A DNA stretch of 64,000 bases from Succinispira mobilis DSM 6222 (lineage in GTDB: Bacteria; Bacillota; Negativicutes; Acidaminococcales; Succinispiraceae): assembly GCF_000384135.1 (NCBI RefSeq), contig NZ_KB913028.1, forward strand, positions 1,701,351 through 1,765,350, in the 5' to 3' direction. Both the position numbers and the translations under genes were made by a program. This document shows positions 1-64,000 of this stretch, piece by piece (position 1 is the first letter of the stretch; each line of letters opens with the position of its first letter). The notes under the pieces are model-generated. The model was given only the letters and a program-made list of their open reading frames with translations, was not told the origin of the DNA and ran no database searches.

Positions 1-179
1 TTACTTCTAACACCAAAATAATTGAACCCCTGGAAGGTGATATCCCTAGTCCTATAGATTTACCTAAAGGCTGTCCTTTCCAAAGTCGTTGTGCCATTGC
101 CCAAGAAATTTGCAGTAGCGAACCACCTGTTTTAAAGCAAATTAAAGTTGGGCATCAAGCTGCTTGCCATTTAATTTAA
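1..179 (+). CDS. Oligopeptide/dipeptide ABC transporter ATP-binding protein, C-terminal fragment
   Basis: The reading frame is open from the window edge (first full codon at base 3) to a TAA at 177-179. The visible tail carries the signature of OppD/OppF/DppD-type ATPases: an I-x-P-L-x-G-D-x-P-S-P stretch followed by a CPFQSRC segment and two further cysteines. This is the C-terminal cysteine-bearing extension of peptide/nickel transporter ATPases, which in some members holds an Fe-S cluster. The protein would energise peptide import at the inner face of the membrane. The Walker motifs lie outside the window, so substrate and OppD versus OppF identity cannot be decided. A strong hairpin terminator follows. 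Confidence 0.85.
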   Translation, partial: TSNTKIIEPLEGDIPSPIDLPKGCPFQSRCAIAQEICSSEPPVLKQIKVGHQAACHLI

Positions 180-253
180 CCTACTTCTTCAACTTTAAAA
201 TATTGTCTTTTAAAAAAACTATTTGCTTATTTTCAATTGCTCATAATGCTAAA

Positions 254-297
254 ATACAACAGGGTTATCATGTAATGATACCCTGTTGTATTTTTTT
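254..297. terminator. Bidirectional hairpin terminator
   Basis: An inverted repeat of about 17 bp (left arm 254-271, right arm 275-291, one bulged T) is flanked by A residues on the left and seven T residues on the right. It sits between the convergent peptide transporter gene and the chemoreceptor gene and could stop transcription from both sides. Confidence 0.85.
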
Positions 298-347
298 GCT
301 ACAAAGTGTCTAGCCTTGATTTTTTTCAACTTAAAAAATTAAACTTA

Positions 348-1391
348 TTACTTTTCATTAGCTAAATGATTCAGTTGCTCTGTTAAACTATGAATTTCTT
401 CAATGCTAGCGGTTACTTCTTGAATTGCCGCCGCTTGTTGTTCTACCGTCGAAGATGTTTCGTTACCCATAACTACAGTTTTAGTTACAGAATCCCGAAT
501 CACAGTGGTAAACTCTTTTATTTTACCTACTGTTTGCTTAGAATCTTCGGCTAATTTACGAATTTCTTGTGCAACAACACTAAACCCTAAACCAGCTTCT
601 CCGGCCCTAGCTGCTTCTATCGCTGCATTTAATCCTAATAATCGAGTTTGATCCGCAATCTCTTTAATCAAATCCATTACTTGATTAATTTGTGCTGTAA
701 CTACATCTACATTTTTTATTTCCGAATTCAATTTGTTTTGATTTTCGCTAACCGTTCCTGCAGAAGCTGCCATTTCTTCCATGGTTGAGGATATTTGCGC
801 AATTCCATCATTTAAGACATCAGATATTGACTGTAATTTGCGTTGCTGGTAAGCACTTTTAGACATATTATTAGCGACTATAAATAATACATTAGCCGCA
901 GCTTCAATCCCCTCTTTAGACAACTTACGAATATCTTGCACCGATTTTACATATTCCTCTTCATTTACACCTATTTCTTTAGCAATTCTACGATATTTCG
1001 CTTCGTCGGGTAATTCTGTTAGCACTTGCCCCCCTAAAATAGTACCAATTTGTCTTCCTTCTAATAAAATCGGAGCAGCAAAATCAATCAAACCCGCGTG
1101 ACATTCATATACTACAGGTCGACCTAAACGAGCAGCTTCTTCTCCACCTTTTTTATGTGAAGCCGCACAACGCTTATCTCCGCAATCCGTAGAATGAGTA
1201 TGATCGCAAAATCTTGTATAGCTACTTGGCTTAGTTACAGGATTGCCATCTGTATCAACAGTTACACTAGCAAGTCCAACCCCCTTAGCAAAATCATCTT
1301 GAAATCTTTGCAAAAACTCCAAATCAATTACATCTGTCAATTTAATGTTTTGCAAATCTTGAATATTTTTTGTTTTTGAATTTTGCATCAT
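348..1391 (-). CDS. Soluble methyl-accepting chemotaxis protein with PocR ligand-binding domain
   Basis: The N-terminal half (about residues 20-175) matches the PocR sensory domain, including cysteines in [14 protein letters not shown], the VYECHAGL segment and the ILGGQVL strand. In PocR-type proteins this domain senses small hydrocarbon or 1,2-propanediol-like ligands. The C-terminal half is a coiled-coil MCP signalling domain with the conserved hairpin tip [20 protein letters not shown]. There is no signal peptide or membrane segment, so this is a cytoplasmic receptor that would act on CheA/CheW. I place the start at the first of two ATGs (1391) because GAGGAG lies about 10 bases upstream. 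The frame stays open to 1430, which would add 13 residues without a good ribosome site. The product is 347 residues. The ligand is unknown. Confidence 0.9.
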
Positions 1392-1890
1392 ACTCTTTGC
1401 ACTCCTCTTATTTTTTATAGCTAAAAACACTTTTTTTGTGTTTTAGTTACTTTGAAAATAAATCTTTCTGTTTCGGATTTTGAAATGTAGGCGTTTTAAA
1501 AAACATAAGTCTTTTCAGTAAGTACCAACTAACTAATTTGTTGTCAATATTTTAATTAATTGTAGCATATTCCGAAAAATGAAACAATACTTCTAGTAAC
1601 AAGCCTTATATCAATCATAATAATTTATTTAACTATTTAAACCGATTTAGCCTATTTATAAAAATCATCTTCCCCTTATATTCCTTACTCTTTTACAAAA
1701 AACTCCATTTTCATTCTAAAAGCATTTTTTTCTTATGTTTCTCTATTTCTTGCCCCTGTGTTAATATAGTATCCTTTACAACAAACTTGACCTTTCCCAT
1801 ATTTGTACTTTATTTTCAACTATCGCTATTGTATAGCTTTAAGATTTTCGGAACCATGTGCACAATCCATGGTTTTCTATACACAAAAAA
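1392..1890. other. Intergenic region with no gene seen
   Basis: AT-rich sequence between the chemoreceptor and tRNA-Thr. It presumably holds the chemoreceptor promoter at its left edge. I see no ORF with a ribosome site, no RNA gene and no obvious repeat. Confidence 0.5.
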
Positions 1891-1922
1891 GAAAAAAGTC
1901 TGTATATCACTATACAGACTTT
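1891..1922 (-). terminator. Terminator of tRNA-Thr
   Basis: A perfect 12-bp inverted repeat (1895-1906 and 1911-1922) with a 4-base loop lies immediately 3' of the minus-strand tRNA-Thr gene. The run of A residues at 1892-1897 gives a U-tract on the minus strand. Confidence 0.85.
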
Positions 1923-1929
1923 ACTTACT

Positions 1930-2005
1930 TGGAGCTACTGACGGGAATTGAACCTGCGACCTGCTGATTACGAATCAGCTGCTCTACCAACTGAGCTACA
2001 GTAGC
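1930..2005 (-). tRNA. tRNA-Thr (anticodon CGT)
   Basis: The reverse complement folds as a canonical tRNA: 7-bp acceptor stem GCTACTG/CAGTAGC, a D-arm with AGTTGGTAGAGC, anticodon loop TTCGTAA with anticodon CGT, and a T-arm containing GGTTCAATTCC. The 3' CCA is encoded (1930-1932). It decodes ACG threonine codons and is followed by its own terminator. Confidence 0.95.
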
Positions 2006-2070
2006 AAAATAATTGCAGTATTATTATCCACCTAAATTAAATTTCAGTCAAGTGTTTTATAAAAATTCAT

Positions 2071-2625
2071 TTAATCTTTCATTATCGGAATAACCGCTGC
2101 ATAAATTATATCTTCGCGCTTGTAGGCCTCATCTTCAGCTAAAACAAAAGCTTGTCCACAAACTTTTCCATCACATTTCTCTACTAAGCGCTTCATAGCC
2201 GCTAAAGAGGCTCCAGAACTAACAACATCGTCTACAATTAGAACTTTTTTCTCTGCCAATAAGATTTTTTTCTCTAAATCGAACCAAAGTTTTTGTTGCT
2301 TTCCCGTAGTTATCGTTTGCACACTTTCCGATATTGCCTGTGGATTATACAACTTTTGCTCTTTCCGGAATATCACCACATCTTTGTCGAACCTCTCTGC
2401 TAATGCAAAAGCTAATGGTATTCCTTTACTTTCCGAAGAAGCAATAACATCAAAATCACCTGCTATTTTTTCCTTAATTTTTGCACTTAAAGCATTCACA
2501 GCTGAAACTAACATCTTCCTATCAGACATAGTATCAAATAAAGCTATTTTCACCCCTGGACTAACTTCGATTATTGGTAATATATATTTTGTTTGGTCTA
2601 AAATTATTTCATAACCTTTTTGCAT
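2071..2625 (-). CDS. Phosphoribosyltransferase, adenine phosphoribosyltransferase-like
   Basis: A 184-residue protein with a type I phosphoribosyltransferase fold. The PRPP-binding loop VLIVDDVVSSGAS is at residues 128-140, and an earlier acidic/serine loop (ASSESKGIPLA, residues 62-72) resembles the APT pyrophosphate loop. Length and motif placement match adenine phosphoribosyltransferases and the related uncharacterised adenine/guanine phosphoribosyltransferase group. It would convert a free purine base plus PRPP to the nucleotide. Base specificity is not certain. The ATG at 2625 follows TGGAGG at good spacing. It is a single gene read toward tRNA-Thr. Confidence 0.82.
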   Translation of the reverse strand: MQKGYEIILDQTKYILPIIEVSPGVKIALFDTMSDRKMLVSAVNALSAKIKEKIAGDFDVIASSESKGIPLAFALAERFDKDVVIFRKEQKLYNPQAISESVQTITTGKQQKLWFDLEKKILLAEKKVLIVDDVVSSGASLAAMKRLVEKCDGKVCGQAFVLAEDEAYKREDIIYAAVIPIMKD

Positions 2626-2674
2626 TGGTCCTCCACTTTATTACTTTTTTCACGAAAAAAATTATACCATATTT

Positions 2675-3193
2675 TTAATCATTCTTGTAGTTTACATGAT
2701 ATTTTTCTGCAAGTTCCGCTAATTTTTCACCGCTTAACCTATATACTGTCCATTCGTCCATTGCTTTAGCGCCCATTTGGTAATAAAATTCAAGCGAATT
2801 TTTATTCCAATCTAAACACCACCACTCCAGACGACCACAATTACGTTTAATGGCTAGCTCTGCTAAATAAGCTAACATTATTTTCCCTAAGCCTTTGCCA
2901 CGCACTTCAGGGCGAATATATAGATCTTCTAAATATATTCCTGCTTTACCCAAAAATGTAGAGAAATTGTGAAAAAATAAGGCAAAAGCTACTGGTTCAC
3001 CTAAGTATTCGCCAATTATTACTTCAGCTTGTTTTTTCACAAAAAGAGAATCATACAGTATTTCTTCCGTAGCCACAACCTCTGCTAGCAACTTTTCGTA
3101 GCCAGCCAGCTCTTTTATTAATTCTAAAATCAATTTATTATCCGCTGCCTGTGCAAAGCGTATCTTAAAATTTTTATTTATTTGTTCACACAT
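2675..3193 (-). CDS. GNAT-family N-acetyltransferase, diamine acetyltransferase-like
   Basis: A 172-residue protein spanning a whole GNAT domain. The acetyl-CoA pyrophosphate-binding motif is RPEVRGKGLGKIML around residues 94-107 (R-x-x-G-x-G/A form). The preceding LEDLYI strand and the following segment with LEWWCLDWN and a YYQMGA-type tyrosine are typical of spermidine/spermine acetyltransferase-like members. It would transfer acetyl from acetyl-CoA to an amine; the acceptor cannot be assigned. The gene lies about 50 bp upstream of the phosphoribosyltransferase on the same strand. A recognisable AAAGGA site precedes the ATG. Confidence 0.85.
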   Translation of the reverse strand: MCEQINKNFKIRFAQAADNKLILELIKELAGYEKLLAEVVATEEILYDSLFVKKQAEVIIGEYLGEPVAFALFFHNFSTFLGKAGIYLEDLYIRPEVRGKGLGKIMLAYLAELAIKRNCGRLEWWCLDWNKNSLEFYYQMGAKAMDEWTVYRLSGEKLAELAEKYHVNYKND

Positions 3194-3402
3194 ATTTTAA
3201 TCTATCCTTTATTTTCTAATAACTTTTAATAAATTTTCGCTAATTTATTGAATGCCCTAATAGTATATCATAATCATTGCTTGTTACTATGCCTATTTAC
3301 TCCCAGCTTACTACCACTATTGCACCCACTCTGCACCCATTGATACACGGCTTTTTGCACGCGGGTTGCACGCATGACCTGCGGTTTTTTCGAGCAACAA
3401 AA

Positions 3403-3434
3403 TAAAAAAAGCCTACACATTAGCTGTATAGGCT
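3403..3434 (-). terminator. Original tRNA-Gly terminator, displaced by the integrated element
   Basis: An inverted repeat (3410-3419 and 3425-3434) with seven A residues on its left forms a minus-strand terminator. It lies directly downstream of the duplicated tRNA-Gly 3' end at 3444-3488. It was therefore probably the native terminator of that tRNA before the element inserted. Confidence 0.7.
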
Positions 3435-3443
3435 GAATTTACT

Positions 3444-3488
3444 TGGAGCGGGTGGCGAGATTCGAACTCGTGACCCACGGCTTGGGAA
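3444..3488. repeat. Left attachment-site repeat (attL): copy of tRNA-Gly 3' end
   Basis: These 45 bp are identical to 16096-16140, the CCA end, T-arm and anticodon-side half of the intact tRNA-Gly(CCC). Beyond base 3488 the sequence diverges and no tRNA can form. This is the signature of site-specific integration into the 3' half of a tRNA gene, with the element keeping the gene intact at its integrase end. The two copies are 12,652 bp apart. Confidence 0.92.
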
Positions 3489-3516
3489 TGCGGGAATTGG
3501 ATTTGGTGTCTTTTGC

Positions 3517-3563
3517 TGTTAATGATGCGGAGCCTTAAAATACAAGGCTTCGCGCTATTAACA
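3517..3563. repeat. Imperfect hairpin just inside attL
   Basis: The two arms (about 3517-3534 and 3542-3563) contain TGTTAAT/ATTAACA and AGCCTT/AAGGCT blocks separated by a short AT loop. It may be part of the recombination site or a terminator; function is unproven. Confidence 0.5.
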
Positions 3564-3603
3564 TTTGGTGTTTGTTAGTTATATTTTGTAGTATTTGGTG
3601 AAA

Positions 3604-3625
3604 AATAAGCCACTAATAAGCCACT
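3604..3625. repeat. Tandem 11-bp repeats, candidate integrase arm-binding sites (left)
   Basis: Two head-to-tail copies of AATAAGCCACT lie at 3604-3614 and 3615-3625. The same pair, in the same orientation, recurs at 16025-16046 near the right end. Matching short direct repeats near both ends of a tyrosine-recombinase element are what is expected of arm sites bound by the N-terminal domain of Tn916-like integrases. Confidence 0.6.
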
Positions 3626-3688
3626 AAAAACGTATATGTATGCTGCTTTACTCTCAGACAAGATAGGGCAACTCACCCGCCGCCTTGT

Positions 3689-3895
3689 TTAGTCCGGATA
3701 GATCACTTCATCCCGGCTAATTCCATTTAACTTCTTGGCAAGGTAATGCGCCAAGCCGCAAAGGGCCTACTTCAAGATTGCCCAAGTTAGTAATTTGAGC
3801 GATAGGCTCATACTGACGGACAACCTTAGCCAAAATGACTTAAGCCAACTTGATCTTTGGCTTGCGCACTGAGTTCTCCGCTCCTTGTTTATTTC
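3689..3895 (-). pseudogene. Decayed coding remnant of unknown protein
   Basis: On the minus strand a protein-like stretch is split by one stop codon and at least one frameshift. It ends with GLAHYLAKKLNGISRDEVIYPD-like sequence and a TAA at 3689-3691. Upstream, in another frame, VRQYEPIAQITNLGNLEVG can be read. The hydrophobic/charged periodicity looks like real protein, but I do not recognise the family. Its neighbourhood (3.5-4.39 kb) has no intact gene. Confidence 0.3.
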
Positions 3896-4397
3896 GGGTT
3901 ATAACTAAAACGATTTAACCGTAGAACGCTAACCATACTTCATCAGTTAGTGTTGGTGAAAATACATCATGCCGCCCATAAGGCTTAAAGGTGTAACACC
4001 GTGCACGATGGTTGACGAGCCTGCGGAAAAGCTGGGGTTTTGGCAATTCCATACTGTAACATCTTGCACGCTGGTATACTACTTTTACTTAGTGGCGTGG
4101 TCAAGATGTGGTCATATTTCTTTTGAGAGAACACAAGTGAGATGAAATCTGCTCAGTCGATACTAATGCCTGAACAGTAATGACTATAGCTCTTAATCCG
4201 TCCGCTGGAATCGAACTTGTGCACCCGGCTCCGGCCGACTCGGCCCTACCCACCTATAGACCCTCGTAGTTGCTGCACTCGCGGCACTTTTTTTGCCCAA
4301 AAACTCCTGTTAACACGCTGTTCCAGTTAAGAAAATCATAACCAACTTTTTGCCAATTTCCAAGGCTTCCTATACATTAAAACTGTGTTAAATAGCC
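3896..4397. other. Non-coding, probably decayed sequence within the element
   Basis: About 500 bp with no ORF carrying a ribosome site. The local composition is more GC-rich than the chromosome. A fragment near 4208-4222 resembles a tRNA T-loop on the minus strand, but no complete cloverleaf forms. Confidence 0.4.
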
Positions 4398-4940
4398 TTA
4401 GATTACATCAGGATAGGCTACTACTTGTTTCCACTCTTGAAGAACGGTTGATGCTATTTCGTATGTGAGTTTTTCTCCATTCTTGAAGGTAAAAACTACT
4501 TCTGCCTTATCCGCTGATTTTATCAGATTTACCAGTCGCTTTACCTTTACGTCATTTTCATTGTCGTAAACTTCTACTCTCGCTTCGGTTAGATATTTAC
4601 CTTTGCTTTCGCCGTATAGCGGAAGCTTATTGAAGTTTCCTCGGGGAAGGACGTATGTTTTAGTTCCATCAAACTGGAGAGTAGCCTCTGTTATATAGTC
4701 TACAGATTCGTTTTCATTAATCGTCACGGTTTGATCAAAACCAAACCTATAACCTGTAATGCTTGGATAAAATAATTTCACCATGAATGCTTCAACTTTG
4801 ATATCTTGATTAGTTATTATGTTAGATGAATTAAATATCGTTTGTCTAGGATCATTAACCTCACTTATCTTAGCAAAGCAGACAGACATAGTGAGAAGCA
4901 TAAAACAACCTATCACGATTAGACATTTAGTTATTCTCAT
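4398..4940 (-). CDS. Exported protein of unknown function
   Basis: A 180-residue protein beginning with a typical signal peptide: MRITK, a hydrophobic core through CLIVIGCFMLLTMSV, and a likely cleavage after CFA near residue 23. The mature part is mostly beta-strand-like (FGFDQTVTINENESV, KAEVVFTFKNGEKLTYEIAS) with no catalytic motif I recognise. A site with AAAGAGG precedes the ATG. It lies in the accessory left part of the element, downstream on the same strand of a small membrane protein gene. It may be cargo or chromosomal DNA carried by an older element. Function is unknown. Confidence 0.75.
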   Translation of the reverse strand: MRITKCLIVIGCFMLLTMSVCFAKISEVNDPRQTIFNSSNIITNQDIKVEAFMVKLFYPSITGYRFGFDQTVTINENESVDYITEATLQFDGTKTYVLPRGNFNKLPLYGESKGKYLTEARVEVYDNENDVKVKRLVNLIKSADKAEVVFTFKNGEKLTYEIASTVLQEWKQVVAYPDVI

Positions 4941-4976
4941 TAATATGTACCTCTTTAATAAAATTTTTCATCGACC

Positions 4977-5402
4977 CTAACGCCAGCCAGGAAAATCCTT
5001 TAACTTTTTCCCCCAGTATTCTCTCTCATATAAGTATTGTTGGCGTTTAGACCACAAGTAAGGCAAAAGTATTAGTCCACCCATGAAAGGGTACACCTTT
5101 GCAGGTTTAAGATGGCTTACAATGTCCAAAAAGAAACTACCAACTCCTAACCCTACGATAAGCATTGCAATCATACATATATTAGCCTTACGATTCCACT
5201 TATCATAACCACCTTTACAGTGATTATAAACAGTATTTTCTTGAGCAACAATCTCCTGTTTTACCTCTCCCCAAACTCTGTCAGACATTTGGTTTCTGTA
5301 TTCTTCCTTAAATCTTGTTATAGCTTCCTGAAGTATCAGTTTAGCTTGGTCTAAATGTTTCTGCGTAACTCCTTCTTCCTCGTCACCCTCATAAAAAAGC
5401 AA
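4977..5402 (-). CDS. Small membrane protein of unknown function (possibly the second half of an interrupted gene)
   Basis: A 141-residue reading frame with a long charged N-terminal helix and two adjacent hydrophobic segments (ICMIAMLIVGLGVGSFFLDIV and the stretch around YPFMGGLILLPYLW), then a basic tail. It starts at TTG 5402, with AAAGGA seven bases upstream. It is in exactly the same frame as the 68-codon ORF 5406-5612, separated only by a TAG and one codon. Two readings are possible: a 211-residue gene broken by an amber mutation, or two translationally coupled genes. No family recognised. Confidence 0.5.
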   Translation of the reverse strand: MLFYEGDEEEGVTQKHLDQAKLILQEAITRFKEEYRNQMSDRVWGEVKQEIVAQENTVYNHCKGGYDKWNRKANICMIAMLIVGLGVGSFFLDIVSHLKPAKVYPFMGGLILLPYLWSKRQQYLYEREYWGKKLKDFPGWR

Positions 5403-5405
5403 GAA

Positions 5406-5612
5406 CTAGTCCTTTATTTCATTAATATATGCTTCTGCGGCATCGTAGTCTTCAAGGCTTAATAAGTGCTGTTTATATGTCTCGAAATCGTTTATTTGAG
5501 CAAACCAATACAGTTTATCCTTAAAGAATCGATTCTCTATGTGTGGATGAACTTCCTCTAAATCCATCGTCCTTAGGCTTTGCCATAGAAGTTTTCCTAC
5601 TGGTGTTACCAT
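5406..5612 (-). CDS. Small protein of unknown function (possibly first part of an interrupted gene)
   Basis: A 68-residue acidic protein (VTPVGKLLWQSLRTMDLEEV at the start, then an aromatic-rich helix region). The ATG follows TTTGGAGG at ideal spacing, so translation initiation here is convincing. It ends at TAG 5406-5408 in the same frame as the following membrane protein ORF. I suspect the two were once one protein with a soluble N-terminal part and a two-helix membrane anchor. No known domain is visible. Confidence 0.5.
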   Translation of the reverse strand: MVTPVGKLLWQSLRTMDLEEVHPHIENRFFKDKLYWFAQINDFETYKQHLLSLEDYDAAEAYINEIKD

Positions 5613-5742
5613 CTAAGTCCTCCAAATTTACTGTCAATCGTATCGTTCTGAATATTTTCTCCTCTTAGTCTATACCGAATATTACTATTAATAAGGGGGT
5701 AATTCCTGTTTTTTTAGATTGTAACCATTTACCAGTACATAG

Positions 5743-6240
5743 CTAAATTTTCACCGCATCCATAAAAACTCTTGTAGCAGCTGCAATTAGCTGTGTATAA
5801 ATCAACGTTTTTCCTAGATCAGCATGTCCTAACCAATTTTGCACAGTAGTTATCGGCACTCCTTGGGTCAAACAATTTACAGCAAAGTTATGTCGGAATG
5901 TATGTGGGTGATTACGTTCATCGTTCTCGAATGCGTTTTCACAAGCAGTGGCAACCCAGTCTTCCTACCAATTGGAAAAAGCTTGTCCATGCGGCCCAAC
6001 TGATTTTGGTTAATCCATATAGCAATCTCACCGATAAACTCTGTTTGGAGCGGAACAAAACGCACATGATTCTTTCTCTTTAATGTCTGAATATGAACCA
6101 CCTTATTCACTAAATCAAGATCGGCCACAGATACGTTTAGTGCTTCGCTAATCCGACAGCCTGTCCGCCATAGAAAATGGCATAGAAATAGGCGTTGTAG
6201 TGCTTTTCATGCAAACTGTCACAAAGGACCATCCTTACTT
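5743..6240 (-). pseudogene. Degenerate tyrosine recombinase (integrase) relic
   Basis: Minus-strand fragments in different frames reconstruct the catalytic half of a phage-type integrase. First comes an R-box (WRTGCRISEALNVSV), then KRKNHVRFVPL, then after a frameshift HPHTFRHNFAVNCLTQG (H-x-x-R) and NWLGHADLGKTLIYTQL (final H and Tyr), ending at TAG 5743-5745. At least two frameshifts separate the pieces and the N-terminus has dissolved, so it is inactive. It is unrelated in position to the intact integrase at 14.6 kb. It marks an older mobile element nested within or captured by the present one. Confidence 0.75.
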
Positions 6241-6570
6241 CATAACTGATGAAGTATTTGGGGAAATCCCCTGCGGCAGCTGTTGAAAGCGCCAATGCTT
6301 TTTTTTGATTGAAACACTTTTGTTATACTTGTTCTACATAACATCCGTAATAATCAAGCATTCTTACATAAAAAGAGTCGTCCCGAACACTTGAGGGCAC
6401 AAATTGGGAGGATGTATACGCCGCACAGACAGCTTTAAAGTCTGCTTAGGCGGTACTAACAATATAATCCTGATGCCAGAGCGCAACAAACCAATTAATG
6501 TGTTTTTGATCTTTATCAAGATTTGTATCAATACAATCACCTGTTTTTTCAAGTTCCTAGGCAGTTAACA

Positions 6571-8205
6571 TTATTCAACGGGAGGACCATTATAGATGAA
6601 GTCCAGGGACATCATAGCTTTTTTTGCTGCGGTATGTGCTGCACTAAGCTCTGGTGATCGAAGAACAGCAAGGACACCCGGAAGGTCCTCATCTTCCGTT
6701 GCAGCTTCACAAAGCATGCGCGACCAATATTTCATCGCGTTATCGCTAATGGAATCAGCACTCTCTTGAGTTAGTTTCAACAGTACTACTCCTACAGCTA
6801 TATCTCCTCGAGCTGCTAACTCAACCATCTCCCTAATATCATCTGGAAGTACTCTGATAGTATCAATGCTCCTTTTCAGAGCCTCTGCGAGATCCTCTCG
6901 TTTCTGAAGCGAGCCTTCATAGTGATTTAATATATTAGTGTAGGAGGAAGCTTTAGTTCCAGTCATGGGTTTCTGATCAAGAATAGCCTGTATCCCCATT
7001 AAAATATCTGGAATACGTCGTAGCAAATAACTCGTAGCATATTTCGATACACGTTTAAGTAACGATGATAATTGCCCTAAGTCTTCAGTTTTTCGAACTA
7101 AAAACCAGCACGGCCCTGGTGTTCCCATGACAGATAAACTTGAGGCTATGAAAGGCCAAGCCTCATGAGCAGTAATAGAACTTCGGTCACGTAAAATTGC
7201 CGTATTCTCTAATTTTAGAGTAAATAAATCATATACAACATCAGAGGGCGGTAAATCAATGAAGCCACTCGACAGCCTACCATTTGCAAGCGCTATATCA
7301 CCATTCCACTGATCAACCATTCGAGTAAATTCGCGTTTTAGCAAATGTGGAGCAATAGGCAAAGCATATTTGTCATCCGGCCGTACCATTACAGGTATTG
7401 GCGTATCATTCTCTGAGCTAGTGGAGGGAGTGACCTTAAACAATTCTGCAACACTGGATTTTTGCAATACATTTAACAAGAAACATATATCTTCTTCCCC
7501 TGGAGCAACAGTGATACGTTCAAAGGCATCAATCCAATCTGGCGTTTCGCTCGGAATATCTGGCAATACAAGATAAACCGAAGATAAGCTCCGGCTTTTC
7601 TCTATTGAGTTCGTCGGTTCCTCTGTAAATTTTCGTGCTAGCTCTTCAATAATAAGCGTTCTTTCCTTTACTACCTCCGGAACCATCGGCAGATACTGTA
7701 GATACGGCTTGATACGGGTTGACTCTGAAAGAGTGCTCAGAAAATTTATGACGTCCTTTGCTAAAGTTAAACAAACGTCCCTAGAGGGACCATATCCGGC
7801 ATGAAGACCTCCAGCCCTTGAAGCAATCAAAGTACGAAATTTCAGTGTCTGCGAATATAGATTATCCAAGTGTGCTTTTGATTCGGACACTCCTTGGGTT
7901 AGAAAGTTCGCCTTAGGTATCGGTTCTCGCAATAGACGCCTAAAATCATCTATAATTTGGCTACCCGTTTTAAACCGATTGTTAGTTGCAACTAGCAACC
8001 CCTTCATACCATATACTTGAACAATACAGGCACTCATTGCCAATTCGATAGAAGATCCAATTAGCCCAATAACCCCTGCGGTCTCTGTAGCAATATCTCT
8101 TGAAGAAAGTCGTCGCGGAACCCCTAACCCCAGTAATCCAAGCGAGAGGTTCTCAATACTGGCCTCTAGGAGTCTACACACATCTCGTTTTAAAAGAACA
8201 GGCAT
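6571..8205 (-). CDS. Large protein of unknown function with HEPN-like N-terminal motif, encoded directly behind hsdR remnant
   Basis: A 544-residue protein with no assigned family. The N-terminal 165 residues are predicted mostly helical. They contain FRTLIASRAGGLHAGYG (R130-x4-H135) followed by an amphipathic helix DVCLTLAKDVINFLSTL. This order resembles HEPN domains, whose R-x4-6-H motif is the RNase site of many defence and toxin proteins. The rest is helical with no recognised motif; GPCWFLVRK near residue 357 is the most distinctive strand. The ATG follows AAAGGAGAGG. The gene begins 12 bp after the end of the truncated hsdR, implying it was co-transcribed with a type I restriction system. 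The HEPN assignment is my inference from pattern only. Confidence 0.7.
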   Translation of the reverse strand: MPVLLKRDVCRLLEASIENLSLGLLGLGVPRRLSSRDIATETAGVIGLIGSSIELAMSACIVQVYGMKGLLVATNNRFKTGSQIIDDFRRLLREPIPKANFLTQGVSESKAHLDNLYSQTLKFRTLIASRAGGLHAGYGPSRDVCLTLAKDVINFLSTLSESTRIKPYLQYLPMVPEVVKERTLIIEELARKFTEEPTNSIEKSRSLSSVYLVLPDIPSETPDWIDAFERITVAPGEEDICFLLNVLQKSSVAELFKVTPSTSSENDTPIPVMVRPDDKYALPIAPHLLKREFTRMVDQWNGDIALANGRLSSGFIDLPPSDVVYDLFTLKLENTAILRDRSSITAHEAWPFIASSLSVMGTPGPCWFLVRKTEDLGQLSSLLKRVSKYATSYLLRRIPDILMGIQAILDQKPMTGTKASSYTNILNHYEGSLQKREDLAEALKRSIDTIRVLPDDIREMVELAARGDIAVGVVLLKLTQESADSISDNAMKYWSRMLCEAATEDEDLPGVLAVLRSPELSAAHTAAKKAMMSLDFIYNGPPVE

Positions 8206-8217
8206 ACAACCTCTCCT

Positions 8218-8566
8218 TTACCTATATTCGCCCATACTTTCAGCCGCCTTAGAATATCCATAAGCTGTAGGCTGTTCGTACATAACCTGATTCCCGCACA
8301 TAAGCTCTGCCTGTTCCATTACCGTCTTAACCGCTTGTTCTTGCTTGTCTGGCGGATAGCCGTATTTCTTCAGGAGCTTTTTCACCGTCAGGCGCATCTT
8401 GGCTCGTACCGTTTCGCGGATGGCCCAGTCCACACCCAGATTATTTCTGATGGTGTTTGTCAAATCCCGGGCGATTTGCTTGAGGATATCATCGCCCATG
8501 ATCATGACGGCCGCATCGCTACTGCCAAGGGCATCATAGAAGGCTAGTTCGTCAGAGGATAGCCCT
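8218..8566 (-). pseudogene. hsdR: Type I restriction enzyme HsdR, C-terminal fragment
   Basis: The frame reads continuously from the IS edge (about 8566) to the stop at 8218. It contains LSSDELAFYDALGSSDAAV, GDDILKQIARDLTNTIRNN, an IRETVRAKMRLTVKKLLKKYGYPPDK segment and EQAVKTVMEQAEL. This is the C-terminal helical domain of HsdR, the translocase/nuclease subunit of type I restriction-modification enzymes. The nuclease and helicase domains are gone. The IS3-family element abuts the break and no further hsdR sequence appears on its other side, so an adjacent deletion accompanied the insertion. The stub has an internal ATG at 8505 but is most likely not functional. Confidence 0.8.
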
Positions 8567-8613
8567 TGAGATGGTCAAGCTAAATTGTAACGCAAACACT
8601 GATATTTTCAACT

Positions 8614-9490
8614 TTAACTAAATCTTTTTTCAAACGGTGTCAAGTATCCATTTGATGAATGCGGTCTAACATGATTATAATACACCCAAATATAGTTGTA
8701 AGTTGCCTCATTTAAAGCCTCATCACTCTCAAAACTATGATGATTTATGAAGTCTGCTTTGAACGTTCCATAAAAACTTTCCATTGGTGCATTATCATAA
8801 GGACACCCTGCTTTACTCATACTTTGTGTGATATTTTGTAAAGAGCAAAACTCAGTAAAATCTCTAGAAGTAAACTGGGTACCTTGGTCTGAATGCAGAA
8901 TAAATCCGTCTTTTATTTTATTATGGTTTAATGCTATTTTAAGAGTTTCAATTGCCAATTCAGCATTAATGCGATTACTATTTAGCGTAGCAACAGGAGA
9001 ACGATCGAATAAATCAATGATAGTACAATTATAACGTTTTGCTCCATCTTCAAGCCACATGTAGGTAAAATCAGTACACCACACTTTATTAGGGCATCCA
9101 CTGTAAAATTTTGTTTCACTAGGTTGTCAAATTTTTTATAACAATCACTTTTTTATATTTTGGTTTTTTGCGTATAACAATAGAATGAATGCTTAGTTCC
9201 TTCATGTATTTATGAACGGTTAGATTACTAATATTAATATTTTTTCTATTGAGAAAAATCCTCAGCATTCGATAACCAGGTCTACCTGCATACTCGTGAT
9301 AGATATCTTCTATGGTAGATTGAATACTGGACTTGTTGGCATAATAATCAGCTTTTCTATTCTTTTTATAATTATAATAAGCATTAGGTTTTATTTTGAA
9401 CTTTGATAATAACCATCGTACACCAAACTTCTCATTATAAATATCAATGAATTTGTATTTTTCTAATCTAGTTCCTTTGCGAAGAATGCG
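8614..9490 (-). pseudogene. IS3-family transposase OrfB, frameshifted
   Basis: The C-terminal part (8614-9084) has the DDE integrase core: D in WCTDFTYM, D in HSDQGTQF and E in NAPMESFYGTFK. Upstream, about 9130-9480, the N-terminal HTH_21-type region (RPGYRMLRIFLN and the VHKYMKELSI stretch) reads in a different frame. Stops (TAG TGA near 9124) and a further shift near 9092 separate the parts, so at least two frameshifts inactivate it. In a working copy, OrfB would be made as an OrfA-OrfB fusion by -1 slippage at the A7G run. Transposition of this copy would need a transposase in trans. Confidence 0.8.
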
Positions 9491-9756
9491 GCGGCTTTTT
9501 TTAAGAAGTCATTTTCCTTTTTGGCTTCAGCTAATTCCTTACGTAACTTTAAGATTTCCGCCATTTGGTTTTTTTTATTATTTAATTCTGGATTTGTTTC
9601 GCATTCTTCACTGTAGTCACGAATCCATTTACGCAAACTACCTTCACCTAGATTGTATTCTTGATTTACACTTTTCATTTGACGTCCTTCTTCAAGGACT
9701 AATTTCACCATTTTTTTCTTGAATTCTGGTGTGTAAGTTTTTTTTATTCCTGCCAT
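9463..9756 (-). CDS. IS3-family transposase OrfA
   Basis: A 97-residue protein with an N-terminal helix-turn-helix (YTPEFKKKMVKLVLEEG, then SVNQEYNLGEGSLRKWIRDY) and a C-terminal leucine-zipper-like coil (EILKLRKELAEAKKENDFL). This is the standard OrfA of IS3-family elements, which binds the terminal repeats. The reading frame is complete. Its 3' end contains the seven-A slippery run used for programmed -1 frameshifting into OrfB. Confidence 0.9.
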   Translation of the reverse strand: MAGIKKTYTPEFKKKMVKLVLEEGRQMKSVNQEYNLGEGSLRKWIRDYSEECETNPELNNKKNQMAEILKLRKELAEAKKENDFLKKAAAFFAKELD

Positions 9757-9831
9757 TGTAATAGCCTCACTTTCTTATGAATTATTTTATCATAAATATC
9801 AGCGTTACTGTTACAATTTTACTATACCATC

Positions 9832-9900
9832 TCACTCCTTGTTATCAAGACCTCTTATGTAAAATAATTCATAGAATGACTGTATGCTACGGGACTTCAA
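9832..9900 (-). pseudogene. 5' stub of a gene truncated by the IS element
   Basis: A TTG start (9898-9900) with a perfect AGGAGG site (9908-9913) opens a frame of 22 codons, MKSRSIQSFYELFYIRGLDN followed by KE. It runs into the IS end and stops at the TGA formed by the IS terminus. A consensus promoter precedes it. The identity of the lost gene is unknown. By position it could have been the first gene of the restriction operon. Confidence 0.5.
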
Positions 9901-9930
9901 TTACATCCCTCCTATTATGACTACACTGTA

Positions 9931-9971
9931 ATTGTAGTTTAATTATTTTAGTATTGTCAATACCAAAATAA
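9931..9971 (-). promoter_or_regulatory. Consensus promoter with overlapping operator dyad
   Basis: On the minus strand TTGACA (9955-9960) and TACAAT (9931-9936) are 18 bp apart. A 29-bp dyad (14-bp arms 9943-9956 and 9958-9971, 13 of 14 matching) covers the -35 box. This is the arrangement of a promoter repressed by a dimeric regulator. One of the two XRE proteins of the element is a candidate. The promoter now fires into a truncated ORF and the IS. Confidence 0.65.
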
Positions 9972-10260
9972 TCTTTTCGGGTTATTTACAGCTTAATCTT
10001 ATCGAAATTTTTATTTTATGGCTCAACTCGCCGTTTTTATATAATAGGCCAATTTTGTCCCTTTTTTTCTGGCTCTACCTGGTTAAATCCAGTAAACATG
10101 CAGGTACGGAGGATCGTTCACTATAATTCTATTTTTTCCCACGCAGAAAGTACAGAGTTAAATTACCGCGTGATTTCCTGCATTACCTATCCGTTTTTTG
10201 TTTTTGATAAAAAATCAAAAGGGTCAGCCACAATCTGAGTGACTGACTCGATTCTATATT
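9972..10260. other. Non-coding gap inside the element
   Basis: About 290 bp between the orphan promoter and a small decayed ORF. No gene, strong hairpin or repeat recognised. Confidence 0.4.
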
Positions 10261-10417
10261 CTATGCTGCAGGTTCATACACCTTTTCCGTTTTAGGAGCA
10301 GCAGGCTCATATAACAGGGCTGCTCTGGATTAAGACAAAACTCGTAATGCCGTTTTGATTCAATATAGTCTAATCCGGCACAGTGGTAGCTGAAAATCTC
10401 TTCGCTTCCGTGTGTAA
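10261..10417 (-). pseudogene. Remnant of a small cysteine-containing protein
   Basis: On the minus strand HGSEEIFSYHCAGLDYIES, then KRHYEFCLNPEQPCY can be read. After a 2-base shift this continues as EPAAPKTEKVYEPAA and a stop at 10261-10263. No start codon is present. The cysteine spacing suggests a small metal-binding protein encoded downstream of rep. Identity unknown. Confidence 0.3.
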
Positions 10418-10428
10418 ATAACTAAAGA

Positions 10429-10446
10429 AGCCGCCATCTGGCGGCT
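10429..10446 (-). terminator. Hairpin downstream of rep gene
   Basis: A perfect 8-bp GC-rich inverted repeat AGCCGCCA/TGGCGGCT with a 2-base loop lies 12 bp after the rep stop codon. The minus-strand U-tract is weak (TTCTTTAG). Confidence 0.6.
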
Positions 10447-10457
10447 AATTCATTTCA

Positions 10458-11510
10458 TTAAGCTAACTTAGTGGTAGTTGAATCAAAAGATATACCTAAC
10501 CTATCGTGTAGCAAACTATATATTCCGGGCAGATAATCAATATTCCAATCCCGCGGTATCGTCACAGGATTGATTCCCGAATCGGATAGTTTTTTGCAGT
10601 TGCGCCCGAATTGTTCCACCGAATAATTGAGCTGAATTACAGGAATCGTGTTCTTCACCATTATTCCTTCTGTAGTAATTTTTTGGCGTGCCGCTGATAT
10701 GGATCTAGTTTGAGCGATAGCACGGAGAATGTTGTCACAGGCTCTTTGTTGTCGTGTAGACAGTCCCAATGCCTTCATTCGCTTTCCTGCTTCTGTTCGT
10801 GAATAATAATCTCCGGTCTTAAAAACACGGCGACAATAAGTAGTTAATACTGCTTCGGCACAATCTCGGGTAAAAAGCTCGCTTAACCTTCTACCTTCCA
10901 GACCGAACTTTTTGCGCAGGTACGTGACCTTGGGACTTTTGCACTGGACTTCAAAGCGAATAAGGTTCTTCGCCCGTTCAATCAACTCCGGGCTCTTGCC
11001 TTCCCTTGCCATCTGATCTGCCTTGTAATATACATTCGCCGTTGTTGATTTGCATTCCCAGTAGCAGCTCCCGTCTCGTCCGCTATACCTTTCCTTGTAG
11101 CTTTTAGGCTTATCACCCTTGTCAAAGAGCAAAAGGTATTCCCTGGGGTGCTCAGTATAAACGTCAACAGCAAAATCAATTCTGTGGACAAGCCAGTCCG
11201 GAAGATCCGGGAAGTCCTCATACCCCAGAGCTTCTGACAAAGCGCTGGCGAAGGCCGTAGCAAGTTCCGGTAGCAAATCGACATCCATCGTCTCAAACGC
11301 ATCGTAGCCGTATAGTAACTTCGCAGGATTCACGATCAGCTTCAGTATGTACCCGAAATTATCACCTCTGGGGAAAATGCTTAGCTTAGTAATCCCATTA
11401 ACATTTCCCGGACCTACAAAACGCATTGCCTCACTTGCTTCTAGTTCGTCCAGGAGTAACCCTGCCCGTAGTAATGATATATAAGTGTAAATCTCAAATG
11501 TGTGAACCAT
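10458..11510 (-). CDS. Phage/plasmid replication protein, gene II/X (G2P/RstA-like) family
   Basis: A 350-residue rolling-circle initiator of the type found in filamentous phages and related integrated elements. Recognisable features are the HRIDFAVDVYTE strand, the SCYWECKSTTANVYYKADQM segment carrying the probable catalytic tyrosines, and KNLIRFEVQCKSPKV near residue 190. Such proteins nick the origin to start single-strand replication. I choose ATG 11510 because GGAGGG lies 7 bases upstream; an upstream ATG at 11537 has no ribosome site. It is the only clear replication gene of the element. No Zot-like assembly ATPase or coat gene accompanies it, so an inovirus prophage would be incomplete. 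Confidence 0.8.
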   Translation of the reverse strand: MVHTFEIYTYISLLRAGLLLDELEASEAMRFVGPGNVNGITKLSIFPRGDNFGYILKLIVNPAKLLYGYDAFETMDVDLLPELATAFASALSEALGYEDFPDLPDWLVHRIDFAVDVYTEHPREYLLLFDKGDKPKSYKERYSGRDGSCYWECKSTTANVYYKADQMAREGKSPELIERAKNLIRFEVQCKSPKVTYLRKKFGLEGRRLSELFTRDCAEAVLTTYCRRVFKTGDYYSRTEAGKRMKALGLSTRQQRACDNILRAIAQTRSISAARQKITTEGIMVKNTIPVIQLNYSVEQFGRNCKKLSDSGINPVTIPRDWNIDYLPGIYSLLHDRLGISFDSTTTKLA

Positions 11511-11546
11511 AATTAGCCCTCCTGGTAAATTAATCATTGTCGGACA

Positions 11547-11618
11547 CCGGAACCGTGATTATCGTTGTTAGCCCTTACTGCTTGCAGACCGCATACACTG
11601 TGGGTTTTCACGGTTCGG
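11547..11618. promoter_or_regulatory. Inverted repeat upstream of rep, candidate nicking origin or structured leader
   Basis: CGGAACCGTGA (11548-11558) and TCACGGTTCGG (11608-11618) are complementary at 10 of 11 positions across a loop of about 49 bases. They lie 40-110 bp upstream of the rep start. Rolling-circle origins are often hairpins next to the initiator gene. The nick site itself cannot be identified by eye. Confidence 0.45.
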
Positions 11619-11705
11619 CATCCGTCGTTCATGTCACCGATACTTCGCTATTCTTTATCCCTACCTAGTTTTTGACCTATAATCACAATTTTGTTCACTA
11701 AAACT

Positions 11706-11933
11706 CTAAAGAATTTTTTCCTTTGGTGCTTCGTCCAATAGAAAATACTCCGCCGATACATTGTAAAGGGCCATTAACAGCACCAAGTGCTCTGTGCGAA
11801 GTTTCGTTCTGCCGTTTTCAATGCTCCAGTAAGCGTTTTTGCTCTCAAATCCCAAATACTTTGCCACATCTTCCTGCCGCAACTGGAACTCTCTACGTTT
11901 TCTATTTAAACGTTGGCATAATGTCATTTTCAT
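11706..11933 (-). CDS. XRE-family transcriptional regulator
   Basis: A 75-residue single-domain helix-turn-helix protein. LRQEDVAKYLGFESKNAYWSIE is the HTH core, with the NAYWSIENGR-type recognition helix of lambda-Cro/C1 proteins; LLMALYNVSAEYFLLDE closes the domain. It lies about 170 bp upstream of the rep start on the same strand and just downstream of a 13-bp palindrome (11958-11970), which is a candidate autoregulatory operator. It probably controls the element's replication or excision genes. Confidence 0.85.
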   Translation of the reverse strand: MKMTLCQRLNRKRREFQLRQEDVAKYLGFESKNAYWSIENGRTKLRTEHLVLLMALYNVSAEYFLLDEAPKEKIL

Positions 11934-11957
11934 TTCAATCGCCTCTTTCTTATTAAT

Positions 11958-11970
11958 AACGAAATTCGTT
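11958..11970. promoter_or_regulatory. Palindromic operator candidate
   Basis: AACGAA-A-TTCGTT is a perfect inverted repeat about a single central base. It lies 25 bp upstream of the XRE regulator start, in the expected promoter position. Confidence 0.5.
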
Positions 11971-12146
11971 CCTAATAATATAATACCGGCGATTTTTCTT
12001 TATTGGGTCTAAGTCGTCCTCAGAATCATTGTTTTGGTGACTCTTTAGTTAATTTTGTGTAGTATATATCCCCTGGGCTATGTAGTGCACTTCCTATTTA
12101 AGGGTTGCGTTTTTTTGTGCCCGGCCAGGTCCAGTTTGTACTCATC

Positions 12147-12548
12147 TCAGATTACACTTCTTCTTTGCACAGGATTAATATCCGAAGCAGGTATTGTCCA
12201 TCGACGACCACCGACTTCAATATTAATGTTAGATAGGTTACGTAGATTTCTGTTTTCAGCCATAAGTTCTTCATTTTCTATTATTAGCTCAAATATTCTA
12301 AGGCATTTTTCGTACAGTTTTAATAAATGGTATCGGTCTCTAACTTTTTTCCCAGTCTCAAGCTTATATAGTGTTGATTTGCTTATTCCCATCTCTGGTG
12401 CAAAATCTGAACGAGAAATACCCATTTCCTTCCGGCGTTTCATGAAGTCAGCGACCTCGCTTATCCATTGCAAGCGTTGCAACTCAGCAGCATCACGCTG
12501 TGCCTTTCTTTCTCCTTCTTTCTCGAGATACATAGTTACTAATTCCAT
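12147..12548 (-). CDS. XRE-family regulator with C-terminal coiled coil
   Basis: A 133-residue protein. A helix-turn-helix (MGISRSDFAPEMGISKSTLYKLE) is in the centre and an acidic coiled-coil-like C-terminus (FELIIENEELMAENRNLRNL) follows. A charged N-terminal helix precedes the HTH, an unusual order for XRE repressors. The start at 12548 is preceded by AAGGGGGAA. The frame is open to 12602, but that longer form has no ribosome site. The larger plus-strand ORF over the same bases is a shadow. Likely an element regulator; its target is unknown. Confidence 0.75.
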   Translation of the reverse strand: MELVTMYLEKEGERKAQRDAAELQRLQWISEVADFMKRRKEMGISRSDFAPEMGISKSTLYKLETGKKVRDRYHLLKLYEKCLRIFELIIENEELMAENRNLRNLSNINIEVGGRRWTIPASDINPVQRRSVI

Positions 12549-12611
12549 TTGTATTTCCCCCTTAATTTTGTTTGTTATATTTAACCCCTTCGGGGATTCC
12601 AAATCACTTAC

Positions 12612-13175
12612 CTAAGCTATCAATGTAGAAATCATAGCGCGCGCTACATTACCTGATATACATTCTGAGACTTGATTTACTTCATACATTGTGTACTGGT
12701 TTAAAGGCTTTAGCAAAACTAACCCATTCCGCTTGGCGAGATTCTGTAAGAACTTTTGTTGCTTCTCAGTAGCCAAAAGGTGTTTAAAAACCGCGTCTCG
12801 TTGTTCAATGTGTCGCTTGATGTTTATTTCGTTGCGAAAGCCGATTTGCTTATGACACTCGGTTAGTGACATTTTTGTCTTACTTTCTTTTTTGACACAT
12901 TGCGTGTGAAAGTAATCCGGCAGGTGAAAATCAATGTATTGGCTTAAATCCTCGAGCAACTCTACATCACAATCGGAATCTTGTATCTTCCCGCTCGCCT
13001 TCAATGTAGCTACTAATAATTGCGCCAGCACACTCCTATCCACACGTTTCAAGATTTCTATGCACTCATGCACGTCTCCATGCTTCGTGAGGCTATCGAT
13101 ATAGCTTCTAAAAATCATGTTGGCAATGTGCTTGACCGCCTTACACTGAACCCCGGTCATGTTTTCTAGCTTCAT
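12612..13175 (-). CDS. Protein of unknown function in the element's regulatory cluster
   Basis: A 187-residue, mostly helical protein with scattered cysteines and histidines (QCKAVKHIANMIF, then HGDVHECIEILKRV) and a basic C-terminal third (FLQNLAKRNGLVLLKP). I do not recognise a family. ATG 13175 with AAAGGAACGG upstream is preferred over the GTG at 13187, which overlaps the ribosome site. It is transcribed toward the coiled-coil XRE gene, 63 bp away. Upstream lies a dyad-rich region that looks like a control locus. Confidence 0.65.
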   Translation of the reverse strand: MKLENMTGVQCKAVKHIANMIFRSYIDSLTKHGDVHECIEILKRVDRSVLAQLLVATLKASGKIQDSDCDVELLEDLSQYIDFHLPDYFHTQCVKKESKTKMSLTECHKQIGFRNEINIKRHIEQRDAVFKHLLATEKQQKFLQNLAKRNGLVLLKPLNQYTMYEVNQVSECISGNVARAMISTLIA

Positions 13176-13677
13176 AATTAAAATCACCGTTCCTTTTTTT
13201 GTTCTGTTACTGTTTCATGGTAAAACAAATAGCGCCCCGGCACCAAATAGATAGACCCCTAGCAGGATCTCTTACTTGGCGCCGAAGCGCTTTAACTTCG
13301 AAGTGAAGTGTTAGTGTAAAATATTTTCGATTTTACACTATTCATAGTGATGTAGCGTTCTGACGGAAGTCATACGCTACTGACGTCAGTCTACAATACC
13401 AAAACAGGTTCTGTCAACTATTATTTCTGGCACCTAAATTTTTGATGCCACTTCCCCTTCGGGGGTATGGTCGTTTATCAAAGGGAATCCGGGCATCCTC
13501 TTTAGCCAATGTGCCGCTTAGAAATCCACGTTAACCTTCAGCTATAGAACCCCCCATCAGTTTCTCCACGTACCTTCCTCGTCCTTCTTCCCTTACTCTA
13601 TTTTCCCTCATCTAACTATTTACCCTCTATCCCCTAGGCCAACGTTGGCTAAAATCTAATTTAAAGGAGCAAATTCA
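13176..13677. promoter_or_regulatory. Divergent intergenic region rich in dyad symmetries
   Basis: This 500-bp gap between divergent genes holds several inverted repeats. One is a perfect 10-bp-arm hairpin AGTGTAAAAT/ATTTTACACT (13313-13339). Another is GTAGCG/CGCTAC (13352-13380), and a third is the palindrome CTGACGTCAG (13380-13389). A GATGCC...GGCATC stem (13443-13495) encloses CCCCTTCGGGG. The clustering suggests operators or a replication/transfer origin of the element. No gene is visible. Confidence 0.5.
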
Positions 13678-14025
13678 ATGAACACTTATGACAATGTAGC
13701 AAACGCAAAATGTCCAAAATGCGGAGCACCAGCCCGCGAAGAAAAAATTTTCGAGGTATGCCTAAAAAATCCTAAACGCAAGAACACACTTCAGGAAGTT
13801 ATGGCCAACTGTGTTACCCCTGAAGCGCTGAAACAATTTCACGAGTCGGGCGTCGGTGCCGATCCCTGCGAACATTGTGAGCATAATGATATAATAGTTA
13901 TCCCCGGAACGTTTATACGGGCGGAGCAAGTGGGTATAGAGCAAATGTGTATGACTAAATGGGCTCAAGTTCACCGCTGCCTCATTTGTCACACGACCTA
14001 TAAAATCCCGATGCCCATTAGATAA
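13678..14025 (+). CDS. Zinc-ribbon-like protein of unknown function
   Basis: A 115-residue protein with three C-x2-C pairs: CPKCGAP near the N-terminus, CEHCEHN in the middle and CLICHTTYKIP near the C-terminus. This suggests one or two structural zinc sites. AAAGGAGC precedes the ATG at ideal spacing. It is the first gene rightward of the dyad-rich region, followed by a strong terminator and then the excisionase/integrase pair. No enzyme motif is visible; a DNA- or RNA-binding accessory role for the element is a guess. Confidence 0.7.
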   Translation: MNTYDNVANAKCPKCGAPAREEKIFEVCLKNPKRKNTLQEVMANCVTPEALKQFHESGVGADPCEHCEHNDIIVIPGTFIRAEQVGIEQMCMTKWAQVHRCLICHTTYKIPMPIR

Positions 14026-14214
14026 TTGCCGTAGGGCGCTTCTCATGAGCTCTGAGTAGCTCAAAAAGTCATTCTTGACGTCGCGAAAATTCTGTAGTAC
14101 TATCTGAGCATAAGGCCAATCTTAAGGCTATTACTCTAGATAAGCAAACAGAAACTCAAAGACAACTAAATTACCAACCCATTTCGTTTGTAAAACACTA
14201 CTAAGATAAAACTA

Positions 14215-14283
14215 GCGCGTTACGCGATAGTAAGGCATGTCACCCCTCTGGTGGCTTGTTTTCTATGCGTTACGCGCTTTTTG
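14215..14283 (+). terminator. Large hairpin terminator before the excisionase gene
   Basis: The outer arms GCGCGTTACGCGATAG and CTATGCGTTACGCGC (14263-14277) pair with two irregularities, around an inner GGTGGC-containing hairpin. TTTTT follows. It insulates the int/xis module from the zinc-ribbon gene. Confidence 0.65.
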
Positions 14284-14325
14284 GTTTTGCTAATTTAAGC
14301 CTACAAACAGAAAGGGAGTAATACA

Positions 14326-14544
14326 ATGAACAAGATGCTTAGCGCAAAAGAGGTCTGTCAATTTTTCTTTAATGGACATGTTTCCTACTGGAAGCTGCTC
14401 AATATGGCAAAGTCCGGAGAAATTCCGACAATTCGTGTCGGAAGCCGTTATTTGTTTAATATCGATTCACTTAACGAATGGGCAAAATCCCGGGAGCTTT
14501 CCCTTGCTTCTAACGATACCGGCCAGCTAAATAAGTGCTCCTAA
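14326..14544 (+). CDS. xis: Excisionase-like helix-turn-helix DNA-binding protein
   Basis: A 72-residue protein of the MerR-like/excisionase family. The segment MLSAKEVCQFFFNGHVSYWKLLNMAKSGEIP... runs through the two-helix HTH, followed by the wing IRVGSRYLFNIDSLNEW. It sits 80 bp upstream of the integrase in the same direction, as in Tn916-type modules, where Xis directs excision. AAAGGGAG precedes the ATG. It could also repress int. Confidence 0.8.
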   Translation: MNKMLSAKEVCQFFFNGHVSYWKLLNMAKSGEIPTIRVGSRYLFNIDSLNEWAKSRELSLASNDTGQLNKCS

Positions 14545-14624
14545 AGTAGAAACTTTGTGGGCGGTATTACCTTTGGTATACCGCCTATTAAATCATTACT
14601 AATTCGTTAAAGGATGTGTCTTTA

Positions 14625-15803
14625 ATGGCAGGATCAATCAAAAAACAACCTAATGGCAAATACTTATTAACTGCCTATTGTGGATATGATGCCAAGGGGA
14701 AACAAGTACGCATTCGTAAAACAATAGAGGCGAAGTCAGACCGAGAGGCTCAGAAGAAGTTGGCCCTCTTTGTTGCAGAGGTTGAAAATGGTGGTATAGC
14801 ACAAACCGCAAATATGACACTAGCCGAGTTCGCCGATTACTGGCTCGAAAAGCACGCAAAGATGCATTTGGCCGATCGAACTCTTGAACGGCAGCTCGGA
14901 ATATTGAAGACAAGAATACTTCCGACACTTGGACATCTAAAGATAGATAAAATAAAACCAAGCCATGTCCTTCATCTAAAGCAGCAGCTAATTGATTGTG
15001 AACGATTAGACAGGAAAGCCGGCAAATTATCATTGCGCAGTGTCGAAATGAATCTTGGCCTTTTACGCTCCATGCTAAATAAAGCGGTAAAATGGAAGCT
15101 AATATCTACTAATCCTTGTCAGGATGTTGATATTCCGAAGCCGAAACACCGCAAAATCCCCATTTACGACGAACAACAACTGGCGATATTCCTCCGATTA
15201 CTGGATAGTGAGCCAACTAAATATAAGCTAATGGCTATGCTGGCCTTAACAACCGGTCTTCGTCGCAGCGAAATGTTCGGACTAGAATGGCAGCATATTA
15301 ACTTTAATAAACGAACGTGTTCCATTGAGCAAAGCAGCTTGTATATCGTTGGCAAAGGATTAATAACCAAAGAACCAAAGACAGAGCTATCAGCCAGACT
15401 AGTTGCTGCTCCAACGATCACTATGGAATTATTTAAACAGCATTATGAAGATCAACGAATTGAGCAGGATAAGCTCCAAGACATGTGGTGTGGCAGCAAC
15501 CGGGTTTTCACAACTTGGGATGGTCGTCCTATGCACCCAGATACGTTTAATACTTGGCTTAAGAAATTTATTAAGAAACATAACCTTCCGCACATCAGCC
15601 CGCACTCTTTCCGACATATGTCAGCTACCTTTGCTCTGCAGCAAGGTATATACCTTAAGTCGGTCTCTAGTCGATTGGGACATGCCAAGACCAGTACAAC
15701 TGCCGATATTTATGCTCACGCGCTACAATCAGTTGACCGTGAAATCGCTGATAAGATGGACTCATTTCTTGATAGTATTAATGGAAATCAAATTCTAAAC
15801 TAA
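14625..15803 (+). CDS. int: Tyrosine recombinase / integrase, Tn916-like
   Basis: A 392-residue integrase that catalyses integration and excision at tRNA-Gly. The N-terminal 55 residues form an arm-binding domain (SIKKQPNGKYLLTAYCGYD). A SAM-like core-binding domain follows, about residues 65-170. The catalytic domain has R213 in TTGLRRSEMFG, H327 and R330 in HSFRH, H353 in LGHAKTSTTADIYAH and nucleophile Tyr363. All catalytic residues are present, so it is likely active. ATG 14625 with AAGGA nine bases upstream is preferred to GTG 14616. It lies 290 bp from the intact tRNA-Gly. Confidence 0.93.
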   Translation: MAGSIKKQPNGKYLLTAYCGYDAKGKQVRIRKTIEAKSDREAQKKLALFVAEVENGGIAQTANMTLAEFADYWLEKHAKMHLADRTLERQLGILKTRILPTLGHLKIDKIKPSHVLHLKQQLIDCERLDRKAGKLSLRSVEMNLGLLRSMLNKAVKWKLISTNPCQDVDIPKPKHRKIPIYDEQQLAIFLRLLDSEPTKYKLMAMLALTTGLRRSEMFGLEWQHINFNKRTCSIEQSSLYIVGKGLITKEPKTELSARLVAAPTITMELFKQHYEDQRIEQDKLQDMWCGSNRVFTTWDGRPMHPDTFNTWLKKFIKKHNLPHISPHSFRHMSATFALQQGIYLKSVSSRLGHAKTSTTADIYAHALQSVDREIADKMDSFLDSINGNQILN

Positions 15804-15832
15804 TGATAGTTACTAATGGTTTACCCCCATAA

Positions 15833-15872
15833 AAAGGCGCAAGCGTAGACTTATTTTGTAGCTTGCGCCTTT
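15833..15872 (+). terminator. Integrase terminator
   Basis: A perfect 12-bp inverted repeat AAAGGCGCAAGC/GCTTGCGCCTTT (15833-15844 and 15861-15872) lies 30 bp after the integrase stop codon. Confidence 0.8.
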
Positions 15873-16024
15873 GCATGTTTAGCTATAGTAAATCGCTATA
15901 GCTGAATAGATAGCAATAAAAGCCTCTGCACCTGCACATTTAATCGCAACAGATGTTAATTATTCTATATGGTACACTAAGAAACTGCATAACTGACGAT
16001 TCGCCGCACCTAAGTCAATTTGGC

Positions 16025-16046
16025 GATAAACCACTAATAAGCCACT
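16025..16046. repeat. Candidate integrase arm-binding repeats (right)
   Basis: GATAAACCACT (16025-16035) followed directly by AATAAGCCACT (16036-16046) repeats the tandem pair found at 3604-3625, in the same orientation. It lies about 50 bp from the right attachment site. Confidence 0.6.
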
Positions 16047-16056
16047 AGGCATGAAA

Positions 16057-16088
16057 AAGGCCTTCCAAGCAAATGCCTGGAGGCCTTG
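16057..16088 (-). terminator. Element-supplied terminator for tRNA-Gly
   Basis: AAGGCCTTCCA (16057-16067) pairs with TGGAGGCCTT (16078-16087). AAAAA on its left provides a minus-strand U-tract. It lies just 3' of the reconstituted tRNA-Gly, replacing the original terminator now stranded at 3403-3434. Confidence 0.75.
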
Positions 16089-16095
16089 AATTTAC

Positions 16096-16170
16096 TGGAG
16101 CGGGTGGCGAGATTCGAACTCGTGACCCACGGCTTGGGAAGCCGGTACTCTACCACTGAGCTACACCCGC
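16096..16170 (-). tRNA. tRNA-Gly (anticodon CCC), integration target
   Basis: The reverse complement has acceptor stem GCGGGTG/CACCCGC, D-arm AGCTCAGTGGTAGAG, anticodon loop TTCCCAA (anticodon CCC), T-arm GAGTTCGAATCTC and an encoded CCA. Its 3' 45 bp are the attR repeat. The integrated element therefore leaves a complete tRNA gene, with a new terminator. Confidence 0.94.
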
Positions 16171-16227
16171 AAACAATTTAATTACTAGAATAGTTTAACA
16201 TACTTTGTATATTTTTTCAAGAAAAAA

Positions 16228-17229
16228 TTACATAACTTCAACCGCAATAGCTGACCAATTTTTTCCTCGATAAGCATTATAACCGCGAGTATGCGCATAC
16301 CCCACTATTTTTGTTGCTCCAGTTCTTTGCTTTTCCAAGGTATAACCGTAAATTTCGCCTTTTATAGCTTCTTGTACACCTTGTAAATTGCTTAAATCAG
16401 TTTTTAAAATATCCTCATGGTCTTTGCTAGCAATTACATAACCATTTTTATTTACAATATAAATAGCTCCATTTTTCCCCACCCGTGCACTATCTAAAAT
16501 ATCATAGATAAACTCCCAATTAAACCGTGATGAAAAATAACCAATAATATTTTTCTGCTCATGATCATATATTGGACAAGAATAAGCTAAAGCTGGCCTA
16601 TTACCTAGTGGGCAAATATATAAATCCGATACCGAAATCGCATTTACCTTTTGTACTTCCTTAAACCACTCTGCTTGAGCAACATTTTTACCTATATGCT
16701 CAGAATTATTACCAGTAGCCACAATATTTCCTTGTAAATCTATTACCAGTAATTCAAAATAAACTTCATAAATATCTATTATTTTTTTCAAAAATTCTCT
16801 AGTATCTTTAATTACAGATGCATCACTAGTACAAAGACATTTACGTACTCGATCAAAATTTGCCCAAGCTTGCGCATCACAATTTCGCTCAAATAAGTTG
16901 CGATCCACTTTGTCAATAGTGTCATAGGCCAAATCTGCTGTTCTTACTGCCATTACTTCATCTGCTCTAGTTACAATATTTTGGATTATTTTGCCGCTCT
17001 CTTTTGTGGATTCAAAACTTTTAGTTGCTAATTTTTTTATTTCTTCTGCAACCACACTAAAGCCTCTACCTGCTTCACCAGCACGTGCAGCTTCTATCGC
17101 TGAATTCAAAGACAGCAAATTTGTTTGTTTAGCAATATCTTGCACACCTTCGATTACTTTTTTCATGTCCTCACTGGCGGTTTTTAATTCTGTTAAGAGC
17201 ACCGAAGAGTCAATGCTATCATTTACCAT
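16228..17229 (-). CDS. Chemoreceptor-like protein with N-terminal MCP tip and C-terminal Cache-like sensor
   Basis: In this 333-residue protein the order of domains is reversed from classical receptors. Residues about 15-90 form a short MCP signalling segment with the conserved tip [20 protein letters not shown] and [15 protein letters not shown]. Residues about 100-333 resemble a PDC/Cache sensor ([40 protein letters not shown]). There is no signal peptide or membrane segment, so it should be cytoplasmic. The signalling helix pair is too short to include normal methylation regions. It may modulate receptor arrays; the ligand is unknown. GTGAGG precedes the ATG. Confidence 0.8.
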
Positions 17230-17281
17230 CTAATTCAACCTCACTTATTCAATTATACTTCTAATGTTTATTTATAAAAAA

Positions 17282-17773
17282 TTATTTTTTCAATACATCT
17301 ATTATTTCTGCAATGTATAGATAATGGTTGTCACCAGCTTTGTACCAAGTGTCAAGAATGCTTTTATCTAAAAAACTCTCATCTTTAAATTCTTGCACGA
17401 AAAGTTTTTTACAAATCAATACTAACTCACTTTCCTCAAAATATGGGACTTCTTCTTGATAAGTTAAACTTAATCCAGCTTTAGCAATCTTATCCTCATC
17501 ACGACCTGATACAGAACCCAAATAACTTAATTCTTTTCTGAATTTTTCCGGCAAAAAACTTAACGAAAAGCTTTCTGCTACATCTATAAACTCCTTAGTA
17601 TATCGTTGTGGGCGAATTACCACATAAGCAACTTTTTTCCCCCACATTACACCTAGACCACCCCAAGAAGCTGTCATTGTGTTAGACTTTCCTTCTTTAG
17701 CCGCGGTTATAAGCATCCATTTTTTTCCGATCAGTTCAAATACATTTTCATTTAACTCGCTTAATTTATCCAC
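17282..17773 (-). CDS. Flavin reductase-like domain protein
   Basis: A protein of about 163 residues matching the flavin-reductase/FMN-binding split-barrel family. It shows an initial W-MLITAAKEGKSNTMTASW segment that lines the FMN site, VMWGKKVAYVVIRPQRYT, FSLSFLP, and GSVSGRDEDK. It would bind FMN and could be a flavin reductase or flavoredoxin-like electron carrier. I prefer GTG 17773 because GGGAGG is 7 bases upstream; ATG 17788 overlaps that site. The partner enzyme is unknown. Confidence 0.82.
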   Translation of the reverse strand: MDKLSELNENVFELIGKKWMLITAAKEGKSNTMTASWGGLGVMWGKKVAYVVIRPQRYTKEFIDVAESFSLSFLPEKFRKELSYLGSVSGRDEDKIAKAGLSLTYQEEVPYFEESELVLICKKLFVQEFKDESFLDKSILDTWYKAGDNHYLYIAEIIDVLKK

Positions 17774-18245
17774 TAAGTTTCCTCCCATTTTACATTAGTT
17801 TTATTTTCAGGCTAACTTTTTTACATTTATTATAATATCAAAGGAATTTCTATTATGCAAACTAAATATTTTATACATAAACATAATTTTTTCCTGGGTA
17901 ATTGTCATTGATTAACTTAGCTTATTTCTTTCTAAAATTTACTAAAACATCGCTTTTGCTAAAGCTTAAAATAGTGCCTCAACTAGATTTCCCCCAAATG
18001 GACATTGAAGCAAAGTACCTCCTGTCTTTGCAGGGGAAAACTCTTTGGACAAGCTATCTTGGAAAATACATTAAAAATGAGAACTAAAGGCTTGAGCCAT
18101 CGAAAAATCAGCGAACATTTTGTCCTTACTGCCAATAAGTACGGCAACTCTTAGAGCGTTACCGTAGAAAAGAGAGCAAAGAAAGAGGCCACCTCAATAA
18201 TTTCTTATTGAGACAGCCCCTTAGTCGATATTTCTATTTTTTTAA
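17774..18245. other. Intergenic region with transposase relic-like sequence
   Basis: No intact gene. On the plus strand, 18075-18152 reads GLSHRKISEHFVLTANKYGN-like sequence, reminiscent of a transposase HTH. A perfect 8-bp hairpin CTCAATAA/TTATTGAG (18193-18212) is next to GAGACAGCCCC, a motif often seen at IS ends. The hairpin may also serve as a glmS terminator. These are decayed traces only. Confidence 0.35.
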
Positions 18246-20075
18246 TTATTCAACGGTTACGCTTTTAGCTAAATTTCTTGGTTTATCAACGTCACATTCT
18301 CTAGCTACTGCTGCATAATATGCAAAAATTTGCAATGGCAACACCGAAAGAATTGGTGCCGTATATTTATCTGCTTTTGGTATAAATATAGTATGATCTA
18401 CATATTTAGAAATACTATCATCCCCAGCTAAAGCAATTCCTAGAACTTCAGCATCACGGGCTTTAACTTCCTTAATGTTACTTAAAGTTTTTTCATATAC
18501 ATCATGTTGAGTTGCTAGCACAATTACAGCAACACCTTCTACGATTAATGCTAAAGTTCCATGCTTTAGTTCTCCTGCTGCATAAGCTTCGGCATGAATA
18601 TATGATATTTCTTTTAATTTTAATGAGCCTTCTAAAGCTACAGCATAGTCTAGTGACCGTCCTAAGAAGAACATATCCTTAGCTTCTTTATAGCGATATG
18701 CGTGTTCTTTTATATTAGTCACATCTTTTAATAACTCATCTAACTGTTCTGGTAAAATATGTAAAGCATGCACTAATTCTTTACTTCGTTCCGAACTTAA
18801 TACATTTTTAATATTCCCCATGTAAATTGCCAACATTAACATTACTGCCAGTTGTGTTGTATAGGCTTTAGTAGAAGCAACAGCAATCTCTGGTCCTGCA
18901 TAAGTATAAATAACTTGATCAGCTTCACGAGCAATTGAAGAGCCTACAACATTTGTTACTGCCAGCGTCCTAGCCCCCAGGCGTTTAGCCTCTTTCAAAG
19001 CCGCTAAAGTATCACTAGTTTCTCCTGATTGGCTAATTACAATAGTCAAAGTGCTTTCATCAACAAGAGGTTTGCGATAGCGAAATTCTGAAGCAATATC
19101 AACCTCAACTGGAATTTTAGCAATCTGTTCAATATAGTATTTACCAACTATTCCGGCATGATATGCTGTACCGCAAGCAATAATAAAGATTTTTTTTATA
19201 TTATCTAAATCATCTTTTACCCAATTCAATTCATTAAAGATTGTTGTAGATTCGTCTTTAGCAATTCTAGAGCTCATTGTTGCTCTTACCGCTTGTGGTT
19301 GCTCATAAATTTCTTTGAGCATAAAGTGGTCATAGCCACCTTTTTCTGCAGCTTCAGCATCCCAATATACTTCAAAAACTTTTTTACTAATTGGAACACC
19401 ATCGCGATCTTCTACCCAAACACTATCTTTAGTAACAACCGCAAATTCACCATCACTTAAGATATAGTTTTTGCGCGTATAATTTATAATCGCTGGAATA
19501 TCCGAAGCAATGAAATTCTCACCTTCACCTAAACCAATAACCAAAGGATTGTCTTTTTTAGTGCAAATCAGCTTATCAGGAGCATCCGCACACATAAATA
19601 CCAAAGAATACGAGCCTTCAATTATTTTTAAAACTTTTTTTACGGTCTGTTCAAAATCTCCATTATAGAGTTCAGCCATCAAATGCACTACAACTTCTGT
19701 ATCAGTTTCTGATAAAAAAACATGCCCTTTAGCAATTAAATCTTCTTTAATTACCAAATAATTTTCAATTATTCCATTATGTACCACTGCAAATTTCCCA
19801 CTTGCATCGGCATGTGGATGACTATTTTGATCAGAAGGACGACCATGTGTAGCCCATCTAGTATGCCCAATACCAATCGTCCCTGTGGGAACATGTGCCC
19901 CTATTTTATCGCGCAAACGATCCAATCGGCCAACACATTTTTCTATATTAATTCTTTTACCATCAAAAACTGCTATCCCCGCTGAATCATAACCCCGATA
20001 TTCTAATTTACTCATTCCATCTACTAAAAAAGGGGTAGCTTCATTAAATCCGATATAACCAACAATCCCACACAT
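18246..20075 (-). CDS. glmS: Glutamine--fructose-6-phosphate aminotransferase (isomerizing)
   Basis: A 609-residue full-length GlmS, the first step of UDP-GlcNAc synthesis: fructose-6-P plus glutamine gives glucosamine-6-P. Cys2 (MCGIVGYIG) is the glutaminase nucleophile. GHTRWATHGRPSDQNSHPH lies in the glutaminase domain, followed by two SIS sugar-isomerase domains (ISQSGETSDTLAALKEAK). The C-terminus DKPRNLAKSVTVE is canonical. AGGAGG precedes the ATG. Expression is expected to be feedback-controlled by the glmS ribozyme in its leader (20118-20236). It lies downstream of glmM, with a terminator between. Confidence 0.97.
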   Translation of the reverse strand: MCGIVGYIGFNEATPFLVDGMSKLEYRGYDSAGIAVFDGKRINIEKCVGRLDRLRDKIGAHVPTGTIGIGHTRWATHGRPSDQNSHPHADASGKFAVVHNGIIENYLVIKEDLIAKGHVFLSETDTEVVVHLMAELYNGDFEQTVKKVLKIIEGSYSLVFMCADAPDKLICTKKDNPLVIGLGEGENFIASDIPAIINYTRKNYILSDGEFAVVTKDSVWVEDRDGVPISKKVFEVYWDAEAAEKGGYDHFMLKEIYEQPQAVRATMSSRIAKDESTTIFNELNWVKDDLDNIKKIFIIACGTAYHAGIVGKYYIEQIAKIPVEVDIASEFRYRKPLVDESTLTIVISQSGETSDTLAALKEAKRLGARTLAVTNVVGSSIAREADQVIYTYAGPEIAVASTKAYTTQLAVMLMLAIYMGNIKNVLSSERSKELVHALHILPEQLDELLKDVTNIKEHAYRYKEAKDMFFLGRSLDYAVALEGSLKLKEISYIHAEAYAAGELKHGTLALIVEGVAVIVLATQHDVYEKTLSNIKEVKARDAEVLGIALAGDDSISKYVDHTIFIPKADKYTAPILSVLPLQIFAYYAAVARECDVDKPRNLAKSVTVE

Positions 20076-20117
20076 ATACTTGTATTCCTCCTAGTTTTTT
20101 CTGCCTACTAATAAGTT

Positions 20118-20236
20118 TTTTGTACTAAAGTCACCTTTAGGCTTTAAACTTATCTATCGTTGATAGGCCAACGGAAGGCACCCGCTGAATTTTCGATAAA
20201 CCTTCACCTCGTCTACTTTTTGCAAGTACAAGCGCT
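20118..20236 (-). promoter_or_regulatory. glmS ribozyme (glucosamine-6-phosphate riboswitch)
   Basis: The minus strand carries the hallmark segments in order: AGCGC at the cleavage site (scission predicted between 20236 and 20235), GTAGACGAGG, GGTTTATCGA, ATTCAGCGGGTGCCTTCCG, then a P3.1-like arm and AAGGTGACTTTAGTAC near the 3' end. These match the conserved core of Bacillus/Clostridium glmS ribozymes. GlcN6P promotes self-cleavage of the mRNA and so lowers glmS expression. It ends about 40 bases upstream of the glmS start. Confidence 0.93.
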
Positions 20237-20277
20237 TTTATCCCTTTCACTCCCTTCGCAAATTTTAGTTCAACTTA

Positions 20278-20313
20278 AAGATGCTGCGAAAAAACTACTT
20301 TTCACAGCATCTT
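20278..20313 (-). terminator. Terminator between glmM and glmS leader
   Basis: A perfect stem AAGATGCTG...CAGCATCTT with additional pairing inside lies about 35 bp after the glmM stop. This suggests that glmS has its own promoter between here and the ribozyme. Confidence 0.75.
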
Positions 20314-20349
20314 ATAATCTACACTTTGTCTAATATACTATAAATTCTA

Positions 20350-21699
20350 TTATAGGTCAAATTTTCTTTGTTCAGCTATAATAACTTCAGCAATTTTGTG
20401 TGCTAAGCAATCCAATTGTTCTTGATTCTCGCCTTCAGCCATAACTCTAATTAAGTTTTCTGTACCTGAAGCGCGCACTAAAATTCTACCATTCTCCCCT
20501 ATTTCTTGTTCTGCTTTGGCAATTTCTTGTGAAATTGTAGGATTTTCTTGCCAACCTTGTTTGCTTTTTACCTTGGCATTAACTAATATTTGTGGATAAC
20601 GAACCATAAGTTTAGCTAATTGGGAAACCGGTTGATTGTTTTTTACCATGCTTCTGATTACTTGTGTTGCCGTTACAATTCCATCTCCCGTAGTTGCGTA
20701 ATCTGAAAAAATAACATGTCCTGACTGTTCTCCACCTAACAAATAGCCCGCTTCTAGCATTTTTTCTAACACATATCGGTCACCTACTGGCGTAACCTCA
20801 CATCGACCCCCATGCTCTTTCATCGCACGATGCAAGCCAATATTGCTCATTACCGTTGTCACTAACACATTATCTTTCAGCTTGCCAATTTTCATTAATT
20901 CTAGCGCACAAATAAGCATTATCTGGTCGCCATCTACTTCTTGACCTTGTTCATCTACAATCAGGCAACGGTCAGCATCACCATCATTTGCAATACCTAT
21001 ATCCGCCTTATATTCTAAAACAGCTCGCTTTAAATTTTCTAAATGCGTAGAACCACAATTTTCGTTGATATTTATCCCATTAGGCTCGTTGAAAATTGTA
21101 ATAACTTCAGCCCCTAGGCTTCTCAAAATCACTGGTGCTACTTCATAACCTGCGCCGTTTGCACAATCTAAAACTACTTTTATGCCGCGAAAATCACAAT
21201 CTAAAGTTCCAACTACATGTTCAACATATTCTTGTGCTAAGTTAAAATCAACATCAATTATACCTACTTGTTCGCCGATTGGTCGATTAGCATAGTCACA
21301 GTCATTATTAATAATCTCTTCTATTGCATCTTCCACCGTGTCAGGCAACTTATGCCCAGTACTTGAGAAAAATTTTATTCCATTGTCCATAAATGGATTG
21401 TGTGAAGCCGAAATCACAACCCCAACTGTTGCCTGTTTTTTACTGGTCAAATAAGCAATTGCTGGTGTCGGCATTACTCCTACCAAACAAGCATCACCAC
21501 CCGCAGAACAAATTCCTGCCGCTAAAGCACTTTCTAACATTTTGCCAGATAACCTTGTATCTCTACCGATTAAAATTTCTGGTTTACCCTCTTTAGCAAA
21601 ATATTTTGTCACTGCTCTCCCCAGCTTAAAAGCCAGTTCTGGAGTTAAAACACTATTAGCTACGCCTCTTACTCCGTCTGTACCAAATAATCTACTCAT
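20350..21699 (-). CDS. glmM: Phosphoglucosamine mutase
   Basis: A 449-residue enzyme that converts glucosamine-6-P to glucosamine-1-P for UDP-GlcNAc and peptidoglycan synthesis. It has MSRLFGTDGVRG at the start, the phosphoserine loop VVISASHNPFMDNGIKFF (active Ser near residue 100), the metal loop DGDADRC, the sugar-binding GGEQSGHVIF and the phosphate-binding RASGTENLIRVM. It follows cdaA-cdaR, as in many Firmicutes, where GlmM and CdaA physically interact. A FAD-protein gene is inserted between cdaR and glmM here. Confidence 0.97.
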   Translation of the reverse strand: MSRLFGTDGVRGVANSVLTPELAFKLGRAVTKYFAKEGKPEILIGRDTRLSGKMLESALAAGICSAGGDACLVGVMPTPAIAYLTSKKQATVGVVISASHNPFMDNGIKFFSSTGHKLPDTVEDAIEEIINNDCDYANRPIGEQVGIIDVDFNLAQEYVEHVVGTLDCDFRGIKVVLDCANGAGYEVAPVILRSLGAEVITIFNEPNGININENCGSTHLENLKRAVLEYKADIGIANDGDADRCLIVDEQGQEVDGDQIMLICALELMKIGKLKDNVLVTTVMSNIGLHRAMKEHGGRCEVTPVGDRYVLEKMLEAGYLLGGEQSGHVIFSDYATTGDGIVTATQVIRSMVKNNQPVSQLAKLMVRYPQILVNAKVKSKQGWQENPTISQEIAKAEQEIGENGRILVRASGTENLIRVMAEGENQEQLDCLAHKIAEVIIAEQRKFDL

Positions 21700-21720
21700 T
21701 TATTATCCCCCTACGCACCT

Positions 21721-23325
21721 TTACATATCATCAAATTTGCGATATTGTTTCATTATTGCCACTGCCGCATGATAACCATCTACAGCCGCACTCATAATCC
21801 CGCCAGCATAACCAGCACCCTCACCAGTTGGATATAGTCCTTGTACATTCAAAGATTGTCGTGTTTTTTCATCACGCAAAATCCTTACTGGTGCTGAAGT
21901 TCTTGTTTCTACACCAATAAGCAAGGCATTTTGTGTGAAGCCGGGCATTCTTTGTTCATAATATCGCAGAGCTTTTTTCAGACTTTCTACAACACTAATC
22001 GGTAAAATATCTTGCAACGCACAAGCTCTAACTCCTGGCAAATATGAGCTTTTAAAATCTACTGCTAGACTTGGCCCAGAATCATTTAAAAAGCTCTGCG
22101 CATCTTGAGCTGGGGCAAAATAGTCTTCGCCTGCCGCTAGGTAAGCTTTGTGTTCATATTTTTCTTGAAATTCAATTACCGCCAATGCTTCTGTCCCATA
22201 ATCTCGCTCATCAACTGTAACTACCAAGGCAGCATTTGCTAATTCATTATCGCGTTTAAAAAAACTCATGCCATTCGTAACCACACACCCAGCTTGATTA
22301 GTTGAAGCAACTACTTTGCCACCTGGACACATACAAAACGAATACACCGCTCGCTTATTTTCTTTATCCTGATAAATAACACTATAATCAGCTACATCTA
22401 ATAATGGTGAGCTAGCGTATTCTCCATATTGTAATTTATTTATATAATCTTGTCTATGTTCTATCCGCACTCCAACTGCTAATGGTTTATTTTGCAACTG
22501 TACATTTTTAGCCAACAGCATTTTGTAAGTATCTCGTGCACTGTGTCCAATTGCCAAAATTAAATTTTCACAAGAAATTTTTTCCTGATTGTTAACAGTT
22601 ATCGCCACCAACTTGTCTGCATTAATTTCTAAGTCAGTTACTTTACTAGAAAATCTTATTTCGCCGCCTAGTTGACGTATGGATTTTGAAATATTTGTAA
22701 CAACTTTTTTCAAAATATCCGTACCTATATGCGGTTTATGCTTATATATAATTTCTTGTGGTGCGCCTTGCTCTACAAAGATTTCCAAAACTTCCCTAAT
22801 TATTGGATCAGAAATGCGTGTTGTTAATTTCCCATCTGAAAAAGTTCCCGCTCCACCTTCACCAAATTGCACATTTGATTCTAAGTCTAATAACCCTTTT
22901 TGCCAAAATAAGGCTACATCTTGACTGCGTTCTAAAACTGCCTTACCTCGTTCTAATAACAAAGGTCGATAACCATGCTTTGCTAAAAAATAAGTCGCAA
23001 TTAACCCTGCTGGACCTGCACCAACAATTACAGGTCGTTGTTTTATTGCTTGTACTCCATATTCAATTTTTTCTTTTTGTTCCAATTCTACCAAACTAAT
23101 ATCTTTGTCTTTACCTATGAGTTTTATTATCTTCTTATTATCTTTTAACTGCACAACTACTGCATAAACCAGACAAATATTATTCTTTTTACGCGCATCG
23201 ATAGATTTTTTAATTACTGAAACCAGTAAAATTTCCTCAACAGCCACCATTAATTTTCTAGCTACCAGTTGTTCTAGGGTTTGTTTACTGTTTAAACCCA
23301 TTCGCAAATTAACTATTTTTAACAA
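21721..23325 (-). CDS. FAD-dependent dehydrogenase-like protein (COG2509 type)
   Basis: A 534-residue protein. The N-terminal domain of about 90 residues is followed by a Rossmann dinucleotide-binding fold, PVIVGAGPAGLIATYFLAKHG at residues 98-118, with LLLERG ending the second strand. Then come NVQFGEGGAGTFSDGKL and a C-terminal GEGAGYAGGIMSAAVDG, the FAD-contacting end typical of this family of NAD(FAD)-utilising dehydrogenases. Its substrate is not known. It lies 16 bp after cdaR and 22 bp before glmM, so it is probably co-transcribed with the cell-envelope cluster. Confidence 0.85.
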   Translation of the reverse strand: MLKIVNLRMGLNSKQTLEQLVARKLMVAVEEILLVSVIKKSIDARKKNNICLVYAVVVQLKDNKKIIKLIGKDKDISLVELEQKEKIEYGVQAIKQRPVIVGAGPAGLIATYFLAKHGYRPLLLERGKAVLERSQDVALFWQKGLLDLESNVQFGEGGAGTFSDGKLTTRISDPIIREVLEIFVEQGAPQEIIYKHKPHIGTDILKKVVTNISKSIRQLGGEIRFSSKVTDLEINADKLVAITVNNQEKISCENLILAIGHSARDTYKMLLAKNVQLQNKPLAVGVRIEHRQDYINKLQYGEYASSPLLDVADYSVIYQDKENKRAVYSFCMCPGGKVVASTNQAGCVVTNGMSFFKRDNELANAALVVTVDERDYGTEALAVIEFQEKYEHKAYLAAGEDYFAPAQDAQSFLNDSGPSLAVDFKSSYLPGVRACALQDILPISVVESLKKALRYYEQRMPGFTQNALLIGVETRTSAPVRILRDEKTRQSLNVQGLYPTGEGAGYAGGIMSAAVDGYHAAVAIMKQYRKFDDM

Positions 23326-23340
23326 TATATTCTTACCTCA

Positions 23341-24261
23341 TTATTTTTTATTAATACTAATTTTAACTTCTACTTCCGAATGTGATGCTACTGCGTCAAT
23401 AATCGGCAATAACTTAACTTTTAAAGTTGTACTTTTTGTTATTTTAGATAAATCGATGGCTTCTATTTCAACTTCATTTATCTTCGCCAATAAATCTGGC
23501 GTAGCTGTCAAACTAACTCTTTCTGGCTCAGTAGAAATTCCTGCAATTGTTATACCTTCTGGTAATAAGCCTATTGTATTTATTTTTACAGGAAAAGTGC
23601 CTTTGGCTAATTTTTGCAATAGTTTTGCGGATACACTAACCTTATCTGGTTGAATTATTACATCTTCCACTATGATATTTTTAGAATCTAAAGCCACTAA
23701 CTTCAAGTCTTTATTAAAATCTTTCTCTTGGTCATTTAAATCTAAATAGGCAATGATTTTAGCTACAGAAGATACTTTGCTACCACCACCAGACACAACT
23801 ACTTCGTTAGGCGAAACAATGGTTTTCCCAACCGTAACGTTAGAGGCAATGTTCCCCACAAAATTAATATCAACTGGCAAAACTCTTTGTGCAGCTTTGT
23901 CCAATTGCAAATTTGCAGTATTAGGTTGCATATCAAGTATTTCTAGCACCTGTGGGATAGAGGCTTGAATTGGCAATGAATACTTTCCTTCTTCTCGCCC
24001 CTTCAATTCTACATAAGCCTTTAAATCACTAGCGGAGATCTTACTTAATACCGTTCTAGGCGCACGAACTTTAAGTTTAATTTTTTCGGGCATACCTGTA
24101 ACAATCAATTTAGGTCCCAAATTATGTTGTTCTACGGTTATATTAAAGGTTGTTTCAATTGGTGGATTTTGTTCATTAATTACGTATAGCCATAAGGCAC
24201 AAGCAACTACTACAGATATAATTTTAGCAAAAAGAGTCGGATGTCTTCTAAAAATAGTCAT
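23341..24261 (-). CDS. cdaR: YbbR-domain protein, regulator of CdaA
   Basis: A 306-residue protein with a single N-terminal membrane helix (LFAKIISVVVACALWLYVIN) and an extracytoplasmic region of repeated YbbR domains. Each repeat ends in an I-x-P-x-x-V-x-V/L-type strand, for example IIQPDKVSVSA, GISTEPERVSLTA and VSPNEVVVSGGG. In Firmicutes CdaR binds and modulates the diadenylate cyclase CdaA. The ATG overlaps the cdaA stop by 4 bp, indicating coupled translation, and GAGGAGG precedes it. Confidence 0.92.
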   Translation of the reverse strand: MTIFRRHPTLFAKIISVVVACALWLYVINEQNPPIETTFNITVEQHNLGPKLIVTGMPEKIKLKVRAPRTVLSKISASDLKAYVELKGREEGKYSLPIQASIPQVLEILDMQPNTANLQLDKAAQRVLPVDINFVGNIASNVTVGKTIVSPNEVVVSGGGSKVSSVAKIIAYLDLNDQEKDFNKDLKLVALDSKNIIVEDVIIQPDKVSVSAKLLQKLAKGTFPVKINTIGLLPEGITIAGISTEPERVSLTATPDLLAKINEVEIEAIDLSKITKSTTLKVKLLPIIDAVASHSEVEVKISINKK

Positions 24262-25088
24262 TTTTTCCTCCTCAAGTTATTAAAAAGTTCTTGCATAATA
24301 TCTTGCCAAGTCAATTTTGTATCGCACATAACTGGCCTTAAAATATCTTTAATTTGTTCTGGAGTCAAATATCGCTGTAATTTCCCTTCATGTGCTAAAG
24401 ATATAGTTCCTGTTTCTTCACTTACAATTATGACATATGCATCTGTTTGCTCTGTCAAGCCAATTCCTGCTCGATGTCTAGTTCCTAACTCCTTACTTAA
24501 ACTCCGATCCTCTGTTAACGGCAATAAACAACTAGCAGCCATTATTTTAGAACCTTTGATAATTACAGCTCCGTCATGTAAAGGTGTATTAGGTATAAAA
24601 ATATTTATCAAAAGTTCATTGGAAATATCTCCATCAATTCGAATACCAGTATCCATGTATTCTGTTAAACCAGTTTCTTGCTCTACAACAATTAGCGCCC
24701 CGATTTTATGACGAGACATTGTAATTACCGCATTTGTCATTCCTGTTAAAATATTTTCCAGTTCTTCTTTGTCAAGAGTATTCTTGCGGAATAACTTTCC
24801 CCTACCAATTCGTTCTAGGGCTTTACGTAACTCTGGTTGAAAAACAACCGGCAATGCAACTAAAACCACTGTCATACTTTTTTGTAATAGCCAATTAATA
24901 ACATGAAAATCTAACCAATTACTCAATAATGTCCCTATTATCAATACCACCAAGCCTTTTAGCAAAGCGGCAGCTTTTGTATCTTTTATCATATTGTACA
25001 TATAGTATAGTACATAAGCTACTATTAAAACATCTACTAAATCCCATAGTCTCAAAGTTGCGATTATTGCATTGATCTGTGCTGGCAT
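24258..25088 (-). CDS. cdaA: Diadenylate cyclase
   Basis: A 276-residue membrane-anchored enzyme that makes the second messenger c-di-AMP from two ATP. About three N-terminal membrane helices (residues 15-85) precede the DAC domain, with the motifs D172-G-A (LHDGAVIIKG) and R204-H-R (GTRHRAGIGLTEQTDA) plus SEETGTISL. The order cdaA-cdaR-glmM matches Firmicutes and links c-di-AMP to cell-wall precursor synthesis. GAGGGGG lies ahead of the ATG. Confidence 0.96.
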   Translation of the reverse strand: MPAQINAIIATLRLWDLVDVLIVAYVLYYMYNMIKDTKAAALLKGLVVLIIGTLLSNWLDFHVINWLLQKSMTVVLVALPVVFQPELRKALERIGRGKLFRKNTLDKEELENILTGMTNAVITMSRHKIGALIVVEQETGLTEYMDTGIRIDGDISNELLINIFIPNTPLHDGAVIIKGSKIMAASCLLPLTEDRSLSKELGTRHRAGIGLTEQTDAYVIIVSEETGTISLAHEGKLQRYLTPEQIKDILRPVMCDTKLTWQDIMQELFNNLRRKK

Positions 25089-25143
25089 TTACTACACCCC
25101 CTCTAAAAAACTGTTCATATTATTATACAAAAAAAAGACATAT

Positions 25144-25671
25144 CTAACAATTGCTAGATACATCTTTTTTTGATATTTGCAAAATTTTTAGAACTTTTCG
25201 CTCAATTTTTCTGATAATTTTGGTATAGAAAAATTCTTTTTGATATCGTGGTGTAACTAATGCCGTATTTAACCCCATTTTATTTCCACCCCAAATATCT
25301 GTAAACAATTGATCTCCGATTACTAATACCTTATTCTTATCACCACATCCTAAAAGCTGTAATGCTTTTTCGAAGGGTCTTACACTGGGCTTTGCTGCCC
25401 AGCTAATATACTTTATTCCAAATCTAGTTGCAATCTTTGACAAACGTCTATTGCCGCTATTGGAAATTAAAATTATTTTAAATTCATTCTTTAACAAGAG
25501 TTCTAACCATTCACCTACACTGCTTGAAACAGTTTCTTCATTCCAACCTGTAATTGTGTTATCTACATCTAAAAAGATATATTCATATTTTTTTTCCCGC
25601 AACCAATCTAGACTTATTGTTTCCACACAAGAAAATAAATATTTCGGTCTAAATTTTTCCCAAAAGTTCAT
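25144..25671 (-). CDS. YqeG-family HAD phosphatase
   Basis: A 175-residue HAD IIIA protein. Motif I is FLDVDNTITGW (nucleophile and acid Asp), motif II ISNSGNRRL, the lysine motif AAKPSVRPFEKAL, and motif IV VIGDQLFTDIWGGNKMG. YqeG proteins are phosphatases of uncertain substrate; phosphatidylglycerophosphate phosphatase activity is known for plant and cyanobacterial relatives. ATG 25671, with GGGGTAAGG upstream, is preferred to the 11-residue longer form from 25704. It precedes cdaA by 55 bp on the same strand. Confidence 0.88.
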   Translation of the reverse strand: MNFWEKFRPKYLFSCVETISLDWLREKKYEYIFLDVDNTITGWNEETVSSSVGEWLELLLKNEFKIILISNSGNRRLSKIATRFGIKYISWAAKPSVRPFEKALQLLGCGDKNKVLVIGDQLFTDIWGGNKMGLNTALVTPRYQKEFFYTKIIRKIERKVLKILQISKKDVSSNC

Positions 25672-25728
25672 GACCTTACCCCTTATCCTATAATTAGGCC
25701 GCACTTTACAGTGCGACCTATATCATAT

Positions 25729-27264
25729 CTATTCGCCAATCGGAAAATCAATACTAATACTAGTCCCTCGATTTAATTCACTTTCTACCTTTATTTGTCC
25801 TTTGTGCAACATAACAATTTCTTTCGCAATTGCTAAACCTACACCAATTCCCCCATCAAGACGCGAGTGCGATTTATCAACCTTATAAAATCGCTCCCAA
25901 ATATAAGGTAAATCTTCTTGTGGAATACCTTTACCCGTGTCTCTAATTTCTAAAACAGCTCTATTGGCGACATTATTTAAACTAACCTTTATTTCCCCTT
26001 GTGCTGGCGTATATTTTATAGCATTATCTAACAAAATAATCATCAATTGTACTAAGCGATCACCATCTGCTAAAATTTTTATTGGTTCTAAAGCTAAAAT
26101 AAAGCTTATGTCTTTCCCCTGCACTTTTATTTGCATTTTGTCGACTACGTCACTAACTAACTCTGCTAACGGAATTTTTTCTTTTAAAATCACTTGTCCA
26201 GCCTGTAAGCGACTTAAATCCAATAAATCCTTGATTAGGCGTTCAAGACGCTGTACTTCATCGCGAATAATGTTTTGGTAGCTTTTAATTTTCTCTTGAT
26301 CTTTAACCGTTCCATCTGATATTGCTTGGTTATAACCGCCAATAATAGTTAGTGGCGTACGCAATTCATGAGAAACATTAGCCACAAAATCACGTCTTAT
26401 TTTCTCTTGAGTTTGCATTTTTTCAACAAAAACATTTAAATCTTGAGCTAATGAATTTAAAGAACGGCCTAAATCAGCAACTTCATCATCGCCCTCAATA
26501 TTAATTTCTTGACTATAATCACCTTTAGCCATTGCTGCTGCACTTTTTTGCATAGCCAAAAGCGGTGCAATAGTATTTTTAGAAAAATGATTAACCAAAA
26601 CCAAACTTAAAAAGATTGCAACTAACATAACTAAGCCGATATAAACATAAACTCCAACTATAAAATCACGCATTCCACTTACAGCACTAGATATTAATAC
26701 TGCACCCACTACCTTGCCTTTATCCATAATTGGGATACCCACAAATAACACTTGTTCTTGATAAGTTGGGTGATAAAAATCTTTTTTGATGATTTTGCCC
26801 TCATAAATTGGCTGCAAAAAATTCAAAAAATCATCCACACGATTTTTTTCCTGCGGTTTAGGCGCGAATGGTTTTTCTTGTAATTCACGTTCGTGATGCT
26901 CCAAGTTCGAGTTCAGCATAGCCTTACGCTGTTTATTATGCATACCATTTTCGCCATTCATTCCCATCATTGGGGCTCTTGATATTGCTATTACCTGCTT
27001 ACGTTCATCTAAAACCCAAATTCGTGCTTTTATTAGACCGTCTACTCGGTTTAAATAGTTTTGTAAAGCAGCACCTTGTAAGGTGTCTTCACTTTTTTCC
27101 ATATTTATCGCAATTTCTTGTGCATAACGAATTAGTTCATCACGCTTAGCTTCAAAAAAATGTTCGTAAATTAAATAAGATATACCGATTGCCATACTCA
27201 ATAGGAGCGCAATAATTATCGCTGCAAAATTATAAAACAGCTTTGTTCCTAATGATTTACGCAT
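25729..27264 (-). CDS. Membrane sensor histidine kinase
   Basis: A 511-residue kinase. TM1 is at residues 11-33 and an extracytoplasmic sensor of about 165 residues follows, with a notable Met/His/Lys/Pro-rich stretch (MMGMNGENGMHNKQRKAM, EHHEREL). TM2 is at about 201-224, followed by HAMP. HisKA has H299 in FVANVSHELRTPLTIIGG, and the HATPase has N-box LLDNAIKYT, G1 DTGKGIP and G2 GGIGVGLAIAK. It autophosphorylates and passes phosphate to the adjacent response regulator. The stimulus is unknown; the Met/His-rich loop hints at metal but this is speculation. GAGGTG lies within the end of the regulator gene. Confidence 0.92.
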   Translation of the reverse strand: MRKSLGTKLFYNFAAIIIALLLSMAIGISYLIYEHFFEAKRDELIRYAQEIAINMEKSEDTLQGAALQNYLNRVDGLIKARIWVLDERKQVIAISRAPMMGMNGENGMHNKQRKAMLNSNLEHHERELQEKPFAPKPQEKNRVDDFLNFLQPIYEGKIIKKDFYHPTYQEQVLFVGIPIMDKGKVVGAVLISSAVSGMRDFIVGVYVYIGLVMLVAIFLSLVLVNHFSKNTIAPLLAMQKSAAAMAKGDYSQEINIEGDDEVADLGRSLNSLAQDLNVFVEKMQTQEKIRRDFVANVSHELRTPLTIIGGYNQAISDGTVKDQEKIKSYQNIIRDEVQRLERLIKDLLDLSRLQAGQVILKEKIPLAELVSDVVDKMQIKVQGKDISFILALEPIKILADGDRLVQLMIILLDNAIKYTPAQGEIKVSLNNVANRAVLEIRDTGKGIPQEDLPYIWERFYKVDKSHSRLDGGIGVGLAIAKEIVMLHKGQIKVESELNRGTSISIDFPIGE

Positions 27265-27960
27265 TTATTTTAGCACCTCAAATTTATAGCCTACACCCCA
27301 TACTGTCTTGATATCCCAGTCACTGCCTTCTTGAATATCAAGTTTGGAGCGCAACCTTTTAATATGAGTATCAACCGTACGTGTATCTCCATAATAGCTA
27401 TAACCCCATATACTTTCCAATAATTGTTCACGCGAATAAACCCGCCCAGCATGTTTAGCTAAAAACCATAATAACTCCATTTCTTTGGCAGTCAACGCCA
27501 ATTGTTTGCCAAAAGCTATAACTTGATATTCTTGTAAATCTATTTTCAGCTCACGAAATTCTAATACTTTGTCGTTATTAGGCATTTTTTCATCAGCAAA
27601 ACTAACTCTTCTTAATATGGCTCGTGCTCTAGCTACTACTTCTTTAGGGTTAAACGGTTTACCAATATAATCATCTGCGCCCATTTCTAAACCCATAATT
27701 CGATCATCATCTTCGCTTTTGGCTGTCAGCATAATAATCGGCACCGTCGATATTTTTCGCACCTGTTTGCAAACTTCTACCCCATCTAATACTGGCATCA
27801 TTATATCTAAAACAATTAGATTAGGCGCAATGCTTTGCAAGCTCAGTAACGCTTGTGCTCCATCTACTGCTTCAAAAACTTGAAACTCTTCTTTTTCAAA
27901 ATACAAACGCAATATATCTCTAATTTGCGGCTCATCATCAACTATCAATACCTTTATCAT
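27265..27960 (-). CDS. OmpR/PhoB-family response regulator
   Basis: A 231-residue regulator. The receiver domain has acidic pocket DDE (residues 9-11), phospho-acceptor D52 (IVLDIMMP), T/S switch in IMLTAKSEDDD and K in GKPFNPKEV. The C-terminal winged helix is present (LTAKEMELLWFLAKHAGRVYS, DTRTVDTHIKRLRSKL). It partners the kinase whose start codon directly follows its stop codon with no gap. It would bind direct repeats at target promoters; targets are unknown. Confidence 0.94.
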   Translation of the reverse strand: MIKVLIVDDEPQIRDILRLYFEKEEFQVFEAVDGAQALLSLQSIAPNLIVLDIMMPVLDGVEVCKQVRKISTVPIIMLTAKSEDDDRIMGLEMGADDYIGKPFNPKEVVARARAILRRVSFADEKMPNNDKVLEFRELKIDLQEYQVIAFGKQLALTAKEMELLWFLAKHAGRVYSREQLLESIWGYSYYGDTRTVDTHIKRLRSKLDIQEGSDWDIKTVWGVGYKFEVLK

Positions 27961-28060
27961 TTAATCACAACCTTAAATAACTAGTTTGCGGTTTTCGCTA
28001 ACTATACTTTTAACATATCTAGCCATGAGCAACAAGCAAACTTTTTGTGAAATTTATAAT

Positions 28061-28525
28061 TTATTCTCTTAACACTTTAATAACCAGTTTTTTTACTCGA
28101 CAAGAATTTTCTCCAACACTACATCCTGGGCGATGTACTTCCCAAGGAAAATATACAGCAAAAGTTTCACCAGCTAAAACATGACTAGTTGATTCTTGCA
28201 CTTTGTAAAAACAAGCATCTTTGCTTTCCAATAAATCCTCAACAACTTGTAATGTTTCTTGCCAAGGATGCGTATAAACCCGTTCTTCACCACTAATTAA
28301 AAACTGAATATCAATATATTTAGCATGGGTTTCGGCTTTTTTTTCTTCACGTGCTAGAGTGCTGTATTCACTTATTTTGGCATAAACTTTTTTTCCATCA
28401 ATGGGATAATCCCCTACTTCTGCGGTTTTTAAATCTAAGTCAGCTAAAAACGCCAACCCTTTTTTTAGATTTCCTTGTACATATGGTAGTAAGTTTTTTA
28501 TACTGCTTCTTTCTTCAATTATCAT
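28061..28525 (-). CDS. YhcH/YjgK/YiaL family protein
   Basis: A cupin-like protein of about 154 residues (DUF386). It has KISEYSTLAREEKKAETHAKYIDIQFLISG, with the metal-type His/Glu set, and FAVYFPWEVHRPGC near the C-terminus. Family members associate with sialic acid or other sugar catabolism and possibly act as sugar anomerases. No such pathway is adjacent here. ATG 28525 with GGGAAG upstream is preferred to the GTG at 28534. Substrate unknown. Confidence 0.88.
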   Translation of the reverse strand: MIIEERSSIKNLLPYVQGNLKKGLAFLADLDLKTAEVGDYPIDGKKVYAKISEYSTLAREEKKAETHAKYIDIQFLISGEERVYTHPWQETLQVVEDLLESKDACFYKVQESTSHVLAGETFAVYFPWEVHRPGCSVGENSCRVKKLVIKVLRE

Positions 28526-28626
28526 TTTTAACACTTCCCTTTTTAAAAATTATATTTTTTGACAAACATTTAGCAAATAAGTTAAAATACCTTTATTAAA
28601 ATTTAAATTAAGAGGTATTTCATTAA

Positions 28627-30183
28627 ATGAGTTTATTAATTGTTGAAAATGTATCCCATGATTTTGGCGGTCGCCATATTTTAGAAGATGTCTCTTTTCG
28701 TTTAGAAAAAGGCGAACACATCGGCCTAGTTGGTGCAAACGGGGAAGGGAAATCTACTTTTTTAAACATTGTAACTGATCAGCTAATGCCAGATGCGGGA
28801 AAGATAGAGTGGGCAAATAAAATTACGATTGGTTATCTTGATCAACACTCCACCCTTACTCGCGGAAAAACAGTTAAAGAAGTTTTAAGCGAAGCTTTTA
28901 ATTACTTACATGACCTAAATGCCAGAATGTTAGACTTGTATGAGCAAATGGGTGATACTGAGCCTACACAAATGGATAAGTTGCTGGCTGAAGTTGGCGA
29001 CATTCAAGATACCCTCGAGCATGCTGACTACTATGCTCTTGATGCCAAAATCGAAGAATTTGCTAACGGTCTAGGTCTAGCTAGTGTTGGTCTCCAACGC
29101 GATGTCGCTGATCTTTCCGGTGGTCAACGTAGCAAAGTTCTGCTAACAAAATTATTGCTTCAAAACCCAAATATTTTAGTGTTAGATGAACCTACTAACT
29201 ATTTAGATGAAGAGCACATAGCTTGGCTAACAAAGTTTTTGCAAAACTACGAGAATGCTTTTATTTTAGTTTCCCATGATATCACTTTTTTAAATAGTGT
29301 AGTAAATGTTATTTATCATATCGAAAACTGTGAATTAACTCGTTACTCTGGTGATTACAACAAATTTCAAGAGTTATATTCAATCTACAAAAATCAGCAA
29401 AATGCAGCCTATGAGCGTCAACAACAAGAAGTTGAGCAATTAGAAGATTTTATTGCTCGTAATAAAGCTCGCATATCCACTACCGGTCGTGCTAAAAGTC
29501 GCCAAAAGAAATTAGATAAAATGGAGCTTATTGAAAAACCAAAAGAAAAGCCTAAAGCTACTTTTGTGTTCCGCGAAGCTCGTACGCCTAGTCGCTTTAT
29601 AGTTCAGGCCAAAGACTTAGTTATCGGTTATGATACGCCACTGACTAGACCTGTTAGTTTCAATATTGAACGTGGCCAAAAGATAGCTATTAAGGGTGTT
29701 AATGGTTTGGGTAAAACTACTTTATTGAAAACCATTCTTGGTCTTATTCCACCTTTAAGTGGCAGTATCACTTTAGGAGACTATTTAGAGCCTGGTTATT
29801 TTGAGCAAGAAGAAAGTAGCAAAAACGAAAATACTGCCTTAGAAGATGTTTGGCAAGAATACCCTGGCCTTACCAATTACCAAGTTCGCCAAGCTTTGGC
29901 AATGTGCGGATTGACCAGTGAACATATTACCAGTAAGGTTTTTGTGCTAAGTGGCGGCGAAGCAGCTAAAGTTCGTCTTTGCAAACTAACCCTTAAAGAT
30001 ATAAATTGGCTAGTTATGGATGAGCCAACCAACCACCTTGATGTTGATGCCAAAGAAGAACTTAAACGTGCCCTAAAAGCTTTTAAAGGCAGTGTTCTTT
30101 TAGTTTCACATGAACCTGAATTTTATCAAGACTGGATTACCCAAGTTCTAAATGTTGAAGATTGGACTACAAAAACTATTTAG
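28627..30183 (+). CDS. ABC-F family ATPase (YbiT-like)
   Basis: A 518-residue soluble protein with two nucleotide-binding domains. Walker A motifs are GANGEGKST and GVNGLGKTT, the first signature is LSGGQRSKVL and the second LSGGEAAKVRL, and Walker B motifs end LDEPTNYLD and MDEPTNHLD. The domains are joined by a charged linker (RISTTGRAKSRQKKLDKMELIEKPK). There are no membrane segments. ABC-F proteins act on the ribosome, in translation factor or antibiotic-protection roles. Which subfamily this is cannot be fixed by eye; YbiT-like is the closest by length and linker. Confidence 0.9.
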   Translation: MSLLIVENVSHDFGGRHILEDVSFRLEKGEHIGLVGANGEGKSTFLNIVTDQLMPDAGKIEWANKITIGYLDQHSTLTRGKTVKEVLSEAFNYLHDLNARMLDLYEQMGDTEPTQMDKLLAEVGDIQDTLEHADYYALDAKIEEFANGLGLASVGLQRDVADLSGGQRSKVLLTKLLLQNPNILVLDEPTNYLDEEHIAWLTKFLQNYENAFILVSHDITFLNSVVNVIYHIENCELTRYSGDYNKFQELYSIYKNQQNAAYERQQQEVEQLEDFIARNKARISTTGRAKSRQKKLDKMELIEKPKEKPKATFVFREARTPSRFIVQAKDLVIGYDTPLTRPVSFNIERGQKIAIKGVNGLGKTTLLKTILGLIPPLSGSITLGDYLEPGYFEQEESSKNENTALEDVWQEYPGLTNYQVRQALAMCGLTSEHITSKVFVLSGGEAAKVRLCKLTLKDINWLVMDEPTNHLDVDAKEELKRALKAFKGSVLLVSHEPEFYQDWITQVLNVEDWTTKTI

Positions 30184-30466
30184 ATAAATAGCCATTTTTC
30201 AGCAAGTAATTGTGACTGTAATCATCGCTGGCGATAAAACCCTTTTCTAATTTACTTTTAATATATAACTTATTATAGAAAAAGGGAAATACAAACCAAG
30301 ATATTCCAGCCGTTAAACCTGCTGCAATCAATTGAATTATAGTGTATTTCAGATCACCCCGTAATAAAGGTACAAAAACTCCAAAGAAAAAATTAGTCCA
30401 AGAAAAACCAGTTGGACAACTAATTATCATTTCATTTGCTGGGTTTTTCAAATAAATCATCATCAC
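30176..30466 (-). CDS. DUF2628-type small membrane protein
   Basis: A 96-residue protein. A GFSWTNFFFGVFVPLLRGD segment, typical of DUF2628-like proteins, precedes hydrophobic stretches at about residues 20-38 and 43-66, and a C-terminal SHNYLLKNGY tail. It is probably an inner membrane protein; function unknown. It converges with the ABC-F gene, the stop codons overlapping by 8 bp. A ribosome site (AGGTGTG) precedes the ATG. Confidence 0.75.
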   Translation of the reverse strand: MMMIYLKNPANEMIISCPTGFSWTNFFFGVFVPLLRGDLKYTIIQLIAAGLTAGISWFVFPFFYNKLYIKSKLEKGFIASDDYSHNYLLKNGYLSK

Positions 30467-30486
30467 ACCTCTTTTTTATACTTATT

Positions 30487-30522
30487 GCGTTTCAGAGCTT
30501 CATTGTTCTGAAACGCTTTTTT
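30487..30522 (+). terminator. Hairpin terminator
   Basis: GCGTTTCAGAG (30487-30497) pairs with TTCTGAAACGC (30506-30516) and six T residues follow on the plus strand. It overlaps the last codons of the minus-strand PP-loop gene and would stop read-through from the ABC-F gene. Confidence 0.65.
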
Positions 30523-31294
30523 GATACCAAAAATCACGATGTTTTTTAGCCAAAACATCTCTATTTATTTTTTCAGGCCATAGGTCTTGTTGTGGAGCCA
30601 ACCGCATTGCCGCCGCTAAATGTTCATAAGCCTGAGGGTCAATATTGGTATTTAAATATTGTAAAAGGCTTTTCACTTCTTCTCGTTTAGTGCAGCCGTT
30701 ATATGGGCAGGGGCTTTTAATCGCTTCGATAGCATACTTTCTGTTAAATTCAACAATTTCTTGCTCGCGATAGTACACTAATGGTCTGAGTACCTGCAAA
30801 TCCATTTTACTTAAATAAGTCACTGGCAAAAAAGTCTTAACCTGGCCAGAAGTTAAGATATTCATAGTAAAAGTTTCCACCGCATCATCATGATGATGTC
30901 CTAAGGCTACTTTATTAAAACCTTTTTCTTTAGCAACACGATTTGTGCCAGCTCTTCTAAAATAGGCACAAGTAAAGCAGGGACTTTTATATTTTTTTTC
31001 AGCAATAACACTTTTTATATTTACTTGCTCGTGAAAAAAATCAATCTGCAAACTTTCGCAAAATTTTTCTAATTTACGCATTGGAAAATCTTCAGTAAAA
31101 CATGGATCAATGGTAAATGCTGCCACTTCTATTTTAAAAGGCAGAATTTTTTTTGCCAAACTAAAGCACTGTAACAAAAAGGAACTATCTTTCCCCCCCG
31201 ACAAACCAACTAAAATTTTATCATTGGCCTGCAACATATCAAATTCAATTACTGCACGCCAAAATTTACTTAATGTTTCCTGCAAAGCAACCAT
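30500..31294 (-). CDS. TtcA-like PP-loop tRNA thiolation protein
   Basis: A 264-residue adenylating PP-loop ATPase. The P-loop is GLSGGKDSSFLL, the central Cys pair is PCFTCAYFRR, followed by KVALGHHHDDAVETF. The downstream cysteines are in SPCPYNGCTKREEV. This arrangement (C-x2-C plus a later C) matches TtcA, which binds a 4Fe-4S cluster and thiolates C32 of tRNA; related PP-loop proteins cannot be excluded. It is a lone gene divergent from pcrA. Confidence 0.85.
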   Translation of the reverse strand: MVALQETLSKFWRAVIEFDMLQANDKILVGLSGGKDSSFLLQCFSLAKKILPFKIEVAAFTIDPCFTEDFPMRKLEKFCESLQIDFFHEQVNIKSVIAEKKYKSPCFTCAYFRRAGTNRVAKEKGFNKVALGHHHDDAVETFTMNILTSGQVKTFLPVTYLSKMDLQVLRPLVYYREQEIVEFNRKYAIEAIKSPCPYNGCTKREEVKSLLQYLNTNIDPQAYEHLAAAMRLAPQQDLWPEKINRDVLAKKHRDFWYQKSVSEQ

Positions 31295-31414
31295 CCTTTA
31301 TTCTTTAAAATCCAAGCAAATTATTTGGTTTTGTGTTAAAATATATAGATATCTCAAGGTTATTATAAACGAAAACTTAAATATAACCAAACAAAAAGAT
31401 TTTTAGGAGGCACA

Positions 31415-33637
31415 ATGTCTATTAGCTTAAATGGTTTAAATCCCCAACAACAACAGGCCGTGTGTAACATCAACGGTCCTTTATTGATTATGGCAGGTGC
31501 TGGTTCTGGAAAAACAAAAGTACTAACTAGTCGTATCGCTTATTTATTGGAAAAAGGAGTGCCAGCTTATAAAATTTTAGCAATAACTTTCACCAATAAA
31601 GCCGCGGGAGAAATGCGCCATCGTGTTGCCAATATTGTTGGCGAAACCGTGGCCAAAGATATTTGGATTCATACTTTCCATGCTTTTTGCTCCAGATTTC
31701 TGCGGATTGAAGTGAATAATATTGCTGGTTATTCTCCGAACTTTGCAATTTACGATTCTAGTGATTCTCTAAATATTATCAAAACCTGTCTTAAAGAATT
31801 AAATTTAGACGATAAAAAATTCTCACCCTATAGTGTTAGCTCTACTATTTCTAAAGCTAAAAATAATCTAATGGATGCTGCCCGCTTTGAAAAGCAAGCT
31901 ACAGGATTCTTTGAAGAAAAAATAGCCGCTATTTATAATCTTTATGAAAGTAAACTTTTGGCTAATAATGCTTTAGATTTTGACGATTTATTATTAGTTA
32001 CAGTCAAAACACTCTCAGTAAACCCTGAGGTATTAAAAAAATATCAAACAAAATTTAATTATATACTTATCGATGAGTACCAAGATACAAACAAAGTTCA
32101 ATACCTCTTAGCTCAAATGCTAAGTGAAACCCATAAAAATATTTGTGTAGTTGGAGATGCTGACCAAAGTATTTATGGTTGGCGAGGTGCCGATATGCAA
32201 AACATCTTAGATTTCGAAAAGGATTACCCAACCTGCGCCACAATTTTACTCGATAAAAATTATCGCTCGAGTAAAAATATTCTTGATGCTGCTAATGCAG
32301 TTATTCAAAACAATGACTTACGCAAAGAAAAAAATCTTTGGACTGATAATGATCCTGGGGCTAAAATAACCTATTATCGTGCCCATGAAGAAACAGAAGA
32401 AGTTAACTTCATTACGGATCGAATTAAAGCTCTTGCCGCTAATCCCAACAAATCTTTTAGTGACTTTGCCATTTTATACCGCACCAATAATCAATCTCGC
32501 CTTTTTGAGGAATCACTCTTAAGTAAATCAATTCCCTATACTATGGTTGGGGGGCTAAAATTCTATGATCGCCGTGAAATCAAAGATATCATTGCTTACT
32601 TACGAGTAATTTTCAATCCCCAAGACAACTTAGGTCTACTTAGAATTATTAACGTGCCTCGTCGTGGTATTGGTGATGCAACTATTGGCAGAGTTCAAGC
32701 CTTCGCAACGCTTAATTCTTTTAGTTTATTCCAAGCTTTGGAACAAGCTAAAGAAATCGAAGAACTTTCTGCGCGTTTTGCGAGTAAATTGGTAATATTT
32801 ATTGAGCAGTTAAAAAATCTCCGTGCCCTATATGATGAAAGCAAAAGCATCGAACAATTAATCAATGCTATTTTAAATGTTACTAACTATCTTGCTGAAC
32901 TACAAGCCGATACACCAGAAAAGTTGCAAGAGAAAACTGATAACATTTATGAACTTCTAAATTTAGCCAAAGAAGTTTCTCAAAAAAATAGCGATAATCC
33001 ACTAGAATCATTCTTAGAGCATGTCGCCCTAATTAGTGACCTCGATTCTGCAGATACTGAAAACAATGCCATAAAATTAATGACTTTGCATTCTGCTAAA
33101 GGTTTAGAATTTGACACAGTCTTTTTAGTAGGCCTAGAAGAGGGACTTTTCCCACATTCACGAGCACTTAATGACATTAAGGAATTAGAAGAAGAACGTC
33201 GCCTTTGCTATGTGGGTATTACTAGAGCCAAAACCGAACTATACCTATCTAGTTCAGCCACACGCATGATGCATGGAAACTTTGTTTCTTTTCCTGAATC
33301 TCGTTTTATCGCTGAAATTCCCAGTGAAATTTTAATCCGTAAACCAGATCGAACAAGTAAACAAGGTCGACAAAATTCTCGTAAAGCCAATAATCGACCA
33401 GTAATTCTAAGCAATTTCGGTTTCAATAAACCCCAAACTAGTTTTACCACAACAAGTTCTGGGCCGAGTTGTTCCTATGCTCCTGGCGACAAAGTTCAAC
33501 ATAAAGTTTGGGGAATAGGTACTGTAAGTGCAGTAAAACCTAGCAATAGTTACCAAGAATTAACCATTCAATTTTCCGATGTTGGTAGCAAAACCATAGT
33601 TAGTATGGGTGACTTTATATCTAAAATAAACAATTAA
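31415..33637 (+). CDS. pcrA: ATP-dependent DNA helicase PcrA (UvrD/Rep family)
   Basis: A 740-residue SF1A helicase. Walker A is AGAGSGKTKVLTSRI, motif Ia ITFTNKAAGEMRHRV, motif II LIDEYQDTNKVQ, motif III VVGDADQSIYGWRGAD, motif IV YRTNNQSRLFEESL, motif V LMTLHSAKGLEFDTV and motif VI RRLCYVGITRAK. A C-terminal region (PGDKVQHKVWGIGTV) matches the PcrA Tudor-like domain that binds RNA polymerase. It acts in repair and replication-transcription conflict. AGGAGG precedes the ATG, and ligA starts 16 bp downstream, the usual Firmicute pairing. Confidence 0.97.
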   Translation: MSISLNGLNPQQQQAVCNINGPLLIMAGAGSGKTKVLTSRIAYLLEKGVPAYKILAITFTNKAAGEMRHRVANIVGETVAKDIWIHTFHAFCSRFLRIEVNNIAGYSPNFAIYDSSDSLNIIKTCLKELNLDDKKFSPYSVSSTISKAKNNLMDAARFEKQATGFFEEKIAAIYNLYESKLLANNALDFDDLLLVTVKTLSVNPEVLKKYQTKFNYILIDEYQDTNKVQYLLAQMLSETHKNICVVGDADQSIYGWRGADMQNILDFEKDYPTCATILLDKNYRSSKNILDAANAVIQNNDLRKEKNLWTDNDPGAKITYYRAHEETEEVNFITDRIKALAANPNKSFSDFAILYRTNNQSRLFEESLLSKSIPYTMVGGLKFYDRREIKDIIAYLRVIFNPQDNLGLLRIINVPRRGIGDATIGRVQAFATLNSFSLFQALEQAKEIEELSARFASKLVIFIEQLKNLRALYDESKSIEQLINAILNVTNYLAELQADTPEKLQEKTDNIYELLNLAKEVSQKNSDNPLESFLEHVALISDLDSADTENNAIKLMTLHSAKGLEFDTVFLVGLEEGLFPHSRALNDIKELEEERRLCYVGITRAKTELYLSSSATRMMHGNFVSFPESRFIAEIPSEILIRKPDRTSKQGRQNSRKANNRPVILSNFGFNKPQTSFTTTSSGPSCSYAPGDKVQHKVWGIGTVSAVKPSNSYQELTIQFSDVGSKTIVSMGDFISKINN

Positions 33638-33649
33638 AAGGTGTGATAA

Positions 33650-35647
<1,998 letters not shown>

Positions 35648-35724
35648 TTATTCACAAATATTGCTTTAATATGCTAATATTATCTTTGTTATTATTAAAT
35701 TATATATGATTAGGATGGTGTAAA

Positions 35725-36015
35725 ATGAAACTTTCAGCAAAGGATGTCGCTCATGTAGCTAAACTATCAAGATTGTCAATTGACGAACAAGAAATTGATA
35801 CTTTTACAGCTCAATTTAACGATATACTTAACTATGCAGAAATTCTTAATAATCTCGATACAACTCAAGTCCAGGCAACTGCACAAGTATTGCCTTTAAA
35901 AAATGTGCTACGCCCCGACGTCGTTTTTGCTTCCTTGCCTAATGAGATGGCTCTAGCAAATGCGCCAGAAAAACTTGATGGGTGCTATGTCGTGCCTAAA
36001 GTAATCGATAATTAG
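35725..36015 (+). CDS. gatC: Asp-tRNA(Asn)/Glu-tRNA(Gln) amidotransferase subunit C
   Basis: A 96-residue GatC: VAHVAKLSRLSIDEQEIDTFTAQFNDILNY-type N-terminal helices and the LPLKNVLRPD segment are diagnostic. It stabilises the GatAB complex. It is followed by gatA and gatB in the standard C-A-B order. GGATGG precedes the ATG. Confidence 0.96.
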   Translation: MKLSAKDVAHVAKLSRLSIDEQEIDTFTAQFNDILNYAEILNNLDTTQVQATAQVLPLKNVLRPDVVFASLPNEMALANAPEKLDGCYVVPKVIDN

Positions 36016-36027
36016 GAGGATTTGAAG

Positions 36028-37491
36028 GTGGAATTATATAACGAAACAATAAAAAGTTTACACAATAAGCTTGTTAATAAAGAAATCAGTTCTATCGAGC
36101 TAACAAACAGCGTTTTTGCGCGTATTGACGAAGTAGAGCCAAAAGTGCAAGCTTATATTTCTTGCAATAAAGAGCTCGCTCTAGATACCGCTAAAAAAGT
36201 GGATGAGAAAATAGCGCGTGGCGAAAAAATAGCTCCTTTAGCTGGTATTCCAGCTGCGCTTAAAGATAATATGTGTACGCAAAATATTCTTACAAGTTGT
36301 GGCTCTAAAATGCTAGAAAACTTCATCCCCCCTTACAATGCAACTGTTGTAAATAAGCTAATTGCTCAAGACTATGTTCTAATTGGCAAAACTAATATGG
36401 ATGAATTTGCAATGGGTTCTAGTACGGAAACGTCCTATTTTCACAAAACTTATAATCCCTGGAATTTAAATAATGTCCCTGGCGGTTCTTCTGGAGGTTC
36501 AGCAGCTGCTGTAGCTGCCGGAGAAGCAATTTGGACTTTGGGTTCTGATACTGGTGGCTCTATTCGTCAGCCAGCTTCATTTACTGGTATTGTTGGTTTG
36601 AAATTAACCTATGGCTTAGTTTCTCGTTACGGCTTAGTGGCCTATGCTTCCTCATTAGATCAAATTGGTCCTTTAACTCGTTCTGTAGAAGACTCAGCTA
36701 TTGTTTTGAATAGTATTGCTGGACATGATCCTTTAGACTCTACTTCCATCGATTTATCAATCCCAGATTATACCAAAGCCTTAGTTAATGATATTAAAGG
36801 CATGCGCTTCGGACTCCCCAAAGAATATTTCGCTAAAGGTTTAGACCCTAAAGTTGCTGAAGTTATTAATGCAGCAGTCAAACAAATTGAAGCTTTAGGT
36901 GGTGAAATTGTTGAAATTTCTTTGCCACATACTGAATATGCGGTAACAACTTATTATATTATCGCCCCCGCTGAAGCATCTTCGAACCTAGCGCGTTATG
37001 ATGGGGTAGGTTATGGCTATCGTAGTAAAAACGGTAAAAATCTTGTAGAAATGACTACTAATTCTCGTACAGAAGGATTTGGCGCCGAAGTTAAGCGAAG
37101 AATTATGTTAGGTACTTATGTACTTAGTTCAGGTTATTATGATGCATACTATTTAAAAGCGATGAAAGTTCGTACCCTTATTAAACAAGATTTCGATAAA
37201 GCTTTTGATAAAGTTGATGTAATTTTAACTCCAGCGAGTCCAACTGTCTCCTATCCAGTAGGTGCAATGGTTGATCCACTCTCTGCTTATTTACTAGATG
37301 TCTATACTATTCCCGTAAACTTAGCTGGTTTGCCAGCAATATCAGTTCCTTGTGGCTTCTCAGACGGACTACCTGTTGGTCTGCAATTAATTGGTAAGCC
37401 ATTAGGTGAAGAGAGCTTATTAAGAGCAAGTTATACTTTCGAACAAAATACTAGCCACCACAAATTTATAGCTAAGTTAGGGGGGCAATAA
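36028..37491 (+). CDS. gatA: Asp-tRNA(Asn)/Glu-tRNA(Gln) amidotransferase subunit A
   Basis: A 487-residue glutamine amidase subunit. The amidase signature shows the catalytic lysine in PAALKDNM, the [14 protein letters not shown] loop with the cis-serine, and the nucleophile serine in [15 protein letters not shown]. It releases ammonia from glutamine for GatB. I prefer GTG 36028, eight bases after AGGAGG; the TTG at 36022 is too close to that site. It lies directly downstream of gatC and 3 bp upstream of gatB. Confidence 0.96.
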
Positions 37492-37494
37492 GCG

Positions 37495-38955
37495 ATGAAG
37501 AAAAAATATGAAACAGTCATTGGCGTTGAAGTTCACGTCGAACTAAAAACTAAATCTAAAATTTTCTGCGGTTGTACTACCGAATTTGGTGGCGATAGCA
37601 ATACTCATGTTTGCCCAGTTTGCTTAGGTATGCCAGGGAGCCTACCTGTACTCAATAAACAAGTAGTAGAATTCGCTATTAGAACTGGTTTAGCACTTAA
37701 TTGTGAGATTCTACAATTCAATAAAATGGACAGAAAGAACTATTTCTATCCCGATTTAACTAAAAACTTTCAAACTTCCCAATATGATTTGCCAATTTGC
37801 TTAAATGGGCATATTGATATTGAAGTAAATGGCGTTACCAAAAGAATTGGCATCACCAGAATTCATATGGAAGAAGACGCTGGTAAATTAGTACATTCTG
37901 GTAATACAATTAGTGATTCCGATTACTCATTAGTTGACTATAATCGTGCTGGCGTGCCACTTATCGAGATAGTTTCCGAGCCAGATTTAAGGTCACCTGA
38001 GGAAGCCAGAATTTTCATGGAAAAATTAAAAGCTATTTTGGAATATATAGATGTATCGGATTGTAAAATGCAAGAAGGCAGTTTACGTTGTGACGCCAAT
38101 GTTTCTTTGCGTCCTTACGGGCAAGAAAAATTTGGCACACGTAGTGAATCTAAAAATATAAATTCTTTTAAAGCTGTGCAACGTGCTATTGAGTATGAAG
38201 AAATTCGCCAAGCGGAAATTTTAGACGATGGTGGTAAAGTTATTCAAGAGACACGTACTTGGGATGACAATAAAGGAATTAGCTTGTCTATGCGTTCTAA
38301 AGAAGAAGCTCACGATTATCGTTATTTTCCGGAACCTGATTTAGTTCCCATCCTAATTGATAATGCTTGGATTGACAGTGTTAAAACTAATCTTCCCGAG
38401 CTACCAGAAGCTCGCAAAAACCGTTTAATCACTGATTATAATCTACCTGCCTATGATGCCGAAGTAATAACTTCTACCAAAGCCATGGCTGAGTTTTTTG
38501 ATGAAGTAGTTGCTCAAGCGGAAGATAAAATTCGCGATGCCAAAGCTATTGCTAATTGGCTAATGGGTGATATTTCTGCTTATTTAAATAACAATAATGT
38601 TGCTATTAGTGACTTTCAAGTTTCTGCAGCTAATATTGCTAGTCTAGTTGCTTTTATTAATAAAGGTGTGCTTTCTAGCAAGCTTGCAAAAACAGTTTTT
38701 GAAGAAATGATAGCTAGCAACAAACAACCTGCCGTGATCATTAAAGAAAAGGGTTTAGAACAGATTAGCGATACTAGCGCCATAGAAAAAATTGTAGAAG
38801 AAACAATTGCCGAAAATCCTAAATCTGTTGAAGACTACAAAGCAGGTAAAGAAAAGGCTATTGGCTTTTTAGTTGGTCAAGTAATGAAAAAAAGTCGTGG
38901 TAAAGCAAATCCTGATATGGTAAACAACTTGCTTAAAGACAAACTTAATCAATAG
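37495..38955 (+). CDS. gatB: Asp-tRNA(Asn)/Glu-tRNA(Gln) amidotransferase subunit B
   Basis: A 486-residue GatB. It begins [23 protein letters not shown], then [15 protein letters not shown] with zinc-type cysteines and [19 protein letters not shown]. The cradle domain ends in [12 protein letters not shown], and the C-terminal YqeY-like tail contains [15 protein letters not shown]. It phosphorylates and amidates mischarged Asp-tRNA(Asn) or Glu-tRNA(Gln). It is the last gene of the pcrA-ligA-gatCAB run, followed by a terminator. Confidence 0.97.
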
Positions 38956-38998
38956 CCACCAGTTTATCCTTAAAAATTCAACAAACTTCTGAAAATAG

Positions 38999-39041
38999 TA
39001 AATGAGTTAGACTACTTGTAGTAGTCTAACTCATTTTTATT
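38999..39041 (+). terminator. gatB terminator
   Basis: A perfect 16-bp inverted repeat (39000-39015 and 39021-39036) with a 5-base loop is followed by a T-rich tail, 45 bp after gatB. Confidence 0.88.
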
Positions 39042-39073
39042 GATTTTAAATTTTTACCATATTTTCAAGACTC

Positions 39074-39111
39074 AAAAAACCAAGGGGCTATAAAAACCAA
39101 CCCCTTGGTTT
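39074..39111 (-). terminator. Terminator of the dcuC-epimerase operon
   Basis: AAACCAAGGGG (39077-39087) pairs perfectly with CCCCTTGGTTT (39101-39111). A residues at 39074-39079 give a minus-strand U-tract. It lies 29 bp after the transporter stop. Confidence 0.88.
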
Positions 39112-39139
39112 AATATTTAATCGATGCTCTTTACTAAAT

Positions 39140-40501
39140 TTAATAGAATAAAATAAAGTTCCCAAGAACAATCATAAGTAAAGCTCCTGCCATCGGTATA
39201 GCAGTACGTTTTACTAAATCAAAAGGTGAAATATTTGCCATTCCCGCCGCTACAACAATAACAGCAGTTATTGGCGACATTGTTCTCGCTGCACTAGCTG
39301 CAAAGTGCATTGGCAATAACATAACTACTGGATGCAAGCCCATTTTAGCAGCTACAGTCGGAGTTAAGGCTGCAAAAGCAAAGAAAGGTGCATTGCCCGA
39401 ACCCATAACTACTGAAGATACAGCGATAATAGCAATCATAACTAAAATCATGCCCGCGCCACCAAAACCTGAAGATTGCGCCGAACCAATAATGCTATCA
39501 ATAGTACCGATTACAACCAACCCACGTGCAAAAGTTTCCCCAGCTACGATTAGGGTAATTACATTAGCCATTTGCATTCCTAAACCATCAAAGAAAACTT
39601 GTAAATCAGTAAATACTTTTTTTCCATCACGTAAACGCATATATTCAAAGATCATGCCTAAAGTAACCCCAATAAACATCGCTTTTATAATATCCATTTT
39701 AATCCAAGTTATCCAAAGATTACTAAATGCTAAAATTAACGCTAGTGGTATAGTTGGTAATATTGCATAAAATCCCGGTGTTGTATCGTTTTCCTCAACT
39801 TTTTCTAATTCAATAGGCTTTACAACATGACCATCACGTTTGTCCATCCATTTTTGCACAACAAAATGTAAAACTGCAACTACTGGAATTACAAGCATCG
39901 CAATCGGCACTTGATAATTAGTCCAATATAAAACTGGATCTAATCCAGCTGTAGTTGCTGATAAAATTGTCCCTGTATCACTTGGGCTCCAGTCTAAACA
40001 TAAAGTCGTTGCAATTGCAGCTGTAGCCGACAATCTACTTACACCTAAACTAATTAAAACTGGGAACATCGTAACCATCAATAACATAGCTAAGCCAGAA
40101 GCACTGTTGATACATAGACCTAAGAACATTCCTAATACCCAACAAGCCGCCAAAACAACATAAGGAGACTTTAATCTTAGCAATGGTTTAATGGTCATTT
40201 TTACCAAGGCTCTACTCGCTCCAATATGATCCATATATTTAGCAAACCCGCCTACAGCCATAATGTTTAAACCTAAACCAGCAGCTCTTGAGCTAAAGGT
40301 TGCTTTAATAAATTCGTAAGCATCAAATAACATTAATCCTGTAGAAGCTGTCTTACCTGGTAAAATTTTCCCAACTCCCAAAGCTACCCCAGCGAACATT
40401 AAAATCATCCCGCCGATAAATAAAACTGGTTGTGGTTTATATTTTTTTACAATTAGATAACCTACCCAAAATGTTACAATCAGAGATATTACTAAACCCA
40501 C
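39140..40501 (-). CDS. DcuC-family anaerobic C4-dicarboxylate transporter
   Basis: A polytopic protein of about 453 residues with roughly 12 hydrophobic segments. It shows the DcuC family features NIMAVGGFAKYMDHIGAS, INSASGLAMLLMVTMFP, LDWSPSDTGTI and VMGSGNAPFFAF. DcuC proteins exchange or export succinate, fumarate and related acids; related members may carry other anions or peptide-derived acids. GTG 40501 lies nine bases after AAGGAA; the GTG at 40510 abuts that site. It is 24 bp downstream of a dipeptide epimerase gene, so the natural substrate may not be a C4 acid. Confidence 0.85.
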   Translation of the reverse strand: MGLVISLIVTFWVGYLIVKKYKPQPVLFIGGMILMFAGVALGVGKILPGKTASTGLMLFDAYEFIKATFSSRAAGLGLNIMAVGGFAKYMDHIGASRALVKMTIKPLLRLKSPYVVLAACWVLGMFLGLCINSASGLAMLLMVTMFPVLISLGVSRLSATAAIATTLCLDWSPSDTGTILSATTAGLDPVLYWTNYQVPIAMLVIPVVAVLHFVVQKWMDKRDGHVVKPIELEKVEENDTTPGFYAILPTIPLALILAFSNLWITWIKMDIIKAMFIGVTLGMIFEYMRLRDGKKVFTDLQVFFDGLGMQMANVITLIVAGETFARGLVVIGTIDSIIGSAQSSGFGGAGMILVMIAIIAVSSVVMGSGNAPFFAFAALTPTVAAKMGLHPVVMLLPMHFAASAARTMSPITAVIVVAAGMANISPFDLVKRTAIPMAGALLMIVLGNFILFY

Positions 40502-40525
40502 TTTATTCACTTCCTTTTATTTTTT

Positions 40526-41617
40526 CTAACAAATTTTTATCCAACCTTGAATATCAGTAATTCCCAAACCAGGTGTTTCTGGCAAAATAAGCTTATCTTG
40601 TTCAAAGCTAACACCACCAACTATTGGATCGCTTGCTAATAAAACTGCCGCGTCTAGATCAGTTTTAGTGATGATGCTTTTCCCAGCTGCAATACTTGCT
40701 GCCGCTGTTATCCCAATCTTGCTCTCCAACATACAACCCATCATACATTGTACACCCATCGTTTCCGCAAAAGCTGCAATCTTACTTGCATTGTGCAAGC
40801 CCCCTGCTTTCATCAACTTAATATTGATTAAATCACAGGCACGCATACTTAAGAGCTTAAAAACTTCATAACAACCAAAAGCAGATTCGTCAGCCATAAT
40901 ATCCGTATCTACATTATCTGTAACTTTTTTAAGACCTTCAAAATCATACGCTTTAACAGGTTGTTCAATAAGCTCAATTCCGAGACCTTGGTCTTCGAAA
41001 TTTCTAATGATGCGAATTGCTTCTTTAGGAGTCCAGCCTTGATTGGCATCTAGCCTAATCAAAATTTCATCGCCTACTGCCTTGCGAATTGCCTGTACTC
41101 TTTTTAAATCCAATTGTACATCATTGCCAACCTTCAGCTTTAAAGCCTTATAACCTTCACTTATTGCTTCGAGAGAATCTCTAACCATTTGTTCAGGCTC
41201 ATTTAGACTTATTGTCAAATCGGTAGTCATATAGTTAGTATAGCCGCCAAATAATTTGTACATGGGAATTTTATATTTTTGGGCAAACAAATCATGGGCT
41301 GCTATATCAATAGCTGCTTTAGCCGAACTATTGTGGATGGTAGCGTTAGAAATTATGTTTTTTATTTCTTCCAAGGCATCTACTGGCAAACCAATTAATT
41401 TAGGCGCAATAGCTTCCTTAATAGCAGCAACAATTGAGTCTTGTCCATCTCCAGTAATCACTAAAGTAGGCGGCGCATTACCATAACCAATTTCGCCTGA
41501 GTCTGCAATCATTTTTATCACAATATCTTCAGCGGAAGTAACTGTGCGTAAGGCCGTCTTAAAGGGCTTTTTCAGTGGTATACTTATTTTCCCGATTTGA
41601 ATTTCTTTAATTTTCAA
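40526..41617 (-). CDS. Dipeptide epimerase (enolase superfamily, L-Ala-D/L-Glu epimerase-like)
   Basis: A 363-residue enolase-superfamily enzyme of the muconate-lactonising subgroup. The catalytic K-x-K is in ALKLKVGND, metal ligands are D in RLDANQGW, E in LIEQPV and D in IMADESAFG, and the second base K is in INIKLMKAGGL. The C-terminal aspartate-rich LDAAVLLASDP is present. The family epimerises L-Ala-D-Glu from murein peptides or other dipeptides. The start is TTG after AGGAGGAG. Its pairing with a DcuC-type transporter suggests a salvage route for a dipeptide or its acid product; this is inference. Confidence 0.87.
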   Translation of the reverse strand: MKIKEIQIGKISIPLKKPFKTALRTVTSAEDIVIKMIADSGEIGYGNAPPTLVITGDGQDSIVAAIKEAIAPKLIGLPVDALEEIKNIISNATIHNSSAKAAIDIAAHDLFAQKYKIPMYKLFGGYTNYMTTDLTISLNEPEQMVRDSLEAISEGYKALKLKVGNDVQLDLKRVQAIRKAVGDEILIRLDANQGWTPKEAIRIIRNFEDQGLGIELIEQPVKAYDFEGLKKVTDNVDTDIMADESAFGCYEVFKLLSMRACDLINIKLMKAGGLHNASKIAAFAETMGVQCMMGCMLESKIGITAAASIAAGKSIITKTDLDAAVLLASDPIVGGVSFEQDKLILPETPGLGITDIQGWIKIC

Positions 41618-41783
41618 AATTTTCTCCTCCTTTCCTAATGTCTACACTATATAGATTCTATTTTTATTTTAAAATACCTGCTAAAAAAAACAAAATACAT
41701 TATACTTTTCTGCTTTTTTTAATTTTTTAATTTTTTCAATCTGAGAAGATTATTTTACTTTGTTCATTTTTTTTGTTATGATA

Positions 41784-41838
41784 TAGGTTGTAGAATTGTA
41801 GGATTGTGTTTATATATTTTGTATGTGTAGAAAGGTAG
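41784..41838 (+). promoter_or_regulatory. Cluster of TAG triplets before the symporter-hutP operon, candidate HutP site
   Basis: TAG triplets stand at 41784, 41791 and 41799 (spacers of 4 and 5 bases) and again at 41828 and 41836 (spacer 5), just ahead of the symporter start at 41850. HutP of Bacillus binds clusters of regularly spaced NAG (mostly UAG) triplets in its target RNA. A -10-like TATGAT at 41777-41782 with TTTACT 17 bp upstream would start transcription near 41789. The first triplet may therefore not be transcribed. Confidence 0.4.
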
Positions 41839-41849
41839 AGTGGTTATTT

Positions 41850-43295
41850 ATGTCTATTCAATTATTTATTGTTCTTACCTATGTTATAGCTTTATTTTCT
41901 GTGAGTTTTTATGTTAAAAATCGAGCCAGTAGTAATTCTACCGACTATTTATTTGCTAGTAGAAAACTATCAGCATCATTAGTTGCAGCCAATATTACTG
42001 GACTTGCAGTTGGTGCTGCTGCCACAGTTGGGGTAGCCGAAAATGCCTTTTCTAACGGTATGGGAGCCGGGTGGTACACTGGGGCTTGGGCCGTTGGTGC
42101 CTTAGCTATGGGATTACTCGCTGCGGGCAAATATCGTCAGTTAAATTGCACTACGATCCCAGAACTTTTTGAAAGGTATTACGATACCAAAGGACGCGTA
42201 GTGAGTGTTATTGGTCTTATTACAATCCAATTAGTTATTACTTCTCTACAGTATTTAGCAGGTGGTGCAATTTTAGCTTCTTTATTACCTGATATTTTTA
42301 CTTTTAAAACTGGCATGCTTGCCAGTGCCACTGTTTTTATCAGCATTACTTTTATCGGTGGCCTGTGGTCTTCCGGAATTTCCAACCTAGTAAGTGTTGT
42401 TTTAATCTATTTTGGTATAACTTATTCTTCTTTTTCAGCTTTAGCTAATTTTGGTGGTCTAGAAAAAGTTATGACTAGTTTGCCAAATAACATTGCTTGG
42501 TTTTCTCCTTTGGGCGGTTTAGGTCTAGCTACAATTATTAGTTGGATGGTTGTATTTGTGACACAATCTATTACTGCACAAGGACCAGTGCAAATAGCTT
42601 GCGGTGCTAAAGATTCTGCCACTGCACGCAAAGGCTTTGTTTGGGGGGCAATCTTAATTTTCCCAGTAGGTTTTTTGTGTGCTTTGCTAGGTATTATATC
42701 GCGAGTAACTTATCCTGATATAACTGCTACAATGGCCTTACCCAAAATAATTATGAGCTTAAATCCAGTAGCTTCGGGAATAACTTTGGCTGCATTATGG
42801 GCGGCGGACGTTTCTACTGCTTGTACCATTCTTCTTGGTGCTGGAACTTTATTCTCTCAAGATATTTACAAAAGATTTTTCAATCCTAATATTAGTGAAA
42901 AAAATTATCTTCTAGTTAATAAATTGTCTATTTTATTTTTAGGTTTAGTAACCTTATGGTTTGCGTTTAATGCTGTAGGAATTTTAAAAACAATGTTAGT
43001 TGGCTTAAGTTTAGCGACTGCTTTTACTGTTGTTTTCTTATTTACAGTATTCGCTCCAAGTCTTTGTCGAAAAAATTCTGCCTTTGTTACCACTGTAGTC
43101 GGAATACTAACTTTAGTAGTTTGGGAATTTCTTCCTTCCTTTAGAATTTTTAGTCATCCGATTTACATGGAGTGGACTGCTTGTTTAATAGCATTTTTCT
43201 TAACTGCTGTTTTAGACAAACAACCCATAAAAATACTTTCTACCGAAAACGCTCAAAGGAGTGCTGTATATGTCCGAGAGGAAAGTTTTAACTAG
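41850..43295 (+). CDS. Sodium:solute symporter family protein
   Basis: A 481-residue protein with about 13 membrane segments. It has SSS-family features: STDYLFASRKL near the N-terminus, NITGLAVGAAATVGVAENAF, a GMGAGWYTGAWAVGAL segment, and TIPELFERYYDTKGR following TM3. It would import an organic solute with Na+. ATG 41850 is chosen because GAGTGG precedes it; ATG 41823 has no ribosome site. It overlaps the start of the HutP-family gene by 26 bp. This suggests the imported solute, perhaps histidine or a related amino acid, is what HutP senses. That link is inference. Confidence 0.87.
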   Translation: MSIQLFIVLTYVIALFSVSFYVKNRASSNSTDYLFASRKLSASLVAANITGLAVGAAATVGVAENAFSNGMGAGWYTGAWAVGALAMGLLAAGKYRQLNCTTIPELFERYYDTKGRVVSVIGLITIQLVITSLQYLAGGAILASLLPDIFTFKTGMLASATVFISITFIGGLWSSGISNLVSVVLIYFGITYSSFSALANFGGLEKVMTSLPNNIAWFSPLGGLGLATIISWMVVFVTQSITAQGPVQIACGAKDSATARKGFVWGAILIFPVGFLCALLGIISRVTYPDITATMALPKIIMSLNPVASGITLAALWAADVSTACTILLGAGTLFSQDIYKRFFNPNISEKNYLLVNKLSILFLGLVTLWFAFNAVGILKTMLVGLSLATAFTVVFLFTVFAPSLCRKNSAFVTTVVGILTLVVWEFLPSFRIFSHPIYMEWTACLIAFFLTAVLDKQPIKILSTENAQRSAVYVREESFN

Positions 43296-43704
43296 TGTTG
43301 ATGTTGGAAGATGCGCACTTAAATTAGCTATTTCAAGTTCACGCATTGAAGAACAAACACTCCGCCAAAATTTAAGTAAAAATGATATTATCGCCGTAGC
43401 GGTTGATTTCGGCGGCGAATTTACACAGTCTATTGTGAAAATAGTTGAACGTGCCGTGGTCGCTTCGCAACGTCAAAATCTAATAACCGAAACTCACATT
43501 AGTGCTGGTGCAGTAGCTGGAGCCGTACATGAAGCTTTAAGTCAAGTTGTTAATAAAGCTATCGGCTTTAATGTCGGCGGTAAAATAGGAATTGCTCGCT
43601 ACGGCGAACATCTCTGCGTTGCCGTATATATGGGTATTGGAGTTTTAAATTTAAATGAACTAGCCGTTGGTTTAGCGCATCGTTGTCTTCCTCAAGAACT
43701 ATAA
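43270..43704 (+). CDS. HutP-family RNA-binding regulator
   Basis: A 144-residue protein resembling the antiterminator HutP over its length. The central helix AGAVAGAVHEALSQVVNKAIGF corresponds to the HutP segment holding the histidine- and metal-ligand residues. KIGIARYGE, CVAVYMGIGVLNLNELAVGLAHR matches the C-terminal sheet ending in the conserved N/A-H. Bacillus HutP, with histidine and Mg2+, binds UAG triplets and prevents termination ahead of hut genes. Here it sits behind a symporter with no hut catabolic genes in view. ATG 43270 follows AAAGGAG and lies inside the symporter gene. Confidence 0.82.
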   Translation: MSERKVLTSVDVGRCALKLAISSSRIEEQTLRQNLSKNDIIAVAVDFGGEFTQSIVKIVERAVVASQRQNLITETHISAGAVAGAVHEALSQVVNKAIGFNVGGKIGIARYGEHLCVAVYMGIGVLNLNELAVGLAHRCLPQEL

Positions 43705-43708
43705 ATAC

Positions 43709-43748
43709 TAAGCAAGGCCTACCTTAAACAGGTTAAGCCTTGCTTTCT
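43709..43748 (+). terminator. Terminator of symporter-hutP operon
   Basis: AAGCAAGGC (43710-43718) and GCCTTGCTT (43737-43745) form a 9-bp stem, with further ACCT/AGGT pairing inside. It lies within 10 bp of the hutP stop. Confidence 0.8.
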
Positions 43749-43847
43749 GAGCTTTATCTAGAATACATTAATTATTTATGCCTTTTTTGATATTTCCCCA
43801 ATAAATACTCCCATAAATAAAATAAATTGAAAGGAGAATCAATTATT

Positions 43848-44510
43848 TTGAATATCTTAGACATCATTGGCCCCATCATGATTGGTCCTTCTAGTTCACA
43901 TACCGCTGGAGCAGTTCGATTAGCTTTATTAGCCAAAAACATCTTTAATGAGCCGATAGAAAAAGCTGAAATATTTTTACATGGCTCTTTTGCAGACACC
44001 TACAAGGGGCACGGTACTGATCTAGCTTTAATAGCAGGCTTACTAGGTTTCAAACCAGACGATGGTAACATTCCTCACGCTTATACTATTGCCCAAGAAA
44101 AAAAATTAGCAATATCCATAGAGAAAATTAATTTGGGCGAATTAGCCCATCCCAACAGTGTAAAGTTTATCTTGCACAGTTCTAAGAATCGTTGCGAAAT
44201 AATTGGTTGCTCGCTAGGTGGCGGCCGAGTTTCTATTTCCGAAATAGATGGTTTTATTGTTGATATCAATGGACAAATGCCCATATTATTAACTATTCAC
44301 AATGATAAACCTGGTATAATTGCTTTAGTTTCTAGCATCTTATCTAATAGCGGCATTAATATTGCTCAAATGAAAGTTTTCCGGCAAAATAAAGGCGGCT
44401 TAGCTTCTATGGTTATCGAAATCGATCAAATTATCGATAAATCAATTGTTCAAGCAATTACTACTTTACCCAACATCCAAAAAGTACGTAGCATCAATAA
44501 TGTGATATGA
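43848..44510 (+). CDS. sdaAB: L-serine dehydratase, iron-sulfur-dependent, beta subunit
   Basis: A 220-residue beta subunit: LDIIGPIMIGPSSSHTAGAVRLALLAK and FLHGSFADTYKGHGTD are diagnostic. A C-terminal ACT domain (MPILLTIHNDKPGIIALVSSILSNSGINI) probably binds serine or another regulator. With the alpha subunit it deaminates L-serine to pyruvate in anaerobes. I choose TTG 43848 (NILDIIGP) since AAAGGAG lies 11 bases upstream; the longer TTG form from 43827 overlaps that site. It is 9 bp upstream of the alpha subunit gene. Confidence 0.95.
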   Translation: MNILDIIGPIMIGPSSSHTAGAVRLALLAKNIFNEPIEKAEIFLHGSFADTYKGHGTDLALIAGLLGFKPDDGNIPHAYTIAQEKKLAISIEKINLGELAHPNSVKFILHSSKNRCEIIGCSLGGGRVSISEIDGFIVDINGQMPILLTIHNDKPGIIALVSSILSNSGINIAQMKVFRQNKGGLASMVIEIDQIIDKSIVQAITTLPNIQKVRSINNVI

Positions 44511-44519
44511 GGTAAAAAT

Positions 44520-45392
44520 ATGACACAACTCAACAAATTTTCCTTAACAGAATGGTTAAACCAAGCTCAATCTGAGGGTATAGACTTCGCCGATTTTCTC
44601 TTAAGATATAATTCGCAGAACTTAGATACATCCAAAGATAAAATTCTTTTAGAAATGAGTGCTATGCTAGAAGTAATGAAAAACTCTATACTTAGTGGTT
44701 TACAAGGCTTAAAATCACCTAGTGGCATGGTTGGTGGCGCTGCAAAACAAATCTGCAATTCAACCGCTCCCTCTTTAATAGGTTTGCCGTTACGTCAAGC
44801 TCTTATGCGAGCAATTGCAGTCGGCGAAGCTAATGCCAGTATGGGAAAAATAGTTGCTGCGCCTACGGCTGGAGCAAGTGGAATTATCCCTGCTGTATTA
44901 TTCACCTTACAAGAACAACTAGACTTGAATGATTCTCAACTTATCAAAGGCTTAATTGTTGCTGGGGGCATTGGTTTAGTAATTGCCTCACGTGCATCTT
45001 TAGCTGGCGCTATAGGTGGTTGTCAAGCTGAATGTGGTTCAGGTGCGGCAATGGCTGCTGGTATGGCTGTGTATTTAGCTGGTGGTTCAAATGCACAAAT
45101 TGCTAATGCAGTGGCAATAACTTTAAAAAACATGCTAGGTCTAGTATGTGACCCAGTTGCTGGTCTTGTAGAAGTTCCTTGCATTAAACGCAACGCGGGT
45201 GCTACCGCCCAAGCCTTAGTTAGCGCCGAATTAGCTCTTTTGGATATTGTAAGTGTTATTCCTGTCGACGAAGTTATTGATGCTATGAAACAGGTGGGTG
45301 ATGCTTTACCTTGCTCTTTACGTGAAACTGCTCAAGGCGGGCTTGCAATCACCCCTACAGCTTTAAAACTAAACAAACAAATTTTCGGTTAA
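44520..45392 (+). CDS. sdaAA: L-serine dehydratase, iron-sulfur-dependent, alpha subunit
   Basis: A 290-residue catalytic subunit. Cysteines in QICNSTAP, the GGCQAECGSGAAMAAG loop and LVCDPVAGLVEVPCIKRNA are those that hold the oxygen-sensitive 4Fe-4S cluster in this family. IVAAPTAGASGIIPAVL is the substrate loop. It converts L-serine to pyruvate and ammonia through an enamine intermediate. It is followed in the same direction by ridA, whose product hydrolyses that enamine. Confidence 0.95.
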   Translation: MTQLNKFSLTEWLNQAQSEGIDFADFLLRYNSQNLDTSKDKILLEMSAMLEVMKNSILSGLQGLKSPSGMVGGAAKQICNSTAPSLIGLPLRQALMRAIAVGEANASMGKIVAAPTAGASGIIPAVLFTLQEQLDLNDSQLIKGLIVAGGIGLVIASRASLAGAIGGCQAECGSGAAMAAGMAVYLAGGSNAQIANAVAITLKNMLGLVCDPVAGLVEVPCIKRNAGATAQALVSAELALLDIVSVIPVDEVIDAMKQVGDALPCSLRETAQGGLAITPTALKLNKQIFG

Positions 45393-45436
45393 CGGACCAA
45401 ATATCCAACAACTAATATATTAAAACGGAGGTCATC

Positions 45437-45817
45437 ATGAACAAAATAATTTCAACTAAACTAGCACCACAAGCAATTGGCCCTTACTCTCAAGCTATCA
45501 AAGTTCAAAACCAATTGTTTGCCTCTGGACAAATCGCTATCAATCCAGCTACAAACGAATTCGTTGGTGGCGATATAACTAGTGAAACTCATCAAGTAAT
45601 GAACAATATAAAAGCGCTCTTACAAAGTGAAGGTCTCACTTTTGACAACGTGTTTAAAACTACTGTTTTTTTAGCAGATATGAATGATTTCCAAAATTTC
45701 AACAGTGTTTATGCTACTTACTTTCCTAATATAAAGCCAGCTCGTTCTTGTGTTCAAGTAGCCCAATTACCTAAAAATGCAAAAGTTGAAGTTGAAATAA
45801 TCGCTAGTTATGAATAA
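45437..45817 (+). CDS. ridA: RidA family reactive-intermediate deaminase
   Basis: A 126-residue RidA. It has APQAIGPYSQAIK at the N-terminus, LFASGQIAINPAT, the KTTVFLADMNDFQNFN segment, the catalytic arginine in PARSCVQVAQLPKNAKVEVE and the terminal glutamate-bearing strand. RidA hydrolyses 2-aminoacrylate to pyruvate. Its place right after the serine dehydratase genes is functionally coherent. ACGGAGG precedes the ATG and a strong terminator follows. Confidence 0.96.
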   Translation: MNKIISTKLAPQAIGPYSQAIKVQNQLFASGQIAINPATNEFVGGDITSETHQVMNNIKALLQSEGLTFDNVFKTTVFLADMNDFQNFNSVYATYFPNIKPARSCVQVAQLPKNAKVEVEIIASYE

Positions 45818-45818
45818 A

Positions 45819-45863
45819 ATAATATCCCCAGTTAGATATTATATCTAACTGGGGATATTATTT
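45819..45863. terminator. Bidirectional terminator between ridA and flavoprotein gene
   Basis: A near-perfect 21-bp inverted repeat containing ATATCCCCAGTTAGAT and its complement, with A residues on one side and T residues on the other, lies between the convergent genes. Confidence 0.9.
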
Positions 45864-45869
45864 TAGAAT

Positions 45870-47324
45870 CTATTTTTCCGATCTTATATTTTCAATAGCG
45901 GTTTCGGCAGCTATTATCCCTGAATTAACAGCAAAACCTAGACTATTCCCTGGTAATATAAATACGTAGTCTGGATCACATATGGAGTTAGCATCTGTTC
46001 CTGCTGCATATAATCCAGGTATTACATTTTCTGAGTTGTCTAAAACTTCCATATTATGGTTAGTTTTAATACCACCTAAACTTCCATAGGCACTAGGGGC
46101 AAACTTCAAAGCATAAAATTTAGGTCCAAGCAATGGTTTAAGATATTTTGAATTTTTATCAAACAACTCATCTTTACTATAACAAGCACTATTATATTCA
46201 CTAATAGTTTTTTGTAGCTTATTTGCATTAATATTCAATTTATCTGCAAGTTCTGCGATATTATCAGCTTGATATAAAACACCGCGATTTTTTAGCAACT
46301 CTATCTGCATCGCCTCTTTAAAATTTTCCATACTCATATTAGCTGTAACAACATTAACCAAATCCAACCCATTTTTTTCATAACCTTCCAAGATACTATC
46401 ATCTATTATGGAAAAAGCCATTCTATTTTTTTGTCTCGCAATCGCATTTACCGAAAAAACTGGATTTTCGATGATACTCTCATTCATAAATCGTTCTCCG
46501 GCTAAATTAACCAACAAATTCGGCTGTCTAAATGGTAGTTCTACAGGAGCATAACCCCCAGTGTGCGGTGCAAAAAAGACAAGTTCCATATCCATCTTAC
46601 TTTTAGCAGCTCCTACTGCCCAAGCCATTTTTATTCCTTCTCCCTTTAAACCTGGAACACGGTAAGAAAATAAATCTTTATCATATTCATACTCCGTATA
46701 CTCTTTAATAAATTCTGGCGAATCGCCAAAACCACCAGTGCAAACAATAACACATTCCGCTTCTAATTCTAACAATCCTTTATCTTCTTTTTCAGCGACT
46801 ACGCCAATTATTTTACCCGATTCTATTTTCAAGGACTTAACAGTTGTATTTAAAGATATCTGTCCACCTAAATCTTTTAATCTACTGTGTAATGTTCTAA
46901 TCATAGTACTAGCAGCGCCCAATGCTCCTACCTGTCCATTCTTAGGTTTTATCAAGTGCCATGTGGCCTCAGAGCCTGGAAAATATTTTGATGGTAAAGC
47001 AAATTCTACTCCCATTTTTCCCAGCCAACTAATAGTTTGTGCCGATTTATATAGATATTTACGCACCAACAAAGCATTAGCTCGCCAATGAGTGTAATCC
47101 ATAAATTTTTGAAATGCTCGTTCTCTTGTTAGATCTATAAGATGTTTTTTTTGTAAATCCGTTTCCACCCCTAATAAACCGACAGCTAAATTTGTACAGC
47201 CACCTAACTTATTCATTTTTTCAAGTACACATACACTTATCTTAGCTTCAGCCAAAGTAACAGCCGCGCTTAATCCCGCTGCACCTCCACCTATAACTAT
47301 TGCTTGCACTTTGTGTTTATTCAT
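45870..47324 (-). CDS. FAD-dependent oxidoreductase, fumarate reductase flavoprotein-like
   Basis: A 484-residue flavoprotein of the FAD_binding_2 family. The N-terminal dinucleotide fold is AIVIGGGAAGLSAAVTLAEA, with a GGCTNLAVGLLG loop, an extended middle domain and the C-terminal YGSLGGIKTNHNMEVLD plus IPGLYAAGTDAN and PGNSLGFAVNSGIIA. This arrangement is found in soluble fumarate reductases and ketosteroid or urocanate-type reductases; the electron acceptor cannot be assigned. There is no Cys-rich or FMN domain. ATG 47324 follows GGGGGGAG; the 8-residue longer form is less likely. Confidence 0.87.
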   Translation of the reverse strand: MNKHKVQAIVIGGGAAGLSAAVTLAEAKISVCVLEKMNKLGGCTNLAVGLLGVETDLQKKHLIDLTRERAFQKFMDYTHWRANALLVRKYLYKSAQTISWLGKMGVEFALPSKYFPGSEATWHLIKPKNGQVGALGAASTMIRTLHSRLKDLGGQISLNTTVKSLKIESGKIIGVVAEKEDKGLLELEAECVIVCTGGFGDSPEFIKEYTEYEYDKDLFSYRVPGLKGEGIKMAWAVGAAKSKMDMELVFFAPHTGGYAPVELPFRQPNLLVNLAGERFMNESIIENPVFSVNAIARQKNRMAFSIIDDSILEGYEKNGLDLVNVVTANMSMENFKEAMQIELLKNRGVLYQADNIAELADKLNINANKLQKTISEYNSACYSKDELFDKNSKYLKPLLGPKFYALKFAPSAYGSLGGIKTNHNMEVLDNSENVIPGLYAAGTDANSICDPDYVFILPGNSLGFAVNSGIIAAETAIENIRSEK

Positions 47325-47501
47325 TCTTCTCCCCCCTATAACCTCCAATATTACTTTAATTCATGCTAACAAATATTTTTTCAACTAACAAGGATGATTT
47401 AATCAATATTTGCCTATTTTTATCCTGCTTTTTAATTCTTTAGTATTAAAAGACTTTTTACATCATACTTTAATCTTATTTTATCTTATTTCAAAAAAAT
47501 C

Positions 47502-47530
47502 TTGCATAAATTTATTATATGGTATATAAT
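47502..47530 (+). promoter_or_regulatory. Consensus promoter of the tRNA cluster
   Basis: TTGCAT (47502-47507) and TATAAT (47525-47530) are separated by exactly 17 bp, 20 bp upstream of tRNA-Asp. The intervening sequence is AT-rich. It should drive the three-tRNA transcript. Confidence 0.85.
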
Positions 47531-47550
47531 ATAAAAGTAATTTACATTAT

Positions 47551-47627
47551 GGCCCGGTAGTTTAGTTGGTTAGAATGCCGCCCTGTCACGGCGGAGGTCG
47601 TGGGTTCGAGTCCCATCCGGGTCGCCA
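47551..47627 (+). tRNA. tRNA-Asp (anticodon GTC)
   Basis: Acceptor stem GGCCCGG/CCGGGTC, D-arm with AGTTGGTTAGA, anticodon loop CTGTCAC (anticodon GTC), T-arm GGGTTCGAGTCCC, encoded CCA. First of three tandem tRNA genes. Confidence 0.96.
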
Positions 47628-47628
47628 T

Positions 47629-47703
47629 GCGGAAATAGCTCAGCGGTAGAGCATCGCCTTGCCAAGGCGAGGGTCGCGAGTTCGAATCTCGTTTTCCGCT
47701 CCA
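47629..47703 (+). tRNA. tRNA-Gly (anticodon GCC)
   Basis: Acceptor stem GCGGAAA/TTTCCGC, anticodon loop TTGCCAA (anticodon GCC), T-arm GAGTTCGAATCTC, encoded CCA. It begins one base after tRNA-Asp, so the two are co-transcribed. It reads the main glycine codons GGC/GGU, in contrast to the GGG-reading copy at 16.1 kb. Confidence 0.96.
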
Positions 47704-47704
47704 T

Positions 47705-47780
47705 AGGGGTATAGCTCAATTGGTAGAGTAGCGGTCTCCAAAACCGTTGGTTGTGGGTTCAAGTCCTACTGCCCCTGCCA
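47705..47780 (+). tRNA. tRNA-Trp (anticodon CCA)
   Basis: Acceptor stem AGGGGTA/TGCCCCT region, D-arm CAATTGGTAGAG, anticodon loop CTCCAAA (anticodon CCA), T-arm TGGGTTCAAGTCC, encoded CCA. Last of the cluster; a strong terminator begins 9 bp later. Confidence 0.95.
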
Positions 47781-47788
47781 GAAACCAC

Positions 47789-47819
47789 AGCCTGTACAGC
47801 AATTGTACAGGCTTTTTTT
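47789..47819 (+). terminator. Terminator of the tRNA cluster
   Basis: The arms of AGCCTGTACA (47789-47798) and TGTACAGGCT (47804-47813) are a perfect 10-bp stem, followed by seven T residues. Confidence 0.93.
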
Positions 47820-47913
47820 CGTCCGGGTGTAATAGTCCGTTAGTAACTGGGGTAAAGTGGTAGTATAATTATAGCTTCCAGTCCGAGTAATTTTTATGTA
47901 TAATTATCTGTAT

Positions 47914-47987
47914 TGAGCATGACTTGAAAATCCTCCTTTGATCGCTTTCACAACTTTATCATAAAGGATTTTTCAAGATCATGCTCA
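47914..47987. repeat. 74-bp imperfect inverted repeat
   Basis: The ends TGAGCATGA and TCATGCTCA are complementary. Inner blocks CTTGAAAATCC/GGATTTTTCAAG and CCTTTGAT/ATCATAAAGG also pair, leaving a small loop. It carries no coding sequence. It lies in the 270-bp gap between the tRNA terminator and the EAL gene. It could be a miniature transposable element, an IS relic or a structured RNA; nothing decides this here. Confidence 0.6.
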
Positions 47988-48089
47988 TTTTCTGTAAAAA
48001 AATATGCTGTGATATGCAGAATTTTCTACACACCGCAACATATATTATAGAGCCCTAATATATGCTAGGTGGTTTTTTATATTATTTTT

Positions 48090-50027
48090 TTAAACAGCTT
48101 GAACACACTTCAAAAAATTTACAGCCTGTTCTGTAGGCAGTGGTTTACTAATATAGTAGCCTTGCAATAAATCGCAACTCGATTCTAACAACCTATCTTG
48201 TTGTTCAATTTCCTCAATCCCTTCAGCTACAACATTCAATCCTAAAATATGAGCCATCTCGATAATCGCATTAACTAAATTAGATTGCGTATTATCTTTA
48301 GTAATATCATCAATAAAGCTTTTATCTATTTTAATTGTATCAACTGGTAATTGTTTTAAATACGTTAACGAAGAGTAGCCCGTTCCAAAATCATCCAAAG
48401 AAACTAACATTCCCATTTCTCTAAGTTCACTCAATTTCTTCACAGCATTAATTTTATTTTCTAGGAATACACTTTCTGTAATTTCAATCTCTATCGCCCG
48501 CGCAGGAACATGCTTTTTCTGTAACGCGCTTTTCACCATAGCCACAAAATTTTCGTCTAACAGTTGTTTTGCTGAAATATTTACAGCAATTCTAATACTG
48601 CCATAGCCACTAGAGTTCAAGTATTTCCAAAAATCACATGCTTCTTGTAGAGCATAATTACCTAGTTCATAAATCAAATTGTTTTCTTCTGCGATTGGAA
48701 TAAATACCAAAGGAGATATATTCCCTAAAACTGGATTTTTCCAACGCATCAAGCCTTCAAACGCAACTATTTTACCATATGAATTGGTCTGCGGCTGATA
48801 ATACATATGTAGTTCATTACGTAATATTGCTTTCCGCAAATGTGATAAAATCAGCAATCTTTCTTGTACATCTTCTAATAGTTCCTCCGAAAAGATTTTA
48901 AAACCTGTTCGACCTTGTTTTTTAATACTTGTCAAAGCAACATCGGCACATTTTATTAAAGATGCTATCTTTGTCCCATGCTGAGGATAAAAACTAACAC
49001 CAATACTGGCCGTTACATTTAGTGTAACATCTGCAAAAGTGTATTCGTTTTTAATTTTATTAAAAAATTGTTGCGCATATTCTTTAACACATTCTTCATT
49101 GCAATTTTCTACAAATACAATAAACTCATCACCGTTAACATGCCAAACACTACCGTTACCACGAGTTAATTCTTTTAAATCTTCTGCAACATTTTTAATT
49201 ACGGCATCTCCATAACTAATTCCAAAGGCATTATTAACTACATTCAAGTTGTCAATATCAATATAAAAAAGAGCTCCTTCGGCACCATTAGTTGTCTCCA
49301 CGAAACTTTCTAGCAATTTAACCCTATTAGGTAGTCCTGTCAACTGGTTAGTATAGGCCAGTTTTTCTGCTCGCTCTTGAATCATTTTTTCACTAGTAAT
49401 ATCTGTAAACGATCCCCTAATCTGCTTTATGTTTTTTTCAGTTGTTACAGTTCTAGCTACCATTCTTAAATAATGATGCTCATTATCTAAAGCCAAAATT
49501 CTAAATTCTAGTTTTATTTTCCCGTCATCATTTTTATTTTGTAATTCTTCTAGTACATTTTCAACTTTTTTATAATCTTCAATATGAACTCGCGCCAAAA
49601 TCAACTTCCAATTATTTGACTTAAGCTTACCAGTTGTGCAAATATATGTTTCTAAAAAAGAAGTAGTTATTTGCAATTTATTTTCGCTAGGTACCCATTC
49701 AAATAAAGCATTATCTGCTTCTTCAATAATATCAAGATATTTATTATACACTTCTTTAACTTCTTGTACTTTTGCTTGCAATTGTTTTGTACGACTCTTA
49801 ACTAATGATCTTAAAATTATCACTAACCCAACCAAGAAAAAAATAAATAGACTCAACGGCACCAACAAAGACAACAACTCATTGTTACTTATTAATTCAT
49901 GATTAACTAAAACAATTTTTTGAATCTTCGAAAGCAAATATTCATTTCCCCAAATATAGACACCGATGATAGAACCAAATATACTAATTGGGCCCAATGT
50001 CTTTATGTTTAAATTAATTTTATTCAA
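48090..50027 (-). CDS. PAS-GGDEF-EAL membrane protein (c-di-GMP turnover)
   Basis: A 645-residue protein. Two N-terminal hydrophobic segments (GPISIFGSIIGVYIWG and LLSLLVPLSLFIFFLVGLVIIL) are followed by a coiled coil, a PAS/PAC region (YLDIIEEADNALFEW to RGSFTDIT), GGDEF (TGLPNRVKLLESF; active site reads VNGDEF) and EAL (FEGLMRW; ESVFLEN; DDFGTGYSSLTYL; KIDKSFI; VAEGIE). The GGDEF first glycine is Asn and EAL is EGL. The protein may therefore be a phosphodiesterase with a degenerate cyclase domain. The start is TTG after GGGTGG. Confidence 0.92.
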   Translation of the reverse strand: MNKINLNIKTLGPISIFGSIIGVYIWGNEYLLSKIQKIVLVNHELISNNELLSLLVPLSLFIFFLVGLVIILRSLVKSRTKQLQAKVQEVKEVYNKYLDIIEEADNALFEWVPSENKLQITTSFLETYICTTGKLKSNNWKLILARVHIEDYKKVENVLEELQNKNDDGKIKLEFRILALDNEHHYLRMVARTVTTEKNIKQIRGSFTDITSEKMIQERAEKLAYTNQLTGLPNRVKLLESFVETTNGAEGALFYIDIDNLNVVNNAFGISYGDAVIKNVAEDLKELTRGNGSVWHVNGDEFIVFVENCNEECVKEYAQQFFNKIKNEYTFADVTLNVTASIGVSFYPQHGTKIASLIKCADVALTSIKKQGRTGFKIFSEELLEDVQERLLILSHLRKAILRNELHMYYQPQTNSYGKIVAFEGLMRWKNPVLGNISPLVFIPIAEENNLIYELGNYALQEACDFWKYLNSSGYGSIRIAVNISAKQLLDENFVAMVKSALQKKHVPARAIEIEITESVFLENKINAVKKLSELREMGMLVSLDDFGTGYSSLTYLKQLPVDTIKIDKSFIDDITKDNTQSNLVNAIIEMAHILGLNVVAEGIEEIEQQDRLLESSCDLLQGYYISKPLPTEQAVNFLKCVQAV

Positions 50028-50130
50028 CTAGTCCACCCTATTTTCTTTCTAATATTAAATTTTGCAAAGAATATATTAATTTTAACACAAAATATGCTCT
50101 ATAGTTAAGTTCTTTTTAAAAAAACAACTA

Positions 50131-50159
50131 AAAAACCCTCTGGCATAACCAAAGGGTTT
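50131..50159 (-). terminator. Terminator of the acetate-type transporter gene
   Basis: AAACCCT...AGGGTTT arms with extra GG/CC pairing and a short loop lie 15 bp after the transporter stop. The A run at 50131-50135 is a minus-strand U-tract. Confidence 0.8.
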
Positions 50160-50174
50160 AAATTTTAAAAAATA

Positions 50175-50810
50175 TTAATGACCGGCTGGAGCTGGCGCCT
50201 TTTTCCAAATGCCAAGTGGTTTACCAACTGGCCAAAAAACTCTGCCAAAAAACTTATTAAGGAATGTAGCTCCACATAAGTAAAAAGAAATCATAGACAC
50301 AATTAATTCTGCATAAGCTGCCATACCATGTGCCCAATGCCCACCAATACCTAGTGTATCAAGTGCTAAGCCTAACAATAACAAATCAATAAAAACCATA
50401 TCCAAGAATAGCACAAAATTTGCTTCAGCAGCAGCTATAGTTCCAATCACGGAAAATATAAAAAATCCTAAAAAAGCAAATCCTAGTTGTTTCGGATCAA
50501 CACTTTTTGCAAGTACCTCACCTAACACACCCGCTTTAATCATCCAACTTGCTGCTACTCCTAACCAAAACAAGCCAAAAGCTCCAAATACAGTTGCCCC
50601 AAAAATGTTGTTGTGCTTAAAATCATATACACATGCAAACAATTGTGCGATTGCACCTAGAAAAATAGCCCAAGGAATAACAAACGATACCCCACTTGTA
50701 ATACCTAATTTTTGTGATGCTGCTACTAACGTAACAATAGATAGACCTAACAAGCCAAGTGGTGTCGGATCTGCTACTACGATTTGAACATTGCGATTTT
50801 CTGTTGCCAT
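50175..50810 (-). CDS. Acetate/succinate uptake transporter (GPR1/FUN34/YaaH family)
   Basis: A 211-residue protein with six hydrophobic segments. The N-terminal signature is DPTPLGLLGLSIVTL (family consensus NPAPLGLxG). FGAFGLFWLG and FLDMVFIDLLLLGLAL are the conserved TM3 and TM5 regions. Members carry acetate, succinate or formate with protons. AGGAGG precedes the ATG. It is a single gene; the substrate is assigned by family only. Confidence 0.92.
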   Translation of the reverse strand: MATENRNVQIVVADPTPLGLLGLSIVTLVAASQKLGITSGVSFVIPWAIFLGAIAQLFACVYDFKHNNIFGATVFGAFGLFWLGVAASWMIKAGVLGEVLAKSVDPKQLGFAFLGFFIFSVIGTIAAAEANFVLFLDMVFIDLLLLGLALDTLGIGGHWAHGMAAYAELIVSMISFYLCGATFLNKFFGRVFWPVGKPLGIWKKAPAPAGH

Positions 50811-50894
50811 TATATCCTCCTAAAATTTCAATATATAACGGTATTATAGTATACTAATTTTAATATGTCAAGAATATAGCTGAATTTTCGAGTC

Positions 50895-52184
50895 TTATGT
50901 ATTTTTTTCAGAACAATCTGCATTTTTTGCGATACTTGGTAACCTAACCTTCAGTATTGTGTATTCTTTTTTGATATCAAGATACTTGCCTAATATTTTC
51001 GCACTAGCTCGCTGTGCAAAATCCATTATAGCTTTTTGATTTTCAATTTGAACTTGAACGACTTTTCCACATATTTTATTTTCAGAAGCCATTTTACCTA
51101 AAATTGTATTAACCTTAGAAACTGCAAAAGATTCTTTGTAACTTCGCTCATCAGTTAAAGCACTAATTATGTCGGCTACCGCTAAAACTCTTTGAGAAAT
51201 ATCTAAATCAACTGCTCTTAAGCCATAAGGATAACCTTTCCCATCTAGTTTTTCATGGTGACTTATCGCTATTTTGTAAATATCATCATTCACGCAGTTT
51301 TTTATTATTTTCTCTGTTTCTAATACATGTTCTTGCATTTTTTGCATTTCCCACATCGCTAATTTGCCATTTTTGTTTAAGATTTCTTTAGGTGTTTTTA
51401 TTTTTCCCAAATCATGTACCAGTGCTGCATAATAAATATTATATATGTTACTTTTCGGCAATTTTAATTTTTGTGCTAAAGCCACACTTATATAAGCAGT
51501 TTTCACACTATGCGTTACCGTATACTCACTCTTAAAATCTATCGAAAAAACAAGCATCTTTAAATAGTCTCGTAAAGAATTTCGTGAAATTTTGGCATTT
51601 TCGAATATTTCTAAAATAATTTTCAAATAATCACCATTGAAATAATTACGCAGTAAATCACCTTTTTTATTCGCCTGCCAAAAAAGATTTATATTATCTT
51701 TAGCAAACATTTCGCCATCATGTTTGCATAAATATTTTTCTAAATATTTTTCTCCATTTAGTTGTAAATAGTTATCTAATTTATCAGCGAAATATAACAG
51801 ATTTATTATATCTTTATTGTCACAACCTATTTGTTTCATAGTTTGATAATCAAAATGATGATATAAAACTGTATTGGCCAGTTTTTTAAGCGGTGAAAAA
51901 TATTTCAAATGTAAATAGCCATAAATTGAATGTTTGCAGTAATCCTCTTGCTCAAAAAATTCAAAGGAATTAATATCTTCTGTTTTGTAAGCACCGATAT
52001 CGTGGAATAAACCTAAAACACAAATATCAATAATTTTTTTTTCAGAATATTTATCTGAGTTTACGAGTAGCATATATAAAATATATGCTACTCGTTCTCC
52101 GTGATCGGTTAAGCGATGGTCTATCCTTCTTAGAGCCCGCAAAACAATTTGTATAGCTTTTTCACTTTTGACATTATTTATCAC
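50895..52184 (-). CDS. HD-GYP domain protein, probable c-di-GMP phosphodiesterase
   Basis: A 429-residue protein with two HD-type domains. The first (residues about 10-170) has HDIGAYKTED and HHFDYQTMK. The second is a canonical HD-GYP with HDLGKIKTPKEILNK, the HVLETEKI helix and HHEKLDGKGYPYGL, then LAVADIISALTDERSYK. There are no membrane segments. It should hydrolyse c-di-GMP. It is close to, but not co-transcribed with, the GGDEF-EAL gene. It has a leftward orientation and is divergent from rarA. Confidence 0.9.
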   Translation of the reverse strand: MINNVKSEKAIQIVLRALRRIDHRLTDHGERVAYILYMLLVNSDKYSEKKIIDICVLGLFHDIGAYKTEDINSFEFFEQEDYCKHSIYGYLHLKYFSPLKKLANTVLYHHFDYQTMKQIGCDNKDIINLLYFADKLDNYLQLNGEKYLEKYLCKHDGEMFAKDNINLFWQANKKGDLLRNYFNGDYLKIILEIFENAKISRNSLRDYLKMLVFSIDFKSEYTVTHSVKTAYISVALAQKLKLPKSNIYNIYYAALVHDLGKIKTPKEILNKNGKLAMWEMQKMQEHVLETEKIIKNCVNDDIYKIAISHHEKLDGKGYPYGLRAVDLDISQRVLAVADIISALTDERSYKESFAVSKVNTILGKMASENKICGKVVQVQIENQKAIMDFAQRASAKILGKYLDIKKEYTILKVRLPSIAKNADCSEKNT

Positions 52185-52374
52185 TTGAAAAACTTCCTCA
52201 CTCTATTAAAACTTCTTTTTTTATGTTTTTAGATAATTTAAAGCAAGCAACTAGACTATATAGTATATATACTACTATATTATTATTAGTATCGCAATAA
52301 GCCAGATATTTATTTTCTTGGCTATTTTGGTAAATTAAATTACTTGTAGTATAATATTCCATGAGGTGACTTTA

Positions 52375-53646
52375 ATGTTTAAAACTGATAGTTTGTTTGC
52401 AAACGCACCTAAATATGTTCCTTTAGCCGAAAAAATGCGACCTCGAACACTTGAAGAATTTATTGGTCAGGCAAATCTTGTAGGTAGCAATAGTTATCTT
52501 GCTCGTTTAATCAGCAAAGATAATCTCCAATCGCTAATTCTTTACGGTCCTGCTGGCGTTGGCAAAACAACCTTAGCTAATATCATTGCTAATACAACCA
52601 AAGATAACTTTGAAAAACTAAATGCAACAATTGCTGGCGTTAGTGATTTACGTCAAATCATTCAAAAAGCTAAAGAATTAAGACAACTGTATTCAAAAAG
52701 AACGATTTTATTTCTCGATGAAATTCATCGTTTCAATAAAGCCCAACAGGATATTCTTCTGCCCTATATTGAAAATGGTCTGCTGATCTTAATTGGCGCT
52801 ACAACAGAAAACCCCTACTTTGAAATAAATACGCCTTTGTTATCACGAGTTAAAGTACTAGCTCTTCAACAACTTGAAGCTAAACATATCAAGCAAATAA
52901 TAGAAAAGGCGCTTCGAGATAATGAACGTGGCTTAGGTAGTCATAACTTCAGTTTAACAGATGATAGTCTATGTACTTTAGCCGATTTTTCTAATGGTGA
53001 TGCTCGCATAGCTTTAAATTTACTAGAACAACTATATTTAATGTTTGGTGAGAACACTTGCGTAACTTTAGATGAACTAAAAATCGCTATGCCAGAAGCA
53101 ATACGGCGTTATGATAAAAATGGCGATCAGCATTATAATGTAGTCTCTGCTTTTATCAAAAGCATGCGTGGTTCTGATGTCAATGCTAGTATTCACTATC
53201 TAGCCAGAATGTTAGCCGCTGGCGAAAATATCGAGTATATCGCTCGCCGAATAATTATTTGTGCTGCGGAAGACGTAGGTCTTGCTGATCCGCAAGCGCT
53301 GACAGTTGCTACTAGTTGCTTTCAAGCTATTAAAATTCTGGGTATGCCAGAGGCAAGAATCCCACTTGCACAGGCTGTTGCTTATATTGCTCTAGCCCCT
53401 AAAAGCAATGCTTGTTATCTGGCTATAGACAAGGCCTTACAAGATTTAAATACTATTGATTGCGGCGATGTTCCAGCGCATTTAAAAGATGCACATTATG
53501 CCGGTGCCCAAAATTTAGGTTGGGGTTTAGATTATAAATATCCACATGATTACCCGAATAATTATGTTTCCCAACAATATCTGCCAGATAATTTAAAAGG
53601 AAAAATTTATTTAGCAACAAATAATCTTACTCCTAAAGAAATATAA
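52375..53646 (+). CDS. rarA: Replication-associated recombination protein A (AAA ATPase)
   Basis: A 423-residue RarA/MgsA. PLAEKMRPRTLEEFIGQANLVG opens the AAA domain. Walker A is YGPAGVGKTTLA, Walker B LFLDEIHRFNKAQQD, sensor 1 GATTENPYFEIN and sensor 2 NGDARIALNLLEQL. The C-terminal helical region includes RRIIICAAEDVGLADP and AVAYIALAPKSNACY. It acts at stalled replication forks. ATG 52375 follows GAGGTGAC. rrf2 and mnmA follow, a common Firmicute order. Confidence 0.96.
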   Translation: MFKTDSLFANAPKYVPLAEKMRPRTLEEFIGQANLVGSNSYLARLISKDNLQSLILYGPAGVGKTTLANIIANTTKDNFEKLNATIAGVSDLRQIIQKAKELRQLYSKRTILFLDEIHRFNKAQQDILLPYIENGLLILIGATTENPYFEINTPLLSRVKVLALQQLEAKHIKQIIEKALRDNERGLGSHNFSLTDDSLCTLADFSNGDARIALNLLEQLYLMFGENTCVTLDELKIAMPEAIRRYDKNGDQHYNVVSAFIKSMRGSDVNASIHYLARMLAAGENIEYIARRIIICAAEDVGLADPQALTVATSCFQAIKILGMPEARIPLAQAVAYIALAPKSNACYLAIDKALQDLNTIDCGDVPAHLKDAHYAGAQNLGWGLDYKYPHDYPNNYVSQQYLPDNLKGKIYLATNNLTPKEI

Positions 53647-53663
53647 TTGAGGTGAGCCACTTT

Positions 53664-54092
53664 ATGAAACTTTCAACCAAAGGTCGTTATGGCGTGACCG
53701 CTATGTATGATTTAGCAATGCATTGCCAACATGGACCAGTACCATTAAAAAGTATCGCCCAACGACAAGAAATATCTGAACACTACCTAGAAAAGCTAAT
53801 GGGCCAACTACGCTCTGCAGGACTAGTGAAAAGCACTCGTGGTTCACAAGGCGGATATATTCTAGCTCGCTCTGCTAACCAAATCACAGTTGGTGATATT
53901 ATTCGTGTTATGGAAGGCCCAATTGCTCCAGTTAACTGTTTACTATCTGAACAAGTTAATAATAGTTATTGCGATAAGGCTTGTAGTTGTATTACACGTG
54001 GAATTTGGGAAAAAGTTGCCAATAGTATCAGTACAGTTTTAGATAGCATTACTCTTGAGGATCTATGCAAGGAGGAACTAGGCAATGAGTAA
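53664..54092 (+). CDS. Rrf2-family transcriptional regulator (IscR/CymR-like)
   Basis: A 142-residue winged-helix protein: MKLSTKGRYGVTAMYDLAMH start, recognition region ISEHYLEKLMGQLRSAGLVKSTRGSQGGY, and a C-terminal C-x10-12-C-x3-C-x-C cluster (NCLLSEQ ... YCDKACSC) able to hold an Fe-S cluster as in IscR. It may regulate sulfur or Fe-S genes. ATG 53664 with GAGGTGAG upstream is preferred to the GTG at 53652. It overlaps mnmA by 8 bp. No cysteine desulfurase gene sits between them, unlike in many relatives. Confidence 0.92.
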   Translation: MKLSTKGRYGVTAMYDLAMHCQHGPVPLKSIAQRQEISEHYLEKLMGQLRSAGLVKSTRGSQGGYILARSANQITVGDIIRVMEGPIAPVNCLLSEQVNNSYCDKACSCITRGIWEKVANSISTVLDSITLEDLCKEELGNE

Positions 54093-55140
54093 AACAGTTG
54101 CGGTAGCGATGAGTGGCGGCGTTGATAGTTCTGTAGCCGCCAAGTTATTACTAGATCAAGGATATAAAGTAATAGGTTTAACTCTAAGACTATGGGGAGC
54201 CAAGCTCAATGATGCTGGGCAAAGCGTAGCTGAAATTGATGCAAAAAAAATCGCCGAAATGTTAAATATTCCGCACTTTATTATTGATTGCCAACAATAT
54301 TTCCGTGAAAGCGTCGTAGAAAATTTCATCAGCGAATACGCCTTAGCCCGTACTCCAAATCCTTGTGTTAATTGTAATAAATTAATAAAATTTGGTCTAT
54401 TATTCGAAGAAGCAATGTTACTTGGTGCCGATTATCTCGCTACTGGACATTATGTTCAGAAATTTATTAATCCAATAACTAAAACACATTATTTACAACA
54501 AGCTACAGATAAAAGCAAGGATCAAACCTATGTACTTTATAATATTAAAAGCACAATGTTAGAAAAATTAATTTTCCCACTAGGAGCTTACAGCAAAACT
54601 GAAGTTCGAGCGTTAGCTGAACAATTTAATTTACCCGTTTTTGCCAAAGCTGATAGTCAAGAGATTTGTTTTATTCCTAATGATAATTATCGCGATTTTT
54701 TGGTAAAACACAGCAATATCAAGCCACTTAAAGGTGATTTTGTTGATATAAATGGTAATATTTTAGGAGAGCATCAAGGCTTAGTAAATTATACCATTGG
54801 GCAACGCAAAGGTTTCAATATAGCCTTTGGTAAAAAAATGTATGTACTACGCCTAGATAAAAGTAAAAATCAAGTTGTCTTAGCCGATAATTCTGAAGTT
54901 TTTGCCCAAACTCTAAAAGTAACAGACATAGTTTTTGTTGATGAGCGTAATTTGAATTCTGAATATGTACTACAAGTAAAAATACGCTATAATGCGAAGC
55001 CAGCCTTAGCCAAAATAATTGTTAAAGGTACAACAGCCGATATAGTATTTGATCAACCTCAACGTGCCATAACTCCTGGACAATCCGCTGCGTTTTATGA
55101 AGGCGATATTCTCGTTGGTGGTGGAATAATCGAATGTTAA
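54085..55140 (+). CDS. mnmA: tRNA-specific 2-thiouridylase
   Basis: A 351-residue MnmA that thiolates U34 of Lys, Glu and Gln tRNAs. The PP-loop is AMSGGVDSSVAAKLL, the first catalytic cysteine is in NPCVNCNKLIKFG, ATGHYVQ, the second cysteine is in DSQEICFIPNDNY, and GYTIGQRKG-like YTIGQRKGFNIAFG occurs in the central domain. Sulfur would come from a cysteine desulfurase encoded elsewhere. AAGGAGG precedes the ATG, within the end of the Rrf2 gene. Confidence 0.97.
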   Translation: MSKTVAVAMSGGVDSSVAAKLLLDQGYKVIGLTLRLWGAKLNDAGQSVAEIDAKKIAEMLNIPHFIIDCQQYFRESVVENFISEYALARTPNPCVNCNKLIKFGLLFEEAMLLGADYLATGHYVQKFINPITKTHYLQQATDKSKDQTYVLYNIKSTMLEKLIFPLGAYSKTEVRALAEQFNLPVFAKADSQEICFIPNDNYRDFLVKHSNIKPLKGDFVDINGNILGEHQGLVNYTIGQRKGFNIAFGKKMYVLRLDKSKNQVVLADNSEVFAQTLKVTDIVFVDERNLNSEYVLQVKIRYNAKPALAKIIVKGTTADIVFDQPQRAITPGQSAAFYEGDILVGGGIIEC

Positions 55141-55167
55141 TAAAATTTTAAGGAGAGTATTAACTCA

Positions 55168-55551
55168 ATGAATAAAACAGACTTGCCAGAAGTGCCTCAT
55201 GACCACGGAACCAATATCCAAACCTTATTGAAAACAGTTCCTTCTGCAGATGACTTTAAACAGGCAGCAACTGTCTTTCAACAGCTTTCCGATCCTACTA
55301 GATTGAAAATTCTTTGGTTACTCTGTCATACCGAGGAATGCGTTTATAATATTGCTAATGCGATAGATATGAGTCCTCCAGCTGTATCTCATCATTTACG
55401 TTCTCTGAAACAGTCTAACCTTATTACCAATAGGCGAATTGGTAAAGAAATGCATTATACGCTACAAGATTGTACACAAGCAAATTTAATTCATCAAGTT
55501 ATTGACGCTATTTTCAATTTGAACTGTCCTCGCAAACAAACTCATAATTAA
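55168..55551 (+). CDS. ArsR/SmtB-family metal-responsive repressor
   Basis: A 127-residue protein with a winged HTH: LSDPTRLKILWLLCHTEECVYNIANAIDMSPPAVSHHLRSLK in pieces, then RRIGKEMHYTLQD in the wing. The N-terminal His (PHDHG), the CHTEECVYN motif near alpha-3 (ELCVCD-like position) and the terminal NCPRKQTH offer metal ligands. It lies tail-to-tail with the P1B-ATPase operon, whose promoter has an ArsR-type palindrome. It is the probable repressor of that operon. AAGGAGAG precedes the ATG. Confidence 0.88.
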   Translation: MNKTDLPEVPHDHGTNIQTLLKTVPSADDFKQAATVFQQLSDPTRLKILWLLCHTEECVYNIANAIDMSPPAVSHHLRSLKQSNLITNRRIGKEMHYTLQDCTQANLIHQVIDAIFNLNCPRKQTHN

Positions 55552-55557
55552 AAAGCT

Positions 55558-55605
55558 AAAAAACGCTGACCTATGAACTTATATTTCACGGGTCAGCGTT
55601 TTTTT
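55558..55605. terminator. Bidirectional terminator
   Basis: AAAAAACGCTGACC (55558-55571) pairs with GGTCAGCGTTTTTTT across a 19-base loop, between the convergent arsR and metal-ATPase genes. Confidence 0.88.
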
Positions 55606-57451
55606 ATTTTTTAATTAAGAGGCGCATCGAATTTAAAATTGCCAAAACTGAAACGCCAACATCAGCAAAGATTGCCAACCAAATACTAGCCAAACCAAAG
55701 AACCCTAGGAGCAGTACTGTAAATTTAACAGCTAAAACAAAAAATATATTACTTCTCACTACTTGCATAGTCTGCTTCGCCAATTCAATTGCCATTACTA
55801 TCTTGTAAAGACTATCATCCATAATTACAACGTCAGCTGCTTGAATGGCAGCATCCGTCCCCATGGCTCCCATTGCAATACCAATGTCTGCTCTTGCCAA
55901 AACAGGAGCATCATTAACTCCATCCCCTACAAACATAACTTTGCCTGTTGTCTGACGTTTTAATAAAGTTTCTAGGTTTTCCAACTTATGTTGCGGCAGT
56001 AATTTACTGTAAATATTCGTAATACCAAGTCTTTCGCCCACAATTTTAGCAGCTTTTTCAGTGTCACCTGTAAAAATATTAATATCTATAGACATTTTTT
56101 TCAATAAATCCACTGTTTTTTGCGCATCATTTTTTATTTTATCTGTTATGTAAATGCGCCCAGCATAAACCCCACCAATTGCTACATATAATTCGGTGAT
56201 ATCATTATTATTCCTGGCATCAGTAAAGTCCGGAATAACTATTGACTGTTGTTCTAATAACAACTCATTTCCTAAAATGACTTTTTTATCATCTACTTCG
56301 GCTATAATTCCAAGCCCTGGCAAATCTTCTAAGTTTTTCACACGTTTATTATCTAATTTTTGCCCATATGCTTCTTGAATACTTTTAGCAATTGGATGAT
56401 TGGAATACATTTCGGCATGTGCAACCAATTCCAGAAGTAATTGTTGAGAATAACCTACACTACTTACTGATACAACAGAAAACTTTCCTTCTGTCAAAGT
56501 TCCAGTTTTATCAAAAACTATATTTTTAACTTTAGCCAAGGCTTCAATATAATTACTTCCTTTTACTAAAATACCCAACTTAGATGCTGCTCCAATTCCA
56601 CCAAAAAAACTTAATGGAATAGATAATACTAATGCACAGGGGCAAGAAATAACTAAAAAGGTTAGTGCTCTATACAACCAGTCTTGAAATAAAGCCTCTT
56701 TAAAAAGAAGTGGCGGTAAAACAGCTAAAAAGAAAGCAACACTTACGACTATTGGCGTGTAATATTTGGCAAACCTACTAATAAATTTTTCCGTTTCCGC
56801 CTTATTATTACTGGCATTTTCGACTAATTCTAGAATTCTAGCCACCGTAGAATCTTGATATTCTTTGCTTACTTCAACTTCTAAAACTCCTTGCATGTTA
56901 ATACAGCCACTTAGAACTTCTGAACCTATCTCTACGGCTAAAGGTAAACTTTCTCCTGTCAAAGCCGCTGTGTTTAAATAAGATACCCCTCTTATAACTT
57001 TGCCGTCAATAGGGATTTTTTCGCCAGGTTTCACAGTAATAACTTCGCCTATGGACAATTCTTCTGGGGCAACTCTTTTTAGCCCATCCCTAGTATTAAG
57101 ATTTGCATAATCTGCCTGTAAATCTAGTAATTCTGTTATTGCCTTTCTAGAATTATCTACAGCTCTTCCTTGAAAATATTCGCCAATTTGATAAAACAAC
57201 ATTACCCCAACTGCTTCAGCATACTCTCCTAAATAAACCGCGCCCATTGTTGCTAATGACATTAAAAAACTCTCATCAAATACTTTTCCGCGCACAACAT
57301 TTTTAACTGCCGCCCAAACTATTTCCAACCCTACTATTAAAAATGCAGAAATTAATAAGTAATCCCTATATTCTTGCAATATCGGTAATATCATTGCGGC
57401 AATAAAAATTAAAGTAGCTAATAATATCTTTGTTAATTGTTTTTTTTGCAT
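55604..57451 (-). CDS. Heavy-metal P1B-type ATPase (Zn/Cd/Pb type)
   Basis: A 615-residue pump with about eight membrane helices. TM6 has the CPC metal site (SCPCALVLSIPLSFFG), the phosphorylation site is FDKTGTLTEG, the actuator loop is ALTGESLPL, the nucleotide-domain motif is SNHPIAKS (HP locus), and the hinge is FVGDGVNDAPVLA. The last helix ADVGVSVLAILNSMRLL has the Asp typical of Zn/Cd exporters. It has no N-terminal HMA domain of its own; a separate 72-residue HMA protein is encoded just upstream. Exports divalent metal. Confidence 0.94.
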   Translation of the reverse strand: MQKKQLTKILLATLIFIAAMILPILQEYRDYLLISAFLIVGLEIVWAAVKNVVRGKVFDESFLMSLATMGAVYLGEYAEAVGVMLFYQIGEYFQGRAVDNSRKAITELLDLQADYANLNTRDGLKRVAPEELSIGEVITVKPGEKIPIDGKVIRGVSYLNTAALTGESLPLAVEIGSEVLSGCINMQGVLEVEVSKEYQDSTVARILELVENASNNKAETEKFISRFAKYYTPIVVSVAFFLAVLPPLLFKEALFQDWLYRALTFLVISCPCALVLSIPLSFFGGIGAASKLGILVKGSNYIEALAKVKNIVFDKTGTLTEGKFSVVSVSSVGYSQQLLLELVAHAEMYSNHPIAKSIQEAYGQKLDNKRVKNLEDLPGLGIIAEVDDKKVILGNELLLEQQSIVIPDFTDARNNNDITELYVAIGGVYAGRIYITDKIKNDAQKTVDLLKKMSIDINIFTGDTEKAAKIVGERLGITNIYSKLLPQHKLENLETLLKRQTTGKVMFVGDGVNDAPVLARADIGIAMGAMGTDAAIQAADVVIMDDSLYKIVMAIELAKQTMQVVRSNIFFVLAVKFTVLLLGFFGLASIWLAIFADVGVSVLAILNSMRLLIKK

Positions 57452-57455
57452 ATAT

Positions 57456-57674
57456 CTATCCTTTTATAAGTACTTTTGGTTCAATTTTTTTAGCTTGAAC
57501 TTTTATATTTTCTAAGACGGTGGAAAAATTTTCCGAATCAGCTTCTAAAACAAGTTTTTGCATTAAAAAATTAATTTTAAGTTCTATAACCCCTTCAATT
57601 TTTTTCAAACTATTTTGTAGTTTTTCAGCACAATTAGCACAATCAATATTTTCAATACGATAACTTTTTTTCAT
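57456..57674 (-). CDS. Stand-alone HMA-domain metal-binding protein
   Basis: A 72-residue HMA (ferredoxin-like) domain with the metal loop IDCANCAEKLQNSLKK. It sits 4 bp upstream of the P1B-ATPase, which lacks an HMA domain. It may deliver metal to the pump in trans or represent the pump's N-terminal domain encoded separately. CACTCC on the plus strand gives a GGAGTG ribosome site. A palindromic operator lies just upstream. Confidence 0.9.
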   Translation of the reverse strand: MKKSYRIENIDCANCAEKLQNSLKKIEGVIELKINFLMQKLVLEADSENFSTVLENIKVQAKKIEPKVLIKG

Positions 57675-57697
57675 TTTTGTTCACTCCTTATAATTTA

Positions 57698-57715
57698 ATT
57701 AAACAATTGTTTAAT
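57698..57715. promoter_or_regulatory. ArsR-type operator palindrome
   Basis: A perfect 18-bp palindrome ATTAAACAATTGTTTAAT lies 24 bp upstream of the HMA gene. A second partial copy (GTTTAATTAAAT) follows to its right. Position and AT-rich dyad form suit a metal-sensing ArsR/SmtB repressor. Confidence 0.65.
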
Positions 57716-57759
57716 CGTTTAATTAAATTATATAAAACTTTAACTACCCTGTCAACAAA

Positions 57760-57812
57760 AAATATGCGTAAACTTTAAAGCGCTCTGGCTGTAAAGTTAT
57801 ACGCATATTTTT
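57760..57812 (-). terminator. Terminator of the FabK-like gene
   Basis: AAATATGCGTA and TACGCATATTT arms plus inner ACTTTA/TAAAGT pairing form a long hairpin 10 bp after the fabK-like stop. A residues on its left are the minus-strand U-tract. Confidence 0.8.
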
Positions 57813-57820
57813 ATCTAATT

Positions 57821-58762
57821 TTAAAGTTCTATATTGCAGGCATTAGCCAATGTAGCTCGTGCTTCTTTTATAATAGTAGCAACTACGTCCTGGCAAGGTT
57901 TTATATCATTTAAGACATTCAAGCTTTGCCCTACTTGAACCAAGCCTTGTTCAACATCACCCTCAATAGCAGCTTTTTTATTAGTTCCCGTAGCCATAGT
58001 GTTCAACTCATCTTGCGGTGCTCCTGCTCTTTCGCGGGCTAAAAACATTTCTGTAAAACTGTTTTTTAATCCTCGCACACCGTGGCCTCTTGAATACCCA
58101 GTTACCGCTGAATCAGTGTCTGTAGCTGCGATTATTTTTTGTTTAGCATTTTCATGCATATTGCACTCAGTAGTTAAAATAAATCTTGATCCCATTTGTA
58201 CACCAGCAGCACCCATTAATAACGCCGCAGCCATAGCTCTGCCATCTGAAATTCCCCCAGCAACAACAACTGGAATTTTAACCTGTGGAATCACGTTGCT
58301 CATCAAAGCCATTGTAGTTTGTGTACCAATGTGACCTCCAGCCTCCATCCCTTCAATAACAATAGCATCAGCACCACTATCTTGAACGCGCTTAGCTAAT
58401 TTTACACTTGGTACTACCGGAATAACTTTTACTCCATTTGCATGGAATTTCTCAAAAAACGGCACTGGATTTCCTGCGCCTAATGTAACAAAAGCTATTT
58501 TTTCCTGACAAACAATTTCTACTATCTCATCTACGTTCGGAGCCATCAGCATAACATTAACCCCAAAAGGTTTCTCCGTCAAAGCTTTAGTTTTCGCAAT
58601 TTCTGCTTTTAACCATTCACCAGTTCTACCACCTGCCCCAATAATACCAGCCGCACCAGCATTAGAAACTGCGGCTGCCAATAAAGCCTCTGATGCCCAG
58701 GCCATTCCGCCCTGAATAATCGGATATTCTATGCCCAAAAGTTCTGTTAAACGTGTTTTCAT
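57821..58762 (-). CDS. fabK: Enoyl-ACP reductase FabK-like / nitronate monooxygenase family
   Basis: A 313-residue TIM-barrel flavoprotein. It begins MKTRLTELLGIEYPIIQGGMAW and has the AGAAGIIGAGGR loop, FGVNVMLMAP, IVIEGMEAGGHIG and VVAGGISDGRAMAAALLMGAAGV, the FMN phosphate site. GTRF-like MGSRFILTTEC also fits FabK. FabK reduces enoyl-ACP in fatty-acid synthesis; nitronate monooxygenase is the paralogous alternative. ATG 58762 with AAAGGAG is chosen over the 21-residue longer ATG. No other fab gene is adjacent, so the role is family-based. Confidence 0.85.
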   Translation of the reverse strand: MKTRLTELLGIEYPIIQGGMAWASEALLAAAVSNAGAAGIIGAGGRTGEWLKAEIAKTKALTEKPFGVNVMLMAPNVDEIVEIVCQEKIAFVTLGAGNPVPFFEKFHANGVKVIPVVPSVKLAKRVQDSGADAIVIEGMEAGGHIGTQTTMALMSNVIPQVKIPVVVAGGISDGRAMAAALLMGAAGVQMGSRFILTTECNMHENAKQKIIAATDTDSAVTGYSRGHGVRGLKNSFTEMFLARERAGAPQDELNTMATGTNKKAAIEGDVEQGLVQVGQSLNVLNDIKPCQDVVATIIKEARATLANACNIEL

Positions 58763-59015
58763 ATATATCAACTCCTTTTCAATTCTACAAAGTATACATA
58801 ATACACTTAGTCCAATCGATTTCATTATAATTAAATTATTTCTTTAAGTCAATATATTTACACTTACTATAATCTAACCGCCGTATTTTTTTGTTGTAAT
58901 TTCGTATGTTTTTATGTTAAAATTCATACTAAGAGTATACATTATTAATTTTTCAAACTTTTTTTTTAAGAATATTGTATGTATCTGTTTATATTAAAGA
59001 AAGAAGGTATTAATT

Positions 59016-60695
59016 TTGAGAAGTGATGAAGTTAAATTAGGCCCCGGAAGAGCACCCCATCGTTCTTTATTCTACGCAATGGGCTATTCAAAGGATGATC
59101 TTAGTAAACCATTAATCGGTGTAGTAAATGCGCAAAATGAGATTATCCCTGGACATGTGCATTTAAATGATATTGCTCAAGCTGTAAAACACGGAATTTT
59201 AGCTAATGGTGGTACTCCTATTGAATTTCCGGCAATTGGAATCTGCGACGGGATTGCAATGGGCCATTCTGGTATGAAATATCCTCTAGCTAGCCGCGAA
59301 CTAATTGCAGATAGTATCGAAGCGGTTACAAATGGTCATAAGTTTGACGCCTTAGTCCTTATCCCTAACTGCGATAAAATAGTTCCTGGTATGCTAATGG
59401 CCGCAGCACGTTTAAATATTCCCGCTATCGTAGTTAGCGGCGGGCCCATGTTAGCAGGTAAATTCCAAGGCAACGATGTTAGCTTAAGTACAGTATTTGA
59501 AGGCGCTGGTAAATTCGCCAACAATCAAATGTCTGCTAGTGAATTAGAAGAACTAGAACAATCAGCCTGTCCTGGTTGTGGTTCTTGTTCTGGCATGTTT
59601 ACCGCCAATACAATGAATTGTTTAACTGAAGCACTAGGTATGGGTTTACCTGGTAATGGAACTATTCCTGCCGCATATCAAGGTGCGCGACTCAATCTTG
59701 CTAAACAAGCTGGTAAACAAATTATGTATTTGGTTAACAACAATATCTGTACTCGTGATATTCTTACTCAAGCCGCTTTTGAAAATGCAATAACTGTTGA
59801 TATGGCTATTGGTGGTTCTTCCAATACCGTATTACACCTACCAGCTATTGCTCACGAAGCCGGTATTGAATTGCCCTTAGAACTTTTTAATAAGATAAGT
59901 GCTCGCACACCTTATCTTACAAAACTCAGTCCTGCGCCTAAAGCTTTCCACATTCAAGATTTAAATGAAGCCGGCGGAATTTATGCTGTAATGACAGAGT
60001 TAAATAAAAAACAGTTGCTAAATTTAACAGCTAAAACTGTAACAGGCTACACCATTGGTGAGTTGTTGCCTAATTACGAAATTCGCCGTCCCGATGTTAT
60101 TAAAACTATCGATAAACCTCATAGTTTAACTGGCGGGATAGCTATTTTATCAGGCAATTTAGCCCCAGATTGCGCTGTAGTTAAAGAAAGTGCTGTAGCA
60201 CCAGAAATGCTAATTCACAAAGGACCTGCTAAAGTATATGATTCGGAGGAAGAAGCAATAGAAGCCATTTTAGGTAATAAAATCGTAAAAGGTGATGTCG
60301 TAGTTATTCGCTACGAAGGTCCAAAAGGCGGACCAGGGATGCGCGAAATGTTAAATCCTACATCTGTTCTAGCTGGCATGGGTCTTGATAAAGACGTTGC
60401 CTTGATAACTGATGGACGTTTCTCAGGTGCAACTCGTGGTGCTTGCATCGGTCATGTATCACCCGAAGCACGAGAAGGTGGCCCAATCGGCTTAATCAAA
60501 AACGGAGACACTATTTCCATTAATATCCCTGAGCGTAAATTGGAAGTATTACTTTCAGAGGCAGAACTAAGTCTGCGTAAACAAAACTGGCTAAAACCAC
60601 CAGCAAAAGTTAAAACTGGCTATTTGGCAAGATATGCTAGTTTGGTAACTTCAGCCAATACTGGCGCAGTAATGAAAACTCCCGACAACGATTAA
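59016..60695 (+). CDS. ilvD: Dihydroxy-acid dehydratase
   Basis: A 559-residue IlvD that makes 2-oxoisovalerate and 2-oxo-3-methylvalerate in valine/isoleucine synthesis. Fe-S cysteines lie in [12 protein letters not shown] and the [17 protein letters not shown] cluster. [15 protein letters not shown], the GGPGMREML loop and [11 protein letters not shown] near the C-terminus are diagnostic. The start is TTG after AGAAGG; the protein begins [17 protein letters not shown], the expected family start. It is a single gene here, followed by two hairpins. Confidence 0.97.
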
Positions 60696-60704
60696 CTTTT
60701 CTGT

Positions 60705-60757
60705 AAATGACACTACTTGTTTGATTTATTTTATCGGTTAAACAGTAGTGTCATTTT
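60705..60757 (+). terminator. ilvD terminator
   Basis: AAATGACACTACT (60705-60717) pairs with AGTAGTGTCATTT (60744-60756), with further GTTT/AAAC pairing inside; the last arm ends in TTTT. Confidence 0.8.
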
Positions 60758-60767
60758 AGTTTAAAAC

Positions 60768-60796
60768 AAAAACTATACTTCAGTATAGTTTTTTTC
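60768..60796 (+). terminator. Second hairpin after ilvD
   Basis: AAACTATACT and AGTATAGTTT arms with a 2-base loop are followed by a T-rich tract (to 60796). It shields the following leader-peptide unit from ilvD transcription. Confidence 0.82.
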
Positions 60797-60851
60797 TATT
60801 TAAAGATCGTGTACAATACAATTGTAGCAAGCTACAAAAAGGAGGTAATTA

Positions 60852-60905
60852 ATGGAAGTGAATTTGTTGCTACTAAGTTGTTTGGCTAGTACTAAATTAG
60901 ATTGA
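60852..60905 (+). CDS. Leucine-rich leader peptide (17 residues)
   Basis: An ATG preceded by AAGGAGG at ideal spacing opens an 18-codon frame encoding MEVNLLLLSCLASTKLD. Four consecutive leucine codons (TTG TTG CTA CTA) follow Val-Asn, and two more leucines come later. Tandem codons for a regulating amino acid next to a strong ribosome site are the hallmark of transcription-attenuation leader peptides of leucine/branched-chain operons. The short distance after ilvD is suggestive, but the next gene is a MalT/LuxR-type regulator. Coding is inferred from pattern, not homology. Confidence 0.55.
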   Translation: MEVNLLLLSCLASTKLD

Positions 60906-61198
60906 AACGTTACTGACGTCTGCAACTCGTGTGTTGCCTAGCTAGGTTGAAAGCTTAAGTTATTTAGTTAACTATCAGGTATTAGCAAACAAACAGATGG
61001 AAAACAACAAGTCATTGGTAATTGGTATTCGGGTTTTCTTTTAGTTAAGTAAAGTCGACAGTCGATTATCGAATCAATTGATTACAATTTTTAGTATCCT
61101 AAATCCTAGTAACTCGGGGGTGAACTTGAGTAGTTGAGAAATTACCAAGGTAGACTATAGTTAACTATATTAAAGTATTAAGAATCGATTCCTTTTCC
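60906..61198 (+). other. Long untranslated region between leader peptide and regulator gene
   Basis: About 290 bases without a usable ORF. It contains short pairing options: GCAAC/GTTGC hairpin (60922-60937), the palindrome CCTAGCTAGG (60937-60946), and alternative pairing of leader codons GGCTAG (60884-60889) with CTAGCT (60939-60944). Such mutually exclusive pairings suit an attenuator, although the region is longer than usual. No T-box or known riboswitch core was recognised. Confidence 0.45.
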
Positions 61199-61305
61199 AA
61201 AACAGAAGAGGCAAGAAAGTAAAACATTATACGCATCTTTTCCTTAGGGTTTGATATAAAGCGTATGTGTAAGTTTACTTATACTTGTTCTCTTCTGTTT
61301 TATTA
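61199..61305 (+). terminator. Long hairpin terminator/attenuator before the LuxR-type gene
   Basis: AAAACAGAAGAG (61199-61210) pairs perfectly with CTCTTCTGTTTT (61290-61301). Inside, CAAG/CTTG, AAGTAAA/TTTACTT and ATACGC/GCGTAT blocks also pair, giving a stem of about 100 nt. TTTTATTATT follows. It ends 65 bp before the regulator start codon. Confidence 0.7.
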
Positions 61306-61369
61306 TTAGCAGGATTAAATACTTTCAGCTAGAATATTATAATAAGAGCATTGGGAAGAGGTGATAAAA

Positions 61370-63664
61370 ATGTCTACCAAAAACTCCGTTTCTTGTGCCT
61401 TTAATTATAAACTTCTCAATATTTTAGAACATGATTATTCTTTAAACAGTCTACAGTATTTAGAAATAATTTTGCCCAAAAACAGCTGTAATTTTTTATA
61501 TTATGACTGCCGTAGCGACAATTTGGATTCAATTTGGTATAAATTATTATTACAATTCAGACCTTTTGCCCCGCAAATTATAACCCGAATGCTTTCCCGC
61601 TACTTTCCCAGAGATATCTTAGAAATCACAAATACCATTAAATTTATTTTACAGCTAAATTGGCATAAAAGAACCTACATTATTCTTGACAACGCCCATT
61701 TACTCTTTCACAATAATTCAAATTTAATAGATTTTTTCTATTTTTTATTAAAAGAAAATTTGCCTAATTTACATATTTTACTAATTACTAATTCTAATCA
61801 CCCTATCCTAGATTTGAACAAGGTAAAAACGCATCCCAAAACTTCCTTGCTTAAACTTTTTTCTAGCCAATTTTCATTAAAAATCCCTTCTACTTCTTTA
61901 CTAAATAATCTAACTAAGCCAGAATATAATTTTTGCCTAGAAGTGTGCTCCTTAGATTCTTTTAGCTTCAAAGATGCATTATTTATAAGTTCTCTAGGCT
62001 CTCCAGACAAGTATATTAAACGATTATTACTGTTAAATATTCTACTATATAATTCTTGCAATAATACCTATACTTTTTCTAACAACATTTTAGATGAACT
62101 TCGTCAAAGATTTTCCCAGCTAGATTCTAAAACCCAAAAAAGTATTTATTTAAAGTTAGGTAAATGCAGTATCCAAAATGGAGATTATCACCTAGCAGCT
62201 AATTTTTATTATATTATTAAAGCAAAAGAAGAGCTGTTTACTTGTCTACACTTAGCTAGTCCAAAAGATTTTTTCAAGTTTAACCGCCAAAACTTAATTA
62301 TGTATTTTTCTTTTTTAACTTATTTTGCTTCGATAAAAGCACTGGCTCTTAACCTTGTTTATGCTCGTTATCTCCTCCAACAGCTCCAAATACAAGATTT
62401 CAAGGAACTAATTAAAAATATTGAACCACAAATAAAAAAACTTAAAAGGTTAAAAATTCGACGAAAACTTCTGAGCAAGTTGTTAAACCTAAAAATCATC
62501 GCAGATTTTCCCAATATAACCAACCAAAAAAAATCCTTATTTAAACTGCAATATCTACAACAGTATCAATTAGAAAAATGGGAAAATTGGTATTGGAGCA
62601 TCCCAGAGATGATAAGTTCTCTACTCAATCCACTCCACCTGTCTTTTGCCTTTCATCTCGATAATTTGAAAAACTGCTTTAATTATTATAATAACTTTAA
62701 CAGTAATTATTTTATTGGTATCGATTTACTTTTAGTAGCTGAGCAAAATTACTATCAGAATAACCTTTCTATGTCCCTTAGCAACTCTTATAAAGCCTTG
62801 ACCCTGGCTGACTCAAATTCTAATATTAGTTTAAAACTAATGATTTATTTTTTAATTAGTAAAATTACTATTGCTCAAGGTGATAACCAGCATTTTTCGC
62901 TAATTCAAGAAAAAATTTTAGCTTTAAGAAGCCTTCAGGTCAATTCAGCCCTAGAACACATTTTCGCCTTTATCGACCTTGGTTTAAACAATTTATTGAA
63001 AGGTAAAAACTCATTCATTGAAAACTGGCTAGAAGCCCCTCAGCTTTTAAATAGCAATATTTATCCAGTTTGTAAATCCTACTTTTTAACTCAATATTTA
63101 TTTTATCTTTTGCGAAAATCCGACTTTAAAACATTAATTAATACTTATCAAGAAAGTGAAAACTCTCTAACTAACAACACTTCTCCAATTCTAAATATCT
63201 ATAATTATTTATTTTTGGCAATTGCCTATAACCAACTTGCGGAATTCTCTAGATCTAATAATTTTTTCAGAAAATCATTGGACCTAGCTGTAAAAGCAGA
63301 AATAATCATGCCTTTCATCGAAAATTTTTCTTACTTAGAACATTTTTTGCAAAAAGTTAAGGCCGAAAAAATTTCAGATTTCGCTTATCAAAATTTTTTA
63401 GAAAAAGTAACACCAAGCTACAAGTCCAATGCCAATAAAATTTTTCTTTCTCAACCACCTCCTGATTTAACTATTCTTACCAGTCGTGAAAAAGAAATAG
63501 CTTTACTTACGGCCTCTGGTTTATCAAATAGCGATATCGCTAACCAACTTTTTATTGCTGAAATTACCGTCAAAAAGGCTTTGCAAAATATTTTTCGCAA
63601 ACTACAGGTGCAAAATCGTCTAAGTTTGGCATTATTGTTGAAAAAAACAAACCCTAACAGCTAA
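61370..63664 (+). CDS. MalT-like LuxR-family transcriptional regulator with degenerate ATPase
   Basis: A 764-residue protein built like MalT/STAND regulators. The N-terminal NTPase-like region is followed by winged-helix and TPR-like helices through about residue 680, and a C-terminal LuxR HTH (LTSREKEIALLTASGLSNSDIANQLFIAEITVKKAL in pieces, then LQVQNRLSLALLLK). A Walker B-like TYIILDNAHLLF is present near residue 107, and YYDCRSDNLDSIWYKLL matches the MalT segment after the P-loop. No G-x-x-x-x-G-K-T/S occurs in the first 60 residues. ATG 61370 follows GAGGTGAT. Targets and ligand unknown. Confidence 0.82.
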   Translation: MSTKNSVSCAFNYKLLNILEHDYSLNSLQYLEIILPKNSCNFLYYDCRSDNLDSIWYKLLLQFRPFAPQIITRMLSRYFPRDILEITNTIKFILQLNWHKRTYIILDNAHLLFHNNSNLIDFFYFLLKENLPNLHILLITNSNHPILDLNKVKTHPKTSLLKLFSSQFSLKIPSTSLLNNLTKPEYNFCLEVCSLDSFSFKDALFISSLGSPDKYIKRLLLLNILLYNSCNNTYTFSNNILDELRQRFSQLDSKTQKSIYLKLGKCSIQNGDYHLAANFYYIIKAKEELFTCLHLASPKDFFKFNRQNLIMYFSFLTYFASIKALALNLVYARYLLQQLQIQDFKELIKNIEPQIKKLKRLKIRRKLLSKLLNLKIIADFPNITNQKKSLFKLQYLQQYQLEKWENWYWSIPEMISSLLNPLHLSFAFHLDNLKNCFNYYNNFNSNYFIGIDLLLVAEQNYYQNNLSMSLSNSYKALTLADSNSNISLKLMIYFLISKITIAQGDNQHFSLIQEKILALRSLQVNSALEHIFAFIDLGLNNLLKGKNSFIENWLEAPQLLNSNIYPVCKSYFLTQYLFYLLRKSDFKTLINTYQESENSLTNNTSPILNIYNYLFLAIAYNQLAEFSRSNNFFRKSLDLAVKAEIIMPFIENFSYLEHFLQKVKAEKISDFAYQNFLEKVTPSYKSNANKIFLSQPPPDLTILTSREKEIALLTASGLSNSDIANQLFIAEITVKKALQNIFRKLQVQNRLSLALLLKKTNPNS

Positions 63665-63688
63665 TTAGTTGTTAGGGTTTGTTTTTTT
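63648..63688. terminator. Bidirectional terminator
   Basis: CAAACCCTAACA (63648-63659) pairs perfectly with TGTTAGGGTTTG (63670-63681), followed by seven T residues. A run of A residues precedes it. It lies between the convergent regulator and glyS genes and overlaps both ends. Confidence 0.92.
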
Positions 63689-64000
63689 ATCCTAATACCA
63701 CTTTTGTAAAATCAACAATTTTTAAAACTAATTCACGAATATTTACTAATAAAGCTAGCCGATTATTTTTTATCTCTTCATCTTTATCCATTACCATTAC
63801 TTTTTCAAAGAAATAATTTATCGGTTCTACCAATTTGTTTATTACTTGTAGTGCAACTAAATATTCACCTTCAGTTATAGCCGCTTCAATAGCTGTTTTC
63901 TGTTGGTTAAATTGTTTGCACAATTCTATTTCCGCCGCCTCCAATAATTTTTCTTCTCGCACAACACCAGCCTGTGCTACATTTTTGGTCAAATTTGCTA
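63687..64000 (-). CDS. glyS: Glycine--tRNA ligase beta subunit, C-terminal fragment
   Basis: The minus-strand frame is open from the window edge to the stop at 63687. The visible 104 residues form the helical DALR-like anticodon-binding end of bacterial GlyS: KLLEAAEIELCKQF, ALQVINKLVEPINYFFEKVMVM and NRLALLVNIRELVLKIVDFTKVVL. GlyS works with the alpha subunit GlyQ to charge tRNA-Gly, including the two glycine tRNAs in this window. The N-terminal part lies outside. Confidence 0.9.
   Translation of the reverse strand, partial: ANLTKNVAQAGVVREEKLLEAAEIELCKQFNQQKTAIEAAITEGEYLVALQVINKLVEPINYFFEKVMVMDKDEEIKNNRLALLVNIRELVLKIVDFTKVVLG

Follow-up and report, generated by a model that had tools for sequence, protein, structure and literature searches.

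A candidate short transcript with a leucine-rich mini-ORF between ilvD and a MalT-like regulator gene in Succinispira mobilis

Is a short leucine-rich reading frame followed by a terminator-like hairpin, found between ilvD and the gene for a LuxR-type regulator in Succinispira mobilis DSM 6222, an attenuator that senses leucine? An earlier note had read the arrangement as a leucine-responsive attenuator of a global activator or as an independent structured RNA. The genome is a single contig of 2.09 Mb, and positions given here are those of the window, the whole stretch of 64,000 nucleotides that was analysed. Our analysis indicates that a leucine attenuator is unlikely. We tentatively prefer, at a little under an even chance, a short separate transcript that carries the leucine-rich mini-ORF and stops at a terminator, the regulator having a transcript of its own. 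The case also calls for caution in general, in that a leucine run and a hairpin are not sufficient to make an attenuator.

ilvD ends at 60695 and the ATG of the regulator is at 61370. The spacer measures 665 nt, and its AT content is below that of most clean gaps nearby. Read along the forward strand, on which all features of the spacer lie apart from the strandless palindrome, it contains the palindrome, a Shine-Dalgarno (SD) sequence, the mini-ORF, the hairpin and a promoter-like site in that order. ilvD itself is followed by two terminator-like hairpins, one at 60705-60756 with perfect 13-bp arms and the tail TTTTAGTTT, and one at 60768-60797 with 12-bp arms and a T7 tail. The position next to ilvD, to which attention had been drawn, is real but carries little weight, because these two hairpins close ilvD before the start of the leader. 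Two overlapping TACAAT hexamers that resemble a -10 box (60812-60822), recognised in the sequence and by a consensus scan, are possibly a weak promoter of the leader transcript; their -35 region is poor, with at most 3 of 6 matches. The palindrome TTGTAGC-AA-GCTACAA (7-2-7; 60822-60837) overlaps the presumed start of this transcript. A search for copies showed that it is the sole perfect one in the genome, and it may be a repressor operator or a 5' hairpin. When a regulon of the palindrome was searched for in the genome, only near-background sites with two mismatches were found.

The mini-ORF MEVNLLLLSCLASTKLD spans 60852-60905. Six of its 17 residues are leucine, and four of these are encoded in tandem (TTG TTG CTA CTA, 60864-60875). 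The SD sequence AGGAGGT (60840-60846) lies 5-6 nt ahead of the ATG at 60852, or 6 nt when counted from AGGAGG (60840-60845); it matches the quality of real gene starts in the window and its spacing is ideal, and translation of the frame is predicted on this basis. In the intergenic DNA of the window (12.3 kb), no other short ORF opens with ATG behind AGGAGG at ideal spacing; the one further ATG case behind this motif in the window is a frame of 8 codons at 47920, whose spacing is 12 nt wide. Across the genome, an SD followed by ATG and four YTR codons has two matches, the second of which is out of frame (the frame was read by eye), and an in-frame run of four TTA/TTG/CTA/CTG codons behind such an SD and ATG is found only in the mini-ORF. 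The probability of a run of at least four leucine codons in 16 codons is about 0.002 for one ORF of such length and composition, and its true significance is weaker and modest, because the finding was chosen by eye among many oddities. The run uses mid-frequency codons and avoids TTA, the commonest.

The mini-ORF is followed by an untranslated stretch of 293 nt (60906-61198) and then by a long imperfect hairpin at 61199-61301, with 40 pairs, a perfect outer 12 bp and the U-rich tail TTTTATTATT. Its minimum free energy is about -36 kcal/mol, with z from -5.8 to -6.5, and none of 100-200 shuffles was as good. Roughly a dozen hairpins in the window are equally strong for their GC, several of them at gene ends, and the 64-kb window is the whole background of this comparison. 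The U-rich tail resembles those of the gene-end hairpins. A strict terminator scan does not list the hairpin because its stem is long and imperfect. The predicted fold makes it a probable intrinsic terminator (z about -6), standing before a structural gene as in an attenuator. The strong AGGAGG, the 17-residue frame with its four leucine codons, the some 290 untranslated bases and the terminator-like hairpin of about 100 nt before the regulator are thus all present as the earlier note had described them.

Two further promoter-like sites were found. The site at 61315-61343 (TTAAAT-17-TATAAT, consensus scan) has a perfect -10 box at 61338-61343 and an acceptable spacing, and in DNA of similar composition such a match has a probability of about 0.02 per 85 nt. 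The SD and ATG of the regulator sit 3' of it, and a start from this site would give the regulator a 5' UTR some 20 nt long. Judged by its sequence, it is probably the regulator's own promoter. The other site, TTGAGA-16-TATAGT at 61134-61161, has 10 of 12 consensus positions. It is a better match to the sigma-70 consensus than the leader's own site, and it lies upstream of the hairpin and inside the proposed leader unit.

From these features we infer a leader unit that is transcribed, translated and terminated separately from the regulator. The presumed start lies near 60820-60830, at or under the palindrome, which would possibly serve as an operator. The transcript would carry the 17-codon leucine-rich ORF, which would be well translated, and it would end at the hairpin at 61199-61301 acting as an intrinsic terminator. 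The regulator would be transcribed mainly from the promoter at 61315-61343, and the hairpin would insulate the leader unit from it, with minor read-through possible. A new start between ilvD and 61301 is suggested because two terminator-like hairpins close ilvD and a third stands at 61301. A separate unit is also favoured by a strong SD at ideal spacing, which the window seldom shows except at real gene starts, and by a hairpin that is strong (z about -6) and whose U-rich tail resembles those at gene ends. Further support comes from the perfect TATAAT below the hairpin, the lack of a ribosome-position switch in the folding model described below, and the T-boxes on the leu/ilv genes and leuS. 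The weak leader promoter, and the better match at 61134-61161 inside the unit, count against it. Selection on the mini-ORF or the RNA is unproved because no homologue appeared in any set searched, and the separate transcript leaves the leucine run unexplained.

The stretch might also have no regulatory function, the mini-ORF being a chance frame in a spacer and the hairpin a reserve terminator that catches leaky transcription from ilvD. We regard this as doubtful, although it ranks second among the readings, and the structure of the middle region argues for it. The DNA between ORF and hairpin folds like its shuffles (60906-61195, z = 0.09), and a rod-like hairpin at 61080-61182 is no better (z = +0.34). 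A long-range domain at 60820-61085, which in the predicted fold would pair the leader start region with 61077-61085, is mildly stabler than shuffles (z = -2.2), as is a small hairpin at 61000-61090 (z = -2.3). The fold of the whole leader reaches z = -3.1, and its low energy is largely due to the terminal hairpin. The idea of an independent structured RNA therefore survives in part: independence fits better than an attenuator does, but the RNA is not highly structured. The GC content of 60906-61198 is 34%, higher than that of most clean intergenic gaps nearby. The same region contains three near-identical copies of TTTAGTTAACTA with a palindromic core (60963-60974, 61040-61051 and 61156-61167), which are possibly protein sites, or chance in AT-rich DNA.

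The failure to find conservation points the same way, towards a lack of function. Among 62 other genomes, related to this one at the level of the order and no closer, no sequence credibly matches the leader DNA, and a DNA search of plasmids and phages gave nothing of note. A degenerate pattern of the mini-ORF peptide matched once in the GTDB contigs, at the start of a 118-aa Mesobacillus protein; this belongs to an unrelated gene and was rejected as a leader-peptide homologue. None of the 29 regulator relatives whose upstream DNA was examined has such a leucine-rich mini-ORF, neighbours being judged by ORF positions only. Comparable hairpins recur within the window, and the finding was picked by eye from the whole of it. 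Against a lack of function stand the rarity in the window of an AGGAGGT ideally spaced to an ATG outside genes, and the length of the spacer together with its AT content, which is lower than in most clean gaps nearby. Two other origins of the stretch were rejected. Decayed coding sequence was discounted because a Pfam search with all six frames, read through, produced only a single match at E = 0.11. The stretch is also single copy in the genome, which is inconsistent with a multi-copy element or MITE.

In a leucine attenuator, a ribosome stalled at TTG-TTG-CTA-CTA would free an antiterminator and polymerase would pass the hairpin at 61199-61301. The improbable leucine run of mid-frequency codons, the strong SD and the terminator-like hairpin ahead of a gene all fit this mechanism, and there is a Gram-positive precedent. 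In Staphylococcus aureus, ilvD is controlled by a leucine-rich attenuator peptide of 26 aa, with isoleucine and leucine codons, that is encoded ahead of the gene; the peptide is conserved in staphylococci and its terminator lies 52 nt past its stop (PMC5794164). The present ORF shares with it a Gram-positive lineage (Firmicutes, broadly defined), a short leucine-rich frame with a ribosome binding site, a terminator-like hairpin and a nearby ilvD, but its place is after ilvD and the ilvD terminators, and conservation was not found. E. coli leuL likewise has a short ORF, four tandem leucine codons and a downstream hairpin with a U-rich tail. It controls leuA, whereas the next gene here is a regulator and not a gene of the leucine pathway. 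The LEU element and the ilvB leader peptides of actinobacteria are a further comparison (PMC1262725). LEU is a conserved pseudoknot in which the leucine codons pair with the leuA SD; no such arrangement was seen here, in a comparison that did not include a systematic pseudoknot search.

Folding argues against leucine attenuation. In our model, the ribosome is a mask on the 5' part of the RNA, and the pairing of the 5' arm of the terminator is read just before the 3' arm is made. The controls were E. coli leu (L054, from NC_000913.3) and E. coli his (L055). In the E. coli leu leader, upstream pairing of the 5' arm was 0.61 with the ribosome on the leucine codons and 0.00 with the ribosome at the stop. 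In the his leader, it reached 0.81 at the control codons compared with about 0 in free RNA, and the stop position was not separated; because hisL was reproduced only in part, the model is a partial guide. In the candidate leader, pairing was 0.50 at the leucine codons and 0.50 at the stop, that is, no ribosome-position switch was found. The best upstream duplex for the 5' arm of the terminator was at chance level, with 69% of shuffles equally good or better. The "mutually exclusive pairing options" of the earlier note are thus what shuffled sequence also offers, consistent with z = 0.09 for the region. The ORF stop is 293 nt from the hairpin; for the two E. coli leaders, the same calculation gives 22 nt (leu) and 64 nt (his). 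This distance alone would be compatible with attenuation, and in the predicted folds no intervening element bridges the gap.

The genome also appears to sense leucine by other means. The RF00230 covariance model finds 12 T-boxes in it. Among the genes they precede are leuS (L040), ilvB (L049) and ilvN-ilvC, downstream of which lie a leuA-type gene and a leuC-like ORF (L047, L052); ileS, valS, tyrS and serA-like genes have T-boxes as well. NCBIfam models matched leuS, ilvN, ilvC and ilvB, with the frames of ilvB and leuS cut off at the locus end, and the other target genes were named from sequence by eye. T-box leaders are the amino-acid-sensing type that this organism uses for leuS, ilvB and ilvNC-leuA; the present leader differs in having an ORF and no T-box match. 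The leader itself was rejected as a T-box, given no match in it and 12 elsewhere, and as 6S RNA, which the genome encodes at another place. Rfam scans at gathering and permissive thresholds matched no family in the leader. A second kind of leucine sensing, by a leader peptide ahead of a regulator, would be unusual here, though possible. Were the leader to sense leucine, a regulator and not an enzyme operon would be tied to amino-acid supply, by a mechanism otherwise seemingly unused by the lineage.

Leucine attenuation of the regulator therefore does not hold up well, in view of the chance-level antiterminator, the absent ribosome-position effect, the 293-nt distance, the T-boxes and the promoter-like site below the hairpin, and the 29 homologous regulators examined have no such mini-ORF upstream. 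We consider it improbable, and quite improbable in the specific form of a leucine-sensing peptide that controls a regulator, and does so from unusually far ahead of the terminator, in a bacterium that otherwise senses amino acids through T-boxes. Attenuation by another signal (translation inhibition, or a protein or RNA ligand) of a transcript that starts from the promoter at 61134 or 60820 and meets a conditional terminator in the hairpin would suit the 10/12 site upstream of the hairpin and the slightly above-chance domain at 60820-61085 that pairs the leader start with 61077-61085, but it is very improbable given no Rfam match, no above-chance antiterminator and the good promoter-like site that follows the hairpin.

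The product of the downstream gene (61370-63664, 764 aa) is a LAL/MalT-like LuxR-type regulator by profile match and alignment. It has a C-terminal GerE HTH (PF00196, E 2.6e-15) and aligns with LAL relatives of about 830 aa in the class. In a profile search of 380 genomes of the class, 41 matched at E <= 1e-30, some only in the C-terminal half; peptide patterns confirmed no relatives in GTDB and IMG/VR contigs. The N-terminal P-loop (GYGKTT) is degenerate, with DYSLNS in its place, whereas the aligned relatives have GYGKT (24/25) or GFGKT (1/25). About 30-35 residues that include the conserved EGW motif are also missing; the 764-codon frame is open and the GerE HTH is intact. No other full-length copy was found in the genome. 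The regulator may have been freed from ATP control or may be on the way to decay. The term "global activator" is doubtful for a degenerate LAL protein that has lost its P-loop.

Other RNA elements of the genome deserve mention. T-box matches (L039 1501-1707 and L050 1501-1777) are also found ahead of a transporter-like gene and of an ATP-binding cassette gene, and these targets could reveal the amino acids transported. A glmS ribozyme (20101-20247, reverse strand, 90.8 bits) lies directly upstream of a glmS-like gene at 18246-20075.
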